In this document: one piece after another, positions 1-64,000 of the stretch
How positions within the stretch are numbered: position 1 is the stretch's first letter
How the letters are laid out: each line of letters begins with the position of its first letter
Assembly: GCF_003752365.1 (NCBI RefSeq)
Contig: NZ_RJUO01000001.1
Span: 620,001 to 684,000, forward strand
Origin: Frondihabitans sp. PhB188
GTDB lineage: Bacteria > Actinomycetota > Actinomycetes > Actinomycetales > Microbacteriaceae
Direction of reading: 5' to 3'
Length of the DNA: 64,000 bases
Notes under the pieces: model-generated
Told to the model about the DNA's origin: nothing
Seen by the model: only the letters and a program-made list of their open reading frames with translations
Database searches by the model: none
Made by a program: the position numbers and the translations under genes

Positions 1-1100
1 ACGGCGCCGTGGCCGTAGTCGGGCAGGACGTAGTCGGCGGCCCACACCGGGATCCGCTCGCCGGTCAGCGGGTTCTTGGCGTAGCGGCCGAGGAAGACGC
101 CCTGCTTCGGGCGGTCGGCGGTCTGGCGCTCGATCTCGGTGCTCTTCTGCACCTCGGTCAGGAATGCCTGGAACGTCTCGGCGATCGCGGCGTCGTCCGC
201 GCCGGCGACGAGCTCCGCCGCCAGGTCGGACTCCGGCGCGACGACCATGAAGGTGACGCCGTGCAGGGTGTCGGGGCGCGTCGTGAAGACCGTGATCTTC
301 TCGGCGCGGCCCTCGACGGCGAAGTCGACGTCGGCACCCGTCGAGCGCCCGATCCAGTTGCGCTGCATCGCCAGCACCTTCGACGGCCAGCGGCCCTCGA
401 GCTGGTTCAGGTCGTCGAGCAGGCGGTCGGCGTAGTCGGTGATCTTGAAGTACCACTGCGTGAGCTTCTTCTTCACCACGACGGCGCCCGAGCGGTCGGA
501 CGTGCCGTCGGCGAGCACCTGCTCGTTGGCGAGGACGGTCTGGTCCACAGGGTCCCAGTTGACCCAGCTGTCTTTCCGGTAGGCCAGGCCCTTCTCGTAC
601 ATCTTGAGGAACAGCCACTGGTTCCACTTGTAGTACTCGGGGTCGGAGGTGTGGATCTCGCGGGTCCAGTCGACCGACACGCCGTACGCCTTCATGGCGG
701 CGCGCTGCTGGTCGATGTTCGCGTACGTCCACTCGCGCGGGTCGGTGCCGCGCTTGATCGCGGCGTTCTCGGCGGGCAGCCCGAAGCTGTCCCAGCCCAC
801 GGGGTGCAGCACCTGGAAGCCCTGCTGCCACCAGTAGCGGGCAACGATGTCGCCGAACGCGAACGCCTCGGCGTGACCCATGTGCAGGTCGCCCGACGGG
901 TACGAGAACATGTCCATGATGTACTTGCGCGGGCGCTTGTCGGTCGGGTCGTCGATCGTGAACGGCTGGCGCTCCTCCCAGACGGCCTGCCACTTCGTCT
1001 GCAGGGCGGCGAAGTCGTAGGCGTTCGGGTCGACGACGGTCGACTCGCCGTCATCGCCGGCGGCGTCGGTCGTCAGGTTCTGCTCGTGCTCGTGTGCCAC
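1..1100 (-). CDS. leuS: Leucyl-tRNA synthetase, N-terminal part (runs off the window)
   Basis: Charges tRNA-Leu with leucine in the cytoplasm. The visible 366 residues carry the class I N-terminal catalytic region, with [20 protein letters not shown] holding the HIGH-type signature as HMGH, and run into the CP1 editing domain, ending near [19 protein letters not shown] at the window edge. The rest of the gene, including KMSKS, lies outside. I chose the GTG at 1100, giving VAHEHEQN. An in-frame ATG at 1145 would add 15 residues. Neither start has a convincing Shine-Dalgarno sequence. A possible -10 (TAATCT, 1177-1182) overlaps the end of pabB, which lies just upstream on the same strand. The identity is secure; the start is not. 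Confidence 0.93.
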
Positions 1101-1174
1101 GGAGGTTCTCAATTCACGTCTGGGGGTGCGGGCCCAGGAGCGCATCGCACTGGCGACGCCGCGGACCCAAGGAT

Positions 1175-2560
1175 CTAGATTAGCGAGTCCGGCACGCCGG
1201 AGGCGCCGAGGGCGGTCAGCAGGGCGCGGGCCTTGATCGCGACCTCGGCCAGCTCGTCGGCCGGGTCGGACTCGTTCGTGATCCCGCCGCCGACGCCGAC
1301 GCCGGCCTCGCCGGTGGGGAGGTCGAGCACGATCGACCGGATCACGACGGCCAGATCGACCGTGCCGTCGAATCCGAACCGCCCCGCGACCCCCGAGTAG
1401 AGTCCGCGAGGCCCGGCCTCCAGCCCCGCCAGGATCCGCACCACGCTGTGCTTCGGCGCCCCGGTCATCGACCCCGGCGGGAACGTCGCCCGCAGCACGT
1501 CGATGCCGGTGAGCCCGGGCCGCACCACGGCCGTCACCGTGCTGACGAGCTGGTGCACGTGCTCGAAGCCCTCGACGGCGAACAGCGACGACACGGCGAC
1601 GTGCTCGGGCCGCGACACCCGCGAGAGGTCGTTGCGCATGAGGTCGACGATCATCAGGTTCTCGGCGCGCTCCTTGCGGTTCGACGCGAGTTCCTGCGCC
1701 CGGGCCTCGTCGAGTCGCGAATCGGCCGAGCGCTCGCGAGTGCCCTTGATCGGCGACGTCGAGACCCGGCCCTCGGCATCGATGCGCAGGAACTCCTCGG
1801 GACTCGCCCCCAGCACGGCCGTCTCGCCGAGCCTGATGAACGACGCCCTCGGCGCCGGAGACGACCGCCGCAGCCGCGCGTAGAGGTCGAGGTCGCTCTC
1901 GCCGGTCACGACGGAGGCGCTCGTCGTCAGGCAGATGACGAAGGCGTCGCCGCGGTCGATCGCGGCCAGGCAGCCGGCGATCAGGTCGAGGTAGCGGGCG
2001 TCGTCGTCGGCCCACGCTGCTGTCGCTCCCGGCGCAGGAACGGCCTTCTGCCGCGGCTCCCGCCCGGGCCACCAGTTCCGCAGAGCCTCGCCGAGCTCCG
2101 GCTCAGCGCCCCGCTCCACCAGCTCGACGAGGCCCGTGCCGTGGTCGAACACGAGCGCGCGGTCCACCTCCAGCAGGAGCAGGTCGGGCCGCACCGGGTC
2201 GCCGAGAGTCCCGGCCCAGGTCGCGTCGCCGGGCGCGAGCAGCTCGGCCGAGACGCCGTAGCCGACGACGCCCCACCAGCCGAGCGGGTCGGCGTCGGGA
2301 TCGTCGTCGCGGAGGGAGGCGTCGACGCGGGCCAGGGCCGCCTCGACGTCGCCGGGCACCGCGGCGCGGGCGTCGAGGCGTCGGCGCCCCCAGCCGACCA
2401 GCGAGCGCGCCGGATGACCGGGTGACGGAGCCGCGCCCTCGGCGTCCGCGGCCGCGCCGGCGTCGATCCAGACGACGTCGCCCTCCGCCCCGAACGCGCG
2501 GACGACCGCCTCGGGCGTCACCCACCCGGCGAGCGGGGTTCGGGTCGGAGGCTGCCGCAT
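1175..2560 (-). CDS. pabB: Aminodeoxychorismate synthase component I (chorismate-binding enzyme)
   Basis: Converts chorismate to 4-amino-4-deoxychorismate for folate synthesis, using ammonia from a PabA-type glutaminase that is not in this window. The 461-residue protein has the chorismate-binding domain in its C-terminal half: [23 protein letters not shown] and GSMTGAPK. The PIKGT form (Lys rather than the Ala of TrpE) favours PabB over anthranilate synthase. The ATG at 2560 follows a TAGAAT -10 by seven bases, so the message is probably leaderless. A longer in-frame reading to 2656 would run into the divergent neighbour and is not used. The pabC-like gene starts 12 bp away on the other strand, which fits a shared pathway. 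Confidence 0.9.
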
Positions 2561-2573
2561 AGGGTTGATTCTA
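2560..2573. promoter_or_regulatory. Back-to-back -10 elements for two divergent leaderless genes
   Basis: The plus strand carries TAGGGT at 2560-2565, seven bases before the ATG at 2573. The minus strand carries TAGAAT at 2573-2568, seven bases before the ATG at 2560. Each -10 overlaps the start codon of the other gene. TANNNT followed by 6-7 bases and a start codon is the known layout of actinobacterial leaderless promoters. No transcript data are available here. Confidence 0.75.
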
Positions 2574-3301
2574 TGAACGACGCACCCCCCACCTCGCTGC
2601 TCGTGGCGGACTCCCTCCTCGTCGACGGCGGGCTGGCGCTGGCGGCCGGGGTGCACCGGTCGCGGTTCGTCGACTCGGTGCGGGCGCAGGCGCCCGACCT
2701 CGGCGATGCGGCGGGAGCGTTCTGGGATCGGGCGGTGCGGGGAGTTCCTGCGACCGGGTCCTGGTTTCCGCGGATCACCCTCGACACCTCAGGGGCCTTC
2801 GGCGTCTCGCTGCGGTCGGCTCCCGCTCGGACTACCTCGCTGAGACTGCACTCCGCGCGCGTCGATCCGCGGACGACCCCCCTGATCAAAGGCCCGGACC
2901 TCGCTCGCCTCGACGCCCTGCGCCAGGAGGCCGTGCGGGCCGGAGCCGACGAGGCCGTCATTGTCTCGCCCGAGGGACTCGTCGTCGAGGGCGGCTACTC
3001 GTCGATCGCGTGGTGGCGAGGCGATGCGCTCTGCGTGGTCGACGACACGCTCGAGCGGCTGCCCGGGGTGACGGAGAACTCGCTCGTGACCATCGCGACG
3101 GCGTTCGGCGTCACCGTGCTGCGGGAGCTCGTCGAGCCGGACGACCTCGCCGACCACGAGGTGTGGAGCCTCGGATCGCTGCACGGGCCCCGGATCGCCA
3201 CCTCGTGGGTAGGCGGGCCGACGGTCGCCGAGCAGCCCGGGCGCCTGCGGCTGTGGCGGGCGCGGCTGGACGCCCTCAGGCGGTCCGTCCACTCGCACTA
3301 G
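2573..3301 (+). CDS. pabC: Class IV aminotransferase, probable 4-amino-4-deoxychorismate lyase
   Basis: Probably releases pyruvate from 4-amino-4-deoxychorismate to give 4-aminobenzoate, the step after PabB. The 242-residue protein has the fold-type IV PLP pattern: PLIKGPDLARL (candidate PLP lysine around residue 106), then DEAVIVSPEGLVVEGGYSSI and the LPGVTENSLV turn. The length is slightly short for the family. It starts 12 bp from pabB on the opposite strand and is probably leaderless. A D-amino-acid or branched-chain aminotransferase is the alternative, but the pabB neighbour argues for PabC. Confidence 0.8.
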   Translation: MNDAPPTSLLVADSLLVDGGLALAAGVHRSRFVDSVRAQAPDLGDAAGAFWDRAVRGVPATGSWFPRITLDTSGAFGVSLRSAPARTTSLRLHSARVDPRTTPLIKGPDLARLDALRQEAVRAGADEAVIVSPEGLVVEGGYSSIAWWRGDALCVVDDTLERLPGVTENSLVTIATAFGVTVLRELVEPDDLADHEVWSLGSLHGPRIATSWVGGPTVAEQPGRLRLWRARLDALRRSVHSH

Positions 3302-3320
3302 CTTTGTCACCGGTACTCGA

Positions 3321-3326
3321 TATATT
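3321..3326 (+). promoter_or_regulatory. -10 element (TATATT) of the UvrA-like gene
   Basis: TATATT lies six bases before the ATG at 3333, in an otherwise very GC-rich gap of 31 bases. There is no Shine-Dalgarno sequence, so a leaderless message is likely. No clear -35 is seen at the usual spacing. Confidence 0.6.
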
Positions 3327-3332
3327 GGGCGC

Positions 3333-5687
<2,355 letters not shown>

Positions 5688-5720
5688 CGCGCTGCCGCCG
5701 CCGCGCGGTCCGGACCACGT

Positions 5721-5776
5721 CGAGAGTGCGCTCTTCGTCGCCAGCGGCACCGATATCGACACAGTGCGCACTCTCG
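5721..5776. terminator. Inverted repeat between convergent genes
   Basis: CGAGAGTGCGC (5721-5731) is repeated exactly in inverted form at 5766-5776, with a 34-base loop. It sits between the UvrA-like gene and cydC, which converge here, so it could end transcription both ways. There is no T-run and the loop is long, so a protein-binding or REP-like site is an alternative. Confidence 0.4.
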
Positions 5777-5808
5777 GCGACGGGCCGAGAGGGCCGACAC
5801 GGAGCCGG

Positions 5809-7485
5809 CTAGGCGAACCGCCCGCCGACGAGGCGCAGCCGCCGCGTCACCAGCGCTGACGGAACCGGCACGTGCGAGATGAGCACGACGGTGGTCCCGT
5901 CGGCCTCGGCGGCCCGCAGCAGGTCGGCGAGCAGGGCGTCCGCCAGGTCGGGGTCGACCCCGGCGGCGGGTTCGTCGAGAACCAGCACCGGGAACCCGCG
6001 CAGCAGCGCCCGGGCCAGCGCGAGCCGCTGCGCCTGGCCGCCCGAGATGAGCGCGCCGCGTTCACCGGGACGCGCGTCGAGCCCGCCGCGCGACTCGAGC
6101 CACTCGCCGAGGCCGACCCGGGCGAGCACGGCCTCCAGCTCGGCGTCGGTCGAGGTGTCGCGCGCGAACAGCAAATTCTGCCGCACGTTCTCGTCGAACA
6201 CGTACGGGGTCTGCTCCAGGAGCCCGACGGTGGCGCGCGCGTCGGCCGGCCGCACCGACCGGGCATCGACCCCGCCGATCTCGTACGAGCCGGAGTAGTC
6301 CACGAACCTCACGAGCACCGAGGCCAGGGTCGACTTGCCGGCGCCGCTGGGCCCCTCGACGACGATCCGCTCCCCCACGGCGACCTCGAGGTCGAGACCT
6401 GGGAGCGCAGGAACTCCCGCCCCCGGCCACGTCGCTGCCACCCCGCTGAGGCGCAGGGCGACCGCTCCCGGCCCACCCAGCCCGAGGGGCTCGGGAGCCG
6501 CGGCGTCGTCGGAGTCGTCGTCGAGCACCACGCCGGCGGGCACCTCGGCCGGCGCCGCCGTGTCGACGCGTGCGGCGCTGGCGCGGACCTTGCGCCAGGC
6601 GAGCACCGCGACGGGCACGGCGCCGACGACCTCGAAGACGGCGAGCGGCACGAGGGCGACGAGGGCGAGCTCCGGGCCGAGCAGGCCGTGCCCGACGGTC
6701 GGGGCGGCGGCGGCGATCGCGCCCAGCACGGTGGCTCCGGAGACGAGTGCGATGAGGGCGGTGACCACGCCGGAGGTGGAGGCACGCGTGAGCGCCACGG
6801 TCCGGAGCCGCGAGTCGAGGTCCGTCATCCTCTGGAGCTGGGCATCGACGGCGTCGAACGCGACAAGCACATCGAGGTTCTGGACCGTGTCGAGGATCGC
6901 GGCCGAGAGGTCGCCTCGGAGCCCGGCGAGGTCGCGTTCGCTACGGCGGGCGAGCACGGTGGCGACGAGGCAGCCGACGCCGAACGCGATGACGAGTCCG
7001 GCGAGGAGCACGACCCCGGCCGCCGGCGAGAAGACGAGCACGGCGACGACCGCGGCCAGCGCCGACAGGCCCGAGATGACGAGGGGCTGCACGACGCGCA
7101 GCGGCAGATCCTGGAGGGCGTCGACGTCCGACACGACACGGCTCAGCAGGTCGCCGCGCGACGTGCGGCCGAGCCCGGCCGGAGCCACCCGCACGAGCCG
7201 TCGGTAGAGCGTCGTGCGCACGGTCGCGAGCTGCCGGAAGGCGGCGTCGTGGCTGAGGAGGCGTTCCAGATACCGGAAGACCGCGCGGGTGAGCGAGAAC
7301 AGCCGCACCGACACGATGGCGATCGACAGGTAGAGGATCGGCGGCTGCTCGGCGGCGCGCGTGATCAGGTAGGCGCTGGTGGCGAGGAGGGCGACGCCGC
7401 TGAGCGCGCTGAGGGCTCCCGCCGCGAGTCCGCGCCAGCTGCGCGACAGCGGCGGCTGCGCGGTCCGGATGATCGAGTCGGTCAT
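5809..7485 (-). CDS. cydC: Thiol reductant ABC exporter subunit CydC
   Basis: One half of the heterodimeric CydDC exporter needed for assembly of the cytochrome bd oxidase. It exports low-molecular-weight thiols in known systems, and the substrate in an actinobacterium may differ. The 558 residues comprise an N-terminal six-helix membrane domain (RAVFRYLERLLSHDAAFRQL is typical of CydC) and a C-terminal ATPase with GPSGAGKSTL, ISGGQAQRLALARALL and LVLDEPAAGVD. The start overlaps the stop of cydD by four bases (ATGA), so translation is coupled. It is the last gene of the cydABDC operon. Confidence 0.93.
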   Translation of the reverse strand: MTDSIIRTAQPPLSRSWRGLAAGALSALSGVALLATSAYLITRAAEQPPILYLSIAIVSVRLFSLTRAVFRYLERLLSHDAAFRQLATVRTTLYRRLVRVAPAGLGRTSRGDLLSRVVSDVDALQDLPLRVVQPLVISGLSALAAVVAVLVFSPAAGVVLLAGLVIAFGVGCLVATVLARRSERDLAGLRGDLSAAILDTVQNLDVLVAFDAVDAQLQRMTDLDSRLRTVALTRASTSGVVTALIALVSGATVLGAIAAAAPTVGHGLLGPELALVALVPLAVFEVVGAVPVAVLAWRKVRASAARVDTAAPAEVPAGVVLDDDSDDAAAPEPLGLGGPGAVALRLSGVAATWPGAGVPALPGLDLEVAVGERIVVEGPSGAGKSTLASVLVRFVDYSGSYEIGGVDARSVRPADARATVGLLEQTPYVFDENVRQNLLFARDTSTDAELEAVLARVGLGEWLESRGGLDARPGERGALISGGQAQRLALARALLRGFPVLVLDEPAAGVDPDLADALLADLLRAAEADGTTVVLISHVPVPSALVTRRLRLVGGRFA

Positions 7486-9158
7486 GCGCTCACCCCGGCG
7501 GTCCGCCCCTGCTCGACCAGTCCCGCGGAGGTGAGCGTGAGCACCCGGTCGGCGGCCGCGGCCACCGCCGGTCGGTGCGTGACGACCAGCACGGCGACGC
7601 CGCTCGCCGCGACCGACCTCAGGCCGGCGACCAGGAGAAGCTCCGTCTCGGAGTCGAGCGCCGACGTCGGCTCGTCGACGAGGAGCAGTCGGGCGCCGAG
7701 CTGACGCACCCGGTAGATCGCCCGCGCGAGAGCCACCCGCTGCGCCTGGCCGCCCGAGAGACCCGCACCGCCGGCGTCGATCACGGCGTCGAGGTCGACG
7801 TCGGAGCCTGCCGCGGTGTCGAGGGCGGCGCGCACCGCGTCACGATCGAGAGCCGCGCCGAGCGCTACGTTCGAGGCCACCGTGCCCCTCATCAGGCCCG
7901 GCCTCTGGCCCGACCACGCGACATCGGCGGGCGAGGGCGCACCCGATGCAGCACCGGCCCACCGCACCGTGCCGTCGAATTCGACGGTGCCGAGCAGAGC
8001 CGCGACGAGGCTCGACTTGCCCACGCCGCTGGGGCCGGCGATCGCGGTGATCTCCCCGATCGGCACATCGAGGTCGACGCCGTCGAACACGCTCCGCCCC
8101 TCGTAGGCCACCGAGAGCCCGCGGACCTCGAGACCGACGGCGCCGACGGCGGAACCTGCCGACGGCACGGCCGAAGACGCCGGGGGCGCAGGAACTGCCC
8201 GCCCGCCGTTGGGCTCCTCCAGCACCGCGAAGACCTCCTCGGCCGCCGCCACGCCGTCCGCCGCCGCATGGAAGTGGGCGCCGACCTGGCGCAGCGGCAG
8301 GTAGGCCTCGGGCGTGAGCAGCAGGAGGAAGAGGCCGAGGGGCAGCAGCATCGATCCCTCGACCAGCCGGATGCCGATCGTGACGGCGACGATGGCGACC
8401 GACAGCGACGCCGCCATCTCGAGCGCGAAGCCCGAGAGGAAGGACACCTGCAGCACCTTCATCGTCTCGCGGCGGTACTCGTCGGTGATGTCGCCGATGC
8501 GTCGCACCTGACGCCGTTCGCGCCCGAAGACCTTGAGCGTGGAGAGGCCGCTCACGGCGTCGAGGAACGACGACGCGAGCTTCGCCAGGCGGTCCCACTG
8601 ACGGGCCTGGGCCGACCGGGTGGTCCACCCGATGAGAACCATGAAGACGGGGATGAGCGGCAGGGTGACGACGACGATGATGCCCGACAGGAGATCCTGC
8701 GAGAACATCACGACGACCAGGATCGGCGTCGCCAGAGCCGTGAGGATCAGCTGGGGGACGTACTTCGCGAAGTAGTCGTCGAGGGCGTCGAGGCCGGGGC
8801 CCGTCAGCGTCGCGAGTCGCGCCGAGCCCGTCTTCGCCACCCAGCCGCCACCGCGCCGGACGACCGCGTCGACGACCTGGCCTCGGAGCTCGCTCTTGAC
8901 CCGGACGGCCGTGCGCGTCGCCAGCGACTCCAGCCCCCAGATCAGCACCGACCGGACGACCACGGTGATGCCGATGCCGACGAGATAGCCGGGAAGGCGG
9001 TCGGCGTGGCCGTCGACGACCGACACCACGGCGCGCGAGACGAAGAACGCGAACGCGACGGTCGCGATGGTCTGGACGACGCCGAGGACGGCGCCCAGGC
9101 CGAGGAAGCCGCGCACGCTCCGGGCGTAGCGGAGGAGCCTCGGATCGAGGGGCTTCAC
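7482..9158 (-). CDS. cydD: Thiol reductant ABC exporter subunit CydD
   Basis: Partner of CydC in the inner-membrane CydDC exporter. The 558 residues begin KPLDPRLLRYARSVRGFLG, followed by about six membrane helices, then the ATPase domain with GPSGVGKSSL, LSGGQAQRVALARAI and LLLVDEPTSALD. The start is the GTG at 9158. It follows two copies of a 17-bp tandem repeat that each contain GTGAAGG, but only this GTG is in frame. The gap to cydB is 38 bases. Confidence 0.92.
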   Translation of the reverse strand: MKPLDPRLLRYARSVRGFLGLGAVLGVVQTIATVAFAFFVSRAVVSVVDGHADRLPGYLVGIGITVVVRSVLIWGLESLATRTAVRVKSELRGQVVDAVVRRGGGWVAKTGSARLATLTGPGLDALDDYFAKYVPQLILTALATPILVVVMFSQDLLSGIIVVVTLPLIPVFMVLIGWTTRSAQARQWDRLAKLASSFLDAVSGLSTLKVFGRERRQVRRIGDITDEYRRETMKVLQVSFLSGFALEMAASLSVAIVAVTIGIRLVEGSMLLPLGLFLLLLTPEAYLPLRQVGAHFHAAADGVAAAEEVFAVLEEPNGGRAVPAPPASSAVPSAGSAVGAVGLEVRGLSVAYEGRSVFDGVDLDVPIGEITAIAGPSGVGKSSLVAALLGTVEFDGTVRWAGAASGAPSPADVAWSGQRPGLMRGTVASNVALGAALDRDAVRAALDTAAGSDVDLDAVIDAGGAGLSGGQAQRVALARAIYRVRQLGARLLLVDEPTSALDSETELLLVAGLRSVAASGVAVLVVTHRPAVAAAADRVLTLTSAGLVEQGRTAGVSA

Positions 9159-9189
9159 GATGTCGGTGCCTTCACGATGTCGGTGCCTT
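9156..9189. repeat. 17-bp tandem duplication before cydD
   Basis: CACGATGTCGGTGCCTT is present twice in a row (9156-9172 and 9173-9189), followed by a third partial copy CACGA. It covers the cydD start codon and the cydB-cydD gap. On the minus strand it duplicates a GTGAAGG element, which may act as a ribosome-binding sequence or a decoy start. Confidence 0.85.
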
Positions 9190-9196
9190 CACGAGA

Positions 9197-10201
9197 TCAG
9201 TGCGCCGAGGCGGTGACGACCGCCCGGGTGACCCGCTTGCGGAACATCCAGTAGGTGAACCCCTGGTAGAGCAGGATCAGCGGCACGAAGATCAACGAGA
9301 TCCAGCTCATCAGCTGGAGCGTGTACGTGCCGCTCGCCGCGTTCTCGATGGTCATCGTGTTGGCCGGATCGTTCGTCGCGACGAGGACGTTCGGGAACAG
9401 CGTCGCGAACAGGCTGGCCACGACGGCGGTGATGGTCAGCGCCATGAAGCCGAACGCGACACCCTCGCGACCACGGAGGTTGGCGGTGAACGCGACGATC
9501 AGAGCGACGACCGCGACCGCGGCGAGGGCCGTCGAGACCGGCGTGCCGAACGCAACGACCGTGGCGACCAGGAACCCGCCGCCGACGACGACGGCGACGA
9601 CGCCGACGCGGACCGCGAGGCGACGAGCGCGGAGCCGGATCTCGCCGTCGGTCTTCAGCGCGATGAAGAACGTGCCGTGCAGGAAGAACAGCAGCAGGGT
9701 GGCGAGGCCGCCGGCGATCGCGTACCAGTTGAAGAGGTCGCCGAGCGAGCCGATGTAGTCGAAGTTGCTGTCGAGGGCCATGCCGCGCACGATGTTGGCG
9801 AACACCACGCCCCAGAGGAACGCGGGGACGACCGACCCGATGAAGATCATCCGGTCGAAGTTGCGCTTCCACCTGTGGTCGGGCCGCTGGTGGCGGTACT
9901 CGAACGAGACGCCGCGCAGGATCAGCGCCAGCAGGATCATCAGCATGATCAGGTAGAAGCCGCTGAACACCGTCGCGTACCACTCCGGGAACGCGGCGAA
10001 CATGGCGGCGCCGGCGACGATGACCCAGGTCTCGTTGAGATCCCAGACCGGGCCGATGGTGTTGATGAGGACCCGGCGGTCGGTGTCGTCGCGGCCGAGG
10101 AACGGCAGCGACATCCCGACGCCGAAGTCGAAGCCGTCGAGCACGAAGTAGCCGGTGAAGAACAGGCCGATGAGGAGGAACCAGAGGTCGGGCAGAGTCA
10201 T
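9197..10201 (-). CDS. cydB: Cytochrome bd ubiquinol oxidase subunit II
   Basis: Membrane subunit of the high-affinity quinol:oxygen oxidoreductase cytochrome bd. The 334 residues start MTLPDLWFLLIGLFFTGYFVLDGFDFG, the family hallmark, and contain about eight to nine hydrophobic helices. The region GPVWDLNETWVIVAGAAMFAAFP is strongly conserved. I used the ATG at 10201, 17 bases after the cydA stop. The frame stays open much further upstream, but that part lies inside cydA. The protein ends a short distance before cydD in the same operon. Confidence 0.95.
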   Translation of the reverse strand: MTLPDLWFLLIGLFFTGYFVLDGFDFGVGMSLPFLGRDDTDRRVLINTIGPVWDLNETWVIVAGAAMFAAFPEWYATVFSGFYLIMLMILLALILRGVSFEYRHQRPDHRWKRNFDRMIFIGSVVPAFLWGVVFANIVRGMALDSNFDYIGSLGDLFNWYAIAGGLATLLLFFLHGTFFIALKTDGEIRLRARRLAVRVGVVAVVVGGGFLVATVVAFGTPVSTALAAVAVVALIVAFTANLRGREGVAFGFMALTITAVVASLFATLFPNVLVATNDPANTMTIENAASGTYTLQLMSWISLIFVPLILLYQGFTYWMFRKRVTRAVVTASAH

Positions 10202-10218
10202 GATCGCGCAGTCACTTT

Positions 10219-11631
10219 CTAGTACACCGTCGCCTCGTGGAGGAGCCTGCCCGTGGTCTCGTCGACCTTCGTGGGCGCTTCGGGGCCCTTCTGCGCCGCC
10301 CTGAGGATGAGCCGGAACTCGACGACGGCGAGCGTCGCGTAGATGGCGGTGAAGGCGACCAGCGAGATCAGGACCTCGACACCGGTGGTGCCCGGTGAGA
10401 CGCCGTCGCTCGTCTTCAGCAGCCCGAACACCAGCCAGGGCTGCCGGCCCATCTCGGTGAAGACCCAGCCGATGACCATCGCGGCGAGCGGGAGCGGGAA
10501 GCTCCAGGTCGCGGCTCGCCAGACCCACCTGTTCGCGGGCATGCGGCCCTTGCGGGTGATCCAGAGGCCGACCGCCGAGATGAGGATGGCGATCATGCCG
10601 AGGCCCATCATCCAGCGGAAGGACCAGTACGTGACCCAGATGATCGGCGAGTAGTCGCCGGGGCCGTAGGCCGCGGTGTACTGAGCCTGCAGGTTGTTGA
10701 TGCCCTCGACCGTGCCGTCGAAGGTGTGGGTCGACAGGAACGACAGGAGGTACGGCACCCGGATGCTGAAGAGCTCGTGCACGCCGTCGGGGGTGCCCAG
10801 CGTGAAGATCGAGAACGAGGCGTCGAAGCCCGTCGACGTCTTGTAGAGCGCCTCGGCCGAAGCCATCTTCATCGGCTGGGTCTCGACCATGGCGAGGCCG
10901 AGCTGGTCGCCCGAGAGGATGGTGAGAGCACCGGAGGCGATCATCATCCACATGCCGAAGCGGAGGGCCGGACGCATGGTGTCGAGGTTCTGGTTGCGGT
11001 GCAGGTGGTATGCGGCGACGGACACGATGACCGCGGCCGACACCATGAAGCAGGCGAACAGCGTGTGCGGGAAGGCGGCCAGCGCGACCTTGTTGGTCAG
11101 CACCGCCCAGATGTCGGTGAGCTCGGCGCGGCCCTTGGCCTTGTTGATCTCGAAGCCGACGGGGTGCTGCATGAACGAGTTCGCGCAGATGATGAAGTAG
11201 GCCGAGAGGATGCTGCCGATCGTGGCGCCCCAGATCGCCATGAGGTGGATGCGGGCGGAGACGCGGTCCCAGCCGAAGATCCAGACACCCAGGAACGTCG
11301 CCTCGAGGAAGAAGGCCAGCAGGCCCTCCAGGGCGAGAGGCGCGCCGAAGACGTCGCCGACGAAGCGGGAGTACTCCGACCAGTTCATTCCGAACTGGAA
11401 CTCCTGGACGATGCCGGTGACGACGCCCATCGCGAAGTTGATCAGGAAGATCTTGCCGAAGAACTTCGTCAGCTGCAGGTAGTGGGCGCGGCCCGTGCGG
11501 TACCAGGCCGTCTGGAAGACGGCGACGGTGAAGCCCATGCCGATCGTCAGGGGGACGAACAGGAAGTGGTAGACGGTCGTCAGACCGAACTGCCAGCGGG
11601 ACAGCAGGAGGGGATCGAGCAGTTCGTTCAT
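10219..11631 (-). CDS. cydA: Cytochrome bd ubiquinol oxidase subunit I
   Basis: Heme-bearing subunit of cytochrome bd, in the cytoplasmic membrane. The 470 residues show LLSRWQFGLTTVYHFLFVP near the N-terminus (His ligand of the high-spin heme), NSFMQHPVGFE (heme b558 His) and WVFTEMGRQPW near the C-terminus. The length fits the short Q-loop class usual in actinobacteria. I start at the ATG at 11631 (MNELLDPLLLSRW). A start further upstream at 11712 would add an Arg/Pro-rich stretch not typical of the family. It is the first gene of cydABDC. A TAGAGT -10 candidate lies at 11717-11722. Confidence 0.95.
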   Translation of the reverse strand: MNELLDPLLLSRWQFGLTTVYHFLFVPLTIGMGFTVAVFQTAWYRTGRAHYLQLTKFFGKIFLINFAMGVVTGIVQEFQFGMNWSEYSRFVGDVFGAPLALEGLLAFFLEATFLGVWIFGWDRVSARIHLMAIWGATIGSILSAYFIICANSFMQHPVGFEINKAKGRAELTDIWAVLTNKVALAAFPHTLFACFMVSAAVIVSVAAYHLHRNQNLDTMRPALRFGMWMMIASGALTILSGDQLGLAMVETQPMKMASAEALYKTSTGFDASFSIFTLGTPDGVHELFSIRVPYLLSFLSTHTFDGTVEGINNLQAQYTAAYGPGDYSPIIWVTYWSFRWMMGLGMIAILISAVGLWITRKGRMPANRWVWRAATWSFPLPLAAMVIGWVFTEMGRQPWLVFGLLKTSDGVSPGTTGVEVLISLVAFTAIYATLAVVEFRLILRAAQKGPEAPTKVDETTGRLLHEATVY

Positions 11632-11834
11632 GTCGTGCTCACGCGGTGGCGCATGTCGTGCTTCCTCGACCGATAGGGGTGGTGGGTCTCGCCTTCGGGA
11701 CTTCCAGGACACTTCGACTCTAGGGCGCGGTTCGCGGCAGAACGGACCGTCGTACCTGCGAAGAACCTGATCACAGGCGGTATTGCTCGACGCCGAGACA
11801 CCACGACCCGGGCCGTCGACGGCGCACGAACGAG

Positions 11835-11868
11835 AACGGCCTCCCCGACAGGTGTCGGGGAGGCCGTT
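11835..11868 (-). terminator. Strong hairpin after the transporter lipoprotein gene
   Basis: AACGGCCTCCCCGACA (11835-11850) pairs perfectly with its complement at 11853-11868. The hairpin lies 18 bases past the stop of the substrate-binding protein gene on the minus strand, so it most likely ends the transporter operon before cydA. No strong T-run follows. Confidence 0.8.
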
Positions 11869-11885
11869 CGTGTCGCGGGGCTGGG

Positions 11886-12812
11886 CTACTTGACGAGGCC
11901 CGTGTCGCTGAGGAACTTCTTGGCGATCACAGCGGCCGACGACTTGTCATCGACACTGGTCGTGTTGAGATCGATCAGCGCGGACTGCGTGAGCTTCGCG
12001 TTGACGTCCTCGATGATCCCGGCCGCCTTCGAGTCGACCTTGGAGTCGACCACGGGGATGACGTGCTGGGGCAGGATCATGTTCTCGGGGTCTTCCAGGC
12101 TGACGAAGTCGTTCGCCTTGATCGCCGGGCTGGCCGAGTAGATGTCGGCGAGCTGGACCTGGCCGTTCTTGAGCGCGGCGACGGTGTTCGCTCCGCCCGA
12201 GTCGGCGATGGCCTTCAGCGTCGCGGTCGCACCGTAGACGCTCTTCAGGCCGGTGATGCCGTAGGGGCGGGTCTGGAACTCGGCGTTGGCGCCGACGACG
12301 AGCTTGCCGGAGTAGTCCTTGAGGTCGGCGAGGCTCGTGATGTCGTTCTTCGTCGAGAAGTCCTTCGTCACGGTGTAGGTGTCCTGGTCGGTCGCCTCGG
12401 CGGCCTTGAGGGTCTTCAGGCCCGACGGAAGCGCGTCGGGGAGAGCCGACTCGATGTCGGACTCCGACTTGGCGGTCGTCTTGGCGTCGTAGTACTGCAG
12501 CAGGCTGCCGCTGTAGTCGGGGATCACGTCGATGGTCCCCTTCTCGAGCTCGGGCAGGTAGACGCTGCGCTGGCCGATGTTGAACTGGCGGTCGACCTTG
12601 AAGCCGGCGTTCTCGAGAGCCTGCGCGTATGCCTCCGCGATGATCTCGTTCGAGTAGTACTGCTGCGAGCCGATCACGATAGTGTCGCCCGAGGCGCTGG
12701 AATCCGATCCCGACTTGAGCGGATCGCCGGACGAGCACCCTGCCAGGGCGACCATAGCCCCGATCGCGACTGCGCCCACCAGGGCGAGTCGGCCTCTCTT
12801 CGCTGTGAACAT
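11886..12812 (-). CDS. Osmoprotectant-type ABC transporter substrate-binding lipoprotein
   Basis: Captures a quaternary-amine compound (glycine betaine, choline or similar in known relatives) outside the membrane. The 308 residues begin with a signal peptide and lipobox (VGAVAIGAMVALAGC), then a QAT/OpuAC-type domain: IVIGSQQYYSNEIIAEAYAQ, IDVIPDYSGSLLQYYD, LADIYSASPAI. The start at 12812 has a good AGGAAGGA ribosome site and overlaps the upstream permease stop as TGATG. It is the last gene of a four-gene operon ended by a strong hairpin. The exact ligand cannot be read from the sequence. Confidence 0.88.
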   Translation of the reverse strand: MFTAKRGRLALVGAVAIGAMVALAGCSSGDPLKSGSDSSASGDTIVIGSQQYYSNEIIAEAYAQALENAGFKVDRQFNIGQRSVYLPELEKGTIDVIPDYSGSLLQYYDAKTTAKSESDIESALPDALPSGLKTLKAAEATDQDTYTVTKDFSTKNDITSLADLKDYSGKLVVGANAEFQTRPYGITGLKSVYGATATLKAIADSGGANTVAALKNGQVQLADIYSASPAIKANDFVSLEDPENMILPQHVIPVVDSKVDSKAAGIIEDVNAKLTQSALIDLNTTSVDDKSSAAVIAKKFLSDTGLVK

Positions 12813-13558
12813 CACTTGTTTCCTTCCTGGAGTGGAGAACCCACTACCGAGCGGGAGCGGGTTGCTCCCGACCGGTCGTTCTGAGGTCGTATCGCGCGGA
12901 CACCCGCGGGCACGACGAGGCGCTGGATGATCGAGTAGACGATCTCCAGGACGACCGCCAAGGCGACGACGAGGATGGCGCCGACGAGGGTGGTCGGGTA
13001 GTCGTTGGTGCCGAGGCCGAGGAAGATGAAGCTTCCGAGCCCCTCGGCGCCGACGTAGTAGGCGAGGGTGGCCGTGGCGACGATCTGAAGCGTCGCCGAC
13101 CGGAGTCCTCCGATGATCAGCGGCAGCCCGAGGGGCACCTCCACCTGGCGGAGGATCTGCCACTCGGTCATGCCCATGGCGCGGGCCGCGTCGATGGTCT
13201 TCCGGTCGACCGCCTCGAGGCCCGAGTAGGCACCCGCCAGGATCGACGGGATCGCCAGGATCACGAACGCGATGAGCGGCGCACGGAGGCCGATGCCGAT
13301 CAAGACGGCCAGCAGTGTGATCACACCCAGCGTGGGCAGCGCCCTGGCTCCACCCGAGATCAGGACCGCCGCCTGGCGACCGCGGCCCGTGTGGCCGATG
13401 AGCAGGCCGATGGGGAGCGCGATCGCAGCCGAGATCACGAGCGCGAGGAGGGTGTACCAGAGGTGCTCGCCCAGGCGCGACCCGATCGGGTTCGCCTCCG
13501 ACGCGCTCCAGTTGACCGGGTCGAGGATGAAGGCGAAAGCCGAGCCGAAGTAGTTCAT
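12812..13558 (-). CDS. Osmoprotectant-type ABC transporter permease (OpuCB/ProW family), second permease
   Basis: Membrane channel subunit, 248 residues with about five to six helices. The BPD-type coupling loop is visible as GLEAVDRKTIDAARAMGMTE, followed by LRQVEVPLGLPLIIGGLRSA. The ATG at 13558 overlaps the stop of the preceding permease by four bases (ATGA). The gene ends by overlapping the lipoprotein start. Two different permease genes in one operon imply a heteromeric channel. Confidence 0.88.
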   Translation of the reverse strand: MNYFGSAFAFILDPVNWSASEANPIGSRLGEHLWYTLLALVISAAIALPIGLLIGHTGRGRQAAVLISGGARALPTLGVITLLAVLIGIGLRAPLIAFVILAIPSILAGAYSGLEAVDRKTIDAARAMGMTEWQILRQVEVPLGLPLIIGGLRSATLQIVATATLAYYVGAEGLGSFIFLGLGTNDYPTTLVGAILVVALAVVLEIVYSIIQRLVVPAGVRAIRPQNDRSGATRSRSVVGSPLQEGNK

Positions 13559-14235
13559 GCGGTGGCCAGGACCCTTCGCGCGGCTCGTCGGCTGGGTGTC
13601 GCCGTCGCCCTGGTCCACGGCATGAGCGCGCGCCCGAGCAGCACGAGGAGCGCGTCGAGGATGAGGGCCATGACGACGACGAGGACGATGCCCGTCACGA
13701 TCTCGGGGATGATCGCGCGCTGCAGTCCGTCGGTGAAGAGCAGGCCGAGCCCGTTGACGCCGAGCACGCCTCCGACGGTCACGAGGCTGACCGTGCTCAC
13801 GACGACGACGCGCATGCCGGCGAGCAGGACCGGACCGGCCAGGGGGAAGTCGACCGACCAGAAGCGACCCCAGGGGCTGAACCCGACGGCGGTGGCCGAC
13901 TGGCGGACATCCGGCTCGACCGCTTCGAGAGCGTCGGCCGTCGACCGGACCATCAGGGCCATGCCGTAGAGCGTGAGGACGACGATCACGTTGACGGGAC
14001 TCCGGAGGCCCGTCCCGATGAACAGCGGCAGCACGATCAGGAGCGGCAGCGACGGGATCGCGTACAGCAGGCCGGCGACCGTGAGGAGGACGCCGCGCAC
14101 GGGCCGGTACCGGTTGGCGACCCAGCCGAGCGGAACGCTCAGCACGAACGAGAGGATGATCGGCGGGATGCTGAGCTGCAGGTGGGCCAGTGCCGAGTCG
14201 CCCACGTACGAGGCGTTCTGGACGACCCAGTTCAC
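13555..14235 (-). CDS. Osmoprotectant-type ABC transporter permease (OpuCB/ProW family), first permease
   Basis: 226-residue membrane subunit, homologous to the next permease. It has about five hydrophobic helices and the coupling loop DALEAVEPDVRQSATAVGFSPW followed by FPLAGPVLLAGMR. It starts at the GTG at 14235 (VNWVVQNASYVG), which overlaps the ATPase stop as GTGA, so all three upstream genes are translationally coupled. The C-terminus is basic (ATATPSRRAARRVLATA). Confidence 0.86.
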   Translation of the reverse strand: MNWVVQNASYVGDSALAHLQLSIPPIILSFVLSVPLGWVANRYRPVRGVLLTVAGLLYAIPSLPLLIVLPLFIGTGLRSPVNVIVVLTLYGMALMVRSTADALEAVEPDVRQSATAVGFSPWGRFWSVDFPLAGPVLLAGMRVVVVSTVSLVTVGGVLGVNGLGLLFTDGLQRAIIPEIVTGIVLVVVMALILDALLVLLGRALMPWTRATATPSRRAARRVLATA

Positions 14236-15077
14236 GGCTGGGCCCGACCGCCGGCTGCCGGGACCGACCCGGTGAGCGTTCCGGCGGGCCGACCGTCGTC
14301 GTCGACGAGGATGGAGCCGGTGGCGGTCTCCTCGATGTGCAGCGCGCGCTTGCCGCGGTTCGCCCCGATGAAGTCGGCGACGAAGTCGTCGGCGGGGTCG
14401 GCGAGGATCTCGGCGGGCGAGCCGACCTGCGCGATGTGGCCGCCCTTCTTCAGGATCACGACCTGGTCGCCGAGGTAGAAGGCCTCGTCGATGTCGTGCG
14501 TGACGAAGACGACCGTCTTGTCGAGGTCGCGCTGAAGGCGGATCAGCTCCTCTTGGAGGTCGGAGCGCACCAGCGGGTCGACGGCTCCGAACGGCTCGTC
14601 CATCAGCAGGATGTTCGGGTCGACGGCGAGACCGCGGGCGACGCCCACACGCTGCTGCTGACCGCCCGAGAGCTGACTCGGGTAGCGGTCGGCGAAGGCG
14701 CGGTCGAGGCCGACGGTGTCCATCAGCTCGAGGGCCTGCAGGCGGGCCTCCCGCTTCTTGACGCCTTTGAGGAGCGGCACGGTCGCGATGTTGTCGACGA
14801 CCTTGCGGTGCGGAAGGAGCCCGGAGTTCTGCATGACGTAGCCGATGCTGCGACGCAGGGCGACGGGCTCGAGCCCGCCGATGTCTTTGCCGTCGATCTG
14901 GATGCTGCCGGACGACGGGTCGACCATGCGGTTGATCATCCGGAGGATGGTGGTCTTGCCGCAACCGCTGGACCCGACGAAGACGGTGGTCTTCCGTGAC
15001 GGGATCACGAGGCTGAAGTCTTCGACGGCTCGGGTTCCGTCGGGGTACTGCTTGGTGACCGAGCGGAACTCGATCAT
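14232..15077 (-). CDS. Osmoprotectant-type ABC transporter ATP-binding protein (OpuCA/ProV family)
   Basis: Energises uptake through the two permeases. The 281 residues contain Walker A GSSGCGKTT (near residue 35), the QNSGLLPHRKV Q-loop, the LSGGQQQRVGVARGL signature and Walker B ILLMDEPFGAVDP. After the ATPase core only about 45 residues remain, so the paired CBS domains that sense ionic strength in classic OpuCA/OpuA are absent. The start is the ATG at 15077 (MIEFRSV). It has no strong Shine-Dalgarno sequence. It is the first gene of the operon, 152 bases downstream of a TetR gene on the same strand. Confidence 0.88.
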   Translation of the reverse strand: MIEFRSVTKQYPDGTRAVEDFSLVIPSRKTTVFVGSSGCGKTTILRMINRMVDPSSGSIQIDGKDIGGLEPVALRRSIGYVMQNSGLLPHRKVVDNIATVPLLKGVKKREARLQALELMDTVGLDRAFADRYPSQLSGGQQQRVGVARGLAVDPNILLMDEPFGAVDPLVRSDLQEELIRLQRDLDKTVVFVTHDIDEAFYLGDQVVILKKGGHIAQVGSPAEILADPADDFVADFIGANRGKRALHIEETATGSILVDDDGRPAGTLTGSVPAAGGRAQP

Positions 15078-15229
15078 CGCTGTCGTTCAATCATTGCGGT
15101 GGCTCATTCCTCGTGGGCAACACGAATCGACACTTGCCAGGGCGTCAACTGAACCACAGATCATCGATAGGCGTTACACGGCTGTCGTTTACTGTCACGG
15201 AGTCGTAATGATTCGACCCACGGCGTCAT

Positions 15230-15868
15230 TCAGGCCCCGGCGAGGTAACCCGTGACCACGGAACGGCATTCCTCGATGAAGCGCGAATCACCCTCGGGCG
15301 AGGCCTGGAACGCGCGGGCCAGGATCGCGCTGCCCATCTCGATCGCGACGTCGAGAGCGAAGTCGAGGTCGGCCGATCGCTCGACCGGGTAGCGGACGGC
15401 GAGGAGCGCCGACATCTGCTCGGCGAAGGGGCGACGCCCCTCGGTCTCGCCGGACGTGGAGTCGGCGACCTCGGCGTCGCCGAAGCGGATAGCGCGGAAG
15501 CCGGGCTCGGTGCGGTACATGTCGACCTGCGCGTCGATGGCGAAGTCGACGGCGTCGTGCCACTCCTGCGACCCGCTCTCGACGATGACCCCGTCGATGC
15601 GCTCCATGAGACGGCCGACGCAGCGGGCCGCGAGGGCCTCGACGACGGCGATGCGGTCGGGGAAGTAGCGGTAGACGGTGCCGATGGAGGCGCCGGCGCG
15701 CTCGGCCACCATGGCCGTCGTGAGGCGCTCGAAGCCGATCTCGTCGATGATCGCCGCCGCCGCATCGAGGAGGCCTGTCAGCCGAGCCGAGCTCCGCGCC
15801 TGGACCGGCTCGTTCCTGAGCAGTGATGATCCCCCGGGCAGTGCTTCATTGGTCTCGGTGACGAGCAA
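15230..15868 (-). CDS. TetR/AcrR family transcriptional regulator
   Basis: A 212-residue repressor-type protein. The N-terminal HTH reads LLDAAAAIIDEIGFERLTTAMVAERAGASIGTVYRYFPDR; the C-terminal ligand domain is family-specific and not assignable. I start at the TTG at 15868, because GAAGGAG lies just upstream. An in-frame ATG at 15943 would add 25 residues of low-complexity sequence without a ribosome site. It lies just upstream of the osmoprotectant transporter on the same strand and is divergent from the SRAP gene, so it may control either one. Confidence 0.82.
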   Translation of the reverse strand: MLVTETNEALPGGSSLLRNEPVQARSSARLTGLLDAAAAIIDEIGFERLTTAMVAERAGASIGTVYRYFPDRIAVVEALAARCVGRLMERIDGVIVESGSQEWHDAVDFAIDAQVDMYRTEPGFRAIRFGDAEVADSTSGETEGRRPFAEQMSALLAVRYPVERSADLDFALDVAIEMGSAILARAFQASPEGDSRFIEECRSVVTGYLAGA

Positions 15869-15960
15869 TGGGTCTCCTTCAGTATGAGCGGCGCTTCTCG
15901 TGCGACCGGCGACGTCGCTGCTGTCGCTCGATGTCCGACGCATGCGCTTGACTTGTGGTC

Positions 15961-16665
15961 ATGTGCGGAAGATTCGTGATGTCGCGCGCCTCGAGCGACC
16001 TGGTGGCCCTCTTCGACGTCGACGTGACGGGAGATACTCTTCCAGAGCCTTCCTGGAATATCGCTCCGACCGCGCCGGTGAGTCTGATCGTCGATGCCGC
16101 GCCTCGCGGCGAGGATGCCGGCGGGCCCCCGGTGCGCCGCCTGGCCTCCGCCCGGTGGGGGCTGATCCCGGCGTGGGCCGACGATCCGGCCGTCGGCGCC
16201 CGGGCGTTCAATGCCCGGGTCGAGACGGCGGCCGAGAAGCCGACGTTCCGCGACGCCGTCGTCTCGCGACGAGGCATCGTTCCGGCGTCGAGCTACTACG
16301 AGTGGACGACCGGCCCCGAGGGCGCGAAGGTGCCGATGTCGATCTCGCTGCCCGACGACGAGCTCATGCTGTTCGCCGCGCTCTACGAGTGGTGGCGCGA
16401 CCCGAAGAAGGCTTCGGACGACCCGTCGCGCTGGGTGCTCAGCACCACGATCCTCACGCGCGACTCGACCGGACCGCTCCGGGGGGTCCACGACAGGATG
16501 CCGGTGTTCGTCGGCGCCGACATCATGGACGACTGGCTCGACCCGCACACCGAGGGCGACGGCGACCTGCTCGAAGGCATCGCCGGCGAGGCGGAGCAGC
16601 ACGCCGCCCGCGTGCGCATCGAGCCGACGGACGGACCGCACGGGACGCCGCCGCCCACGGAGTGA
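15961..16665 (+). CDS. SOS response-associated peptidase (SRAP, YedK/HMCES family)
   Basis: In known members this 234-residue type of protein caps abasic sites in single-stranded DNA through a thiazolidine bond formed by Cys2, exposed after Met removal. The sequence begins MCGRFVMSRAS, so the start must be the ATG at 15961, not the GTG six bases earlier. Other family landmarks are NARVETAAEKPTFRDA, the Glu in PASSYYEW and the His in VHDRMPVF. The gene is divergent from a TetR regulator. I see no LexA box in front of it, although the family often belongs to the SOS response. Confidence 0.92.
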   Translation: MCGRFVMSRASSDLVALFDVDVTGDTLPEPSWNIAPTAPVSLIVDAAPRGEDAGGPPVRRLASARWGLIPAWADDPAVGARAFNARVETAAEKPTFRDAVVSRRGIVPASSYYEWTTGPEGAKVPMSISLPDDELMLFAALYEWWRDPKKASDDPSRWVLSTTILTRDSTGPLRGVHDRMPVFVGADIMDDWLDPHTEGDGDLLEGIAGEAEQHAARVRIEPTDGPHGTPPPTE

Positions 16666-16691
16666 GGGGGCGGGCATGCCACAATGAGGGC

Positions 16692-17786
16692 ATGCCGGGT
16701 CACCGCAAAGCCTCTTCCGCGCCTCCCGCCGCGTTCGGGTCGAACGCGCAGGCGGTGGTCGCGCAGAGCGTCGAGCCGATGCTGCACCGAGCCGCGCGGA
16801 TGGAAGACGCGATCCACGAGTTCCGCGAGCAGAACGCCCGCCGACGCGGCCTGATCCCGACCATCGTGCCGTACACCGGCTACGGCGCTCCCGGCTGGAT
16901 CCGCGTGCTCTGCCGCGTGCTCCTGACCAAAGAGGGGGAGAAGCTGTCGACCGGGCACACCCACGTGCGCGGCTGGCGCAGCTTCACGAGCGTGCCGATC
17001 AACGAGGTCGTGGTCGACGCCGTGATCGACGGGGTCACGCACCACATGACCGCCGACCGCGGCGGGGTCGTCGACACGCGCATCGAGGTCGACCTCCAGC
17101 CGGGCTGGCACTCGATCGTGCTGCGCACCGAGGGATCGCTCGAGGTGCACGCGCCCGTCTTCGTGATCGACCCCGCCGTCAAGTTCGGCATCATCTCCGA
17201 CATCGACGACACCGTCATGGTGACGGCCCTGCCCCGGCCGTTCCTCGCGGCCTGGAACACCTTCGTGCTCGACGAGCACGCGCGCCGACCCGTGCCCGGG
17301 ATGGCGGTGCTCTACGAGCGCCTCCGTGCTTCGGCGCCCGGCACCCCCGTCATCTACGTGTCGACGGGCGCCTGGAACGTGGCGCCGACGCTCAACCGAT
17401 TCCTGACCCGCAACTTCTACCCGCGGGGCCCGCTGCTGCTGACCGACTGGGGGCCGACGCACGACCGCTGGTTCCGCAGCGGCCGTCAGCACAAGTACCA
17501 GACCCTGCGGCGCATCGCCGCCGAGTTCCCCGAGATGAAGTGGCTGCTCGTCGGCGACGACGGCCAGCACGACGAGGACACCTACGGCAACTTCCTCGCG
17601 GAGCACCCGTCGAACGTCGCCGGCGTGGCCATCCGCCAGCTGTCGTCGACCGAGGCCGTCTTCGCCGGAGGCCGCTCGCGGGCCGAGGAGCACGAGCGCA
17701 CCACGAAGACGCCGTGGATCTACGCGCCCGACGGTGCCGGCATCTGGGACCAGCTCGTCGAGAAGGGCATGGTCGGCGGGGCGTAG
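16692..17786 (+). CDS. App1-like phosphatase (DUF2183 domain)
   Basis: 364 residues. The C-terminal half holds the HAD-like motif SDIDDTVMVT, near residue 175, and later VSTGAWN and LLVGDDGQHDEDTY, which fit the DUF2183/App1 phosphatidate phosphatase family. The N-terminal half resembles a beta-sandwich domain found in bacterial members. The substrate in bacteria is not established. CACAAT lies six bases before the ATG at 16692, so the message may be leaderless; the start is flanked by two GCATGCC copies. Confidence 0.82.
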   Translation: MPGHRKASSAPPAAFGSNAQAVVAQSVEPMLHRAARMEDAIHEFREQNARRRGLIPTIVPYTGYGAPGWIRVLCRVLLTKEGEKLSTGHTHVRGWRSFTSVPINEVVVDAVIDGVTHHMTADRGGVVDTRIEVDLQPGWHSIVLRTEGSLEVHAPVFVIDPAVKFGIISDIDDTVMVTALPRPFLAAWNTFVLDEHARRPVPGMAVLYERLRASAPGTPVIYVSTGAWNVAPTLNRFLTRNFYPRGPLLLTDWGPTHDRWFRSGRQHKYQTLRRIAAEFPEMKWLLVGDDGQHDEDTYGNFLAEHPSNVAGVAIRQLSSTEAVFAGGRSRAEEHERTTKTPWIYAPDGAGIWDQLVEKGMVGGA

Positions 17787-17839
17787 CGCTCTCGCCGTCG
17801 GCTTCGCACCACGCCCGCCGGGCCGCCGGGCCCGGCCGG

Positions 17840-17845
17840 TATCGT
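17840..17845 (+). promoter_or_regulatory. -10 element (TATCGT) of the GNAT gene
   Basis: TATCGT ends six bases before the GTG at 17852, and there is no ribosome-binding sequence. This is the leaderless layout seen elsewhere in the window. Confidence 0.55.
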
Positions 17846-17851
17846 CGACGA

Positions 17852-18340
17852 GTGCTCCCCCGACCGACCCCGCGCCTGCGCTTCCGCGAGATGGGCGCCG
17901 CCGACCTCGACGCCATGGCCGGCCTGCTCGGCGACCCCCGCGTGATGGAGTTCTACCCGGCGCCGAAGACGCGCGACGAGGCCGCCGCGTGGATCGCCTG
18001 GAACCAGCGCAACTACGCCGAGCACGGCTACGGACTCTGGATCATCGAGACGCACGGCGGCGCCTTCGTCGGAGACTGCGGGCTGACGTGGCAGGACGTC
18101 GACGGGGTGCTCCGGCTCGAGGTCGGGTACCACGTGGGCACCGAGTTCCTGCGCCGGGGGCTCGCCACGGAGGCCGCGGGAGCGTGCCGCGATCTCGCGC
18201 GCGACGAGCTGGGGGCCGCGGAGCTGGTCGCCATCATCGATCCGGCGAACACGGCCTCGCGGCGGGTGGCCGAGAAGATCGGGCTGCGCGAGCTCGGGAC
18301 GACGGGGTGGCGCACCGTGCTCGGCACGACCTTCGGCTGA
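17852..18340 (+). CDS. GNAT family N-acetyltransferase (RimJ/RimL-like)
   Basis: A 162-residue acetyltransferase of the Acetyltransf_3 type: RLRFREMGAADLDAMAGLL, the acetyl-CoA loop EFLRRGLATEAAGACRDLA, and ANTASRRVAEKIGL near the C-terminus. The substrate is unknown; relatives modify ribosomal protein termini, small amines or antibiotics. The GTG at 17852 follows a TATCGT -10 by six bases. It ends at a strong hairpin shared with the convergent SDR. Confidence 0.85.
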   Translation: MLPRPTPRLRFREMGAADLDAMAGLLGDPRVMEFYPAPKTRDEAAAWIAWNQRNYAEHGYGLWIIETHGGAFVGDCGLTWQDVDGVLRLEVGYHVGTEFLRRGLATEAAGACRDLARDELGAAELVAIIDPANTASRRVAEKIGLRELGTTGWRTVLGTTFG

Positions 18341-18361
18341 CCGGGGCCGCTGCGCACCACC

Positions 18362-18405
18362 ATCGGGACTCGGCACCACGAGATCTCGCGGTGCGGAGTC
18401 CCGAT
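18362..18405. terminator. Bidirectional terminator hairpin
   Basis: ATCGGGACTCGGCACC (18362-18377) pairs with GGTGCGGAGTCCCGAT (18390-18405) with one mismatch; the loop includes the palindrome CGAGATCTCG. It lies between the convergent GNAT and SDR genes and can serve both. Confidence 0.8.
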
Positions 18406-18433
18406 CATGGGCTGCGGGGCGATGCGAGGCGGA

Positions 18434-19186
18434 TCAGTGCGAGCCGGCGAGCATGTGCAGCACCCGGTCGTAGGCGCCGTCGACCTCGGCGAAGCGCAGC
18501 ATCTTGACCCGCTCCACCATGACCTGCTTCTCGTCGGGCCGCGTGCTCAGGATCTCGAACACCTCGTCGAGGTACTCGTCGACCGGCATGGCCCGGCCGC
18601 TGGTGTCCTCGTCCTGACCGAGCAGCGTCGTCGCAACTGCCGGCGGGATCAGCTCGAGCACCTCGACGCCCGACTCGGCGAGCTGCAGGCGCAGGATCTC
18701 GGTGAACGAGTGCACCGCGGCCTTCGTGGCGTTGTAGGTCGGCGTCATCGCGAGCGGCACGAAGGCGAGTCCCGACGAGACGGTCATGAACGCGGCGTCG
18801 GGCCTGCCCTGCAAGAACTCGGTGAACGCCGCGACGGTCCGGATCGTGCCGAGCAGGTTCGTGGTGATGGTCGCCTCGGCCGTCTCGAGGAAGCCCGCGG
18901 TCGTCAGGTCTTCGGGCTGCATGATGCCGGCCATCGTGATGACGACGTTGAGGTCGGGGTGGCTCGCGGTGATCGTCTCGAACCCGTTCTGAATGGACGC
19001 AGGAACTGCGACGTCCATCTCGAGGCCCGTGATCCCCGGGTTCTCCGCTTCGATCTCGGCCAGGAGCGCCGTGCGGCGTCCGGCCACGACGACGGTGTTG
19101 CCCGCCGCCGCGAAGCGCTGCGCGAGGCCCAGGCCGAGACCCGAGGTGCCGCCGGTGATGAGGATGGTGTTTCCAGTCGTTTTCAT
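18434..19186 (-). CDS. Short-chain dehydrogenase/reductase (DltE-like)
   Basis: 250-residue NAD(P)-dependent oxidoreductase. TGGTSGLGLGLAQRF is the Rossmann glycine motif; the active site reads MTVSSGLAFVPLAMTPTYNATKAA (catalytic Ser, then YxxxK). ELIPPAVATTLLGQDED resembles the DltE-type clade. The start at 19186 has GGAG close by and also CACAGT six bases upstream, so either a short-leader or a leaderless message is possible. It is divergent from the DUF6504 gene. The substrate is unknown. Confidence 0.85.
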   Translation of the reverse strand: MKTTGNTILITGGTSGLGLGLAQRFAAAGNTVVVAGRRTALLAEIEAENPGITGLEMDVAVPASIQNGFETITASHPDLNVVITMAGIMQPEDLTTAGFLETAEATITTNLLGTIRTVAAFTEFLQGRPDAAFMTVSSGLAFVPLAMTPTYNATKAAVHSFTEILRLQLAESGVEVLELIPPAVATTLLGQDEDTSGRAMPVDEYLDEVFEILSTRPDEKQVMVERVKMLRFAEVDGAYDRVLHMLAGSH

Positions 19187-19309
19187 GTCTCCACTGTGGC
19201 GCCGCGCTCGGACGACGTGAAGGGAGCGGTCAGCCGGGGATTCGCAGTCCGTCCCTTCTCACGGCTCGGGGCTTCTGGTCGCGGGGTCGCGAATGTCGGA
19301 GGCGCGACG

Positions 19310-19331
19310 TAGAGTTCGAACATACTTTCGA
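19310..19331 (+). promoter_or_regulatory. LexA (SOS) box and -10 before the DUF6504 gene
   Basis: TCGAACATACTTTCGA (19316-19331) matches the actinobacterial LexA operator TCGAAC-N4-GTTCGA with one change. It directly follows TAGAGT (19310-19315), so LexA bound here would block the start of transcription. The layout equals that of the dnaE2 promoter 4 kb downstream. Confidence 0.75.
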
Positions 19332-19351
19332 ACAGAGCCAGAGGGGCCAGC

Positions 19352-19693
19352 ATGCGGATCGACGCGCAGCGGATCGACGAGCGGATCGCCGTCGAGACCA
19401 CCGACGAGGGCACGCCCCTCCGATTCACCTGGCGGCGGGTCGTCTACGGCGTGGTGAGCGCACCCGAGGTGTGGATCACCCGGCAGGCCTGGTGGCGCAG
19501 CGCGACGCGGGCCCCGCGCGGCTCCGGCAGCGAGCTGCTCGAGATGCACGTCTGGCGCGTCGACGCGCTGCCGCTCACCGACGGCGCGCACCGGGTCGAC
19601 GGCACGTTCGACCTCGCGCGAGACCCGATCAGCCGCGAGTGGCTGCTGCTCGGGGTGTTCGACGACCAGATCGACCAGCAGCTGTTCGCATGA
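19352..19693 (+). CDS. DUF6504 family protein, LexA-controlled
   Basis: A small 113-residue cytoplasmic protein: RFTWRRVVYGVVSAPEVWITRQAWW, then EMHVWRVDALPLTDGAHRVDG and DLARDPISREWLLLGVFDD. DUF6504 proteins are commonly found beside or fused to the ImuA/ImuB mutasome genes in actinobacteria; their biochemical role is not known. The ATG at 19352 has AGAGGGG upstream. The LexA box just before it and dnaE2 nearby support a role in SOS mutagenesis, though imuA and imuB are not in this window. Confidence 0.8.
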   Translation: MRIDAQRIDERIAVETTDEGTPLRFTWRRVVYGVVSAPEVWITRQAWWRSATRAPRGSGSELLEMHVWRVDALPLTDGAHRVDGTFDLARDPISREWLLLGVFDDQIDQQLFA

Positions 19694-19753
19694 GCCGGCC
19701 CGCCTCAGCATGCCACGGCGGGCTTTCATGGCATCGGCTGATTGGATGAGCGC

Positions 19754-21610
19754 ATGCCCCTAGCGATCGAAGACTACGCACTGATCGGCGACTGCCACAC
19801 GGCCGCCCTCGTCGGCCGGAACGGCAGCATCGACTGGCTCTGCCTGCCGCGCTTCGACTCCCCCTCCCTGTTCGCCGGCCTCCTCGGCGACGACGACAGC
19901 GGTCGCTGGCTGCTCGCGCCGGCCGACCCGACCGCGACCGCCACCCGACGCTACGTCGACGACACGTTCGTGCTCGTCACCCGCTGGTCGACGCCGACCG
20001 GCGAGGTCGAGGTCACCGACCTCATGCCGTACGGCGACCGCCGAGCCGACCTGGTGCGCCGCGTGCGGGGCCTCTCGGGCACCGTCACGATGACCGAAGA
20101 CCTCCGCATCCGCTTCGGCTACACGACGGCGATCCCGTGGATCCGGCAGCTCGACGACGACACCCCGCCCGACGACCCGTCCATGCCGCACGAGGCCGAG
20201 GCCGCCGGCCGAGGCACGCTCGTCGCCGTCGCCGGGCCCGACGCGGTCGTCGTCCGCGGGCCGAGGCTCACGGCCAGCGACCACGCCCACCGCGCCGCCT
20301 TCGACGTGACGGCCGGCGACACCGTCGACCTCGTGATGACCTGGTACCCGTCGTACCGCGAGCCGCCGGCGCCGATCGACGTGTCGGCCAGCATCGACAC
20401 GACGATCGACTGGTGGCGCGACTGGGCGTCGCACTCCGAGGCGCCCGAGGCGTACGGCGAGGCGGTCCGTCGCTCGCTCCTGATCCTGCGCGCCCTGACC
20501 CACGAAGACACCAGCGGCATCGTGGCCGCGGCCACGACGAGCCTCCCCGAGCAGTTCGGCGGCGGCCGCAACTGGGACTACCGCTACGTCTGGCTCCGCG
20601 ACGCCTCGATGACGCTGCAGGCGCTGTTCTCGCACGGCTACGCCGACGAGGCGATGGGCTGGCGCGGCTGGCTGCTCCGCGCCATCGCGGGCGATCCCGA
20701 CGACGTCCAGATCATGTACGGCCTCGGCGGCGAGCGGTACCTCGCCGAGACCACCCTCGACGAGCTGCCCGGCTACCAGGGCGCCTCGCCCGTCCGCATC
20801 GGCAACGGCGCCTACACGCAGTATCAGGGTGACGTGTTCGGCGAGGTGATGGTCGCACTCCACGAGGCCCGCCAGCTCGGCAGCGAGGAGACCTACGACT
20901 CGTGGGCGCTCCAGCGCGCGCTGATCCAGCACGTCGAGGAGAACTGGTCGAAGCCCGACAACGGCATCTGGGAGATTCGAGGGCCCGAGCAGCACTTCAC
21001 TCACTCGCGCGTCATGCTCTGGGCCGCCATCGACCGGGCCGTCCGAGGCGCGCAGGAGTTTCACCTCGACGGTCCCGTCGAGCGGTGGCTCGCCCTGCGC
21101 GAGAAGATCCGCGACGAGATCGAGACCAACGGCTACGACGCGGAGCGCGGGTGCTACGTGCAGTACTACGGGTCGCACGAGGTCGACGCCTCCCTGCTGC
21201 AGCTGTCGCAGGTGGGCTACGTCGATGCGCACGATCCGCGCATGCTCGGCACCGTGAAGGCGATCGAGCACGACCTCCTGCACGACGGCCTGCTGCTGCG
21301 CTACCGCACGCAGTCGGGTGTCGACGGGCTGTCCGGCACCGAGAACCCGTTCCTCGCCTGCTCGTTCTGGCTCGTCGAGCAGTACGCCCGCAGCGGCCGG
21401 CTCGACGACGCGACCGCGCTGATGGACCGCCTCGTCGGGTTCCGCAACGACGTCGGGATGCTCTCCGAAGAGATCGAGGTCGCGACGGGGCGCCACGTCG
21501 GCAACACCCCGCAGGCGCTGTCGCACCTGGCGCTGGTGCGCGCGGCCGACGCCATCCAGACGGCGATCGAGCATTCGCGCGGCGGCGAGGCGCGGCGGGC
21601 GCGGGCCTAG
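19754..21610 (+). CDS. Glycoside hydrolase family 15 protein (glucoamylase/trehalase type)
   Basis: A 618-residue intracellular enzyme with no signal peptide. It opens MPLAIEDYALIGDCHTAALVG and GSIDWLCLPRFDSPSLFAGLL, the N-terminal beta-domain signature, followed by an (alpha/alpha)6 catalytic domain with FGGGRNWDYRYVWLRDASMTL and later SGTENPFLACSFWLVE, where catalytic acids lie. Mycobacterial relatives act as trehalases, others as glucoamylases, so the substrate is uncertain. The ATG at 19754 gives the usual N-terminus. A bidirectional hairpin follows the gene. Confidence 0.88.
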   Translation: MPLAIEDYALIGDCHTAALVGRNGSIDWLCLPRFDSPSLFAGLLGDDDSGRWLLAPADPTATATRRYVDDTFVLVTRWSTPTGEVEVTDLMPYGDRRADLVRRVRGLSGTVTMTEDLRIRFGYTTAIPWIRQLDDDTPPDDPSMPHEAEAAGRGTLVAVAGPDAVVVRGPRLTASDHAHRAAFDVTAGDTVDLVMTWYPSYREPPAPIDVSASIDTTIDWWRDWASHSEAPEAYGEAVRRSLLILRALTHEDTSGIVAAATTSLPEQFGGGRNWDYRYVWLRDASMTLQALFSHGYADEAMGWRGWLLRAIAGDPDDVQIMYGLGGERYLAETTLDELPGYQGASPVRIGNGAYTQYQGDVFGEVMVALHEARQLGSEETYDSWALQRALIQHVEENWSKPDNGIWEIRGPEQHFTHSRVMLWAAIDRAVRGAQEFHLDGPVERWLALREKIRDEIETNGYDAERGCYVQYYGSHEVDASLLQLSQVGYVDAHDPRMLGTVKAIEHDLLHDGLLLRYRTQSGVDGLSGTENPFLACSFWLVEQYARSGRLDDATALMDRLVGFRNDVGMLSEEIEVATGRHVGNTPQALSHLALVRAADAIQTAIEHSRGGEARRARA

Positions 21611-21748
21611 CCCGGCTGCCGCCGACCCTGGCGGCCGGACACCCCGGATCGGCCGATACGCCGCACCGCGGACAGGCATCCGGGCCGGACCACGGAGTCT
21701 GCGCCGAACCCGCGGGTCCGGGCCGCCCCGCCCCTGGTCCCGGCACGA

Positions 21749-21783
21749 CGAAGCCCCGCCGAACCAGGTTCGGCGGGGCTTCG
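21749..21783. terminator. Bidirectional terminator hairpin
   Basis: CGAAGCCCCGCCGAACC (21749-21765) pairs perfectly with its complement at 21767-21783. It lies between the convergent GH15 gene and zwf. Confidence 0.85.
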
Positions 21784-21794
21784 CGAGCGGGTGG

Positions 21795-23171
21795 CTACGC
21801 CTCTTTCGAGGTGGTCCAGTGGGCCGGACCAGCCGACCCGGCGGGGTACTTGTCGAGCGGAACCTCGCCCGACTCCCAGGCATCGACGACCGGCGCGACG
21901 ATCGCCCAGCACCGCTCGGCCACGTCGCCGCGGATGGAGAGGGTGGGGTCATCGTGGAAGATGCCCGAGAGCACCTCGCCGTAGGGAGTCAGCTCGGGCT
22001 TGCCCAGGTCGGTCGACAGGGTCGACTTCTCGAGGTGGAACGGGTTGCCCTGACCGTTGGTCGTGACTCCGAGCTCGATGGTCTCGGGGCTGATCTCGAT
22101 CTTGAGCGTGTCGGGCGACGACGAGCCCTGGAGCCCCTCGGGCAGCGCCGGCACCGGCTTGAAGGTGATCAGCACCTCCTTGCGGACCTTGGTCATCCCC
22201 TTGCCGGAGCGCAGGATGAACGGCACGCCGGCCCACCGACGGGTCTTGATCTCGAATTCGACCTCGGCGAGCGTCTCGGTCTCGCGGGAGTTGTCGACGC
22301 CGTCCTCGTCGGAGTACGCGGGGACGTCTTTACCCGAGATCGTGCCGGCCGCGTACTGGCCGCGACGGCTGTTGGCGACGGGGTCTCCGTCTTTCACCCA
22401 GGTGGCGCGCAGGACGCGGGCGATCTCGCTGCGGAGCTCGACGGCGTCGATCGACGACGGGGCGTCCATCGCGATGACGGCGAGCACCTGCAGGAGGTGG
22501 CTCTGGATCATGTCGACGAGAGCGCCGGCCTTGTCGTAGTACTGGGCGCGACCCTCGAGGCCGAGGACCTCGTCGTAGAAGATCTCGACCTTCTCGATGT
22601 TGTCGCTGTTCCAGACCGGCTCGAAGAGGCGGTTGGCGAAGCGCAGGCCGATCATGTTCAGCACGGTCGAGCGGCCGAGGAAGTGGTCGGTGCGGTGGAT
22701 GCGCTCCTCCGGGATCACCTTGAGGAGCTCCTCGTTCAGCTCGCGAGCACCCTGCTCGTCGCTGCCGAAGGGCTTCTCGAGGGCCAGCCGGAGGCCGTCG
22801 GGCACGTCGATCTCCTCGAGGGCCTTGATGACCTTCGTCGAGATGGCCGGCGGGAGCGCGAAGTACATGACCGGCTCGCCCTCGGAGGCCGCGAAGAGCT
22901 TCTTCAGGTGCTCGGGGTCGGTCGGGTCGCCCTGGATGTACTCGCTCGAGGCGAGGGTCTTCTTGGCGAGCTCCGAGCCGGCATCGCCGTTGAAGGCCGT
23001 CTTGACGACGTCGTCCCATTCTTCGGGGCTGCGCTCGCTGCGGCCGGTGCCGATCAGCTTCACGTCGACGCCGCGGTCGCTCTTGAGCAGGCTCGCGAGG
23101 CCGGGGAGGAGGAGGCGCTCGGTGAGGTCACCGGAAGCGCCGAGGATGATGAGGGTGCTCGTCTCCGCCAT
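21795..23171 (-). CDS. zwf: Glucose-6-phosphate dehydrogenase
   Basis: Oxidises glucose 6-phosphate to 6-phosphogluconolactone and makes NADPH. The 458 residues include the dinucleotide motif LIILGASGDLTERLLLPGL and the active-site segment RTDHFLGRSTVLNM (normally RIDHYLGKE), so Ile, Tyr and the Lys and Glu positions of the motif are changed. The C-terminal domain is typical in layout but short. This divergent class is common beside the canonical zwf in actinobacteria, so a second copy may exist elsewhere. The ATG at 23171 overlaps the stop of an 18-codon leader ORF (TGATG) and has no ribosome site of its own. Confidence 0.87.
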   Translation of the reverse strand: MAETSTLIILGASGDLTERLLLPGLASLLKSDRGVDVKLIGTGRSERSPEEWDDVVKTAFNGDAGSELAKKTLASSEYIQGDPTDPEHLKKLFAASEGEPVMYFALPPAISTKVIKALEEIDVPDGLRLALEKPFGSDEQGARELNEELLKVIPEERIHRTDHFLGRSTVLNMIGLRFANRLFEPVWNSDNIEKVEIFYDEVLGLEGRAQYYDKAGALVDMIQSHLLQVLAVIAMDAPSSIDAVELRSEIARVLRATWVKDGDPVANSRRGQYAAGTISGKDVPAYSDEDGVDNSRETETLAEVEFEIKTRRWAGVPFILRSGKGMTKVRKEVLITFKPVPALPEGLQGSSSPDTLKIEISPETIELGVTTNGQGNPFHLEKSTLSTDLGKPELTPYGEVLSGIFHDDPTLSIRGDVAERCWAIVAPVVDAWESGEVPLDKYPAGSAGPAHWTTSKEA

Positions 23172-23227
23172 CAGACGGTCTGCTCGGAGTGAGTCGCGGC
23201 GCTGGAAGGCGCAGTGCGGGTGGTCAT
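23171..23227 (-). CDS. 18-codon leader ORF coupled to zwf
   Basis: An ORF too short for standard calling. It begins at the ATG at 23227, has AAAGGAAG five bases upstream, encodes MTTRTAPSSAATHSEQTV, and stops at a TGA whose last base is the A of the zwf ATG. A TAGGTT -10 at 23246-23251 would start the message about a dozen bases before it. The peptide has no run of one amino acid that would mark an attenuator. It may simply deliver ribosomes to zwf. Confidence 0.6.
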   Translation of the reverse strand: MTTRTAPSSAATHSEQTV

Positions 23228-23436
23228 GGACTTCCTTTCGAGGTGAACCTAGCTGTGGTCCACGTGGCTCAACACACCGGACCGGCAGGCATTCCCATGA
23301 GGTTCGAGGATGCGAGAGAAGGGGCACGGGCGCGAGTGGCCACGATGCCACCATCAACCGTACTGCTCTGCGGCGACTCCGGTACGCACCTGACCAGCCC
23401 TGTGGAAACCCCTCTCCCGCCGCCTGGCGAATGACC

Positions 23437-23460
23437 TACACTGTTCGAACACACGTTCGA
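23437..23460 (+). promoter_or_regulatory. LexA (SOS) box and -10 before dnaE2
   Basis: TCGAACACACGTTCGA (23445-23460) is a perfect actinobacterial LexA operator (TCGAAC-N4-GTTCGA). The -10 TACACT is at 23437-23442, so the operator covers the transcription start. The dnaE2 ATG follows at 23475. Confidence 0.92.
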
Positions 23461-23474
23461 ACGAGAGGGCGGCC

Positions 23475-26400
23475 ATGAGCTTCACGCACCTGCACGTCGC
23501 CTCGGCGTTCAGCGCCCACTACGGCACTGCGCAGCCGGGCCACCTCGCCGCTCAGGCCGCCTCGAACGGCGCCGACGCAGCGGCGATCACCGACCGCGAC
23601 GGCCTCTACGGAGCGATCCGCCACGTCGGCGCGTGCCGCGCGCTCGGCATCGACCCCATCGTCGGCGTCGAGCTGGGCGTATCGACCCCCTCCCCCGACG
23701 ACCACGACAGCCCAGGGCGGCATCCCGCAGGGCAGCGCCCCGCAGGGCAGCATCCCGCAGGACCTCCTAGCGGTTCCCCGCCCATCGCCGCCGACGCCGA
23801 CCGCGTCGTGTTCCTCGCCCACGGCGGCGGCGCCGTCGGGGTCGGCCCGGGCGCCGGCTGGGCCTCCCTCTGCCGCCTCATCAGCGCGGCTCACGGCCGC
23901 GCCACACGCAAGGTCAACGGCAGCGCGAACAGCGTGGCGACGATCCCCCGCGCCCGGGTCCGCGCTTTCCTGATGGGCGACGACGGCCCCACCGGCACGG
24001 TGCTGCTCGGCCCCGACTCCGACGTCGGACGAGCTGTGGCGCACGGCGCGCACGGCCGGGCGGCCGCACTGCTCGAGGCCTGGAAGGCGGAGGTGCCCGG
24101 CGGCGTCGCCATCGAGGTCGTCTGCCACCTCACCGAGCCGGGCGAGAGCCGCAGCCTGCGCCACGCCGCGCGGATGCTCGAGCTCGCCGACGCCGGGCGA
24201 GTTCCTGCGGTGCTCACCAATGCCGTGCGCTACCGCGAGCCCGACGAGGCCCTGACCGCCGACGTGCTCGACGCCGCCGGGCACCTCGCGGCACTCGGCA
24301 GCTTCGAGCCGCAGCCCAACGCCCAGGCCTTCCTCAAGACCCCCGACGCGATGCGCGCGCTCGCCCGGATGATCGCCGACGCGTCGTCGCTCGATCGCCG
24401 CGCGGCCGAGGAGATGCTCGCCGCCACCGAGGAGCTCGCCGACCGGTGCCGACTCGACCCCGACGTCGACCTCGGCTGGCGTCGCGCGAAGGTGCCCGAG
24501 CTGTCGGCGATCGGCGTCGAGGGCGACCCCGACCAGGTGCTGTGGCGGCGGGCCGAGGCCGGGGTGACCGAGCGCTTCGGCGACGCGTCGATGGCCAAGC
24601 GCGAGCAGATCGAGCGGCGCATGCGCGACGAGCTCGAGACGATCACCTCGTTCGGCTTCGCCGGGTACTTCCTGACCGTCGCCGACGTCTCGGCGATGAT
24701 GCGCGACATGCGGGTGCGGAACGCCGCGCGCGGCTCGGGCGCCGGCAGCCTCGTCACCTACCTGCTCCGGATCTCGAACGTCGATCCGCTCGAGCACGAC
24801 CTGCTGTTCGAGAGGTTCCTCGGCAACAAGCGCGAGACGCTGCCCGACATCGACATCGACGTCGAGTCGGCCCGGAGGCACGAGGTGTACCGGGCGATCT
24901 TCGACCGCTACGGCAGCAACCGCGTCACGCTGATGTCGATGCAGTCGACCTACCGGGGGCGCGGCGCCGTCCGCGACGCCGGGCTGGCGCTGGGACTCGA
25001 CGAAGACCAGATCGATCTCGTCGCGAACAACGTCTGGCGCTCGAACGCCCGCGACATGCGCAAGGCTCTCACGGAGAAACCCGAGCTCCGCCAGATCGCC
25101 GACCTCGTCAAGACCAACGCCCAGATCGACCTGCTGGTCGACCTCACCGAGCGGCTCGACCGACTCCCCCGCCACATCTCGATGCACCCGTGCGGGGTGA
25201 TCCTGGGCAATTCCGACCTGCTCAGCATGACTCCGGTGCAGCCGAGCGGCATGGGCCTGCCGATGAGCCAGTTCGACAAGCACGACATGAATGACGCCGG
25301 CCTGCTCAAGCTCGACGTGCTCGGCGTGCGCATGCAGTCGTCGATGGCCTTCGCCCTCGGCGAGATCGAGCGGCTGAACGGGCCGCGCACTGCCCTCGCC
25401 GGCGCCCTGCCGATCGACGCGCCCTATGTGAACCGCCAGGGGCGGATCGAGCTCGACGCGATCCCCCACGACGACGAGCCGACGTACGAGGCGATCCGCA
25501 CCACGCACACGCTCGGCATGTTCCAGATCGAGAGCCCGGGCCAGCGCGAGTTGATCGGCAAGATGCAGCCCGACCAGTACGAAGACCTCATCGCCGACAT
25601 CTCGCTGTTCCGCCCCGGCCCGATGAAGGGCAACATGGTCGCGCCCTACCTCGACACCAAGCACGGGTTCCAGAAGCCCGACTACATCCATCCGACCTTC
25701 GCGCCCTTCCTTCAGGACAGCTACGGGGTCGTGATCTACCACGAGCACGTGCTGCGGATCCTCAACGCGACCATGGGCATCTCGCTCGCCGAGGCCGACG
25801 AGATGCGCCGGCAGATGGAGAAGCGTGCCGACCTCGAGGGCGAGTTCCGCAGCAAGACCGCCGCGAACGTCGATGAGCACGGCAGACGGCGCTACACCGA
25901 CAAGGAGATCGACCGGATCTGGGGCGTGCTGAAGGGCTTCGGGTCGTTCGGGTTCTGCAAGGCGCACGGTGCGGCGTTCGCCCTGCCGACCTACCAGACG
26001 GCGTGGCTGAAGACGCACTACCCGGCGGAGTTCCTGGCAGGCATCCTCACCCACGATCCCGGCATGTACCCGAAGCGGCTGCTGCTCGCCGAGGCGAAGC
26101 GGATGGGCGTGCCGGTCCTGCCGCTCGACGTCAACGCGTCGAGCGAGGTCTACCACGTCGAGCGGCTGCGCCCCCCGCGGACGCCCGTCGCGCGCACCTA
26201 CGCCGGCGACCTCGGCATCCGCCTCTCGCTCCTCGACGTGCAGGGCATCACCGAGCACGAGACCACCCGGATCCTCGAGAACCGCCCGTTCACGTCGATC
26301 GCCGACTTCTACCAGCGGGCCACGCCTTCGCGGCGGCTCTTCGAGCGGCTCGGCCAGGTCGGCGCACTCGACTCGCTGGGAGGCGACGGGCGCAACCGGG

Positions 26401-26972
26401 GCGATGTGATGGCGCGCATCCGGCAGCTGACGAGCCGGGCATCGCGTCCGAAGCCCGCCGACACGATCAACCAGCTCGACTTCGATGTCGACGACTCGGC
26501 CTCGGTTCCCACGGGCAGCCCCGAGATGCCGGCGCACGAGCGGATTAGCCGCGAGCTCGACATCCTGTCGATGGAGGTCACCGAGCACGTCATCGAGAGC
26601 TACCGGCCCATGCTCGACGACCTCGGGGTGATCCGCGCGGCCGACCTCATCGACAACTGGAACGGCACCACCGTCCTCGTCGCCGGCATCCGCATCGCCA
26701 CGCAGACGCCGCCGATGCGCAGCGGCAAGCGGGTCGTGTTCATCAGCCTCGACGACGGCTCGGGGTGCTCCGACTCCACCTTCTTCGAGGAGGCCCAGAA
26801 TCGCGCCGGCTCCCTCCTGTTCGGCACGAAGCTGCTGCTGATCCAGGGGCGCACCCGCCGCACCGGCGAGCGCGGCATCTCTCTCGAGGCCGACAACGCG
26901 TGGGATCTCAAGGCGCTGTGGCGCGACTGGCAGGCGACCCGCGCGGCCGCCGGCCGCGACGTCCTCACCTGA
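23475..26972 (+). CDS. dnaE2: Error-prone DNA polymerase III alpha subunit DnaE2 (ImuC)
   Basis: Translesion replicative-type polymerase of the mutasome, normally acting with ImuA'/ImuB and the beta clamp. The 1165 residues hold an N-terminal PHP domain (FTHLHVASAFSAHYG), the C-family palm with PDIDIDVES (two catalytic Asp) and GSGAGSLVTYLLRI, then a helix-hairpin-helix region and a C-terminal OB fold (TTVLVAGIRIATQTPPM). The length is typical of DnaE2. A perfect LexA box precedes it. Around residues 80-95 the PHP domain carries an insertion of three near-identical five-residue units. imuA and imuB are not adjacent. Confidence 0.95.
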   Translation: MSFTHLHVASAFSAHYGTAQPGHLAAQAASNGADAAAITDRDGLYGAIRHVGACRALGIDPIVGVELGVSTPSPDDHDSPGRHPAGQRPAGQHPAGPPSGSPPIAADADRVVFLAHGGGAVGVGPGAGWASLCRLISAAHGRATRKVNGSANSVATIPRARVRAFLMGDDGPTGTVLLGPDSDVGRAVAHGAHGRAAALLEAWKAEVPGGVAIEVVCHLTEPGESRSLRHAARMLELADAGRVPAVLTNAVRYREPDEALTADVLDAAGHLAALGSFEPQPNAQAFLKTPDAMRALARMIADASSLDRRAAEEMLAATEELADRCRLDPDVDLGWRRAKVPELSAIGVEGDPDQVLWRRAEAGVTERFGDASMAKREQIERRMRDELETITSFGFAGYFLTVADVSAMMRDMRVRNAARGSGAGSLVTYLLRISNVDPLEHDLLFERFLGNKRETLPDIDIDVESARRHEVYRAIFDRYGSNRVTLMSMQSTYRGRGAVRDAGLALGLDEDQIDLVANNVWRSNARDMRKALTEKPELRQIADLVKTNAQIDLLVDLTERLDRLPRHISMHPCGVILGNSDLLSMTPVQPSGMGLPMSQFDKHDMNDAGLLKLDVLGVRMQSSMAFALGEIERLNGPRTALAGALPIDAPYVNRQGRIELDAIPHDDEPTYEAIRTTHTLGMFQIESPGQRELIGKMQPDQYEDLIADISLFRPGPMKGNMVAPYLDTKHGFQKPDYIHPTFAPFLQDSYGVVIYHEHVLRILNATMGISLAEADEMRRQMEKRADLEGEFRSKTAANVDEHGRRRYTDKEIDRIWGVLKGFGSFGFCKAHGAAFALPTYQTAWLKTHYPAEFLAGILTHDPGMYPKRLLLAEAKRMGVPVLPLDVNASSEVYHVERLRPPRTPVARTYAGDLGIRLSLLDVQGITEHETTRILENRPFTSIADFYQRATPSRRLFERLGQVGALDSLGGDGRNRGDVMARIRQLTSRASRPKPADTINQLDFDVDDSASVPTGSPEMPAHERISRELDILSMEVTEHVIESYRPMLDDLGVIRAADLIDNWNGTTVLVAGIRIATQTPPMRSGKRVVFISLDDGSGCSDSTFFEEAQNRAGSLLFGTKLLLIQGRTRRTGERGISLEADNAWDLKALWRDWQATRAAAGRDVLT
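23713..23757 (+). repeat. Three in-frame 15-bp repeats inside dnaE2
   Basis: Units at 23713-23727, 23728-23742 and 23743-23757 follow CAGGGC(A/G)GC(A/G)(C/T)CCCG. They encode repeated (H/R)PAGQ units in the PHP domain. The number of copies may vary between strains. Confidence 0.8.
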
Positions 26973-27010
26973 GCCGACTCCCTGGCGTCCGTGTCGCCCT
27001 GTCGATCACG

Positions 27011-27055
27011 TCGTTCGTGTCGACCACGTCGTTCGTGTCGTTCGCGTCGTTCGTG
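27011..27055. repeat. Short repeats in the dnaE2-GST gap
   Basis: TCGTTCGTG occurs at 27011-27019, 27029-27037 and 27047-27055, with the variant TCGTTCGCG at 27038-27046. Right after it GTCCTT-ATCG-AAGGAC forms a small hairpin at about 27058-27073, and CACAAGGAGAA is present twice near 27085-27130. I see no gene in this 229-base gap (26973-27201). It may hold the dnaE2 terminator or the remains of a repeat element. Confidence 0.6.
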
Positions 27056-27188
27056 CAGTCCTTATCGAAGGACGCCCTGCCCGCTCACAAGGAGAACCAC
27101 GCCGCCGCGCACGCCCCACAAGGAGAATCCTCGCCGCACGCCCGCCCCGCAAGGACGCCTACCCCGCAGATCCTTCCGAAGCCACGCG

Positions 27189-27194
27189 TAGGGT
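27189..27194 (+). promoter_or_regulatory. -10 element (TAGGGT) of the GST-dksA pair
   Basis: TAGGGT is seven bases before the ATG at 27202, with no ribosome-binding sequence: the leaderless layout. The in-frame ATG at 27193 would lie inside the -10, which argues against that start. Confidence 0.6.
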
Positions 27195-27201
27195 GAGCCG
27201 C

Positions 27202-28239
27202 ATGAGCGACAGCAGCACGGCCAGCACCGACGAACCCGGCACCTACGTCACCCCGGGCCAGGAGTACACCCGCGACACCAACTACATCGAGGACCGCATC
27301 ACGAAGGACGCCGTCGACGGCTGGCCGGTCGAGGCCGGCCGCTATCGCCTCGTCGCCGCCCGGGCCTGCCCGTGGGCGAACCGCTCCGTCATCTCGAGGA
27401 GGCTGCTCGGCCTGGAGGACGCGATCTCGCTCGGCCTCCCCGGCCCGACGCATGACGCCCGCTCCTGGACGTTCGACCTCGACCCTGACGGACGCGACCC
27501 GGTGCTCGGCATCGAGCGCCTGAAGGACGCCTTCGAGAAGCGGACGCCCGGCTACCCGCGCGGCATCACGGTGCCGGCCATCGTCGACGTTCCGACCGGC
27601 AAGGTGGTCACCAACAACTTCCCGCAGATCACGCTCGACCTCGCCACGGAGTGGACCGACTTCCAGCGCGACGGCGCACCCGACCTCTACCCCGACGGGA
27701 AGCGCGACGAGATCGACGACGTCGCCGAGGTCGTCTTCCGCGACGTCAACAACGGCGTGTACCGCGCCGGCTTCGCCGGGTCGCAGGGCAGCTACGAGCG
27801 CGCCTACACGCGGCTGTTCGACCGGCTCGACTGGCTCGAGCAGCGCCTCGAGAACCAGCGGTACCTGGTCGGCGACACGATCACCGAGGCGGACATCCGG
27901 CTGTTCACGACCCTCGCCCGGTTCGACGCGGTGTATCACGGCCACTTCAAGTGCAACCGGAACAAGCTGACCGAGATGCCGGTGCTCTGGGCCTACGCGC
28001 GCGATCTGTTCCAGACGCCCGGGTTCGGCGACACCATCGACTTCGAGCAGATCAAGAAGCATTACTACATCGTCCACAGCGACATCAATCCGACGGGGAT
28101 CGTCCCGGCCGGCCCGGATCCGCGCGGGTGGCTGCTGCCTCACGGCCGCGACGAGCTGGGCGGGCGCCCGTTCGGCGACGGGACTCCGCCTCCGCCACCA
28201 CGCCCCGGCGAAGAGGTCCCTCCGATCCTCGCCGAGTGA
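27202..28239 (+). CDS. Xi-class glutathione S-transferase family protein (YqjG/ECM4-like)
   Basis: 345 residues with the Xi-class thioredoxin-fold motif RACPWANRSVISRRL (catalytic Cys in CPWA), then VPAIVDVPTGKVVTNNFPQITL and a helical C-terminal domain with TITEADIRLFTTLARFDAVYHGHFKCN. In proteobacteria and yeast these reduce glutathionyl-hydroquinones. Actinobacteria usually make mycothiol rather than glutathione, so the thiol partner here is probably mycothiol, which is an inference. The start is the ATG at 27202, seven bases after TAGGGT. The stop overlaps the next start as GTGA. Confidence 0.85.
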   Translation: MSDSSTASTDEPGTYVTPGQEYTRDTNYIEDRITKDAVDGWPVEAGRYRLVAARACPWANRSVISRRLLGLEDAISLGLPGPTHDARSWTFDLDPDGRDPVLGIERLKDAFEKRTPGYPRGITVPAIVDVPTGKVVTNNFPQITLDLATEWTDFQRDGAPDLYPDGKRDEIDDVAEVVFRDVNNGVYRAGFAGSQGSYERAYTRLFDRLDWLEQRLENQRYLVGDTITEADIRLFTTLARFDAVYHGHFKCNRNKLTEMPVLWAYARDLFQTPGFGDTIDFEQIKKHYYIVHSDINPTGIVPAGPDPRGWLLPHGRDELGGRPFGDGTPPPPPRPGEEVPPILAE

Positions 28240-28703
28240 CAGCCCGCGACGACGAGGCGGCGGGCGACCGCCACTCGGCAGACGGCAGCCGCTCGGCACA
28301 CGACGGCCAGACGGCACACGGCAGCCGCTCGGCACACGTGGGCCGCTCGGAACACGACAGCGAGGCGTCCCCCGACGTCCGCGCCCGCCTCGAGGGCATC
28401 CTCGCCGACGCACGACGCCTCGCCGACCGTCTCCTGCTCGACATGGAGGCCGTCTCCGACGCCCGCGAGTCGTCGAACGTCGACGACGAGCACGACCCGG
28501 AGGGCGCGACGATCGCATTCGAGCGCTCGCAGCTCGAGGCGATCCGCAAGTCGACCCTCGAGCGCATGGCAGCCGCCGACACCGCCCTCGCACGACTCGC
28601 CGCCGGAACCTACGGCGTCTGCGAGGTCTGCGGCCGCCCCATCGCACCGGCCCGTCTCGAGGCCCGGCCCACGGCCACCCGGTGCATCGAGCACGCCGTC
28701 TAG
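28236..28703 (+). CDS. TraR/DksA-type zinc-finger protein
   Basis: 155 residues. The C-terminal finger reads YGVCEVCGRPIAPARLEAR, then TRCIEH: three cysteines and a histidine where DksA usually has a fourth cysteine. Before it is a coiled-coil-like helical stretch (ARLEGILADARRLADRLL ... SQLEAIRKSTLERM). The first 40 residues are a low-complexity repeat of Ser, His, Gly and Arg encoded by degenerate direct repeats. The GTG at 28236 overlaps the GST stop by four bases. Such proteins can bind RNA polymerase, but the role here is unknown. Confidence 0.8.
   Translation: MTARDDEAAGDRHSADGSRSAHDGQTAHGSRSAHVGRSEHDSEASPDVRARLEGILADARRLADRLLLDMEAVSDARESSNVDDEHDPEGATIAFERSQLEAIRKSTLERMAAADTALARLAAGTYGVCEVCGRPIAPARLEARPTATRCIEHAV
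28271..28345 (+). repeat. Degenerate direct repeats in the TraR/DksA-like gene
   Basis: GCCGCTCGGCACACG and close variants recur through this stretch (for example near 28287, 28325 and 28343). They encode the low-complexity N-terminus (SRSAH units). They probably expand or shrink by slippage. Confidence 0.7.
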
Positions 28704-28710
28704 AACGCAG

Positions 28711-29454
28711 CTACCGCAGCCCCACCCGGCCGAGCTCCTCGTCGAGGAACGCCTCGAACCACGCGTCGCGGTCGGCGACCACGTTCGTGTACTGGCCGAG
28801 CACCTCGAACGAGAGCCGGCCGAAGAGCGCGGTCCAGATCGCGACCCCCGCGGCGATCGACTCGGCGGGCGCATCGACTGAAGACGACCCAGTCGACGAA
28901 GACGGCCCAGCCATCGAAGACGACCCCGCCGGCAGAGACGACCGCGCCGGAGACAGCACCGACGCCAGCTCCTCGAACCCGGGTCGCAGCCGCTCGTCGA
29001 CCGGCGGCCAGACGACGTCGGGCGACGCGAGGAGCGCGTCGAGCAGCAGGTACGCCACGGTCAGCGCCGGCCCGGTGGTGTCGGCGGGCGCGTCGTACCC
29101 GGGCACCGGAGTGCCGTAGAGGAGCGCGAAGCGGTGCGGGTTGTCGAGCGACCAGCTCCGGGCGGCTCTCGCGATGGCCCGAAATCGCGGTGCCCCCGCA
29201 GGAACTGCCGCCGCTTCCGCAGCCGCCGCCCCCAGGTCGGTGTAGGCATCGATGATGAGGCGGGTCAGCAGGGCGTCCCGAGACGGGAAGTACCGGTAGA
29301 TGGCCGACGACGAGATGCCGAGCTCGCGGGCGATGGACCGCACCGAGAGGGCCGCCGGGCCGACCTCGCCGAGCTGGCGGTTGGCCACGGCGAGGGCCCG
29401 GGCGGTGGTCTCGGCTCGGGCACGCGCGCGGACGCCGGTTTCGGAGGGGCTCAT
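28711..29454 (-). CDS. TetR family regulator, divergent from the epimerase gene
   Basis: A 247-residue repressor: the HTH reads LSVRSIARELGISSSAIYRYFPSRDALL, and the C-terminal half (RFALLYGTPVPGYDAP) resembles the WHG-type TetR C-domain. A Ser/Gly/Ala-rich linker around residues 168-195 is encoded by four 18-bp repeats. CAGGAT six bases before the ATG suggests a leaderless start. Two identical palindromes in the 115-bp divergent gap are its likely operators, so it should repress itself and the epimerase-like gene. Confidence 0.87.
   Translation of the reverse strand: MSPSETGVRARARAETTARALAVANRQLGEVGPAALSVRSIARELGISSSAIYRYFPSRDALLTRLIIDAYTDLGAAAAEAAAVPAGAPRFRAIARAARSWSLDNPHRFALLYGTPVPGYDAPADTTGPALTVAYLLLDALLASPDVVWPPVDERLRPGFEELASVLSPARSSLPAGSSSMAGPSSSTGSSSVDAPAESIAAGVAIWTALFGRLSFEVLGQYTNVVADRDAWFEAFLDEELGRVGLR
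28879..28950 (-). repeat. Four degenerate 18-bp repeats in the TetR linker
   Basis: Units at 28879-28896, 28897-28914, 28915-28932 and 28933-28950 share the core GA(A/G)GACG(A/G)CC. They are in frame and encode six-residue repeats of Ser, Gly and Ala. The DNA resembles a minisatellite within the gene. Confidence 0.7.
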
Positions 29455-29477
29455 GCGCCGATCCTGCCACAGTGATG

Positions 29478-29490
29478 AGAGCAGTGCTCT
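29478..29490. promoter_or_regulatory. TetR operator, copy 1
   Basis: AGAGCAGTGCTCT is a palindrome (AGAGCA-N-TGCTCT) 24 bases from the TetR start codon. It abuts a TTGCAA -35 (29490-29495) of the epimerase promoter. An identical copy lies 56 bp away. Confidence 0.8.
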
Positions 29491-29519
29491 TGCAATTCGC
29501 CCAGCAGACGCGCTACGGT
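29490..29519 (+). promoter_or_regulatory. Promoter of the epimerase-like gene
   Basis: TTGCAA (29490-29495) and TACGGT (29514-29519) are separated by 18 bases. One operator touches the -35 and the other covers the region just after the expected start, so repression is easy to explain. Confidence 0.55.
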
Positions 29520-29533
29520 CGTCTCATCGACCG

Positions 29534-29546
29534 AGAGCAGTGCTCT
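29534..29546. promoter_or_regulatory. TetR operator, copy 2
   Basis: A second exact AGAGCAGTGCTCT, extended to GAGAGCAGTGCTCTC at 29533-29547. It is 24 bases before the ATG at 29570, mirroring the distance of copy 1 from the TetR start. Confidence 0.8.
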
Positions 29547-29569
29547 CTAAACGACTTCAAGGAGCACTC

Positions 29570-30490
29570 ATGGCCACGCACCTCATCATCGGCGCAGGGA
29601 ACATCGGCACTCCGCTGGCCGCGAAGCTCGTCGCCCGGGGCGACTCGGTCCGTGTGGCGACCCGCCGCGGCACGCAGCTGCCGGGCACCGGCGCCATCGC
29701 GCTCGACGCGAAAGACGCCGCGGCCGTCACCGAGGCGGCTCGCGGTGCCGACACGATCGTCGTCTGCTCCAACCCGCCCTACCCCGAGTGGGCCGCCCGG
29801 TGGCCGCCGATCTTCGCGGCTCTCGAGGAGGCCGCGACGGCGACCGGCGCCCGTATCGTGCTCATGGGCAACCTGTACGGGTACGGCGCGGGCAGCGGCG
29901 TCATGGGCGTCGACACCCCGCTCGCCACGACGGAGAAGAAGGGGATGATCCGCGTCGCCGGCTGGAACCGCCTGCTCGACGCCGAGCGCCGCGGCGACCT
30001 GCGCGTCGCCGAGGTCCGGGCCAGCGACTACTTCGGCCTCGGCGCCGGCGCCAACGCGCACATCGGCGGCAACTTCTTCGGCCCGCTCCTGAAGGGCAGG
30101 ACAGCCTGGTGCGTCGGCGACCCGACGCAGCCGCACGCGTGGGCCTACCTTCCCGACGTCGTCGACACGCTGATCGCAGCAGCCGACGCCGACCAGACCG
30201 GCCGCGCGTGGATGGCCCCGCATTCGACGAGCATCTCCCGCCGCGAGATCGTCGCCCAGGTCAACTCGATCACCGGCCGGAACGGAACGGCCCGCAGCTA
30301 CCCGGGCGTCGTGTTCGGCGCGATGGCGCTGGCGATGCCGTTCATCCGCGAGGTGAAGGCGATGTCGTATCAGTTCACAGCGCCGTTCCTCGTCGACTCG
30401 GCCGAGTCGGAGCGGGCGCTCGGGATCACCGCGACCCCGTGGGCCGAGGCGCTGTCGGCCACTCTGGACTCGTACGGACGCCAGGTCTAG
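29570..30490 (+). CDS. NAD(P)-binding epimerase/NmrA-like oxidoreductase
   Basis: 306 residues of the atypical/extended SDR type: MATHLIIGAGNIGTPLAAKLV gives the GxGxxG motif, followed by DTIVVCSNPPYPEW, VLMGNLYGYG and a C-terminal substrate domain (HAWAYLPDVVDTLIAAA). The usual YxxxK is not clear; LYGYGAGSG stands in the expected region, so catalysis is uncertain. It has a good ribosome site (AAGGAG, five bases before the ATG) and is controlled by the divergent TetR gene. The inducer and substrate are unknown. Confidence 0.83.
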   Translation: MATHLIIGAGNIGTPLAAKLVARGDSVRVATRRGTQLPGTGAIALDAKDAAAVTEAARGADTIVVCSNPPYPEWAARWPPIFAALEEAATATGARIVLMGNLYGYGAGSGVMGVDTPLATTEKKGMIRVAGWNRLLDAERRGDLRVAEVRASDYFGLGAGANAHIGGNFFGPLLKGRTAWCVGDPTQPHAWAYLPDVVDTLIAAADADQTGRAWMAPHSTSISRREIVAQVNSITGRNGTARSYPGVVFGAMALAMPFIREVKAMSYQFTAPFLVDSAESERALGITATPWAEALSATLDSYGRQV

Positions 30491-30553
30491 GCTGACCCCC
30501 ATCACACAGGTGCTGATCAGAGCATCTGCGCAATCGCCGTCGATTGGTGTGGC

Positions 30554-31819
30554 ATGGCATTCAGTCCGAGCCCGTGGGCCTCATTCCCCCCGGAGGTTCC
30601 GCGGGGCCCGCAGGCCGCCCACCGCCGCATCGTCAGCGAGTCCTGGGAGCGCGCCCGCCGCCGCCGTCTCGATCCCGAGAGCGTGCTGGCCGACGTCGAG
30701 CTTCCCGAAGACATGCTCGCGGACTACCGCAGCGCGCATCCGCTCTTCCTTCTCCTCCCGGTCGCCCGCACCCTCCTGCTGCGCGACATCGAGGGCTCGG
30801 GTCTCATCGTCGCCATGGGCGACGAGCAGGGACGCCTCCTCTGGGTCGAGGGCGACAACTCGGCGAAGCGCTCTGCGGAGGACATGCGCTTCGTCGAGGG
30901 GGCAGGCTGGGCCGAGAGCCGAGTGGGCACCTCGGCTCCCGGCACGGCTCTGGTGCTCGACCACGGCGTGCAGATCCGCGGCCACGAGCACTACAACGTC
31001 TTCGTGCAGAACTGGAGCTGCTCCGCGGTCCCGGTGCACGACCCGGTGACCCGCCGGATCCTCGGCTTCCTCGACATCACCGGCGACGAGCGGGCTGTCG
31101 GCCCCCACACCCTCGCTCTCCTCGAGGCCACGGCCACCGCGATGGAGGCCGAGCTCATGGTGTCGCGCCTCACGTCGGCTCCGCCCCGCTCGACGCCGGC
31201 CCGCCAGCGCATCGCCCGGCCGACCGCCTCAGCCCCGGCGAGCCTCACCACCCTCGGGCGCGACGTCGCCCTCATGTCGGACGGCCGCCGGATCGTCAGC
31301 CTGAGCGCGCGGCACAGCGAGCTGATGACGCTTCTCTCCTGGCACCAGCGCGGCCTCGGAGCCGACGAGCTCGCCTCCCTCGTCTACGGCGATCCGCATG
31401 CGATCGTCACCCTGCGCTCCGAGATGGTGCGCCTGCGTCACGCCCTCGAGGTGCTCGACCCCCGGATGGCTCCCCTCTCGCGCCCCTATCGTCTGATCAG
31501 CCCGCTCGAGACCGACGTCGCGAAGGTGATGTCGCTGCTCGACCGCGGCTCGTACCGGCGGGCCGTCGGGGCGTACACCGGCCCCGTGCTCCCGAACTCG
31601 ACGGCGCCCGGCATCGAGGAGATCCGCGACCTCCTGGCCGCCCGCGTGCGCGAGTCCCTCCTCTCGGACGCCGGCGTCGACGTGCTGCTCGACTACGCCA
31701 GGAGCTCGGCGGCCGAGTCCGACCGGGAGATCCTGATGGCCGCGCTCGGCAGGCTCCCTCCGCGATCGCCGCGCCGGGCGGGGATAGTGGCGCGTCTGGA
31801 GCAGCTGGACCGCCTGTAG
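30554..31819 (+). CDS. GAF domain regulator of the aldehyde dehydrogenase genes
   Basis: 421 residues. The N-terminal part (residues about 20-200) resembles the sensor region of AcoR-type regulators, with a GAF domain around [20 protein letters not shown] and [21 protein letters not shown]. There is no sigma-54 AAA domain. The C-terminal part ([30 protein letters not shown]) looks like a winged-helix output domain. This kind of gene typically precedes aldehyde dehydrogenase in actinobacteria, and here it sits 113 bases before one. It probably senses an aldehyde or alcohol product. Confidence 0.8.
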
Positions 31820-31932
31820 TTCCTGCGCCCGTGCACAGCGCGCAGCGCAACCGTTCGCAACCTGCCCGTTCGTATCGTGGAGGAACGCCGCTACCCGCGG
31901 CGACCGACAACGACGTCGAAAGGGATACGACA

Positions 31933-33473
<1,541 letters not shown>

Positions 33474-33474
<1 letters not shown>

Positions 33475-33881
33475 TGCCGGACACCTCGGTGTCCGATACC
33501 CAGCAGGCGCTGTCGCGGGTCGACGTCTCACCCGCGGCAGCCGCCTTCCTCGTCGAGCTGACGAAGCAGCACGGCCCGCTGATGTTCCACCAGTCGGGCG
33601 GCTGCTGCGACGGCAGCTCGCCGATGTGCTACCCGGTCGGCTTCTTCCGGATCGGCGCGGTCGACGTCCACCTGGGCGACCTGCACATCGACGGGATCGA
33701 CCCGATCGAGGTCTACATGTCGAGGAGCCAGTTCGAGTACTGGAAGTACACGCACCTCACCATCGACGTGGTGGCCGGCCGCGGTGCCGGGTTCAGTGTC
33801 GAATCCCCCGAGGGCAAGCGCTTCCTGATCCGATCGCGCATGCTCGACGACGCCGAGCGGAAGGCCTTCGACCTGATCTGA
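33474..33881 (+). CDS. DUF779 protein, aldehyde dehydrogenase partner
   Basis: 135 residues with the conserved Cys-rich stretch MFHQSGGCCDGSSPMCYPVG and VHLGDLHIDG, characteristic of DUF779. The function is not known; the cysteines suggest metal or thiol chemistry linked to the dehydrogenase. The start codon overlaps the dehydrogenase stop, so the two are made together. Confidence 0.88.
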
Positions 33882-33893
33882 GAGCTGCCGCGA

Positions 33894-33933
33894 CGTCTAC
33901 GCTCTGCCCGGTTCGGGCGGCAGAGCGTAGACG
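33894..33933. terminator. Hairpin overlapping the HTH gene stop codon
   Basis: CGTCTACGCTCTGCC (33894-33908) pairs perfectly with its complement at 33919-33933, loop 10. The stem contains the last codons and the TAG stop of the minus-strand HTH gene, and it follows the DUF779 stop by 12 bases. It can end both transcripts. Confidence 0.8.
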
Positions 33934-34517
33934 CCGTGGCCTGTCCTGACCACGACACCGCGGCGGGCGAGCACCGAGAGCGTCGAGAGCACGCTCGACC
34001 GGCGGTAGTCCGGCAGGCCCGCTACGATCTCGGTGGTCGACGAGGGCCCCGTGCGCAGGAACTCGGGGATCCGCTCGGCGAGGCTCGACGCATCGGGCCC
34101 CGGCTCCCCCGCCCCGCCCGGCTCGTCCATCGCGTACTCGCGCCGTGCGTCGGCCAGGCCCTCGGCCGACACGCGGGTCACGGCGCCCGACGCCTTGGCA
34201 TACGGCGCGAGGGTCAGCGACCGGCCGACGCGGTTGTAGACGTTCGACTGGCTGGTGCCCTGGTGCTCCGCGATCTCCGGGTACGACGCGCCGCCGAGCA
34301 GCAGGGTCGCCTCGCCCTCGAGGCCGAGCCACTGGCCGAGGCTCGCGATCTCCCAGCCGGCGGTGGTCACCGCCGAGCCCCAGACCTCGATGTCGTCGGC
34401 GTAGTCGGTCGTGAGCTGCTCGAGGTCGGCGACGATCTCGGCGATCCGCTCACGGGCGTCGGCCACGATCTCCGCCGTGAATCGCGGCGGCCTGCGAAGT
34501 TTGATTGATCCTGACAT
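33897..34517 (-). CDS. Helix-turn-helix protein of unknown function
   Basis: 206 residues, not recognised as a named family. The N-terminal third is helical ([20 protein letters not shown]). A probable HTH reads [19 protein letters not shown] near residue 80. The C-terminal 60 residues resemble a winged helix ([33 protein letters not shown]). Two DNA-binding-like segments suggest a regulator. It is divergent from rplU with an 82-base gap. The hairpin terminator is embedded in its 3' end. Confidence 0.65.
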
Positions 34518-34599
34518 TTGTGAAAGACTCTACAAGTTGTCCGGCGAACCGGGCACCATCGCGCTACTGAACACCACAGTCTTTCTTCAAGGAGTACCC

Positions 34600-34911
34600 A
34601 TGGCTTTCGCAATCGTGCGCGCCGGCGGCCGTCAGGAGAAGGTCGAGGTCGGAACGATTCTGACCGTCGACCGTCTCAAGGCCGCCGAGTCCGACACCGT
34701 CTCGTTCGTCCCCGTCCTGCACGTCGACGGCGACACCATCCTCTCGGGCGACCAGCTCGGCACGGTCACCGTCGAGGGCGAGGTCCTGAACGACCTCCGC
34801 GGCCCGAAGATCGTGATCCAGAACTACAGGAACAAGACCGGCTACAAGCGTCGCATGGGCTTCCGTGCCGACCTGACCCGCGTCAAGATCACCACGATCA
34901 CCACCAACTAG
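34600..34911 (+). CDS. rplU: 50S ribosomal protein L21
   Basis: 103-residue ribosomal protein of the large subunit: [34 protein letters not shown] and [20 protein letters not shown] are the L21 landmarks. The start at 34600 has AAGGAG. It is followed by rpmA after 15 bases. The usual actinobacterial neighbours rne (upstream) and obgE (downstream) are absent. Confidence 0.97.
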
Positions 34912-34926
34912 TCGAGGAGCTGACTC

Positions 34927-35181
34927 ATGGCACACAAAAAGGGCGCATCATCCACCCGTAACGGCCGCGACTCGAACGCGCAGCGCCTCGGCGTCAAGCG
35001 CTTCGGCGGCCAGGTCGTCTCGGCCGGCGAGATCCTCGTCCGCCAGCGCGGCACCCACTTCCACCCCGGCGTGAACGTCGGCCGCGGCGGCGACGACACC
35101 CTCTTCGCCCTCGCCGCAGGCAGCGTCGAGTTCGGCGCCAAGGGCGGCCGCAAGGTCGTCAACATCGTCGCAGGCGTCTGA
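34927..35181 (+). CDS. rpmA: 50S ribosomal protein L27
   Basis: 84 residues: [20 protein letters not shown] and [20 protein letters not shown], then [19 protein letters not shown]. The N-terminus begins directly with AHKKG, so no protease-cleaved extension is present. It is coupled to rplU and ends at a strong terminator rather than running into obgE. Confidence 0.97.
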
Positions 35182-35195
35182 CTGCAGCAATCTCG

Positions 35196-35230
35196 AAAAG
35201 GCGGGTCACCTCACGGTGGCCCGCCTTTTT
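35196..35230 (+). terminator. Rho-independent terminator after rpmA
   Basis: AAAAGGCGGGTCACC (35196-35210) and GGTGGCCCGCCTTTTT (35215-35230) form a GC stem ending in a T-run. It is the clearest intrinsic terminator of the window. Confidence 0.92.
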
Positions 35231-35482
35231 CGCGCACCGTCATTGAAGAACGTAATAAGTCGGCAAGGACTCGAATGGGGGCCTCGCCCTGGCCGGTGCA
35301 CCCCGCTAATGTCGACCGGGTTCAGCAGTTGTTCTCACATGGTTAACCGACTCGCGCGGTCTGATTCACCGTACGACCAGCAAACAGATGGTGGACTTGG
35401 CTACGAACACCTTGCACGAGCGTGAGCGTCACACTCGCCCACGTCAGACTGGCTCCATCTGTACCACGCGAATGCGAGAATC
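35231..35482. other. Gene-free, AT-richer gap after rpmA
   Basis: About 250 bases with lower GC than the surroundings and no open frame of coding character on either strand. It should hold the metallophosphoesterase promoter. I see no tRNA fold, no clear -10 near the start codon and no repeat. A small RNA is possible but not supported. Confidence 0.5.
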
Positions 35483-36448
35483 ATGGGTCTCCGCACGGCT
35501 GAGCACGCTCGGCCCGACCACTTCATCCTCCACCTCAGCGACACGCATCTCATCGAGGCCGACTCCGACCTCTACGGCGATGTCGACAGTGCCAGCCGTC
35601 TCCGCCAGATCCTGGCCGAGCTCGAAGACTCCGGGGCTCGACCCGAAGCGATCGTCGTCACCGGCGATCTCGCCGACAAGGGCGAGCCGGGAGCGTATCG
35701 CAAGCTTCGCGCGCTGATGGAGCCCGTGGCGCTCCGTCTCGGCGCGCAGATCATCTGGGCGATGGGCAACCACGACGACCGGGGCGCATTCCGCTCCGAG
35801 CTCTTCGGCCAGATTCCGAGCGACCGCCCCGTCGACTTCGTCTACGACGTCAACGGACTCCGCATCATCACGCTCGACACCACCGTGCCGGGCCACCACT
35901 ACGGCGAGCTCACCGGCGCCCAGCTCGACTGGCTGGCCGAAGAGCTGTCGGTGTCTGCTCCCGACGGCACGATCCTGGCCATGCACCACCCGCCGGTTCC
36001 GAGCATCAAAGACCTCACCGTGCTCGTCGAGCTGCGCGATCAGGCCTCGCTCGCCGAAGTCGTCGAAGGCAGCGATGTGCGCTCGATCATCGCGGGCCAC
36101 CTGCACTTTTCGACGAACGCCATGTTCGCCGGCATCCCGGTCTCGGTCGCCTCGGCCACCTGCTACACCGCCGACCTCAACATCCCGACCGGTGCGACCC
36201 GCGGCCAGGACGGCGCGCAGTCGTACAACCTGATGCACGTCTACCCCGAGACCATCGTCAGCTCGGTCGTCCCCATCGGCAGCTACCGCACCGTCGGCGA
36301 GTACGTGGGCCCCGAGCAGGTCGCCGCGCGACTCGCCGAGGCCGGCGTCGTCATCCCCGCCGCTCGTCCGCGCCACCGCGCCGAGCCCGACGTGCTCACC
36401 GTTCCGACGCGCGACCTGTCGCTCACGGGCCCCATCGGCACCCTCTAG
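35483..36448 (+). CDS. Class III metallophosphoesterase (CpdA/Icc-like phosphodiesterase)
   Basis: 321-residue calcineurin-like enzyme: [19 protein letters not shown] (D-x-H), [15 protein letters not shown] (GD), [18 protein letters not shown] (GNHD), LAMHHPPVP and [19 protein letters not shown] (GHLH). The set of metal ligands is complete. Relatives hydrolyse cAMP or other phosphodiesters, and the substrate is not certain here. The ATG at 35483 gives a short N-terminus before the first strand. It converges on the Stealth gene with only 22 bases between. Confidence 0.87.
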
Positions 36449-36470
36449 CCGCGGGGCCCGCCTCGAACGG

Positions 36471-38036
36471 TCAGTGCTCCCAGGGTGCTCTGAAGGGGAA
36501 GTAGCGCTCGAGGAAGTCGGTGACGACCGCGGTGCGCTCTTCGTCGGTGACCTCGGGGAAGCTGCCGTCGTTGAGGCAGAAGAAGTCGTCAGAGCGCTTC
36601 TTCAGGAGCTCGGACAGGATGGCGAGACCGGCGACCATCGTCGTGTCGACGTAGCTCACCTTCGCGTTCTCCTGCACGATGGCGCGCCCCGTGACCAGCG
36701 CGTAGTAGTGGTAGAACGAGTTCGTCACCGAGATGTTGGTCGCGGCCCGGAACGGCGAGGCGGCGGTCGACACGAAGTCGGCCGCGAACTCGTGCTCCAT
36801 CTCGAACAGCACGCTCTTGCGCAGCGGCGTGGCCGTGTGCTCGAGGTGGCGAGTGGTGACGCGTCCGAACCGCTGCTGCAGCAGCTGGCGGTTGACTCGG
36901 GCGGCATTCTCGTGCCCGGATCGCGTCGCGTTGTTCAGCCCCAGGCCGATCCTTGTGTCCGCCTCGATGAACTTCGTGACCGAGCCCGGTGAGAAGAACA
37001 TGCTCGGGCTGACCGGCCGGCCGAAGAACATGTCGTCGTTCGAGTACAGGAAGTGCTCGCTGAGGCCGTCGATGTGGTGCAGCTGCGACTCGACGGCGAG
37101 CGAGTTGTGCGTCGGCAGGACGGACGGGTCGGCGAAGAACTCCGCGCTGCGGACGATGCGCACACGCGGGTGATCGGCGAGCCAGGCCGGGGCCGGCGAG
37201 TCGGTCGCGATGTAGATGGTGCGGATCCACGGCGCGAACATGTAGACGGAGCGCAGAGCGTACTTGAGCTCGTCGATCTGCCGGAACCGGGCGGGAGCGT
37301 CGTCGCCCTCGCCGAGCACGTGCTTCTTCTCTCGGGCGGCTCGGGCCCGCTGGTACTCGACGGAGTTGCCGTCGACCCACGAGAAGACGATGTCGACATC
37401 GAAGGTGATGTCGGTCGCATGGTCGTCGAACATGTGCTCGATCGTCTGCCAGTGGAAGCCGTAGCGTTCGATGTCGGTCAGGTTCGCCTCATCGAGCGGG
37501 AGGGTCCTGCGCATGAGAGCGTTCTCGACCGGGGCGAGCACCTCGGTCTCGGTGGTGATCCAGAACTCGACCTGGACGGCGAAACCGGCGCCGTAGCGGA
37601 GACGGCCGAGCGGCTCGACGCGCGGGCGGAACAGGCGGATGACGCGCTCGGTCTCGGAGCCGAAGCCGTCGGCGATTACGAGGGCCGCGCGACCGTGGCT
37701 GCCCTTCGAGTAGAACGGCTCGCCCTGAGCTGCGGCGCGGAAGGCCGTCTCGAACTCGGCGCGTCGCTCGGCGTCGACGGCGATGACGGGACGCTCCCCG
37801 TTGCCACGGACGAGCAGGTGGGGAATCACGGAATCGTCGAGCACGCCCTTCACGAAGGCGAGGTCTTCGAGCATGGACTGCTGCGGGGTGAGATGGCCGT
37901 TGAGGAGCGTGTACTGCCCCTTGCGGATCACGAGGTCGTCGCGCTTGAGAGCGGCGCCTTCGCGGTCGCGACCGCCGGTGGTGGAACGGGGGGTCAAGAG
38001 AGGACTCTCCGCCGAGCCGACGATCTCCGTAGCCAT
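36471..38036 (-). CDS. Stealth-family sugar-phosphate transferase
   Basis: 521 residues with Stealth conserved regions in order: CR1 FDVDIVFSWVDGNSVEYQRA, CR2 RFRQIDELKYALRSVYMFAP followed by WIRTIYIATD, then FLYSNDDMFFGRPVSPSMFF and the CR3 segment HLEHTATPLRKSVLFEME, ending with CR4-like sequence near KVSYVDTTM. Such enzymes transfer sugar phosphates during capsule or cell-wall glycopolymer synthesis; the family also includes the GlcNAc-1-phosphotransferase. There are no other polysaccharide genes nearby, so the acceptor is unknown. It has a good ribosome site (AGGAAGTGGAG) and a TAAAAT -10 at 38088-38093. Confidence 0.86.
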   Translation of the reverse strand: MATEIVGSAESPLLTPRSTTGGRDREGAALKRDDLVIRKGQYTLLNGHLTPQQSMLEDLAFVKGVLDDSVIPHLLVRGNGERPVIAVDAERRAEFETAFRAAAQGEPFYSKGSHGRAALVIADGFGSETERVIRLFRPRVEPLGRLRYGAGFAVQVEFWITTETEVLAPVENALMRRTLPLDEANLTDIERYGFHWQTIEHMFDDHATDITFDVDIVFSWVDGNSVEYQRARAAREKKHVLGEGDDAPARFRQIDELKYALRSVYMFAPWIRTIYIATDSPAPAWLADHPRVRIVRSAEFFADPSVLPTHNSLAVESQLHHIDGLSEHFLYSNDDMFFGRPVSPSMFFSPGSVTKFIEADTRIGLGLNNATRSGHENAARVNRQLLQQRFGRVTTRHLEHTATPLRKSVLFEMEHEFAADFVSTAASPFRAATNISVTNSFYHYYALVTGRAIVQENAKVSYVDTTMVAGLAILSELLKKRSDDFFCLNDGSFPEVTDEERTAVVTDFLERYFPFRAPWEH

Positions 38037-38087
38037 TCAGACTCCACTTCCTGCGACGGCCCGGGCGGCCGTGAGTGCAATTAGACG

Positions 38088-38093
38088 ATTTTA
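38088..38093 (-). promoter_or_regulatory. -10 element (TAAAAT) of the Stealth gene
   Basis: TAAAAT on the minus strand in a locally AT-rich patch about 50 bases before the ATG at 38036. It gives a leadered message with a ribosome-binding site, unlike the leaderless neighbours. No clear -35 is seen. Confidence 0.45.
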
Positions 38094-38145
38094 CTCTGTC
38101 GGCGACCGGTTGCGCTGACGCGGTGCCGATACCGGGTCGGTGGGC

Positions 38146-38520
38146 CTAGCGAGAGCGAGGAGTACGAGCCGGAGTCGTCGAGGCCGGAGCGTCGGCCGAC
38201 GCCACTTTCACCCGGACGCCCACGACGATGAACACCCCGGCGGCCGCGAACTGCATGCCCTGCCAGAGTTGTCCCGTGATCGGCACGGGCCACACCGGAT
38301 TCCAGAGCACCGCGATCGCGGCCAGGAACGGCAGGTAGCCCCACGCTCTGCCCCGCCAGGCGAAGACCAGCACGATCAGGGCGAGGATCGCCACGACGTA
38401 GCGGAAGAGCACGAATGCATCGCTCGAGATCAGGGCACCGCCGGCGATCAGAGCGATCGCGGCCAACAGCCCCGGTGCCAACGCCGGACGCGTGAACGCG
38501 GCCTTCTGCGGTGTGGGCAT
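38146..38520 (-). CDS. Small membrane protein (DUF6804-like)
   Basis: 124 residues with about four membrane helices (GLLAAIALIAGGALI, FVLFRYVVAILALIVLVFAW, WGYLPFLAAIAVLW, GMQFAAAGVFIVVGVRV) and a polar tail. It resembles DUF6804 proteins; the role is unknown. TAGGAT lies six bases before the ATG, so it is probably leaderless. Confidence 0.65.
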   Translation of the reverse strand: MPTPQKAAFTRPALAPGLLAAIALIAGGALISSDAFVLFRYVVAILALIVLVFAWRGRAWGYLPFLAAIAVLWNPVWPVPITGQLWQGMQFAAAGVFIVVGVRVKVASADAPASTTPARTPRSR

Positions 38521-38526
38521 GCTCCG

Positions 38527-38532
38527 ATCCTA
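38527..38532 (-). promoter_or_regulatory. -10 element (TAGGAT) of the small membrane protein
   Basis: TAGGAT on the minus strand, six bases before the ATG at 38520, with no ribosome-binding site. Confidence 0.55.
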
Positions 38533-38561
38533 GCGCCCGCGGCAGGACCGGCCGGGCGGCG

Positions 38562-39137
38562 TCAGCGAGCCTCGCTGGGCCGGATGATCGTGATCGGCCT
38601 GCTCATCGGCGGCTCCTCGCGCAGCCTCTCGAGCCCGGGCTCGAGCTCCGACACCCAGGCGTCGTAGCCGGCCGTCGTGAGGTGCAGGCCGTCCTCGGTG
38701 AAGTCGGGGTCGAGCGCGTCGCCCACGGCCAGGGCGGGCCACAGGTCGAGGTACTGCGCTCGAACGGTCGCCGCGAACTGGCGGAGGTGCCGATTGGCGT
38801 CCTGGATGCGCGCGGAGTACTCGACGTCGCGCGGGGCGATCGACTGCAGCAGCAGGCGGACTCCCGGCAGCAGGCGCCGCAGGTCGACGAGAATGGTCTC
38901 GATATTGCGCACCACCTGCTCGACGCTCCGCTTCGACGCGAAGTCGTTCGTGCCGATCAGCAGCACGATCGAGTCGGGGTCGGCCGCCACGACGTCGTCG
39001 ATTCGCGCGAGCACATCCATCGTGGTGTCGCCGCCGACACCGAGGTTCACGACCTCGTCGTTCGGGAACCGCGCCGCCCAGTCGCCGCCCTCGGTGAGGC
39101 TGTCGCCCAAGAATACGAGCTTCTCGCCCATCGTCAT
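38562..39137 (-). CDS. SGNH/GDSL-type hydrolase
   Basis: 191-residue esterase-like protein: LVFLGDSLTEGGDW (block I Ser), NLGVGGDTTMDVLARI (block II Gly), VLLIGTNDFASKRSV (block III Asn) and a C-terminal FTEDGLHLTTAGYDAW (Asp/His). There is no signal peptide, so it is cytoplasmic. The ATG at 39137 overlaps the stop of the upstream SDR/DUF2867 gene by four bases (ATGA). The ATG six bases further on is the alternative. The substrate is unknown. Confidence 0.87.
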   Translation of the reverse strand: MTMGEKLVFLGDSLTEGGDWAARFPNDEVVNLGVGGDTTMDVLARIDDVVAADPDSIVLLIGTNDFASKRSVEQVVRNIETILVDLRRLLPGVRLLLQSIAPRDVEYSARIQDANRHLRQFAATVRAQYLDLWPALAVGDALDPDFTEDGLHLTTAGYDAWVSELEPGLERLREEPPMSRPITIIRPSEAR

Positions 39138-40687
39138 CGCCTTCTTTCCTGCTCGGAGACCGCCGACCGCTCGACCGGTTCTTTCGATGCGGCGGAGGAG
39201 ATCCTGTTCAGCATGCCGGAGAAGATGACTCCGTGGAAGGGCAGGATCGCGAACCAGTAGAGCCGCCCGCTCAACCCGGTCGGGAAGAACACGGCGCGCT
39301 GCCGGTAGTGGGCCCCGCCCTCGGGGCCGTCCGACACGAACATCTCGAGCCACGCCTTACCCGGGACCTTCATCTCGGCTCGGAGCCGCAGGAAGTTCCT
39401 GCGCTCGATGCTCTCCACCCGCCACCAGTCGAGAGCGTCGCCGGGGCGGAGGCTCGTGGGGCTGCGGCGGCCTCGGCGCAGGCCCACTCCCCCGACGAGC
39501 CGGTCCATCCAGCCGCGCGCGGCCCAGGCCAGGGGGAACGAGTACCAGCCGTTGTCGCCGCCGATCCCCTCGATGACCCGCCAGAGCTGCTCGGGCGACG
39601 CCTTCATGTCGGTGGAGCGGTCGTCGGTGAAGACGGTGTGGCCCGACCAGTCGGGGTCGCTCGGCAGCGGGTCGCTGGGAGCGCCGTCGACGGAGCCGTC
39701 CTGCCAGCTGGTCTCGACCTCGCCGTCGCGCATCTTGCCGAGAGCCAGGCGCACGGCTCGACGGTAGCCGGTCAGGCCGCCCTCGGGCTTCGGCACGACC
39801 TCGTCGATGTCGTGCTCGCGCACCACGCAGTCGTACTGCAGCGACGCCACGAGAGGGATGGCCAGCGACCGCGGAATGGGTGTGACGAGGTTGACCCACT
39901 GCGACGCCAGCCACGGGGTCAGGACCGGCAGGGGCGCGATCGGCCGCTGCTTCAGGCCCGCCTCGACCGCGTAGCCGTTCATCATCTGCCCGTAGCGGAG
40001 CACGTCGGGGCCGCCGATGTCGAAGGCGCGGTTCACATCCGCGGGCACGTCGGCCGAGCCGATCAGGTAGTGGAGCACGTCGCGCACGGCGATCGGCTGG
40101 ATCCAGTTGCGCACCCAGCGCGGCGCGGGCATGTACGGCAGCACGTCGGTGAGGTGGCGGATCATCTCGAACGAGGCCGACCCGGACCCGATGACGACAC
40201 CCGCCTGCAGGGCCGCAGTCGGAACCCCCGAGGCGAGCAGGATCTCGCCGACCCTCTTGCGCGACTCCAGGTGGGGCGACAGCGGCCCGTCGGGGTGCAG
40301 TCCGCCGAGATAGACGATGCGCGAGACTCCGGCCGCCTTCGCCTCGGCCGCCACCGTCCGGGCCGCCTCGGCCTCGGTCTCCTCGAACGCCCCCTTGCCG
40401 GCCATGGCGTGCGCCAGGTAGTAGAGCACGTCGACGCCCTCGAGCGCCGCCCTGACCGAGTCGGCGTCGGTCAGGTCGCCCTGGGCGACCTCGACGTCAC
40501 CGGCCCACGGCACTCCGATGAGCTTGTCGGGGCTGCGGACGAAGACGCGCACGTCGAACCCGGCCTCGATGAGGCGGGGCGCGAGGCGGCCGCCGATGTA
40601 GCCGGTGGCTCCGGTGACCAGGACACGGCGCTTCGGCGTCGACCGGCGGTGCTGCGGGGCGTGAGGCTGTTCTGGCGAGTCGGGCAT
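39134..40687 (-). CDS. SDR-type NAD(P)-binding protein fused to DUF2867
   Basis: 517 residues in two parts. Residues about 20-280 are an atypical SDR: RRVLVTGATGYIGGRLAPRL, VEVAQGDLTDADSVRAALEGVDVLYYLAHAM. Residues about 350-500 are DUF2867, a START-like lipid-binding fold (SPEQLWRVIEGIGGDNGWYS ... SGRLYWFAILPFHGVIF). The fusion occurs in many actinobacteria (YbjT-like); its role is not established. It is coupled to the SGNH hydrolase. TAGGTT six bases before the ATG suggests a leaderless message. Confidence 0.83.
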   Translation of the reverse strand: MPDSPEQPHAPQHRRSTPKRRVLVTGATGYIGGRLAPRLIEAGFDVRVFVRSPDKLIGVPWAGDVEVAQGDLTDADSVRAALEGVDVLYYLAHAMAGKGAFEETEAEAARTVAAEAKAAGVSRIVYLGGLHPDGPLSPHLESRKRVGEILLASGVPTAALQAGVVIGSGSASFEMIRHLTDVLPYMPAPRWVRNWIQPIAVRDVLHYLIGSADVPADVNRAFDIGGPDVLRYGQMMNGYAVEAGLKQRPIAPLPVLTPWLASQWVNLVTPIPRSLAIPLVASLQYDCVVREHDIDEVVPKPEGGLTGYRRAVRLALGKMRDGEVETSWQDGSVDGAPSDPLPSDPDWSGHTVFTDDRSTDMKASPEQLWRVIEGIGGDNGWYSFPLAWAARGWMDRLVGGVGLRRGRRSPTSLRPGDALDWWRVESIERRNFLRLRAEMKVPGKAWLEMFVSDGPEGGAHYRQRAVFFPTGLSGRLYWFAILPFHGVIFSGMLNRISSAASKEPVERSAVSEQERRR

Positions 40688-40693
40688 CGGCCC

Positions 40694-40699
40694 AACCTA
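40694..40699 (-). promoter_or_regulatory. -10 element (TAGGTT) of the SDR/DUF2867 gene
   Basis: TAGGTT on the minus strand, six bases before the ATG at 40687. It drives the SDR-SGNH pair. Confidence 0.6.
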
Positions 40700-40720
40700 C
40701 GCCGCGGTTGCGGCAGCCTC

Positions 40721-41713
40721 TCAGCCGCGGGCGTCGAGATAGGCGCGGATCTCGGCCACGTCTCTCGTGATCTGCGCGATCAGCGACTCGAGCCCGTCGA
40801 ACTTCACGTTGCCGCGCACCCAGCTGAGGAACGACACCGTGACCTCCTTGCCGTAGAGGTCGCCGTCGAAGTCGAGGAGGTTCGCCTCGACCTGCTTCTC
40901 GGGCACGCCCTGGAAGGTCGGGTTGTTGCCCACGGACACGGCCGCACCGTGCGCCAGGCCGTCGATGATGACGTCGGCCGCGTAGACGCCGTCGGCCGGC
41001 ACGAACCCCTCGCTCCTCGGCTCGAGGTTGGCGGTGGGGAAGCCGAGCTCGCGCCCGCGCATCTCACCGTGAACGACGACCCCGCGGACGGACGGCGCGC
41101 GACCGAGCAGGGCGGTGGCCTCGACGATGCGGCCGGCGTCGAGGAGCTGGCGGATCCAGGTCGAGGAGACGCGGCGTTCGCCCAGCTCCGGCGCCCCGGC
41201 CTCGGAGAGCGCCCCGGACTCGACGAGAGAGCCGATCTCGAAGAGCACGTCGGGGATCAGCTCGACGTCGAACCCCCGCGTGCGCCCGAGCTCGCGCAGG
41301 GTGTCGACGGTGCCGGCGCCGCCCTTGCCGAAGCGGAAGTCGCCCCCGACCAGGATCACCTCGGCCTGCATCGCCTCGACCAGCACGCGGTCGACGAACT
41401 CCTCGGGGGTCAGGTCGCGGAGGTGCTCGTCGAAGGTCAGCATCAGCGTCGCCTCGACGCCGGTCGACTCGAGCAGCTCGCGCTTCTGGCGGTTGCTCGT
41501 CAGCGCCGCGGGCACGGCGCCGGGGTGGAGCACCGCCAGCGGGTGGCGGTCGAAGGTGACGACCGCCGACACGAGATCCCGGTCGCGCGCCACGGTCTCG
41601 AGCGCGGCGATGACGGCGCGGTGGCCCAGGTGGACTCCGTCGAACTTGCCGATCGTGACCGCGGAGGGCCCGAAGCCCGCCGGCACGTCGGCGAGGTTCG
41701 TGAAGAAGTCCAC
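40721..41713 (-). CDS. ribF: Bifunctional riboflavin kinase/FAD synthetase
   Basis: Makes FMN and FAD from riboflavin. The 330 residues hold the N-terminal FAD synthetase domain (VTIGKFDGVHLGHRAVI, then GGDFRFGKGGAGTV, then RVSSTWIRQLL) and the C-terminal kinase domain (GRELGFPTANLEP). The GTG at 41713 gives a normal N-terminus and lies two bases after the upstream membrane-protein stop. Its place after truB is the common arrangement. rpsO, often next, is not here. Confidence 0.94.
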   Translation of the reverse strand: MDFFTNLADVPAGFGPSAVTIGKFDGVHLGHRAVIAALETVARDRDLVSAVVTFDRHPLAVLHPGAVPAALTSNRQKRELLESTGVEATLMLTFDEHLRDLTPEEFVDRVLVEAMQAEVILVGGDFRFGKGGAGTVDTLRELGRTRGFDVELIPDVLFEIGSLVESGALSEAGAPELGERRVSSTWIRQLLDAGRIVEATALLGRAPSVRGVVVHGEMRGRELGFPTANLEPRSEGFVPADGVYAADVIIDGLAHGAAVSVGNNPTFQGVPEKQVEANLLDFDGDLYGKEVTVSFLSWVRGNVKFDGLESLIAQITRDVAEIRAYLDARG

Positions 41714-41715
41714 GC

Positions 41716-42186
41716 TCAGACCTCTCGCGGTGCGGCCCCGACGGCCGCGTCGCCGCGGGAGGGGCGGGTGCGGCGCAGCCACAGCATCCCGAGGATCGGC
41801 AGCACGAGCGGCACGAAGCCGTAGCCGATGCCGAAGTAGGTCCAGACGGTGGAGTGGTCGGAGTGGGCGTACTTGGCGCTCGGCACGAAGACCTCGGGAG
41901 CGATGATCGACATGAGGCCGACCAGCACCACGCCGGCCAGCTCGAAGGTGATCGTCGCCCAGGCGAGGCCGTACGACTTGCGGCCCGGCACGATCAGCGC
42001 GATGGTCGCGACGATGTAGACGACGGCCGACAGCCCGCTGAGCGAGTACGCCAGCGGCGCCTGCTCGAACTGGGTCGCGATCTGGAACACCGAGCGTCCG
42101 GTCGCCGCGAGGGCGAGGATCGCGTAGACGGCGATGAGGACGCGGCCGATGCCGACCGCTCGTGTTGACTGCTTCTGGACCATCAT
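41716..42186 (-). CDS. Predicted membrane protein between truB and ribF (156 aa)
   Basis: Unrecognised, with four hydrophobic segments (VLIAVYAILALAATG, VVYIVATIALIVP, ITFELAGVVLVGLMSII, FGIGYGFVPLVLPILGMLWL) and a basic tail. The sequence begins ATG ATG. TATCCT is seven bases before the second ATG (42183) and four before the first, so the second may be the true leaderless start. It probably shares transcription with ribF. Confidence 0.6.
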   Translation of the reverse strand: MMVQKQSTRAVGIGRVLIAVYAILALAATGRSVFQIATQFEQAPLAYSLSGLSAVVYIVATIALIVPGRKSYGLAWATITFELAGVVLVGLMSIIAPEVFVPSAKYAHSDHSTVWTYFGIGYGFVPLVLPILGMLWLRRTRPSRGDAAVGAAPREV

Positions 42187-42190
42187 GACA

Positions 42191-42196
42191 AGGATA
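42191..42196 (-). promoter_or_regulatory. -10 element (TATCCT) of the membrane protein-ribF pair
   Basis: TATCCT on the minus strand, seven bases before the ATG at 42183. It separates ribF and its partner from the truB transcript. Confidence 0.5.
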
Positions 42197-42229
42197 TGAC
42201 CCGGCGGGCACCGGCGGCGACCGCGACGG

Positions 42230-42598
42230 TCACGAGGCCGTCGCCGTCCAGATCTGAAGCATGCGCACGACCATCACGGCGACAGCGAAGACGGCGGCGC
42301 CGAGCACGACGTTGCTCCAGCGGGTGCGGTCGACGAGAGCCCACACGACCGCGAGGGGCGGCAGGAGCAGGGCGACGACGAGGTAGATGAAGAACTCGAG
42401 GACGCTGCCCGAGGCGCGGTTGCCGGCGAACGGGGCGATGATCGCCACCACCAGCTGGGCGATCAGAAGCAGCTCGACCAGGGCGACGGCGCCGAGCGTG
42501 TAGTCGTTGGGGATGCGGCGGGCCAGCCCCATCACGATGCAGAACAGCGCGACGGCGGCGCCGATGGCGGCCTGGACCCAGGTGAACCACTCGATCAT
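42230..42598 (-). CDS. Predicted membrane protein coupled to truB (122 aa)
   Basis: Unrecognised small protein of about four helices (WVQAAIGAAVALFCIVMGLA, GAVALVELLLIAQLVVAIIA, VLEFFIYLVVALLLPPLAVVW, NVVLGAAVFAVAVMVVRML). The ATG at 42598 overlaps the truB stop by four bases (ATGA), so it is co-translated with truB. Confidence 0.65.
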   Translation of the reverse strand: MIEWFTWVQAAIGAAVALFCIVMGLARRIPNDYTLGAVALVELLLIAQLVVAIIAPFAGNRASGSVLEFFIYLVVALLLPPLAVVWALVDRTRWSNVVLGAAVFAVAVMVVRMLQIWTATAS

Positions 42599-43509
42599 GA
42601 CCGGACCTCGTCCGTAGGGAAGTTGACGATGGGACGGGCCGTGCCCCGGGACACCGAGACGAGCCCGACGAGCCGCTCGCCGGGCGAGATCGCCGCGACG
42701 GGGCGCTTCGTGTCGGCGAGGTCGACGGCCAGCTTCTTGCCGTGACCGAGGTCGACCGCCTGCTCGGCGGTCAGCTCGAGCACGGAGAAGAGCCGACGGG
42801 CGACGACGGCGGGCGCCAGCAGCGCGGGCCGGACCGACTCGGCGTCGAGCGTCTCGATCGCGTCGGCCACGTCGAACGGACCGATCTTCGTACGCCGGAG
42901 GGCGGTGAGGTGGCCGCCGACGCCGAGACCCGCGCCGAGATCGCGCGCCAGTGCACGGATGTAGGTGCCCGAGGAGCAGTCGACGACGACATCGAGGTCG
43001 ATCGCGTCGGACGAATCCTGGCGCCCAACGATCTCGAAGCGCGATACCGTGACGGCCCGGGCTTTCAGCTCCACCTCGACACCTTCGCGGGCCAGGTCGT
43101 AGGCGCGCCTGCCGTCGACCTTGATCGCGCTGACGGTCGTCGGCACCTGCTGGATGTCGCCGGTGAGCTCGGCCACGCCCGCCGCGATGGCGTCGTCGGC
43201 CACGGCTGCGATCGCATCGGGATCGGCCGTCGCCGTGACCGTGCCGTCGGCGTCGTCGCTGTCGGTCGAGGAGCCGAGGCGGATGGTCGCCTCGTAGGTC
43301 TTGCCGAGACCGACCAGGAAGGTGAGGAGGCGGGTCGACGAGTTGACACCCGTGACGAGGAGTCCGGTCGCCATCGGGTCGAGGGTGCCCGCGTGGCCGA
43401 CCTTGCGCGTGCCGGCTGCTTTGCGGACACGCGACACGACGTCGTGGCTCGTGATGCCCTGCGGCTTGTCGACGAGGAGGATGCCGCTGTGCTGGGGGCC
43501 GCTGTTCAC
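42595..43509 (-). CDS. truB: tRNA pseudouridine-55 synthase
   Basis: Converts U55 to pseudouridine in tRNA T-loops. 304 residues with KVGHAGTLDPMATGLLVTGV; the catalytic Asp is residue 44. The KTYEATIRLG and YIRALARDLG motifs follow. The start is the GTG at 43509, preceded by TAGGCT eight bases upstream. The usual upstream partner rbfA is separated from it by the uridine-kinase-like gene and mutY. Confidence 0.95.
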   Translation of the reverse strand: MNSGPQHSGILLVDKPQGITSHDVVSRVRKAAGTRKVGHAGTLDPMATGLLVTGVNSSTRLLTFLVGLGKTYEATIRLGSSTDSDDADGTVTATADPDAIAAVADDAIAAGVAELTGDIQQVPTTVSAIKVDGRRAYDLAREGVEVELKARAVTVSRFEIVGRQDSSDAIDLDVVVDCSSGTYIRALARDLGAGLGVGGHLTALRRTKIGPFDVADAIETLDAESVRPALLAPAVVARRLFSVLELTAEQAVDLGHGKKLAVDLADTKRPVAAISPGERLVGLVSVSRGTARPIVNFPTDEVRS

Positions 43510-43543
43510 GATCGCCTAGCCTAGCGGGCGGGGTGCGCCGGCC

Positions 43544-44107
43544 TCAGCACGCGTCGTCGAAGAGACGGCGCGGGTGCTCGGGGTCGGTGTTGTCGATGAT
43601 CGCCTGAGCGCGCCTTCGGCCATCGGGACTGCGGTCGCCCGCGTCGGAGCCCTCGACCCAGACCGCGTAGTGCCACAGGGTGCCGAGAGCAGAACGGCCC
43701 TCGAGCGCCCCGTCGACGACCAGGACGGCGTCGGCCGGACCCGTGACCCAGTCGGCCTCGACCTGCCGGTCGGCCACCGCGTCGAAGGCCGCCGGCACCC
43801 ACGCGGCGCTGCCGCCCAGGCGGAACGGCTCGATCAGCATGCGGCGGAGCGCCGACTCGTCGACCGCGGAGTCGTCGCCTCGGCGCTCGCGCTCGGCCCG
43901 GGGCAGCAGGAAGTCGTCGACCGAGGCGCGGAACGCGCCGTGGTCGGCCTCGTGCAGGGATTCGACGAGGTCGTCGCCGAATACCGCCGCGGCGGCCCGG
44001 TCGGGACCGTCGACCGCGACGAGCACCCGGCCACGGCCGTAGTTGTGCAGGATCTCGTCCGCCAGGGCGCGAACGGTGTCTTTCTTCTCGGGTGCCCATC
44101 GCATCAT
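43544..44107 (-). CDS. Uridine-kinase-like protein with a degenerate P-loop
   Basis: 187 residues with the fold order of the uridine kinase/P-loop kinase family: RVLVAVDGPDRAAAAVFGDDL, then FRASVDDFLLPRAERERRG and AVLVVDGALEGRSALGTLWHYAVW. The Walker A segment reads VDGPDRAAAAVFG in place of GxSGSGKS/T: the lysine and Ser/Thr are missing, so phosphoryl transfer is doubtful. A C-terminal DNTDPEHPRRLFDD is typical of the group. The ATG at 44107 follows TAGGCT by seven bases. It is divergent from mutY. Confidence 0.7.
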   Translation of the reverse strand: MMRWAPEKKDTVRALADEILHNYGRGRVLVAVDGPDRAAAAVFGDDLVESLHEADHGAFRASVDDFLLPRAERERRGDDSAVDESALRRMLIEPFRLGGSAAWVPAAFDAVADRQVEADWVTGPADAVLVVDGALEGRSALGTLWHYAVWVEGSDAGDRSPDGRRRAQAIIDNTDPEHPRRLFDDAC

Positions 44108-44114
44108 GGCTCAG

Positions 44115-44124
44115 AGCCTAGGCT
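44115..44124. promoter_or_regulatory. Palindromic -10 shared by the kinase-like gene and mutY
   Basis: AGCCTAGGCT is its own complement. Read on the plus strand, TAGGCT (44119-44124) is six bases before the mutY GTG at 44131. Read on the minus strand, TAGGCT (44120-44115) is seven bases before the ATG at 44107. The two -10 elements share two bases, so RNA polymerase can probably hold only one direction at a time. Confidence 0.7.
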
Positions 44125-44130
44125 CGACGG

Positions 44131-45000
44131 GTGACAATCTCCCCCGCGATCGTCTCGTGGTTCCGCGAGAACGGCCGCGACCTCCCCTGGCGGCAGCCCG
44201 GCTTCCCCGCCTGGGGCACGCTCGTCAGCGAGTTCATGCTGCAGCAGACCCCGGTCGTGCGCGTGATCCCCAAGCTCGAGGCCTGGCTGGAGCGCTGGCC
44301 GACCCCGGAGTCGCTCGCCGCCTCCCCCGCCTCGGAGGCCGTGCGCGCCTGGGATCGCCTCGGCTACCCCCGCCGCGCCCTCAACCTGCATGCCTGCGCC
44401 GTGGCCATCACAGAGAAGCACGGCGGCGTGGTGCCGTCCGACGTCGACGAGCTCCTCGCCCTGCCCGGGATCGGCGACTACACCGCGCGGGCGATCGCGG
44501 TGTTCGCGTACGGCAAGCGAGTTCCTGTCGTCGATACCAACGTGCGGAGGGTGCTGGCCCGGGCCGTCGAGGGCCTGGCCGAACCGGGCTCGCCCCACGC
44601 GAAGCGCGACCTGCCGCTGATGGAGTCGCAGCTGCCCGACGACCTCGCCGACGCGCACGACACGAATGCCGGGACGATGGAACTGGGGGCTCTCGTCTGC
44701 ACGGCCCGCTCGCCCCGCTGCGCCGAGTGCCCCCTCGAGGCCCAGTGCGCGTGGGTGCTCAGAGGCCGTCCCGCCCACGACGGCCCGCCGCGCCGCACGC
44801 AGAAGAAGTACGAGGGGTCGGACCGCCAGGTGCGCGGCCTGCTGCTGGGGGCCCTGCGGGCGAGCGAGATCCCGGTGCCCGCCTCGGAGCTCGACGAGGT
44901 GTGGGGCGACGACGTGCAGCGGTCGCGAGCACTCGCCAGCCTCGTGCGCGACGGCCTGGTGGTCGGGACGCCGTCGGCCGGATACGGTTTGCCCGACTGA
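44131..45000 (+). CDS. mutY: A/G-specific adenine DNA glycosylase
   Basis: Removes adenine mispaired with 8-oxoguanine. The 289 residues have TLVSEFMLQQTPVVRVIPKL (catalytic Glu in SEFMLQQT), the helix-hairpin-helix LPGIGDYTARAIAVFAYGK with VVDTNVRRVL (catalytic Asp), and the iron-sulphur loop CTARSPRCAECPLEAQC (Cys spacing 6-2-5). The C-terminal NUDIX-like domain of long MutY proteins is missing; about 75 residues remain after the cluster, as in other short actinobacterial forms. The start is the GTG at 44131. Confidence 0.93.
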   Translation: MTISPAIVSWFRENGRDLPWRQPGFPAWGTLVSEFMLQQTPVVRVIPKLEAWLERWPTPESLAASPASEAVRAWDRLGYPRRALNLHACAVAITEKHGGVVPSDVDELLALPGIGDYTARAIAVFAYGKRVPVVDTNVRRVLARAVEGLAEPGSPHAKRDLPLMESQLPDDLADAHDTNAGTMELGALVCTARSPRCAECPLEAQCAWVLRGRPAHDGPPRRTQKKYEGSDRQVRGLLLGALRASEIPVPASELDEVWGDDVQRSRALASLVRDGLVVGTPSAGYGLPD

Positions 45001-45022
45001 CGCGCGGGGGCTAGACCCCTCG

Positions 45023-45066
45023 GATCGGCCAGTGCACCTGTCCGCGGACTGGCGCCCAGGCCGATC
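45023..45066. terminator. Hairpin between mutY and rbfA
   Basis: GATCGGCC (45023-45030) pairs with GGCCGATC (45059-45066). An alternative inner stem is GCCAGT (45028-45033) with ACTGGC (45048-45053). The genes converge here, so it may end both. Confidence 0.5.
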
Positions 45067-45097
45067 GAGAGGGTTCAGCCCTCAGCCGGTGCAGGAA

Positions 45098-45598
45098 CTA
45101 GCGGGTGCCGCCGTCGGGCTCCTCCGAGCCGCCCGCGGGACCGTCGAGCGAGTACTCCGCCTCGTCGTCGTCGTGCAGCTCGCGCGGCTTGACGTACGGG
45201 TCCTCGTCGCCGGCGTACTCGGCCGTCGAGGCCAGCGCGATGCTCTCGGCGTCGCGCTGTCGTGCCTCGATGAGCAGGGCGTCGATGGCCGCCGCGTTCT
45301 CAGGGATGCCGTCGGGTATGAACTCCAGCGACGGGGTGAGCCGCGCCGTGATGTTCTTGCCGACCTCCGAGCGGAACATGCCGGTGGCCGCCTTGAGTCC
45401 TGCGGCGGTGTCGGCGCGCTCCTCGTCGGAGCCGTAGACCGTGTAGAAGATCGAGGCGTGCTGGAGATCGCCCGTGACCTTCACATCGGTGATGGTGACG
45501 AAGCCGATGCGGGGATCCTTGATACCGCGCTCGAGGCGGCGGGCGACGATCTGCTGAATGCGATCGGCCATCTTGCTGGCGCGCTGTACGTCGACCAT
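45098..45598 (-). CDS. rbfA: 30S ribosome-binding factor A
   Basis: Assists late 30S subunit maturation. 166 residues: RASKMADRIQQIVARRLERG, DPRIGFVTITDVKVTGDLQH and SEVGKNITARLTPSLEFIPD form the KH-like fold. An acidic tail of about 45 residues follows (EEPDGGTR end). The ATG at 45598 has AAAGAAGG upstream. It lies downstream of infB past a perfect palindrome. The stop codon region contains GCAGGAACT (45091-45099). Confidence 0.93.
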   Translation of the reverse strand: MVDVQRASKMADRIQQIVARRLERGIKDPRIGFVTITDVKVTGDLQHASIFYTVYGSDEERADTAAGLKAATGMFRSEVGKNITARLTPSLEFIPDGIPENAAAIDALLIEARQRDAESIALASTAEYAGDEDPYVKPRELHDDDEAEYSLDGPAGGSEEPDGGTR

Positions 45599-45636
45599 GG
45601 GGCCTTCTTTCCGGGGTACTGGCCTTGCAGGGGGAA

Positions 45637-45668
45637 GGGCCCGCAGGATCACGTGATCCTGCGGGCCC
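45637..45668. terminator. Perfect 32-bp palindrome between infB and rbfA
   Basis: GGGCCCGCAGGATCAC (45637-45652) is followed directly by its exact complement (45653-45668). It lies 13 bases past the infB stop. It should form a strong hairpin and may attenuate rbfA. There is no T-run. Confidence 0.75.
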
Positions 45669-45681
45669 AGTGCCTCACGTT

Positions 45682-48474
45682 CTATACGCGGGGCTTTTCG
45701 ACCATCTCGATGGTCTCGATCTCGTCGCCGATCTGGATGTCGTTGAACTTGCCCAGACCGATACCGGCCTCGAAGTCCGTGCGGACCTCGGTGACGTCGT
45801 CCTTGAAGCGACGCAGCGAGTCGATGGCGAGGTTGTCGCCGACCACCACGCCGTCGCGGATGACGCGCGCCTTGGCGTTGCGCGTGATCGTTCCGGAGCG
45901 GACGATGACACCCGCGATGTTTCCGACCTTGGAGGAGCGGAAGATCTCGCGGATCTCGGCCACACCCGACTGGACCTCTTCGAACTCGGGCTTGAGCATG
46001 CCCTTGAGCGAGTTCTCGATGTCTTCGAGGGCGCCGTAGATGACCGAGTAGAAGCGGATGTCCACTCCCTCGCGGGCAGCACGCTCGCGCGCCTTCGTGT
46101 CGGGGCGCACGTTGAACCCGATGATGACCGCGTTGTCGACGGTCGCCAGGTTGACGTCGCTCTCGGTGACCGCACCCACACCACGGTGGATGATGCGCAG
46201 CTGCACGCTGTCGTCCACCTCGATCTTGAGCAGCGACTCTTCGAGTGCCTCGACGGCACCCGAGACGTCGCCCTTGATGATGATGTTGAGCGCTTCGACC
46301 TTGCCCTCTTCGAGTGCACGGGTGAAGTCCTCGAGCGAGATGCGCTTGCGGGCCTTGGCCAGCTGGGCATTGCGCTCGACGGCTTCGCGCTTCTCGGCGA
46401 TCTGACGGGCCGTGCGGTCTTCCTCGGTGACGAGGAAGGTGTCGCCGGCTCGCGGAACACTCGAGAGGCCCTGCACCTGGACGGGACGCGAGGGGTAGGC
46501 CTCGTCGACCGGGTCGCCGTTCTCGTCCATCATGGCGCGGACGCGGCCGTAAGCCGTTCCCGCGACGATGGCGTCTCCGACCCGGAGGGTTCCGGACTGG
46601 ATGAGGACGGTGGCGACAGCACCGCGGCCCTTGTCGAGTCGCGCCTCGATCGCGATACCGCGGGCGTCCTTCTCGGGGTTCGCACGCAGATCGAGACCCG
46701 CGTCGGCCGTGAGGAGGACAGCCTCGAGCAGCTTGTCGATGTTCTTGTGGTCGCGAGCCGACACGTCGACGAACATGACGTCTCCGCCGTACTCCTCCGC
46801 GACGAGCCCGTACTCGGTCAGCTGCTGACGGACCTTGGCGGGGTTGGCCCCCTCCTTGTCGATCTTGTTGACCGCGACCACGATCGGCACTCCTGCCGCC
46901 TGGGCGTGGTTCAGCGCCTCCACCGTCTGCGGCATGATGCCGTCGTCGGCTGCGACCACGAGGATCGCGATGTCGGTGACCTGGGCACCACGGGCACGCA
47001 TGGCGGTGAACGCCTCGTGACCGGGGGTGTCGATGAAGGTGATGGCGCGCTCGACGCCCTCGTGCGGAGCCCACACCTGGTAGGCGCCGATGTGCTGCGT
47101 GATTCCGCCGGCTTCACCCGCGACGACGTTCGCGTTGCGGATGGCGTCGAGAAGTCGCGTCTTACCGTGGTCGACGTGACCCATGACCGTGACGACGGGA
47201 GGACGGATCTGGAGAACCGACTCGTCTTCGTCTTCGAGCTCCTGCTCGAGGTCGATGTCGAAGCCCTCGAGGAGCTCCTTGTCTTCGTCTTCCGGCGAGA
47301 CGACCTGGATGCGGTAGCCGAGCTCTTCGCCGAGCACCTCGAAGGTGGCCTCGTCGAGCGACTCGGTCGCCGTGGCCATCTCACCGAGGTGGAACAGCAC
47401 GGTCACGAGGTTGCCGGGGCTCGCGTCGATCTTGTCGGCGAAGTCCGAGATGGACGCGCCGCGACGCAGGCGGACGACGGTCGTGCCGTCGCCGCGCGGG
47501 ACGCTGACACCGCCGAGCGACGGTGCCTGGCGCATCTCGAATTCGGCCCTCTTCGTCCGCTTCGACTTGCGTGCCTTGCTCTTGCCGCCACCGCGACCGA
47601 ACGCACCGGCGGTACCACCACCGGGGCCGCGACCGCGACCGCCGCCACCGCCGCCGGCCGGGCGCGGAGCGCCGAAGCCGGGTCGGAATCCACCGGGTGC
47701 GCCTGCACCTGCGCCGGCACCAGGGCCGCCGGGGCGCTGGAAGCCGCCGGGGCGCGAGCCCGCACCGGCCGGACGCTGGCCGAAGCCGCCGGGGCGCGGT
47801 GCGCCACCCGGACGCGGAGCGCCCGGACGGGGTGCGCCGGGGCGCGGCGCCTGGGGACGCGGACCAGCGGCGCCGCCAGGACGAGGACCGGCTGCGCCGG
47901 TTCCGCCCGGACGCGGGGCCGACGGGCGGCCCATGCCCTGGTTGGAAGCGAAGGGGTTGTTGCCCGGACGCGGAGCGCCGGGACGAGGACCGCCGGGACG
48001 AGGCGCACCCGCAGTGGCCTCGGCGGTGTCCGCGTCGGCCTTCGGGGCGTTGCGAGCGGCTTCGGCCTGAGCCTGGCGCTCGGCGACCGTCAGGGGCGCC
48101 GGCGTGACCAGGACCTCGGCGGCGGGTGCCGGCTCGGCCTCGGGGGCCGGGGTCTCGGCGACGGGGGCCTTGGGAGCCGCCGGGCCGGGGGTGGGCGCGG
48201 CGGGGCGCGGAGCGCCGGGTCGCGGCGCGCTGCTGGCAGCGGTCGCCGGTGCCGTGGCGGCGGGCGCCTTGGCAGCGGGTGCTTTGACAGCCGGTGCCGC
48301 AGCGGCCGAGCCGGACTGGCCGGCGAAGGCGGCGCGCAGCTTGCGCGCGACGGGCGGCTCGATGCTGGACGACGGGCCCTTGACGAACTCGCCCATCTCT
48401 TTCAGCTTCTCGAGCGCTGCTTTCGATTCGATACCGAGCTCGCTTGCGATCTCGTGTACGCGTGGTTTTGCCAC
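45682..48474 (-). CDS. infB: Translation initiation factor IF-2
   Basis: Delivers initiator tRNA to the 30S subunit. The 930 residues start at the GTG at 48474 ([14 protein letters not shown], the IF2N domain), then a 250-residue disordered linker rich in RPGAPRPG-type units, then a second IF2N-like segment, the GTPase domain with [19 protein letters not shown] (G1), [15 protein letters not shown] (G3) and [14 protein letters not shown] (G4), and the C-terminal tRNA-binding domains. A GGAG ribosome site is present. It sits in the nusA-ylxR-infB-rbfA order. The hairpin after it may set the infB:rbfA ratio. Confidence 0.96.
47590..48010 (-). repeat. Low-complexity repeat coding region in infB
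   Basis: Imperfect repeats of the type CGCCCCGGCGCACCG encode Pro, Gly, Ala and Arg units such as RPGAPRPG. Long disordered linkers of this kind are normal in actinobacterial IF-2, and the copy number is likely variable. Confidence 0.7.
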
Positions 48475-48640
48475 TGTTCTCCTGTCTCGGGCCTCCACCC
48501 GGGGTCAGGAGGAAGCCATTAGTGCTGGACGCAACTCATTTCGAGGTGCTCATTAGTTGTCCATGGGCTGATCAGCCTTTTCTGTCTGTGTAGTGACTCG
48601 CGGCGCCCGGTTGGCGCCACTGGCTAGTTCGCGGCGGCCG

Positions 48641-48919
48641 TCACTGGGTGACGACTTCTGCGGGAGGTGTCGTACGCGCCTCGAGAAACTCGCGGAGCGC
48701 ACTGGTGTCGGGTTCGGAATCGAGTCGGAGTGCCCGGCGAAACGCCCTGCGCTTGACTGCTGATTCGAACGCCGGCATCGACGGGGTCAACCAGGCGCCC
48801 CGCCCGGGGAGCGACGCTGCCGTATCGGGTACGACGCGCCCTTCGAGGGCAATGACCCTCAGGAGAGAGGATCGTGGAGCGCGCGTTCGAGAGCCGATGC
48901 ACGTTCTGACGGGTTCCAC
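48641..48919 (-). CDS. ylxR: YlxR family (DUF448) RNA-binding protein
   Basis: 92 residues: VEPVRTCIGSRTRAPRSSLL, the GAWLTPS segment and AVKRRAFRRAL are the family pattern. YlxR proteins bind RNA or RNase P and lie between nusA and infB in many genomes, as here. The GTG at 48919 has GAGGGG upstream. Confidence 0.85.
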   Translation of the reverse strand: MEPVRTCIGSRTRAPRSSLLRVIALEGRVVPDTAASLPGRGAWLTPSMPAFESAVKRRAFRRALRLDSEPDTSALREFLEARTTPPAEVVTQ

Positions 48920-48966
48920 TCTACCCCTCCCTTGCTCGGACGCCCAGACGCCACGAGCGAACCGGC

Positions 48967-49980
48967 TTAATCCTCGAGGATCGAGTCGGGCTGGATGTCG
49001 ATGCGGGCGCCCGTGAGCTTGGCGGCGAGGCGGGCGTTCTGGCCCTCCTTGCCGATGGCGAGCGACAGCTGGTAGTCGGGCACGAGCGCGCGGACGGCCT
49101 TGGTCGCGGCGTCGATCACGAACGCGCTCGACACCTTGGCGGGCGACAGGGCGCTCGCGACGAACGTCGGCAGGTCGGCCGAGTAGTCGACGATATCGAT
49201 CTTCTCGTTGTTGAGCTCGGCGGTGACGGCCCGGACGCGCTGGCCCAGCTCGCCGATGCAGGCGCCCTTGGCGTTGACCCCGGGCTCGGTCGCGCGGACG
49301 GCGATCTTCGTGCGGTGGCCGGCCTCGCGAGCCAGTGACACGATCTCGACCACACCCGACGCGATCTCGGGAACCTCGAGCGCGAACAGCTTGCGCACCA
49401 GCGAGGGGTGGGTTCGCGAGACGGTCACGCTGGGGCCCTTCAAGCCCTTCGAGACGCTGGTCACGTAGACGCGGATGCGTCGCCCGTGCGAGTAGTCTTC
49501 GCCGGGCACCTGCTCCTCGGGGGGCAGGATCGCCTCGAACGAGCCGAGGTCGACGTGGATCATGCGCGGGTTGGGACCCTGCTGGATCACGCCGGCGACG
49601 ATCTCGCCCTCGCGGCCCTTGAACTGCCCGAGGACCTTGTCGTCGCCGATGTCGCGCAGACGCTGGTTGATGACCTGCTTCGCGGCGAAAGCGGCGATGC
49701 GGCCGAAGTCGTCTGGGGTCTCGATCGCCTCGCCGACGACCTCGCCGTTGTCGTCGTGCTCGATCGAGAAGACCGACACGTGGCCGGTCTTGCGGTCGAG
49801 CTCGACGCGGGCCGACGAGCGCGACTCGGCTCCGGGTGCCTCGGCCCCGTGGCCCTCGCCGTTGCCTTCGTGCTTCAGGTAGGCCGTGAGAATGGCCTGC
49901 TCGATGATCTCCACGAGTTCGTCGAAGGGAATCTCGCGCTCGCGCTCCATGAGTCGCAGCACACTCAGGTCGATGTCCAC
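48967..49980 (-). CDS. nusA: Transcription termination/antitermination factor NusA
   Basis: 337 residues: the N-terminal domain ([20 protein letters not shown]), the S1 domain ([21 protein letters not shown]), then KH1 and KH2 ([41 protein letters not shown]). The acidic repeats of proteobacterial NusA are absent, as usual in actinobacteria. The GTG start at 49980 has GGAGG. The rimP gene that normally precedes nusA is missing; proS lies there instead. Confidence 0.95.
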
Positions 49981-50042
49981 TGAGGGCCTCCAATATTTAA
50001 GAATCGTGCCGTTCTAGCGGTGGCCGAACAGCAACAAGCAGT

Positions 50043-51794
50043 CTACCTGGTCGTCAGAGCGGCGACGGCCTCCGCCACGGGAACAGGGGTCCGCTCGCCC
50101 GTGCGGCGGTCCCACAGCTCGACGATCCCCTCGCCGGCCGAGCGGCCTACGACGACGATCTGCGGCACGCCCAGCAGCTCGGCGTCGCCGAACTTGACAC
50201 CGGGCGAGACCTTGGGCCGGTCGTCGAACAGGACGTCGAGGCGCGCGCCCTCGAGGGCCGACACGAGCTCTTCCGCGACCTCGTAGACGACGGCGTCCTT
50301 GCCCGTGGCGACCACGTGCACGTCGAAGGGAGCGACGTTGTCGGGCCAGATCAGGCCCTTGTCGTCGTTGTTCGACTCGGCGATGACGGCGAGGATGCGC
50401 GTGACGCCGATGCCGTACGAGCCCATCGTGACGGTCACCTGCTTGCCGTTCTCGTCGAGCACCTTCAGCCCGAGGGCATCGGCGAACTTGCGCCCGAGCT
50501 GGAAGACGTGTCCGATCTCCATGCCGCGGGCGGTCTCGATGGGGCCGGAGCCGTCGGGCGCGGGGTCGCCCTCGCGCACCTGAGCGATCTCGTAGACGCC
50601 GTCGGCGGCGAAGTCGCGGCCCATGACCAGGTCGCGCACGTGCACGCCGTCTTCGTTGGCGCCGGTGACCCAGGAGCTTCCGGACACGACGCGGGGGTCG
50701 ACGTAGTAGCGGATGCCCGACTCGCTCTCCGAGCCCAGCACCTGCGGGCCGATGTAGCCCTTCACGAGCAGCGGGTTCTTCGCGAAGTCGGCTTCGCCGG
50801 CGGCCTCGACCTCGGCGGGGTAGAAGGCCACCTCGACGCGCTTCATGTCGACGTCGCGGTCGCCGGGGAGGCCGAGCGCGATGATCTCGCGGGTGCCGTC
50901 GAGGTGCGTGAGCGCCACGATGACGTTCTTGAGCGTCTCGGACGCCGTCCACTCGCCGGCATCACGAGGCTGCGTGGCGTTCAGGTGCTCGACGAGCGTC
51001 GCGATCGTGGGAGTGTCGTGCGGGTCGAGCAGGGTCGCCTCGGCGAGCCCCTCGAGTGCGATCTCGTCGGGGACGATGGTGGTGAAGGCCTCGACGTTCG
51101 CCGCGTAGCCGCCGGCCGAGCGCACGAAGGTGTCCTCCCCCGCTTCCATGGGGTGCAGGAACTCCTCGCTCTTCGAGCCGCCCATCGCGCCGGCGTCGGC
51201 CTTCACGATCACGTACGAGAGCCCGAGCTTGGCGAAGATGCGCTCGTACGCGTCTCGCTGCAGCTGGTAGCTGGCGTCGAGACCGGCGTCGGACGAGTCG
51301 AACGAGTAGGCGTCCTTCATCGTGAACTCGCGTCCGCGCAGGAGGCCGGCACGGGGGCGGGCCTCGTCGCGGTACTTGTCCTGGATCTGGAACAGGGTGA
51401 GAGGGAGGTCCTTGTACGACGAGTACAGGTCTTTGACGAGCAGCGTGAAGGCCTCCTCGTGGGTGGGCGCGAGGAGGTAGTCGGTGTCCTTGCGGTCCTG
51501 CAGGCGGAACATGCCCTCGCCGTACTCGGTCCAGCGGCCGGTCGCCTCGTAGGGCTCGCGGGGCAGGAGCGCGGGGAAGTGCACCTCCTGTGCGCCGGCG
51601 GCCGTCATCTCGTCGCGGATGATCGCCTCGATCTTGGCCTTGACTCGCAGCCCCAGCGGCAGCCACGCGAAGATGCCCGGCGCCTGGCGCCGGATGTAGC
51701 CAGCCCGCACGAGCAGGCGGTGGCTGGTCACCTCCGCGTCGGAGGGGTCTTCACGGAGGGTGCGGACGAAGAGCTGAGAGAGGCGCGTAGACAC
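50043..51794 (-). CDS. proS: Prolyl-tRNA synthetase
   Basis: Charges tRNA-Pro. The 583 residues contain class II motif 1 ([19 protein letters not shown]), motif 2 ([20 protein letters not shown]), a long inserted editing-type (INS) domain in the middle, and motif 3 ([17 protein letters not shown]). It begins at the GTG at 51794, six bases after TAAGCT, so it is probably leaderless. It precedes nusA on the same strand. Confidence 0.95.
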
Positions 51795-51800
51795 GCCGCA

Positions 51801-51806
51801 AGCTTA
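51801..51806 (-). promoter_or_regulatory. -10 element (TAAGCT) of proS
   Basis: TAAGCT on the minus strand, six bases before the GTG at 51794. This probably starts the proS transcript independently of the MoxR operon upstream. Confidence 0.6.
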
Positions 51807-51843
51807 CCGACCGCCCGCAACTCCGGGATTCACGCGCTCACCC

Positions 51844-52770
51844 CTACCAGGGCTTGCCCGTGTAGTCCTTCGGCGTCTGGTCGAACTGGCGGTTGCGGTC
51901 GTTGTTGCGCTGCTGCTGCTCCTGCGCGTCGCCGTTCTGCTGCTGGAGCTTGTCGAGCGGGTCGGAGCCCGAGCCGCTCCCGGACCCCTGGTCGGAACCC
52001 GAGCCGCTTCCCGAGCCGGAGTCGTCGCCCTGGCCGGAGTCGCCCTTCGACTGGTCGCCCTGGCCGCCCCCCTGGCCCTGATCGCCCTGCTGGTCGCCGC
52101 CCTGACCCTGCGAGCCGCCGGACTGCCCCTGCCCCTGCGCCTGCTGCTGCTTCTGCTCGAGCCGGCTCTTGGCGTCGTCGAGGGGCTTCTTGCTCGGCGG
52201 CGCCGAGTCGCTGTCGGGATCGTCGAAGCAGCCGTCCGGCGCCTGGTCGATGAGCGCGAGAGCGTGCGTGTAGAAGGCTGACGCCTTGTCGAGATCGCCG
52301 TCGAGCACCGCGCTGTCGCCCTGCTGCTCGACAACCAGCGCCAGGTCGGTCTGCACCCGGCAGGTCGCGGCGACGTTGGAGTCGGGCACGAGCGCGAGCG
52401 CCCGTTCGAGCTCCGTGCGGGAGTCGACGAGGACCCCAATGCCCGCCAGACCCGTGCCCCGGTCGAAGTGGCGGACCCAGGGCTCGAGGACGTTCACCGG
52501 ACCGAGACCGTCCGAGGCGGCGACGACCTGGTCGAAGTTCCTGCGCTCGTACTGCCCCTGGGCGACACCGGCGAGAATCGGCATGCTGAGCAGCTTGACG
52601 GCGACGACGAGGACCAGGAGCACCGGCACGAGCGACCACCAGAACAGGCGGCGCCGGTAGCGACGGCGGTAGGCCACGAGGTCGGCCGGCACCTCGGGAG
52701 CGGCGTCGAGAGCGTCGACGTCGTCGGGCGGCGGCGGCGGCGCGACGGGCGGCAGGAGCGTGGTGGTCAT
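51844..52770 (-). CDS. Membrane-anchored, glutamine/glycine-rich protein of the MoxR operon
   Basis: 308 residues, not recognised. One membrane helix (LFWWSLVPVLLVLVVAVKLL) near residue 50; before it is a Pro-rich cytoplasmic stretch. The outer part has a TPR-like helical section (residues about 95-175) and ends with about 100 residues of Gln, Gly, Ser and Asp. The place at the end of a MoxR-VWA operon and the helical part resemble BatE-type TPR proteins. It overlaps the upstream VWA gene by four bases. Confidence 0.65.
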   Translation of the reverse strand: MTTTLLPPVAPPPPPDDVDALDAAPEVPADLVAYRRRYRRRLFWWSLVPVLLVLVVAVKLLSMPILAGVAQGQYERRNFDQVVAASDGLGPVNVLEPWVRHFDRGTGLAGIGVLVDSRTELERALALVPDSNVAATCRVQTDLALVVEQQGDSAVLDGDLDKASAFYTHALALIDQAPDGCFDDPDSDSAPPSKKPLDDAKSRLEQKQQQAQGQGQSGGSQGQGGDQQGDQGQGGGQGDQSKGDSGQGDDSGSGSGSGSDQGSGSGSGSDPLDKLQQQNGDAQEQQQRNNDRNRQFDQTPKDYTGKPW

Positions 52771-53798
52771 GGGCGACCTCCCCCGGCCGCGATCCGGCGC
52801 GGTCGCACGTCGCCGAGGGCGCGGGCGACCACGGCGATCTCGATGAACAGGAGCAGGAACAGGGCGATCGCGGGGATCCAGTAGAGGTCGCGCGTGCTGT
52901 CCGTGCTGCCCGCGGCGCTGGTGACGTGGCCCTTCTTCGCGTCGTCGACGACCGAGGCCAGCGACCTTCCCGCCTCCCGGTGCAGGTACGGCACCCCGAG
53001 CTGCGAGGCGATCGTGTTCAGGTTGCCCTGGTCGATCACCGAGACGGCATCGGGCGAGCCCGACTTCGTCTTGTCTTCGATGTAGCCCTTGGCGGAGTAC
53101 TGGTCGCCGTAGCCGTCGAAGACCTTCATGCGTCCGCCAGCGGCGGTTCCGTAGCCCAGGACTCCCCCGCCATCGGTCGACGCCCGGTCGGCGGAGAACG
53201 AGCCGGGGGCGGTGTCGGCGGTCTGCTCGCCGTCGCCGAGGTAGTAGACGACGTTCGCGCGGCGCGGGTCGGCCGTGTGGGCGGCCTTGAGCCGGTCCCC
53301 GAGGAGCGAGGCGGCCTCCGAGATGGTGCTTCCCTTGGAGTAGTAGGTGATCTCTTGCCGCATGCTCTGCGCCGAGGTCACCACGGCCGAAGCGTCTTCG
53401 GTCAGCGGAACCCGCTGAATGGCGGTCTGGTCGAACGAGATAAGCGAGAACCGGGCCCCGGCGAGGTCGGCGGTGATCGACTCGATGTCGGCGCGCATGC
53501 CGTCGAGGCGGGGCTCGGTGCCGTCCCAGTCCTCCGCCGCGGAGCTCGACGTCGTGTCGACGACGAAGAAGACGTTCAGCTCGGCGACCGACGCCTTGGC
53601 CGTGCCGCCGGGGATGCCCGGACGCGCGGCGACGATCAGCAGCAGGACCACGATGGCGGCACGCCGCACCCACGCGGTCAGCATGCGGCGGTCGCCGCGC
53701 TCCGAGACGATGCGCCAGGCGACGAAGCCCACGAGCACGACCGCCACCACGACGAGCAGCGGCCAGGGCAGGACGGGACGCCAGACGAGGTCTCTCAC
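52767..53798 (-). CDS. VWA domain membrane protein (second, BatB-like)
   Basis: 343 residues: two N-terminal helices (PWPLLVVVAVVLVGFVAW and RAAIVVLLLIVAARPG), a von Willebrand A domain with the metal-site sequence VVDTTSSSAAED (D-x-T-x-S) and a C-terminal helix. The VYYLGDGEQTAD segment fits the VWA core. The GTG at 53798 overlaps the stop of the first VWA gene (GTGA). It belongs to a MoxR-type chaperone operon. Confidence 0.78.
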   Translation of the reverse strand: MRDLVWRPVLPWPLLVVVAVVLVGFVAWRIVSERGDRRMLTAWVRRAAIVVLLLIVAARPGIPGGTAKASVAELNVFFVVDTTSSSAAEDWDGTEPRLDGMRADIESITADLAGARFSLISFDQTAIQRVPLTEDASAVVTSAQSMRQEITYYSKGSTISEAASLLGDRLKAAHTADPRRANVVYYLGDGEQTADTAPGSFSADRASTDGGGVLGYGTAAGGRMKVFDGYGDQYSAKGYIEDKTKSGSPDAVSVIDQGNLNTIASQLGVPYLHREAGRSLASVVDDAKKGHVTSAAGSTDSTRDLYWIPAIALFLLLFIEIAVVARALGDVRPRRIAAGGGRP

Positions 53799-54796
53799 AG
53801 TCTCACCCGCCAGAGCAGCCCCAGGGCCCCCATCACCAGCAGGATCCCGGCGATCGTGAGCGGCACCGGGTTGTCGGCGACCACGAGCCGCCGCGACCCC
53901 GTGAAGAGGCCGGCCTCCTGCTCGTCGATGCGCTTGACGATGGCCGGCACGGTGTCGGTGCCCGACAGGCCGTAGAAGCCTCCGTTCGTCGCGTCGACGA
54001 CGCTCTTGAGCTCGGCGGCGACCGTGTCGCTCGTGCTCTCGGAGGAGCCGGCGACCGGATCGATCGCGTAGACCCGGATGCCTCGCTTGGTCGCCAGGGC
54101 GCCGGCCTGCTTCAGAGTCAGGATCGGGCTGCCGTTCACGTAGTTGTCGGTCGCCAGGATGATCGACTTCGGCCGCTTCGACGAGGTGTCGCCGTCGAAT
54201 CCGAGCACGCACGAGCCGAGCCCGTCGCCGATGAGCGAGGCACCCTGGCCGAGGTCGGTGCCGGTCCAGTAGCGGACGCCGGTGTCGCCCTGCGTCTCGA
54301 ATGAGTCGCGGTAGGTCTTCAGCTGCGCGGTGATGTAGTCGTAGTCGTCGGTGAGCGGGAACACCTGGACGGCCGAGCTGTCGAACACGGTGAGGCCGAT
54401 CCGCTCGCCGTTCAGGCCCTCGGCGAGCGAGGCGAAGGTGTCGACGATCTTCGCGTCGACGTCGGTCATCGACCCCGAGACGTCGAGGCAGAGCATGATG
54501 TCGCGCTTGTACGACTGCGGCTCGACGGTCTCGACGCTCGACACCCGTGACGCCAGGAGCACGCCCGAGCCGGCCGCGACGACGACGACGGCGAGCAGGG
54601 CGCCGAGGAGGGCGCGATACCGGCGCATCACGCGGCGGTACTCGGGCAGCTCGGTGAGGCGCTCGCTGTGCGCGACCGGCACGCCGTCACGGCGCAGGAG
54701 GTCGCGGGTACGGCGACGCCAGCGCACGTAGAGCGCTGCGCCCACGATCGCCAGGCCGAGGGCGGCGAGCGGCATCCACCAGAAGATCAGCTCCAC
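53795..54796 (-). CDS. VWA domain membrane protein (first, BatA-like)
   Basis: 333 residues with N- and C-terminal helices and a canonical metal-ion-dependent adhesion site LCLDVSGSMTDVD (D-x-S-x-S), then TGTDLGQGASLIGDGLGSCV with the Thr ligand and IILATDNYVNG. Typical of BatA-type proteins that work with MoxR ATPases. It starts at the GTG at 54796, overlapping the upstream 158-residue gene by 10 bases. Confidence 0.85.
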   Translation of the reverse strand: MELIFWWMPLAALGLAIVGAALYVRWRRRTRDLLRRDGVPVAHSERLTELPEYRRVMRRYRALLGALLAVVVVAAGSGVLLASRVSSVETVEPQSYKRDIMLCLDVSGSMTDVDAKIVDTFASLAEGLNGERIGLTVFDSSAVQVFPLTDDYDYITAQLKTYRDSFETQGDTGVRYWTGTDLGQGASLIGDGLGSCVLGFDGDTSSKRPKSIILATDNYVNGSPILTLKQAGALATKRGIRVYAIDPVAGSSESTSDTVAAELKSVVDATNGGFYGLSGTDTVPAIVKRIDEQEAGLFTGSRRLVVADNPVPLTIAGILLVMGALGLLWRVRL

Positions 54797-55263
54797 GAGC
54801 GCACCACCTCGCGGGCCGTCGCGACGGCGGCGGCAGGGTCGCCGGGGTGCTGCTTCTGGAACGCCGGCGGATAGTACTGCTCGACGGCGCCGGTGACGCG
54901 CGGAAGCGGCGCGCTCCGGAGGTCGGACAGCGTCATGACCTGCGCCTCGATGCCGGACGCCTCGGAGGCGAAGAAGCGCAGGAGCAGGCTGAGGCGGCTG
55001 TGGACGGCGCGCTCGGAGAGCTCGCCCGTCTCGGAGAGCGCGTTCACCTCGTCGATCATCGCGCCGTACTTCGCCTGCAGGAGGCCGAGCTCGACGCGCG
55101 GCTTCGGGCCGTCGACCACCGGGCGCGGGAAGCGCGTGCGCGAGAACCGCACCAGGAACACGTACCAGGCGACGAGAAGCGCGACCAGCAGCACGCCGAT
55201 CACGAGGTACAGGACGAACCGGTCGTACTGGGCCGGCCCGAAGAAGCCCCTATCGTCCAGCAC
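54787..55263 (-). CDS. DUF4381-like membrane protein of the MoxR operon
   Basis: 158 residues with one helix (FVLYLVIGVLLVALLVAWYVF) and a cytoplasmic helical domain (VHSRLSLLLRFFASEASGIEAQ). It sits between DUF58 and the VWA genes, the place occupied by DUF4381 in other MoxR operons, but I cannot confirm homology. I start at the GTG at 55263, inside the end of the DUF58 gene. Confidence 0.65.
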   Translation of the reverse strand: MLDDRGFFGPAQYDRFVLYLVIGVLLVALLVAWYVFLVRFSRTRFPRPVVDGPKPRVELGLLQAKYGAMIDEVNALSETGELSERAVHSRLSLLLRFFASEASGIEAQVMTLSDLRSAPLPRVTGAVEQYYPPAFQKQHPGDPAAAVATAREVVRSWS

Positions 55264-56137
55264 GGCGGTGCTTCTCGAGGAGGGCGAACAGACCGGGGAC
55301 GACGTCGGACTGAGAGGCGATGCGATGGCTGGTGACGCCGAGCTGCCGCAGCTCGCGCTCGGTGGACTCGACGGTGACGGACGCCTCCTGAGCGAACAGC
55401 ACCTGGAGCGACCGGTTCGACCGCACGTAGGCGGGCAGCGCCGCAATCTCCTGAACGTCGTAGACCTCGCGACCGCCGCGCGCCGGGTGCATGAGGTCGG
55501 CGTCGCCGATCGTGAGCCAGAGCACCTCGTGCCGCACGCGGAGCCGCTTCAGCAGCGCGAAGTGCTCGTCGGCGAGCCGGACGTCGTCGGTGACGACCAG
55601 CAGCATCGAGCGGGTCGTGAGACGCCGGGCCACGTGCTCGAGCAGGCCCACGACGTCGCTGCGGGGCGACTCGAGGGTGATCCGCTCGTCGACGGCGCGG
55701 AGCAGCCGCTCGAGGTGCTCGTCTTTCTGCCCGGGCGGGTAGCTGCGCGAGCCGCCCTCGTCGCCGACGATCAGCGAGACCACGTCGCCGTGGCCGGTGG
55801 CGATCGAGGCCAGGGCTCCCGAGGCCATGATCGCGATGTCCTTCTTCGGCTCGCCGCTCTCGGCGGTCGCCGCCATGTTGCGGCCGGTGTCCATGAGCAG
55901 CACCAGGTGGTGCCGCCGGGCCGCGACGTAGCGCTTGACCAGGGGCTCGCCGTGGCGGGCGGTGGCCTTCCAGTCGATGTCTTTCACCTCGTCGCCCGGC
56001 ACGTACTCGCGCAGGTCGTCGAAGTCGTGGCTGCGCGCGCGATGGACCGACGCGTAGCCGCCCTCGAGCAGGTCGAGGGTCTTTCGGTGGGCGAAGAGGC
56101 TCATCTTCGTCTTCACCCGGAGGAGGAGGCCCGCCAC
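55250..56137 (-). CDS. DUF58 domain protein
   Basis: 295 residues with the DUF58 signature RSHDFDDLREYVPGDEVKDIDWKATAR (20-residue core YVPGDEVKDIDWKATAR) and a VWA-like C-terminal part (LVLLMDTGRNM). In MoxR operons it is the regular partner of the ATPase. No signal peptide. It starts at the GTG at 56137, three bases after the moxR stop. Confidence 0.87.
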   Translation of the reverse strand: MAGLLLRVKTKMSLFAHRKTLDLLEGGYASVHRARSHDFDDLREYVPGDEVKDIDWKATARHGEPLVKRYVAARRHHLVLLMDTGRNMAATAESGEPKKDIAIMASGALASIATGHGDVVSLIVGDEGGSRSYPPGQKDEHLERLLRAVDERITLESPRSDVVGLLEHVARRLTTRSMLLVVTDDVRLADEHFALLKRLRVRHEVLWLTIGDADLMHPARGGREVYDVQEIAALPAYVRSNRSLQVLFAQEASVTVESTERELRQLGVTSHRIASQSDVVPGLFALLEKHRRAGR

Positions 56138-56140
56138 GGA

Positions 56141-57165
56141 TCAGGGGGTCTGGACGGCGCCGAAGATGGCGTCGATGATCGTCTCGGGCTTCACCTCGTC
56201 GGCCGCGGCCTCGTAGCCGAGGATCAGGCGGTGGCGCAGGACCGAGTGGCGGAGGTGCTTGACGTCGTCCGGGATCACGTAGTCGCGGCCGTTGAGCACG
56301 GCGAGTGCCCGGGCGGCGCGCGTGAACGCGATGCTCGCCCGAGGGCTGGCGCCGAACTGGATGTAGTCGGCCATCGTGCCGGGGATGTACTGGTGCGGAT
56401 GACGGGTCACGTAGATGACCTGCACGATGTAGTTGACGATCGACTGGTCGATGTAGACGCGCTTCGCGACATCCTGCAGGAACGTGACATCGTCGAGATG
56501 CACACCCGTCGCAGTGTCGCCGCGGTCGTACACCCCGGACTCGATGCGCCGGATGATCTCGGCCTCCTCGGCGGGAGTCGGGTAGTCGAGCACCTCTTTG
56601 AGGAGGAACCGGTCGAGCTGCGCCTCGGGCAGCTGGTACGTGCCCTCCTGCTCGATCGGGTTCTGCGTCGCGAGGACGAGGAACGGCTGCGGAAGGCGGT
56701 ACACGGTTCCGCCGATCGACGTCTGCTGCTCCTGCATCGCCTCGAGCATCGCGCTCTGCGTCTTGGCGCTGGAGCGGTTGATCTCGTCGAGGAGCACGAA
56801 GTTCGAGTGCACGGGGCCGAGCTGGGTGACGAACGTCGCCTTCTGCGCGTCGTAGATCTGCGTGCCCGTGATGTCGCTCGGCAGGAGGTCGGGTGTGCAC
56901 TGGATGCGCCGGAAGCTCGCCTCGACCGCCTGTGCCAGAGTCTGCGCCGCCGTGGTCTTGGCGAGCCCGGGCACGCTCTCGAGCAGCACGTGGCCCCCCG
57001 TCAGGAGAGCGACGAGCAATGCCTCGCGCAGACCTGTCTGGCCCACGACCTTCGCCTCGAAGGCCGTCGACACCCGCTTCACGATCGCGGTCGCCCGCTC
57101 GAGCTCGGCCGCCGTGACCGGGCGAGGCCCGGGGGCCTCGGCCGTGGGGGTGGTCGAGACGTCCG

Positions 57166-57169
<4 letters not shown>
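56141..57169 (-). CDS. moxR: MoxR family AAA+ ATPase
   Basis: 342-residue chaperone-type ATPase: the P-loop variant [12 protein letters not shown] near residue 61, Walker [21 protein letters not shown], sensor 1 [16 protein letters not shown] and a C-terminal ATPase lid. MoxR proteins assist folding or metal loading of client proteins together with VWA proteins. The GTG at 57169 overlaps the ispG stop (GTGA), an unexpected coupling to isoprenoid synthesis. Confidence 0.9.
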
Positions 57170-58314
<1,145 letters not shown>

Positions 58315-58464
58315 GCTTCATCGTAAGCCTCGCGGGCTGGAAGAGGCGCGAGCCGCGTGTGTCGCTCAGCGGGCTGCCAGGCGAGAGGGACGCAACCCGG
58401 CACGGGCCGGCGGGAGCCCCCGGCGCGGCGGGCGGCGAGTGGCTCCCCTGGATGCTCTCCCGGA

Positions 58465-59832
58465 TCAGCCGACGGAGATCGGGTTGACCAGATCGGCGTA
58501 GATCAGCAGGAGGCTCATGGCGCCGAGGATGGCCACGACCACGAACGTGAGCGGGATCACCTTGGCGGTGTCGACCGGGCCCGGATCAGGGCGGCCGAAG
58601 AGCTTCGCGAAGAAGCGGCGGACTCCCTCGATGATCGCGCCGGCGACGTGGCCGCCGTCGAGCGGCATCAGCGGGATCAGGTTGAAGACGAAGAGGGCGA
58701 CGTTGAGGCTCGCCAGCAGGCCGACGAGGTAGCTGGCGCGGTCGAGGATCGGCACAGAGTCGAGGCTGGCGACCTCGCCGGCCATGCGGCCGACTCCGAC
58801 GACGCTGACGGGGCCGTTCGCATCGCGCTCGCCGCCGCCGAAGGCCGCCTGGGCGACGCCGACGAGGCGCTGCGGCAGGTGGATGATGAGATTGCCGACG
58901 TTGGTGACGTTCGACCAGACGGCCGGGATGACCGCGGTCACCGGCTGCTGGGTGCGGGCGTAGGCGGCGCCGATGCCGACGAAGCCGACCTCCTGGGTCT
59001 CTTTCGCCCCGCTCGAGTCGGTGACGTAGTTGCCGTTCGCATCGGTCACGTAGCGCTTGGTGAGCAGCGGGGTGACGTCGAGGGTGGTCTTGGCGCCGTC
59101 GCGGAGGACGACGAAGTCGACGGTCGTGCCCGCGGCCTTCTGGATCAGGGCGGTCGACTGGTCCCAGTTGTCGATGGCGGTGCCGCCGATGCTCAGGATC
59201 CGGTCGCCGGGCTCGATGCCGGCGGCGGCACCGGGCGACGGCGTGGCGTTCGCCGGGCAGGTCGTCTCGGTCGAGCCCGCGGGGAGCACGCACTGCGAGA
59301 CGCTGCCCACGGTCGTCGACGCCTGCTGCACGCCGAAGCCGCAGAGCACGACGCCGAACAGCACGATCGCGATGAGGAGGTTCATCACCGGGCCGCCGAG
59401 CATGATGACGATGCGCTTCGGCACGGCCAGGCGGTAGAAGGTGCGCTTCTCGTCGCCCTCGTCGATGGTCTCGGCGCTGGCGGTGCGGGCATCCTGCACG
59501 AGGGTCTGGAAGATGCCGGTGGTCGACGTGCGGCCGCCCTGCGCCCGGTGGTTCGTCGCCAGGGCGTCCTCGGCGACGACGGCGGTCTTCTGCGGCGGGA
59601 ACATGCCCGACATCGAGATGTAGCCGCCCAGCGGGATCGCCTTGACGCCGTACTCGGTCTCGCCCTTCGTGCGTGAGAAGACGGTCGGCCCGAAGCCGAT
59701 CATGTACTGCCCCACCTTGACGCCGAACGCCTTGGCCGGAACAAGGTGACCGATCTCGTGCAGGCCGATCGACAGCACCAGGCCGACGACGACGATCAGG
59801 ATGCCGACGATGTAGAGCAGGACAGTTTCCAC
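58465..59832 (-). CDS. rseP: Site-2 protease (RseP/M50 family)
   Basis: Intramembrane zinc protease that cuts anti-sigma factors or signal peptides in relatives. The 455 residues have the metal site LSIGLHEIGHLVPAKAFG near residue 25, one PDZ domain (AGIEPGDRILSIGGTAID) and the C-terminal LMPLDGGHVAGAII. TACTGT is six bases before the GTG at 59832, so the message is probably leaderless. Confidence 0.93.
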   Translation of the reverse strand: METVLLYIVGILIVVVGLVLSIGLHEIGHLVPAKAFGVKVGQYMIGFGPTVFSRTKGETEYGVKAIPLGGYISMSGMFPPQKTAVVAEDALATNHRAQGGRTSTTGIFQTLVQDARTASAETIDEGDEKRTFYRLAVPKRIVIMLGGPVMNLLIAIVLFGVVLCGFGVQQASTTVGSVSQCVLPAGSTETTCPANATPSPGAAAGIEPGDRILSIGGTAIDNWDQSTALIQKAAGTTVDFVVLRDGAKTTLDVTPLLTKRYVTDANGNYVTDSSGAKETQEVGFVGIGAAYARTQQPVTAVIPAVWSNVTNVGNLIIHLPQRLVGVAQAAFGGGERDANGPVSVVGVGRMAGEVASLDSVPILDRASYLVGLLASLNVALFVFNLIPLMPLDGGHVAGAIIEGVRRFFAKLFGRPDPGPVDTAKVIPLTFVVVAILGAMSLLLIYADLVNPISVG

Positions 59833-59838
59833 GTGTGC

Positions 59839-59844
59839 ACAGTA
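59839..59844 (-). promoter_or_regulatory. -10 element (TACTGT) of rseP
   Basis: TACTGT on the minus strand, six bases before the GTG at 59832. Confidence 0.55.
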
Positions 59845-59935
59845 CGGGACTCACTCAGTGAGGGAGCCGAGCGGGGCGGAACCAGCCCGGATTGGGGGTG
59901 CGCTGCCTTCGCGGGGCCCGTTTCGGGCGCAGGAA

Positions 59936-61018
59936 CTAGCGCGAGGCCAGCACGCGGTCGGCCTCCGCGCGCGCCCACACCTCGGCGGCCAGCAGCGCCT
60001 CGAGGTCGAGCTCGGCTGCGGGCTCGTGGAGGTCGACCACGGCGCGGATCGTGTCGACGATGTCGAGGTAGCCGATGCGGCCGGCGTGGAAGGCGAGGAC
60101 GGCCTGCTCGTTCGCGGCGTTGAAGACGGCGGGGTAGGTGGATCCTGCGGTACCGACCTGCTTGGCGAGGCCGACGCTCGGGAACGCCTCGGCGTCGAGG
60201 GGCTCGAACGTCCAGGTGGAGGCCGTCGTCCAGTCGAGCGGTACGCCGACCCCGGGGACGCGGTCGGGCCAGGCCATGCCGAGGGCGATGGGGAGCCGCA
60301 TGTCGGGCGGCGACGCCTGCGCGAGGGTGGAGCCGTCGACGAACTCGACCATCGAGTGGACGATCGACTGCGGGTGGACGGTGACGTCGATGCGGTCGTA
60401 GTCGACGTCGAAGAGCAGGTGGGCCTCGATGACCTCGAGGCCCTTGTTGACCAGGGTCGACGAGTTCGTCGTGACGACGAGGCCCATGTCCCAGGTCGGG
60501 TGGGCGAGGGCCTCGCGCGGCGTGACGTCTTCCAGCTCGTCGCGGCTCCGGCCTCGGAAGGGGCCGCCCGACGCGGTGAGCACCAGTCGACGCACCTCGC
60601 CCGCCGTGCCCGAGCGGAGCGCCTGGGCGATGGCGCTGTGCTCGGAGTCGACCGGCACCAGCTGGCCGGGCGAGGCCTTCGCCTTCACCAGGTCGCCGCC
60701 GACGATCAGGCTCTCCTTGTTCGCGAGAGCGAGTGTCGCGCCCGACTCCAGCGCGGCGAGCGTCGGGCCGAGCCCGACCGACCCGGTGATCCCGTTCAGG
60801 ACGACGTCGGTCTCGACGTCGCGCACCAGCGCCACGGACTCCTCGGTGCCGAGCGCGGTGTGCTGCACGCCGAACTTCGCGGCCTGCTGCTCCATCGCCT
60901 CGCGGTTGGTGCCGGCCGAGAGGCCGACGAGCTGGAACAGGTGGGGGTTGGCTTCGATGACCTCGAGGGCCTGGACCCCGATGGAGCCGGTGGAGCCGAG
61001 AACCGTGATGCGTCGCAT
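59936..61018 (-). CDS. dxr: 1-deoxy-D-xylulose-5-phosphate reductoisomerase
   Basis: Second step of the MEP pathway. The 360 residues have the NADPH motif [49 protein letters not shown] and [12 protein letters not shown], followed by HPTWDMG. TAGGCT is six bases before the ATG at 61018, so it is probably leaderless. Its stop region contains GCAGGAACT (59929-59937). Confidence 0.95.
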
Positions 61019-61024
61019 TCGGCC

Positions 61025-61030
61025 AGCCTA
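61025..61030 (-). promoter_or_regulatory. -10 element (TAGGCT) of dxr
   Basis: TAGGCT on the minus strand, six bases before the ATG at 61018. Confidence 0.6.
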
Positions 61031-61035
61031 GTTCC

Positions 61036-61071
61036 GGCTGACGGTCTGGTCCTGGCTGGCGGTCTGGTCCT
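61036..61071. repeat. Tandem 18-bp repeat after the FKBP gene
   Basis: GGCTGACGGTCTGGTCCT (61036-61053) is followed by the same unit with one change (61054-61071) and a further GGCT. It fills the gap between the FKBP stop and the dxr -10 element. Confidence 0.85.
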
Positions 61072-61073
61072 GG

Positions 61074-62066
61074 CTAGTTGGTCGCCAGGATGTCGACGAC
61101 GAAGATGAGCGTGTCGGTGCCCTTGATGCCGGCGGTCTCGTTGCCGCCGGTGCCGTAGCCGTCGGCGGGCGGAAGGATCGCGACGACCTGCGAGCCGACG
61201 GTCTGGCCCACGAGCGCCTTCTCGAAACCGGCGACGACCGACGACGTCGAGAAGGAGGTGGGGCCGCTCCCCCAGCTCTGGTCGAACACCTTTCCGGTGC
61301 GCCAGAGGGTGCCCTGGTACTGGACGGTGACCGTGGCGCCGCTGGCGACCTTCGCACCGTCGCCCTTCTTGAGCACCTCGAGCTTGAACGTCGAGGGCGC
61401 CTCCGTCTTCGGGATCGTGACGGTCGGCTTGCCGTCGTCGGCGAGCTTCACGGTCGGGAACCCGCTCTTCGGCGCGACATCGGTGCCGGTCGCCGTGGTC
61501 GCCACCTTTGACAGGAGGTCCATGACGACGACCATGTCGTCGTTCGCTCCCACGCCGAGCGACTCGGAGCCGGTGGCGCCGAACATGTCGGCGGCGTCGG
61601 CGACGGTCACGGTGCGCGAGCCGATGGCGGCGCAGTGCATGCCGTCGACCAGGCCGGCGAGGTAGAGCTTCTTCGAGACCGTGAACTGCGTCGCGTCCGT
61701 GCCCTTGTAGCCGGCCTGCGACACCTGCTTGCCGGTCTTCGCGTCGTAGATCGTGAACGCCACGTCGAGCAGCGTGCCGGTCAGGGCCTTCTCGCCGGTG
61801 CCCTCGATGACGGTGGAGCGCTGGGTGCTCGACACCGACAGCCCCTTGGCGAACTTCACCGTCGGCGCGGCGTCGAGCGAGCCGGTGACTTTCACCGACT
61901 TCGCCGCCGCGCCCGACGCGGGAGCCGTGCAGTTCGTCTGCGACTCGGCCTTGGCGGTCGCCGTGGCGGTGGCAGTGCTGTCGGCCGAGCCGCTCGACGT
62001 GCAGCCTGCCAGCGCGACGGCGACGACGGGGACGAGGGCGAGGAGGCTGAGGTTTCTGCGGCGCAT
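61074..62066 (-). CDS. FKBP-type peptidyl-prolyl isomerase lipoprotein
   Basis: 330 residues with a signal peptide and lipobox (LLALVPVVAVALAGC), a Ser/Thr/Ala-rich spacer and two FKBP-like domains. The second is canonical (KGDGAKVASGATVTVQYQGTLW, KVFDQSW, LVGQTVGSQVVAILPPADGYG). The first (residues about 60-180) looks degenerate. It acts outside the membrane on exported proteins. No strong ribosome site at the ATG at 62066. Confidence 0.9.
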   Translation of the reverse strand: MRRRNLSLLALVPVVAVALAGCTSSGSADSTATATATAKAESQTNCTAPASGAAAKSVKVTGSLDAAPTVKFAKGLSVSSTQRSTVIEGTGEKALTGTLLDVAFTIYDAKTGKQVSQAGYKGTDATQFTVSKKLYLAGLVDGMHCAAIGSRTVTVADAADMFGATGSESLGVGANDDMVVVMDLLSKVATTATGTDVAPKSGFPTVKLADDGKPTVTIPKTEAPSTFKLEVLKKGDGAKVASGATVTVQYQGTLWRTGKVFDQSWGSGPTSFSTSSVVAGFEKALVGQTVGSQVVAILPPADGYGTGGNETAGIKGTDTLIFVVDILATN

Positions 62067-62123
62067 GACGGCTTTCGATCGGGAGCTGACCCGGTCGTCG
62101 TGGCCGGCCCTCGGGCAGGGCGC

Positions 62124-62141
62124 GCTTCCGGGCGCGGAAGC
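62124..62141 (-). terminator. Weak hairpin after the OsmC gene
   Basis: GCTTCC (62124-62129) pairs with GGAAGC (62136-62141), loop six, 20 bases past the OsmC stop. Short, so only a possible terminator. Confidence 0.35.
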
Positions 62142-62160
62142 CAGCAGTCTCGCCGACGTA

Positions 62161-62649
62161 TCAGGCGGGAAGCTGAGTGCTCTCCCGGACGACGATCGTC
62201 GGCTCGTGCCGCACGGGGAAGTTCATCGACGACGCGATGAAGCACTTCTCCGACGCCTCGCGGTGGGCTGCGCGGGCCCGCTCGACCATCGACTCGTCGG
62301 CGACGGTGACAGTCGGGCGGAGGACCACCTCCGTGAAGTGACCGCCGCCGTCTGTCGTCTGCACCATCGTCCCGACGGCGTCGTCGACGTAGCCGGTCAC
62401 CACGACGTCGACCGTCGTGCACACCCAGAGGTAGCTCAGCAGGTGGCACTGCGAGAGGGCGCCGAGCAGCATCTCTTCCGGGTTCCAGCGGTCGACGTCG
62501 CCGCGGAACGGCTTGTCGGCGGAGCCGAGGATGTCGGGCTTGCCTGCCACTGACAGGGTGTGGTCGCGCCCGTACGAGCGGTAGTCGGCGGTGCCCTGGC
62601 CGCGGTCGCCTGTCCAGACGGTCTTCAGCGCGTAGTGGTGGTCGATCAC
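62161..62649 (-). CDS. OsmC family protein
   Basis: 162 residues with the OsmC fold: WNPEEMLLGALSQCHLLSYL, whose Cys is one peroxidatic residue, and ASEKCFIASSMNFPVRHEP with the second Cys. It probably reduces organic peroxides with a thiol partner. The GTG at 62649 has AGGAG. A TAACTT -10 (62678-62683) overlaps that of the divergent asparaginase gene. Confidence 0.88.
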   Translation of the reverse strand: MIDHHYALKTVWTGDRGQGTADYRSYGRDHTLSVAGKPDILGSADKPFRGDVDRWNPEEMLLGALSQCHLLSYLWVCTTVDVVVTGYVDDAVGTMVQTTDGGGHFTEVVLRPTVTVADESMVERARAAHREASEKCFIASSMNFPVRHEPTIVVRESTQLPA

Positions 62650-62677
62650 GGGGTGCTCCTGTCGCTGCGGGCCTCCA

Positions 62678-62687
62678 AAGTTACACT
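62678..62687. promoter_or_regulatory. Overlapping divergent -10 elements for OsmC and asparaginase
   Basis: TACACT (62682-62687, plus) is seven bases before the ATG at 62695, a leaderless layout. TAACTT (62683-62678, minus) serves a leadered OsmC message. The two boxes share two bases. Confidence 0.55.
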
Positions 62688-62694
62688 CGGTGGC

Positions 62695-63714
62695 ATGACG
62701 CACCAGCACCAGGAACTCGCCGATCTCGCCACCCGCCACCCGCTGGAGGTCGCCGGAAGCGTCGAGCTCGCGGTGCTGACCCGCTCGGGAATGGTCGAGA
62801 GCCGTCACATCGGCGCCGCGGCCGTGGTCGATGCCGACGGAACCCTGGTGCGGTCGCTCGGCGACGCCTCGGCCTCGATCTACCCGCGGTCGTGCATGAA
62901 GCCGTTTCAGGCGCTCACCGTGCTCCGGTCGGGCGTGTCGCTCGACGGTCCGCAGGCCGTCCTGGCCACGGCGAGCCACGCGGGTACCGAGCGCCACCAG
63001 CGGGTCGTGCTCGACATGCTGGCCCGCATCGACGCGACCGAGGCCGACCTCCTGTGTCCCGTCGACTGGCCGTTCGACCGCGAGACGGCCCGGGCCGCGG
63101 CCGAGCCCCGCCGCCTCACGATGAACTGCAGCGGCAAGCACGCCGGCTTCCTCCTCGCCTGCGCCGACAACGGCTGGGACCCCGCGCGCTACGACGACCT
63201 CGACCACCCGCTGCAGGCCGCCGTGCGGGCGACCGTCGAGGACTCCCTCGGCGAGCACGTCGACCAGATCGGCATCGACGGCTGCGGCGCTCCCGTCTTC
63301 GCGCTCACCCTCGCCGGGCTCGCCGGCGGCATCGGCCGGCTCGTGCACTCGGCGACGACGAACGCCGACCCCGACGCCGGCCACCTCGCGCGAGCTGTCT
63401 TCTCGGACGCGTGGGCCATCGACGGCCCCGGCCGCGCCAACACGGTCACGATCGACGAGCTCGGCGTGTTCGCCAAACTCGGCACCGAGGGCGTCATGGT
63501 CATGGGCACCCGGGCCGGGCTCGGTGTCGCCGTCAAGGTGCTCGACGGCAACCTGCGCGCCGGAACCCTGACGGCCCTGCACCTGCTCGTCGCCGAGGGC
63601 GCCGTCGACGCCGCCGCCGCGCAGCGCGTGCTCGACAGGATCCTCGACCCGGTGCTCGGCGCCGGCCACCCCGTCGGCGCCGTGCTGCCGGGGGCAGGGC
63701 TGCTCGTCGCCTGA
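62695..63714 (+). CDS. Type II (Rhizobium-type) L-asparaginase
   Basis: 339 residues of the asparaginase_II family: the start of the core VLTRSGMVESRHIGAAAVVD, then IYPRSCMKPFQALTVL, TASHAGTERHQ, MNCSGKHAGFLLAC and IDGCGAPVFALTLAGLA. These match the Ser, Lys and Cys residues of the beta-lactamase-like fold of ReAV. It hydrolyses asparagine and is cytoplasmic. TACACT is seven bases before the ATG. Confidence 0.9.
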   Translation: MTHQHQELADLATRHPLEVAGSVELAVLTRSGMVESRHIGAAAVVDADGTLVRSLGDASASIYPRSCMKPFQALTVLRSGVSLDGPQAVLATASHAGTERHQRVVLDMLARIDATEADLLCPVDWPFDRETARAAAEPRRLTMNCSGKHAGFLLACADNGWDPARYDDLDHPLQAAVRATVEDSLGEHVDQIGIDGCGAPVFALTLAGLAGGIGRLVHSATTNADPDAGHLARAVFSDAWAIDGPGRANTVTIDELGVFAKLGTEGVMVMGTRAGLGVAVKVLDGNLRAGTLTALHLLVAEGAVDAAAAQRVLDRILDPVLGAGHPVGAVLPGAGLLVA

Positions 63715-63733
63715 CCTCTCCGCCGCCGGCGGC

Positions 63734-64000
63734 TCACACCGGCCAGCCCATCGCCGGCTCGAGAGGCACCCACTGGCCGTCGGCCTGACCGGCCTCCCTC
63801 GCGCAGCAGCGACCATCGGGGCTGATCCAGACCTCGGCCACTCCCGGCTGGACCGCCCGACCCGGCGTCGGCCCGGACCGCCGCGCGGTGCTGATCCGCA
63901 CCGGCAGCGGCACGCCGGCGACCGCCACGTCGACGCACCACGGCCCGGCGCCCGGGTGCTGCACGCGGGCCGCTCGCACGGCGTGGCGCCCGTATCTCGA
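63734..64000 (-). CDS. Unrecognised protein, C-terminal part (starts outside the window)
   Basis: The last 88 residues of a minus-strand frame that is open at the window edge: RYGRHAVRAARVQHPGAGPW, then VPLPVRISTARRSGP and VWISPDGRCCAREAGQADG, ending LEPAMGWPV. A DNA-like codon pattern with G/C third positions supports coding. There is no family assignment. It converges on the asparaginase gene with 19 bases between. Confidence 0.55.
   Translation of the reverse strand, partial: SRYGRHAVRAARVQHPGAGPWCVDVAVAGVPLPVRISTARRSGPTPGRAVQPGVAEVWISPDGRCCAREAGQADGQWVPLEPAMGWPV

Follow-up and report, generated by a model that had tools for sequence, protein, structure and literature searches.

A short open reading frame with its own Shine-Dalgarno sequence probably delivers ribosomes to zwf in Frondihabitans

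Introduction

How do ribosomes reach a gene when the strong ribosome-binding site in front of it belongs to another reading frame? The question is raised by zwf of Frondihabitans sp. PhB188, which lies in a window of 64,000 nucleotides, the whole stretch of DNA analysed here (all positions are those of the window). A preliminary description of this DNA claimed that an 18-codon leader ORF overlaps the zwf start and that zwf, having no ribosome site of its own, depends on it. A TAGGTT hexamer was proposed as the -10 and a codon- or peptide-sensing role was raised.

Mycobacteria have coupled small ORFs of 5-50 codons in which the TGA overlaps the RTG of the gene that follows (PMC4633059, Shell et al. 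2015), and for M. tuberculosis 50 small ORFs are reported whose start or stop codons overlap (PMC11133741). The delivery of ribosomes to a coupled gene by short ORFs is a named initiation mode in a 2025 review (PMC12548453), and termination-reinitiation is described at ATGA and TGATG pairs (PMC6728339). Many short translated ORFs of M. tuberculosis show no selection (PMC9094748), which calls for caution with the Frondihabitans leader. No leader ORF before a bacterial zwf appeared in the titles and abstract openings among the matches listed in our literature search, which left subscription papers outside.

Structure of the zwf leader

The zwf product has the Pfam domains G6PD_N and G6PD_C and matches NCBIfam NF009492 over its cut-off and TIGR00871 below cut-off. 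There are three zwf copies in the source genome (G000:C1:362636, C1:642656 and C2:86442), and their upstream signals differ. Downstream of the copy studied here lies a convergent GH15/trehalase-like gene. Upstream, in divergent orientation on the plus strand from 23475, is a gene for a DNA polymerase III alpha-like protein, which we take to be the error-prone DnaE2. Just upstream of this polymerase gene a palindrome, TTCGAAC...GTTCGAA at 23444-23461, resembles an actinobacterial LexA (SOS) box. LexA-like boxes also stand upstream of zwf in genomes G001, G002, G004 and G005. The features of the locus are as follows.

21795..23171, minus strand: zwf, glucose-6-phosphate dehydrogenase, 458 aa (P0001), Pfam PF00479 and PF02781
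23169..23173, minus strand: TGATG stop-start overlap (TGATG in 4/7 and ATGA in 3/7 genus genomes)
23171..23227, minus strand: leader ORF, 18 codons, MTTRTAPSSAATHSEQTV, stop TGA overlapping the zwf ATG (counterpart in 7/7 genus genomes)
23233..23239, minus strand: leader Shine-Dalgarno (SD) sequence GAAAGGA, duplex -10.4 kcal/mol (GAAAGGA in 7/7 genomes)
23228..23269, minus strand: probable 5' UTR region of 42 nt between the -10-like GTTG and the leader ATG (genus range 32-46 nt)
23270..23296, minus strand: candidate ECF SigH/SigR-like promoter, GGGAAT-N17-GTTG (element in 7/7 genomes)

The leader described earlier is present in all its parts on the minus strand: the 18-codon frame, the SD upstream of it and the TGATG at the zwf ATG. 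The leader ATG occupies 23227-23225 and its TGA 23173-23171; the zwf ATG at 23171-23169 has one base, the A, in common with this stop. Three bases separate the SD AAAGGAAG from the leader ATG, or five if counted from GGA. The zwf start is rightly placed, with relatives aligning at that ATG or GTG, and the leader contains no zwf-frame ATG, GTG or TTG from which zwf might begin instead.

Because the anti-SD duplex is -2.8 kcal/mol for zwf and -10.4 kcal/mol for the leader, "no ribosome site" is fair wording for zwf. Across the seven genus genomes the duplex energies, all computed against an assumed anti-SD tail, are -9.3 to -10.9 kcal/mol for the leader and -2.2 to -3.3 kcal/mol for zwf. Folding from an assumed transcription start gave opening energies of 10.3-16.4 at the zwf start and 3.7-15.2 at the leader start, the zwf value being the higher in 7/7 genomes. 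The case that structure sequesters the zwf start is nevertheless weak, as the opening energy there is unexceptional within its own mRNA: 4-10 of 20-25 windows are as costly or more so.

Conservation of the leader in Frondihabitans

The genus sample comprised seven Frondihabitans genomes, all with a zwf orthologue (86-100% identity). Every one of them has the GAAAGGA with a start codon 4-5 bases past its GGA (ATG in six, GTG in one), followed by a frame of 12-19 codons that closes on a stop overlapping the zwf start. The distances from leader start to zwf ATG are 56, 41, 41, 35, 41, 41 and 56 nt, and every value is 2 mod 3. The distances from the -10-like element to the leader start (42, 46, 40, 32, 33, 42 and 42 nt) vary freely. 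Frame-breaking indels, which would have spoken against the leader, are found in none of the seven, and the SD and its distance from the start codon persist while the surrounding sequence diverges.

The encoded peptides are MTTRTAPSSAATHSEQTV, MNSRTATRPEQTV, MNTHTATRPEQTV, MTIHTATRFESAA, MNIRTRLELSIR, MNTPAPTRLELARR and MTIHRSDSVRLTRIERSPR, every start being written as M, including the GTG of G001. Compared pairwise, the leaders differ by 0.279/0.351/0.267 at codon positions 1/2/3, whereas in zwf the values are 0.075/0.042/0.226 and skewed to third positions. The even variation in the leader, set against the skew in zwf, therefore indicates that the frame and its signals have been retained and the peptide has not. 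Alignment of the leader in relatives thus finds the coupling conserved and the peptide sequence not, and the leader peptide appears to have no detectably selected sequence. Because the device is seen in seven genomes of one genus, the independent changes behind these comparisons are few (three leader lengths).

These results bear on the proposal that the leader is a sensing peptide, on which ribosomes would stall at certain codons or on the nascent chain and so alter zwf expression. An SD-led short ORF directly upstream of zwf is what such a device would look like, a T-R-x-E stretch recurs in 6/7 leaders (THSE in the window's leader), and where the seven leaders differ in their T and R codons the change is mostly at the third position. 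Overall, however, variation is about equal among codon positions, and the 12-19 codon leaders differ in sequence from species to species. The leaders have no regulatory codon run and no run of a single amino acid. There is no terminator-like site in 23100-23480 and no Rfam match in 22900-23600, and leader and gene overlap. We consider codon or peptide sensing, as raised in the preliminary description, to be very unlikely. The T-R-x-E stretch, together with a GAG found 11 nt upstream of the zwf ATG in 7/7 genomes, could reflect some peptide or RNA constraint, or the GAG could act as a weak SD.

Leader ORFs expected by chance

Coupled ORFs are easily produced by chance if no SD is demanded of them. 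In dinucleotide shuffles of the 120 nt upstream of zwf (3000 per genome), 13-58% of the shuffled regions hold a coupled ORF of some kind; the share falls to 0-0.13% per genome when the ORF must also be preceded by an SD (0.07% for the window's region). The window holds 78 coding-like ORFs; with up to eight starts tested for each, zwf is the sole SD-led coupled case. At about 0.1% per gene a few such ORFs per genome could still arise by chance; it is the conservation in 7/7 genus genomes, and not the per-gene rate, that makes the leader more than a chance occurrence. By the identical test, an SD-led coupled leader is absent from 16/16 Frigoribacterium zwf loci and from 17/17 zwf loci of other genera.

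The leader might be dismissed as a by-product of GAAAGGA, with zwf starting by itself from the weak GAG, without an SD, or on a transcript that begins near its ATG. The abundance of coupled ORFs in the shuffles when the SD is ignored, the invariant GAG and the leaderless look of zwf in other genera (11/17 loci, described below) all lend something to this idea. It must be set against the rarity of SD-led coupling in the shuffles compared with its presence in every genome of the genus, the retention of the SD and its start spacing amid divergence, and the absence, in 7/7 genomes, of any TANNNT from the 14 nt that precede the zwf ATG. We regard an incidental ORF as unlikely.

A mobile element is less plausible still. 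Mycobacterial MIRUs are described as elements that insert at a start codon, the spacing being -4 (PMC12548453), and a similar repeat carrying a short ORF could have landed at the start codon of zwf. The 136-nt region is, however, single copy in the source genome (the next best match is 15 nt, E 1.56), and the leader start pattern is found there once. A mobile repeat is rejected for this genome on these grounds, and such an origin is extremely improbable.

Probable ribosome delivery to zwf

Instead, the leader is probably a ribosome-delivery uORF for zwf. Ribosomes would bind its strong SD, GAAAGGA, and translate 12-19 codons. Termination would then take place at the stop overlapping the zwf start (TGA), and the terminating or just-recycled ribosome would initiate zwf. 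The dependence of zwf translation on the leader proposed in the preliminary description is favoured by the persistence of SD, start and overlap in 7/7 genomes despite divergence and by the very weak SD of zwf itself. We infer leader translation and reinitiation, as well as the displacement of the zwf start discussed below, from what is observed in the DNA: the anatomy, its conservation in the genus, the lack of conservation of the peptide, and the layouts in the outgroup genus g31 and in Frigoribacterium.

A candidate ECF promoter

The TAGGTT proposed as a -10 is present at 23251-23246, but a TANNNT occurs in the 45 nt upstream of the leader start in only 1/7 genus genomes, and the hexamer was rejected as the promoter. 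A promoter scan found no sigma-70-type site. A different element is shared by the genus: GGGAAT-N17-GTTG in 6/7 genomes and GGGAAT-N18-ATTG in the seventh. This resembles the SigR consensus GGGAAT(G/C)-16-(C/G)GTTG (PMC3489674), the spacing being mostly one base shorter than in the consensus as quoted. The source genome encodes a SigH (TIGR02947, 300 bits, over cut-off). Genome-wide, GGGAATN16-18GTTG has 8 matches, compared with 1 for a reversed control pattern. Judged by reading translations, with no family search, the seven other matches include one before a Clp-like protein, two before luciferase-like oxidoreductases and one before a quinone-oxidoreductase-like protein. In C. glutamicum, zwf is listed at 1.65 in the comparison of an rshA deletion with its parent (PMC3489674). 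A SigH/SigR-like ECF promoter probably drives transcription of leader and zwf, and if so zwf would be tied to oxidative or thiol stress.

In Frigoribacterium the element lies within 160 nt of zwf in 10/16 genomes; in genome G298 it takes the form GGGAAC-N17-GTTG and precedes a reductase gene, and the other five genomes are without it. Upstream of the ECF-like element, the sequence AGTAC(G/C)(G/C)T at 23357-23364 is conserved in 12 aligned rows from both genera and is possibly a second promoter or an operator.

Translation starts of zwf in related genera

The zwf genes of related genera start in several ways. In g31 (63-64% identity) a strong SD (-9.5 to -12.4) stands directly before zwf in 6/6 loci. 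Four of these six have a match to the promoter pattern (with CTTG as the -10), and in them zwf starts 43-45 nt after the pattern, near where the leader begins in Frondihabitans. In g34, g71 and g7 (L054-L064) a TANNNT is found 6 nt before the zwf start in 11/11 loci, giving them a leaderless look. In Frondihabitans the second zwf paralog (L026-L031) likewise has one about 6 bases before its start codon. The placement of TANNNT in both groups suggests leaderless zwf mRNAs. Frigoribacterium zwf has a GTG start and a weak SD (-3.8 to -4.3). Because leaderless-looking zwf genes exist in g34, g71 and g7 and weak-SD ones in Frigoribacterium, a weak SD is in itself no proof of dependence on a leader.

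Origin of the leader

In one of 16 Frigoribacterium genomes (G298; L045/L014) a gene for a 291-aa aldo/keto reductase lies directly before zwf with a GTGA overlap; the same reductase protein is found in F. endophyticum (L014). In 11 of the other 15, the DNA before zwf outscores all 300 shuffles in its match to the reductase 3' end; the remaining four match weakly, being equalled by 2-5 of 300 shuffles. Nine of the 11 scars have the reductase frame shifted, and G040 and G304 retain it over the last codons. Elsewhere on the chromosome the reductase occurs in 7/7 Frondihabitans (68-74% identical) and in 2/16 Frigoribacterium (71-72%). In Frigoribacterium at least, the reductase would seem to have once preceded zwf and to have been mostly lost, probably more than once because the scars differ in extent.

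The layout of SD and start in g31, taken with the reductase and its scars in Frigoribacterium, suggests that zwf was probably pushed off its SD and that the leader bridges the gap. The device would have arisen when the zwf start moved some 35-56 nt from an older promoter-proximal SD, with the leader ORF spanning the distance between the old SD and the displaced start. In the zwf tree G005 groups weakly with Frigoribacterium (78/73, midpoint root). Given this weak placement, the leader either predates the split of the two genera and was lost in Frigoribacterium, or arose in Frondihabitans.

More tentatively, the leader may be a fossil remnant of an aldo/keto reductase cistron that was once the operon partner of zwf and lay between an ECF promoter and zwf; we think this possible but doubtful. 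The reductase stop and the zwf start would have overlapped, and the reductase body would later have been deleted. The SD of the reductase, its start codon and a handful of its codons would have survived only for loading ribosomes onto zwf. With the SD included, the reductase start resembles the head of the leader more closely than any of 113 background starts does in 5/7 genomes; in the other two, 5 and 16 of 113 score as high. With the SD excluded, only G002 beats the whole background (0/113), and the starts that score as high number 3 for G006, 6 for G000 and 39-85 for the other four genomes. These comparisons are not independent from genome to genome because the leaders are related to one another. 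The tail of the leader gives no support to an origin from the reductase 3' end, which 12-103 of 113 background ends equal in score. Descent of the leader from a duplicated zwf 5' end was rejected: 17-109 of 116 background starts match the score of the leader's own zwf start.

Relationship to known coupled ORFs

In E. coli a short upstream ORF, uof, is translationally linked to fur, a gene with a poor ribosome site. The zwf leader resembles this pair by description. The small RNA RyhB represses translation of both uof and fur (PMC6191717); no sRNA is known for the zwf leader.

As in the mycobacterial example (PMC4633059), coupling and place are conserved in Frondihabitans and the peptide is divergent. 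In the account given there the mycobacterial ORFs begin leaderless transcripts, whereas the Frondihabitans leader has a strong SD and a probable 5' UTR. A separation of leader start from transcription start is suggested by that SD and by the conserved promoter-like element 32-46 nt upstream. The overlaps also differ, TGATG being found in 4/7 Frondihabitans genomes and ATGA in the mycobacterial type (PMC4633059). Delivery uORFs as described (PMC12548453, PMC6728339) have the same anatomy and the same proposed role, in which the ORF serves initiation and not a peptide. The Frondihabitans case differs in that the gene served is one of central metabolism and in that relatives hint at the origin of the gap between SD and gene. 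The zwf leader thus belongs to a known kind of coupled uORF, and is distinct in its SD-led initiation, the TGATG of four genomes and its history.

Conclusions

The leader offers a compact comparative case in which selection seems to retain the coupling, and not the peptide, for an NADPH-making gene. With two sister genera that between them hold an intact upstream gene, several scars and the leader ORF, the origin of the leader is testable. If it is indeed a fossil of the reductase, operon decay would be one way in which ribosome-delivery uORFs arise, and Frigoribacterium would show other outcomes of the same process, namely an intact partner or a 3' scar supplying a weak SD. The leader also carries a warning that conservation of a short ORF does not guarantee a working peptide.
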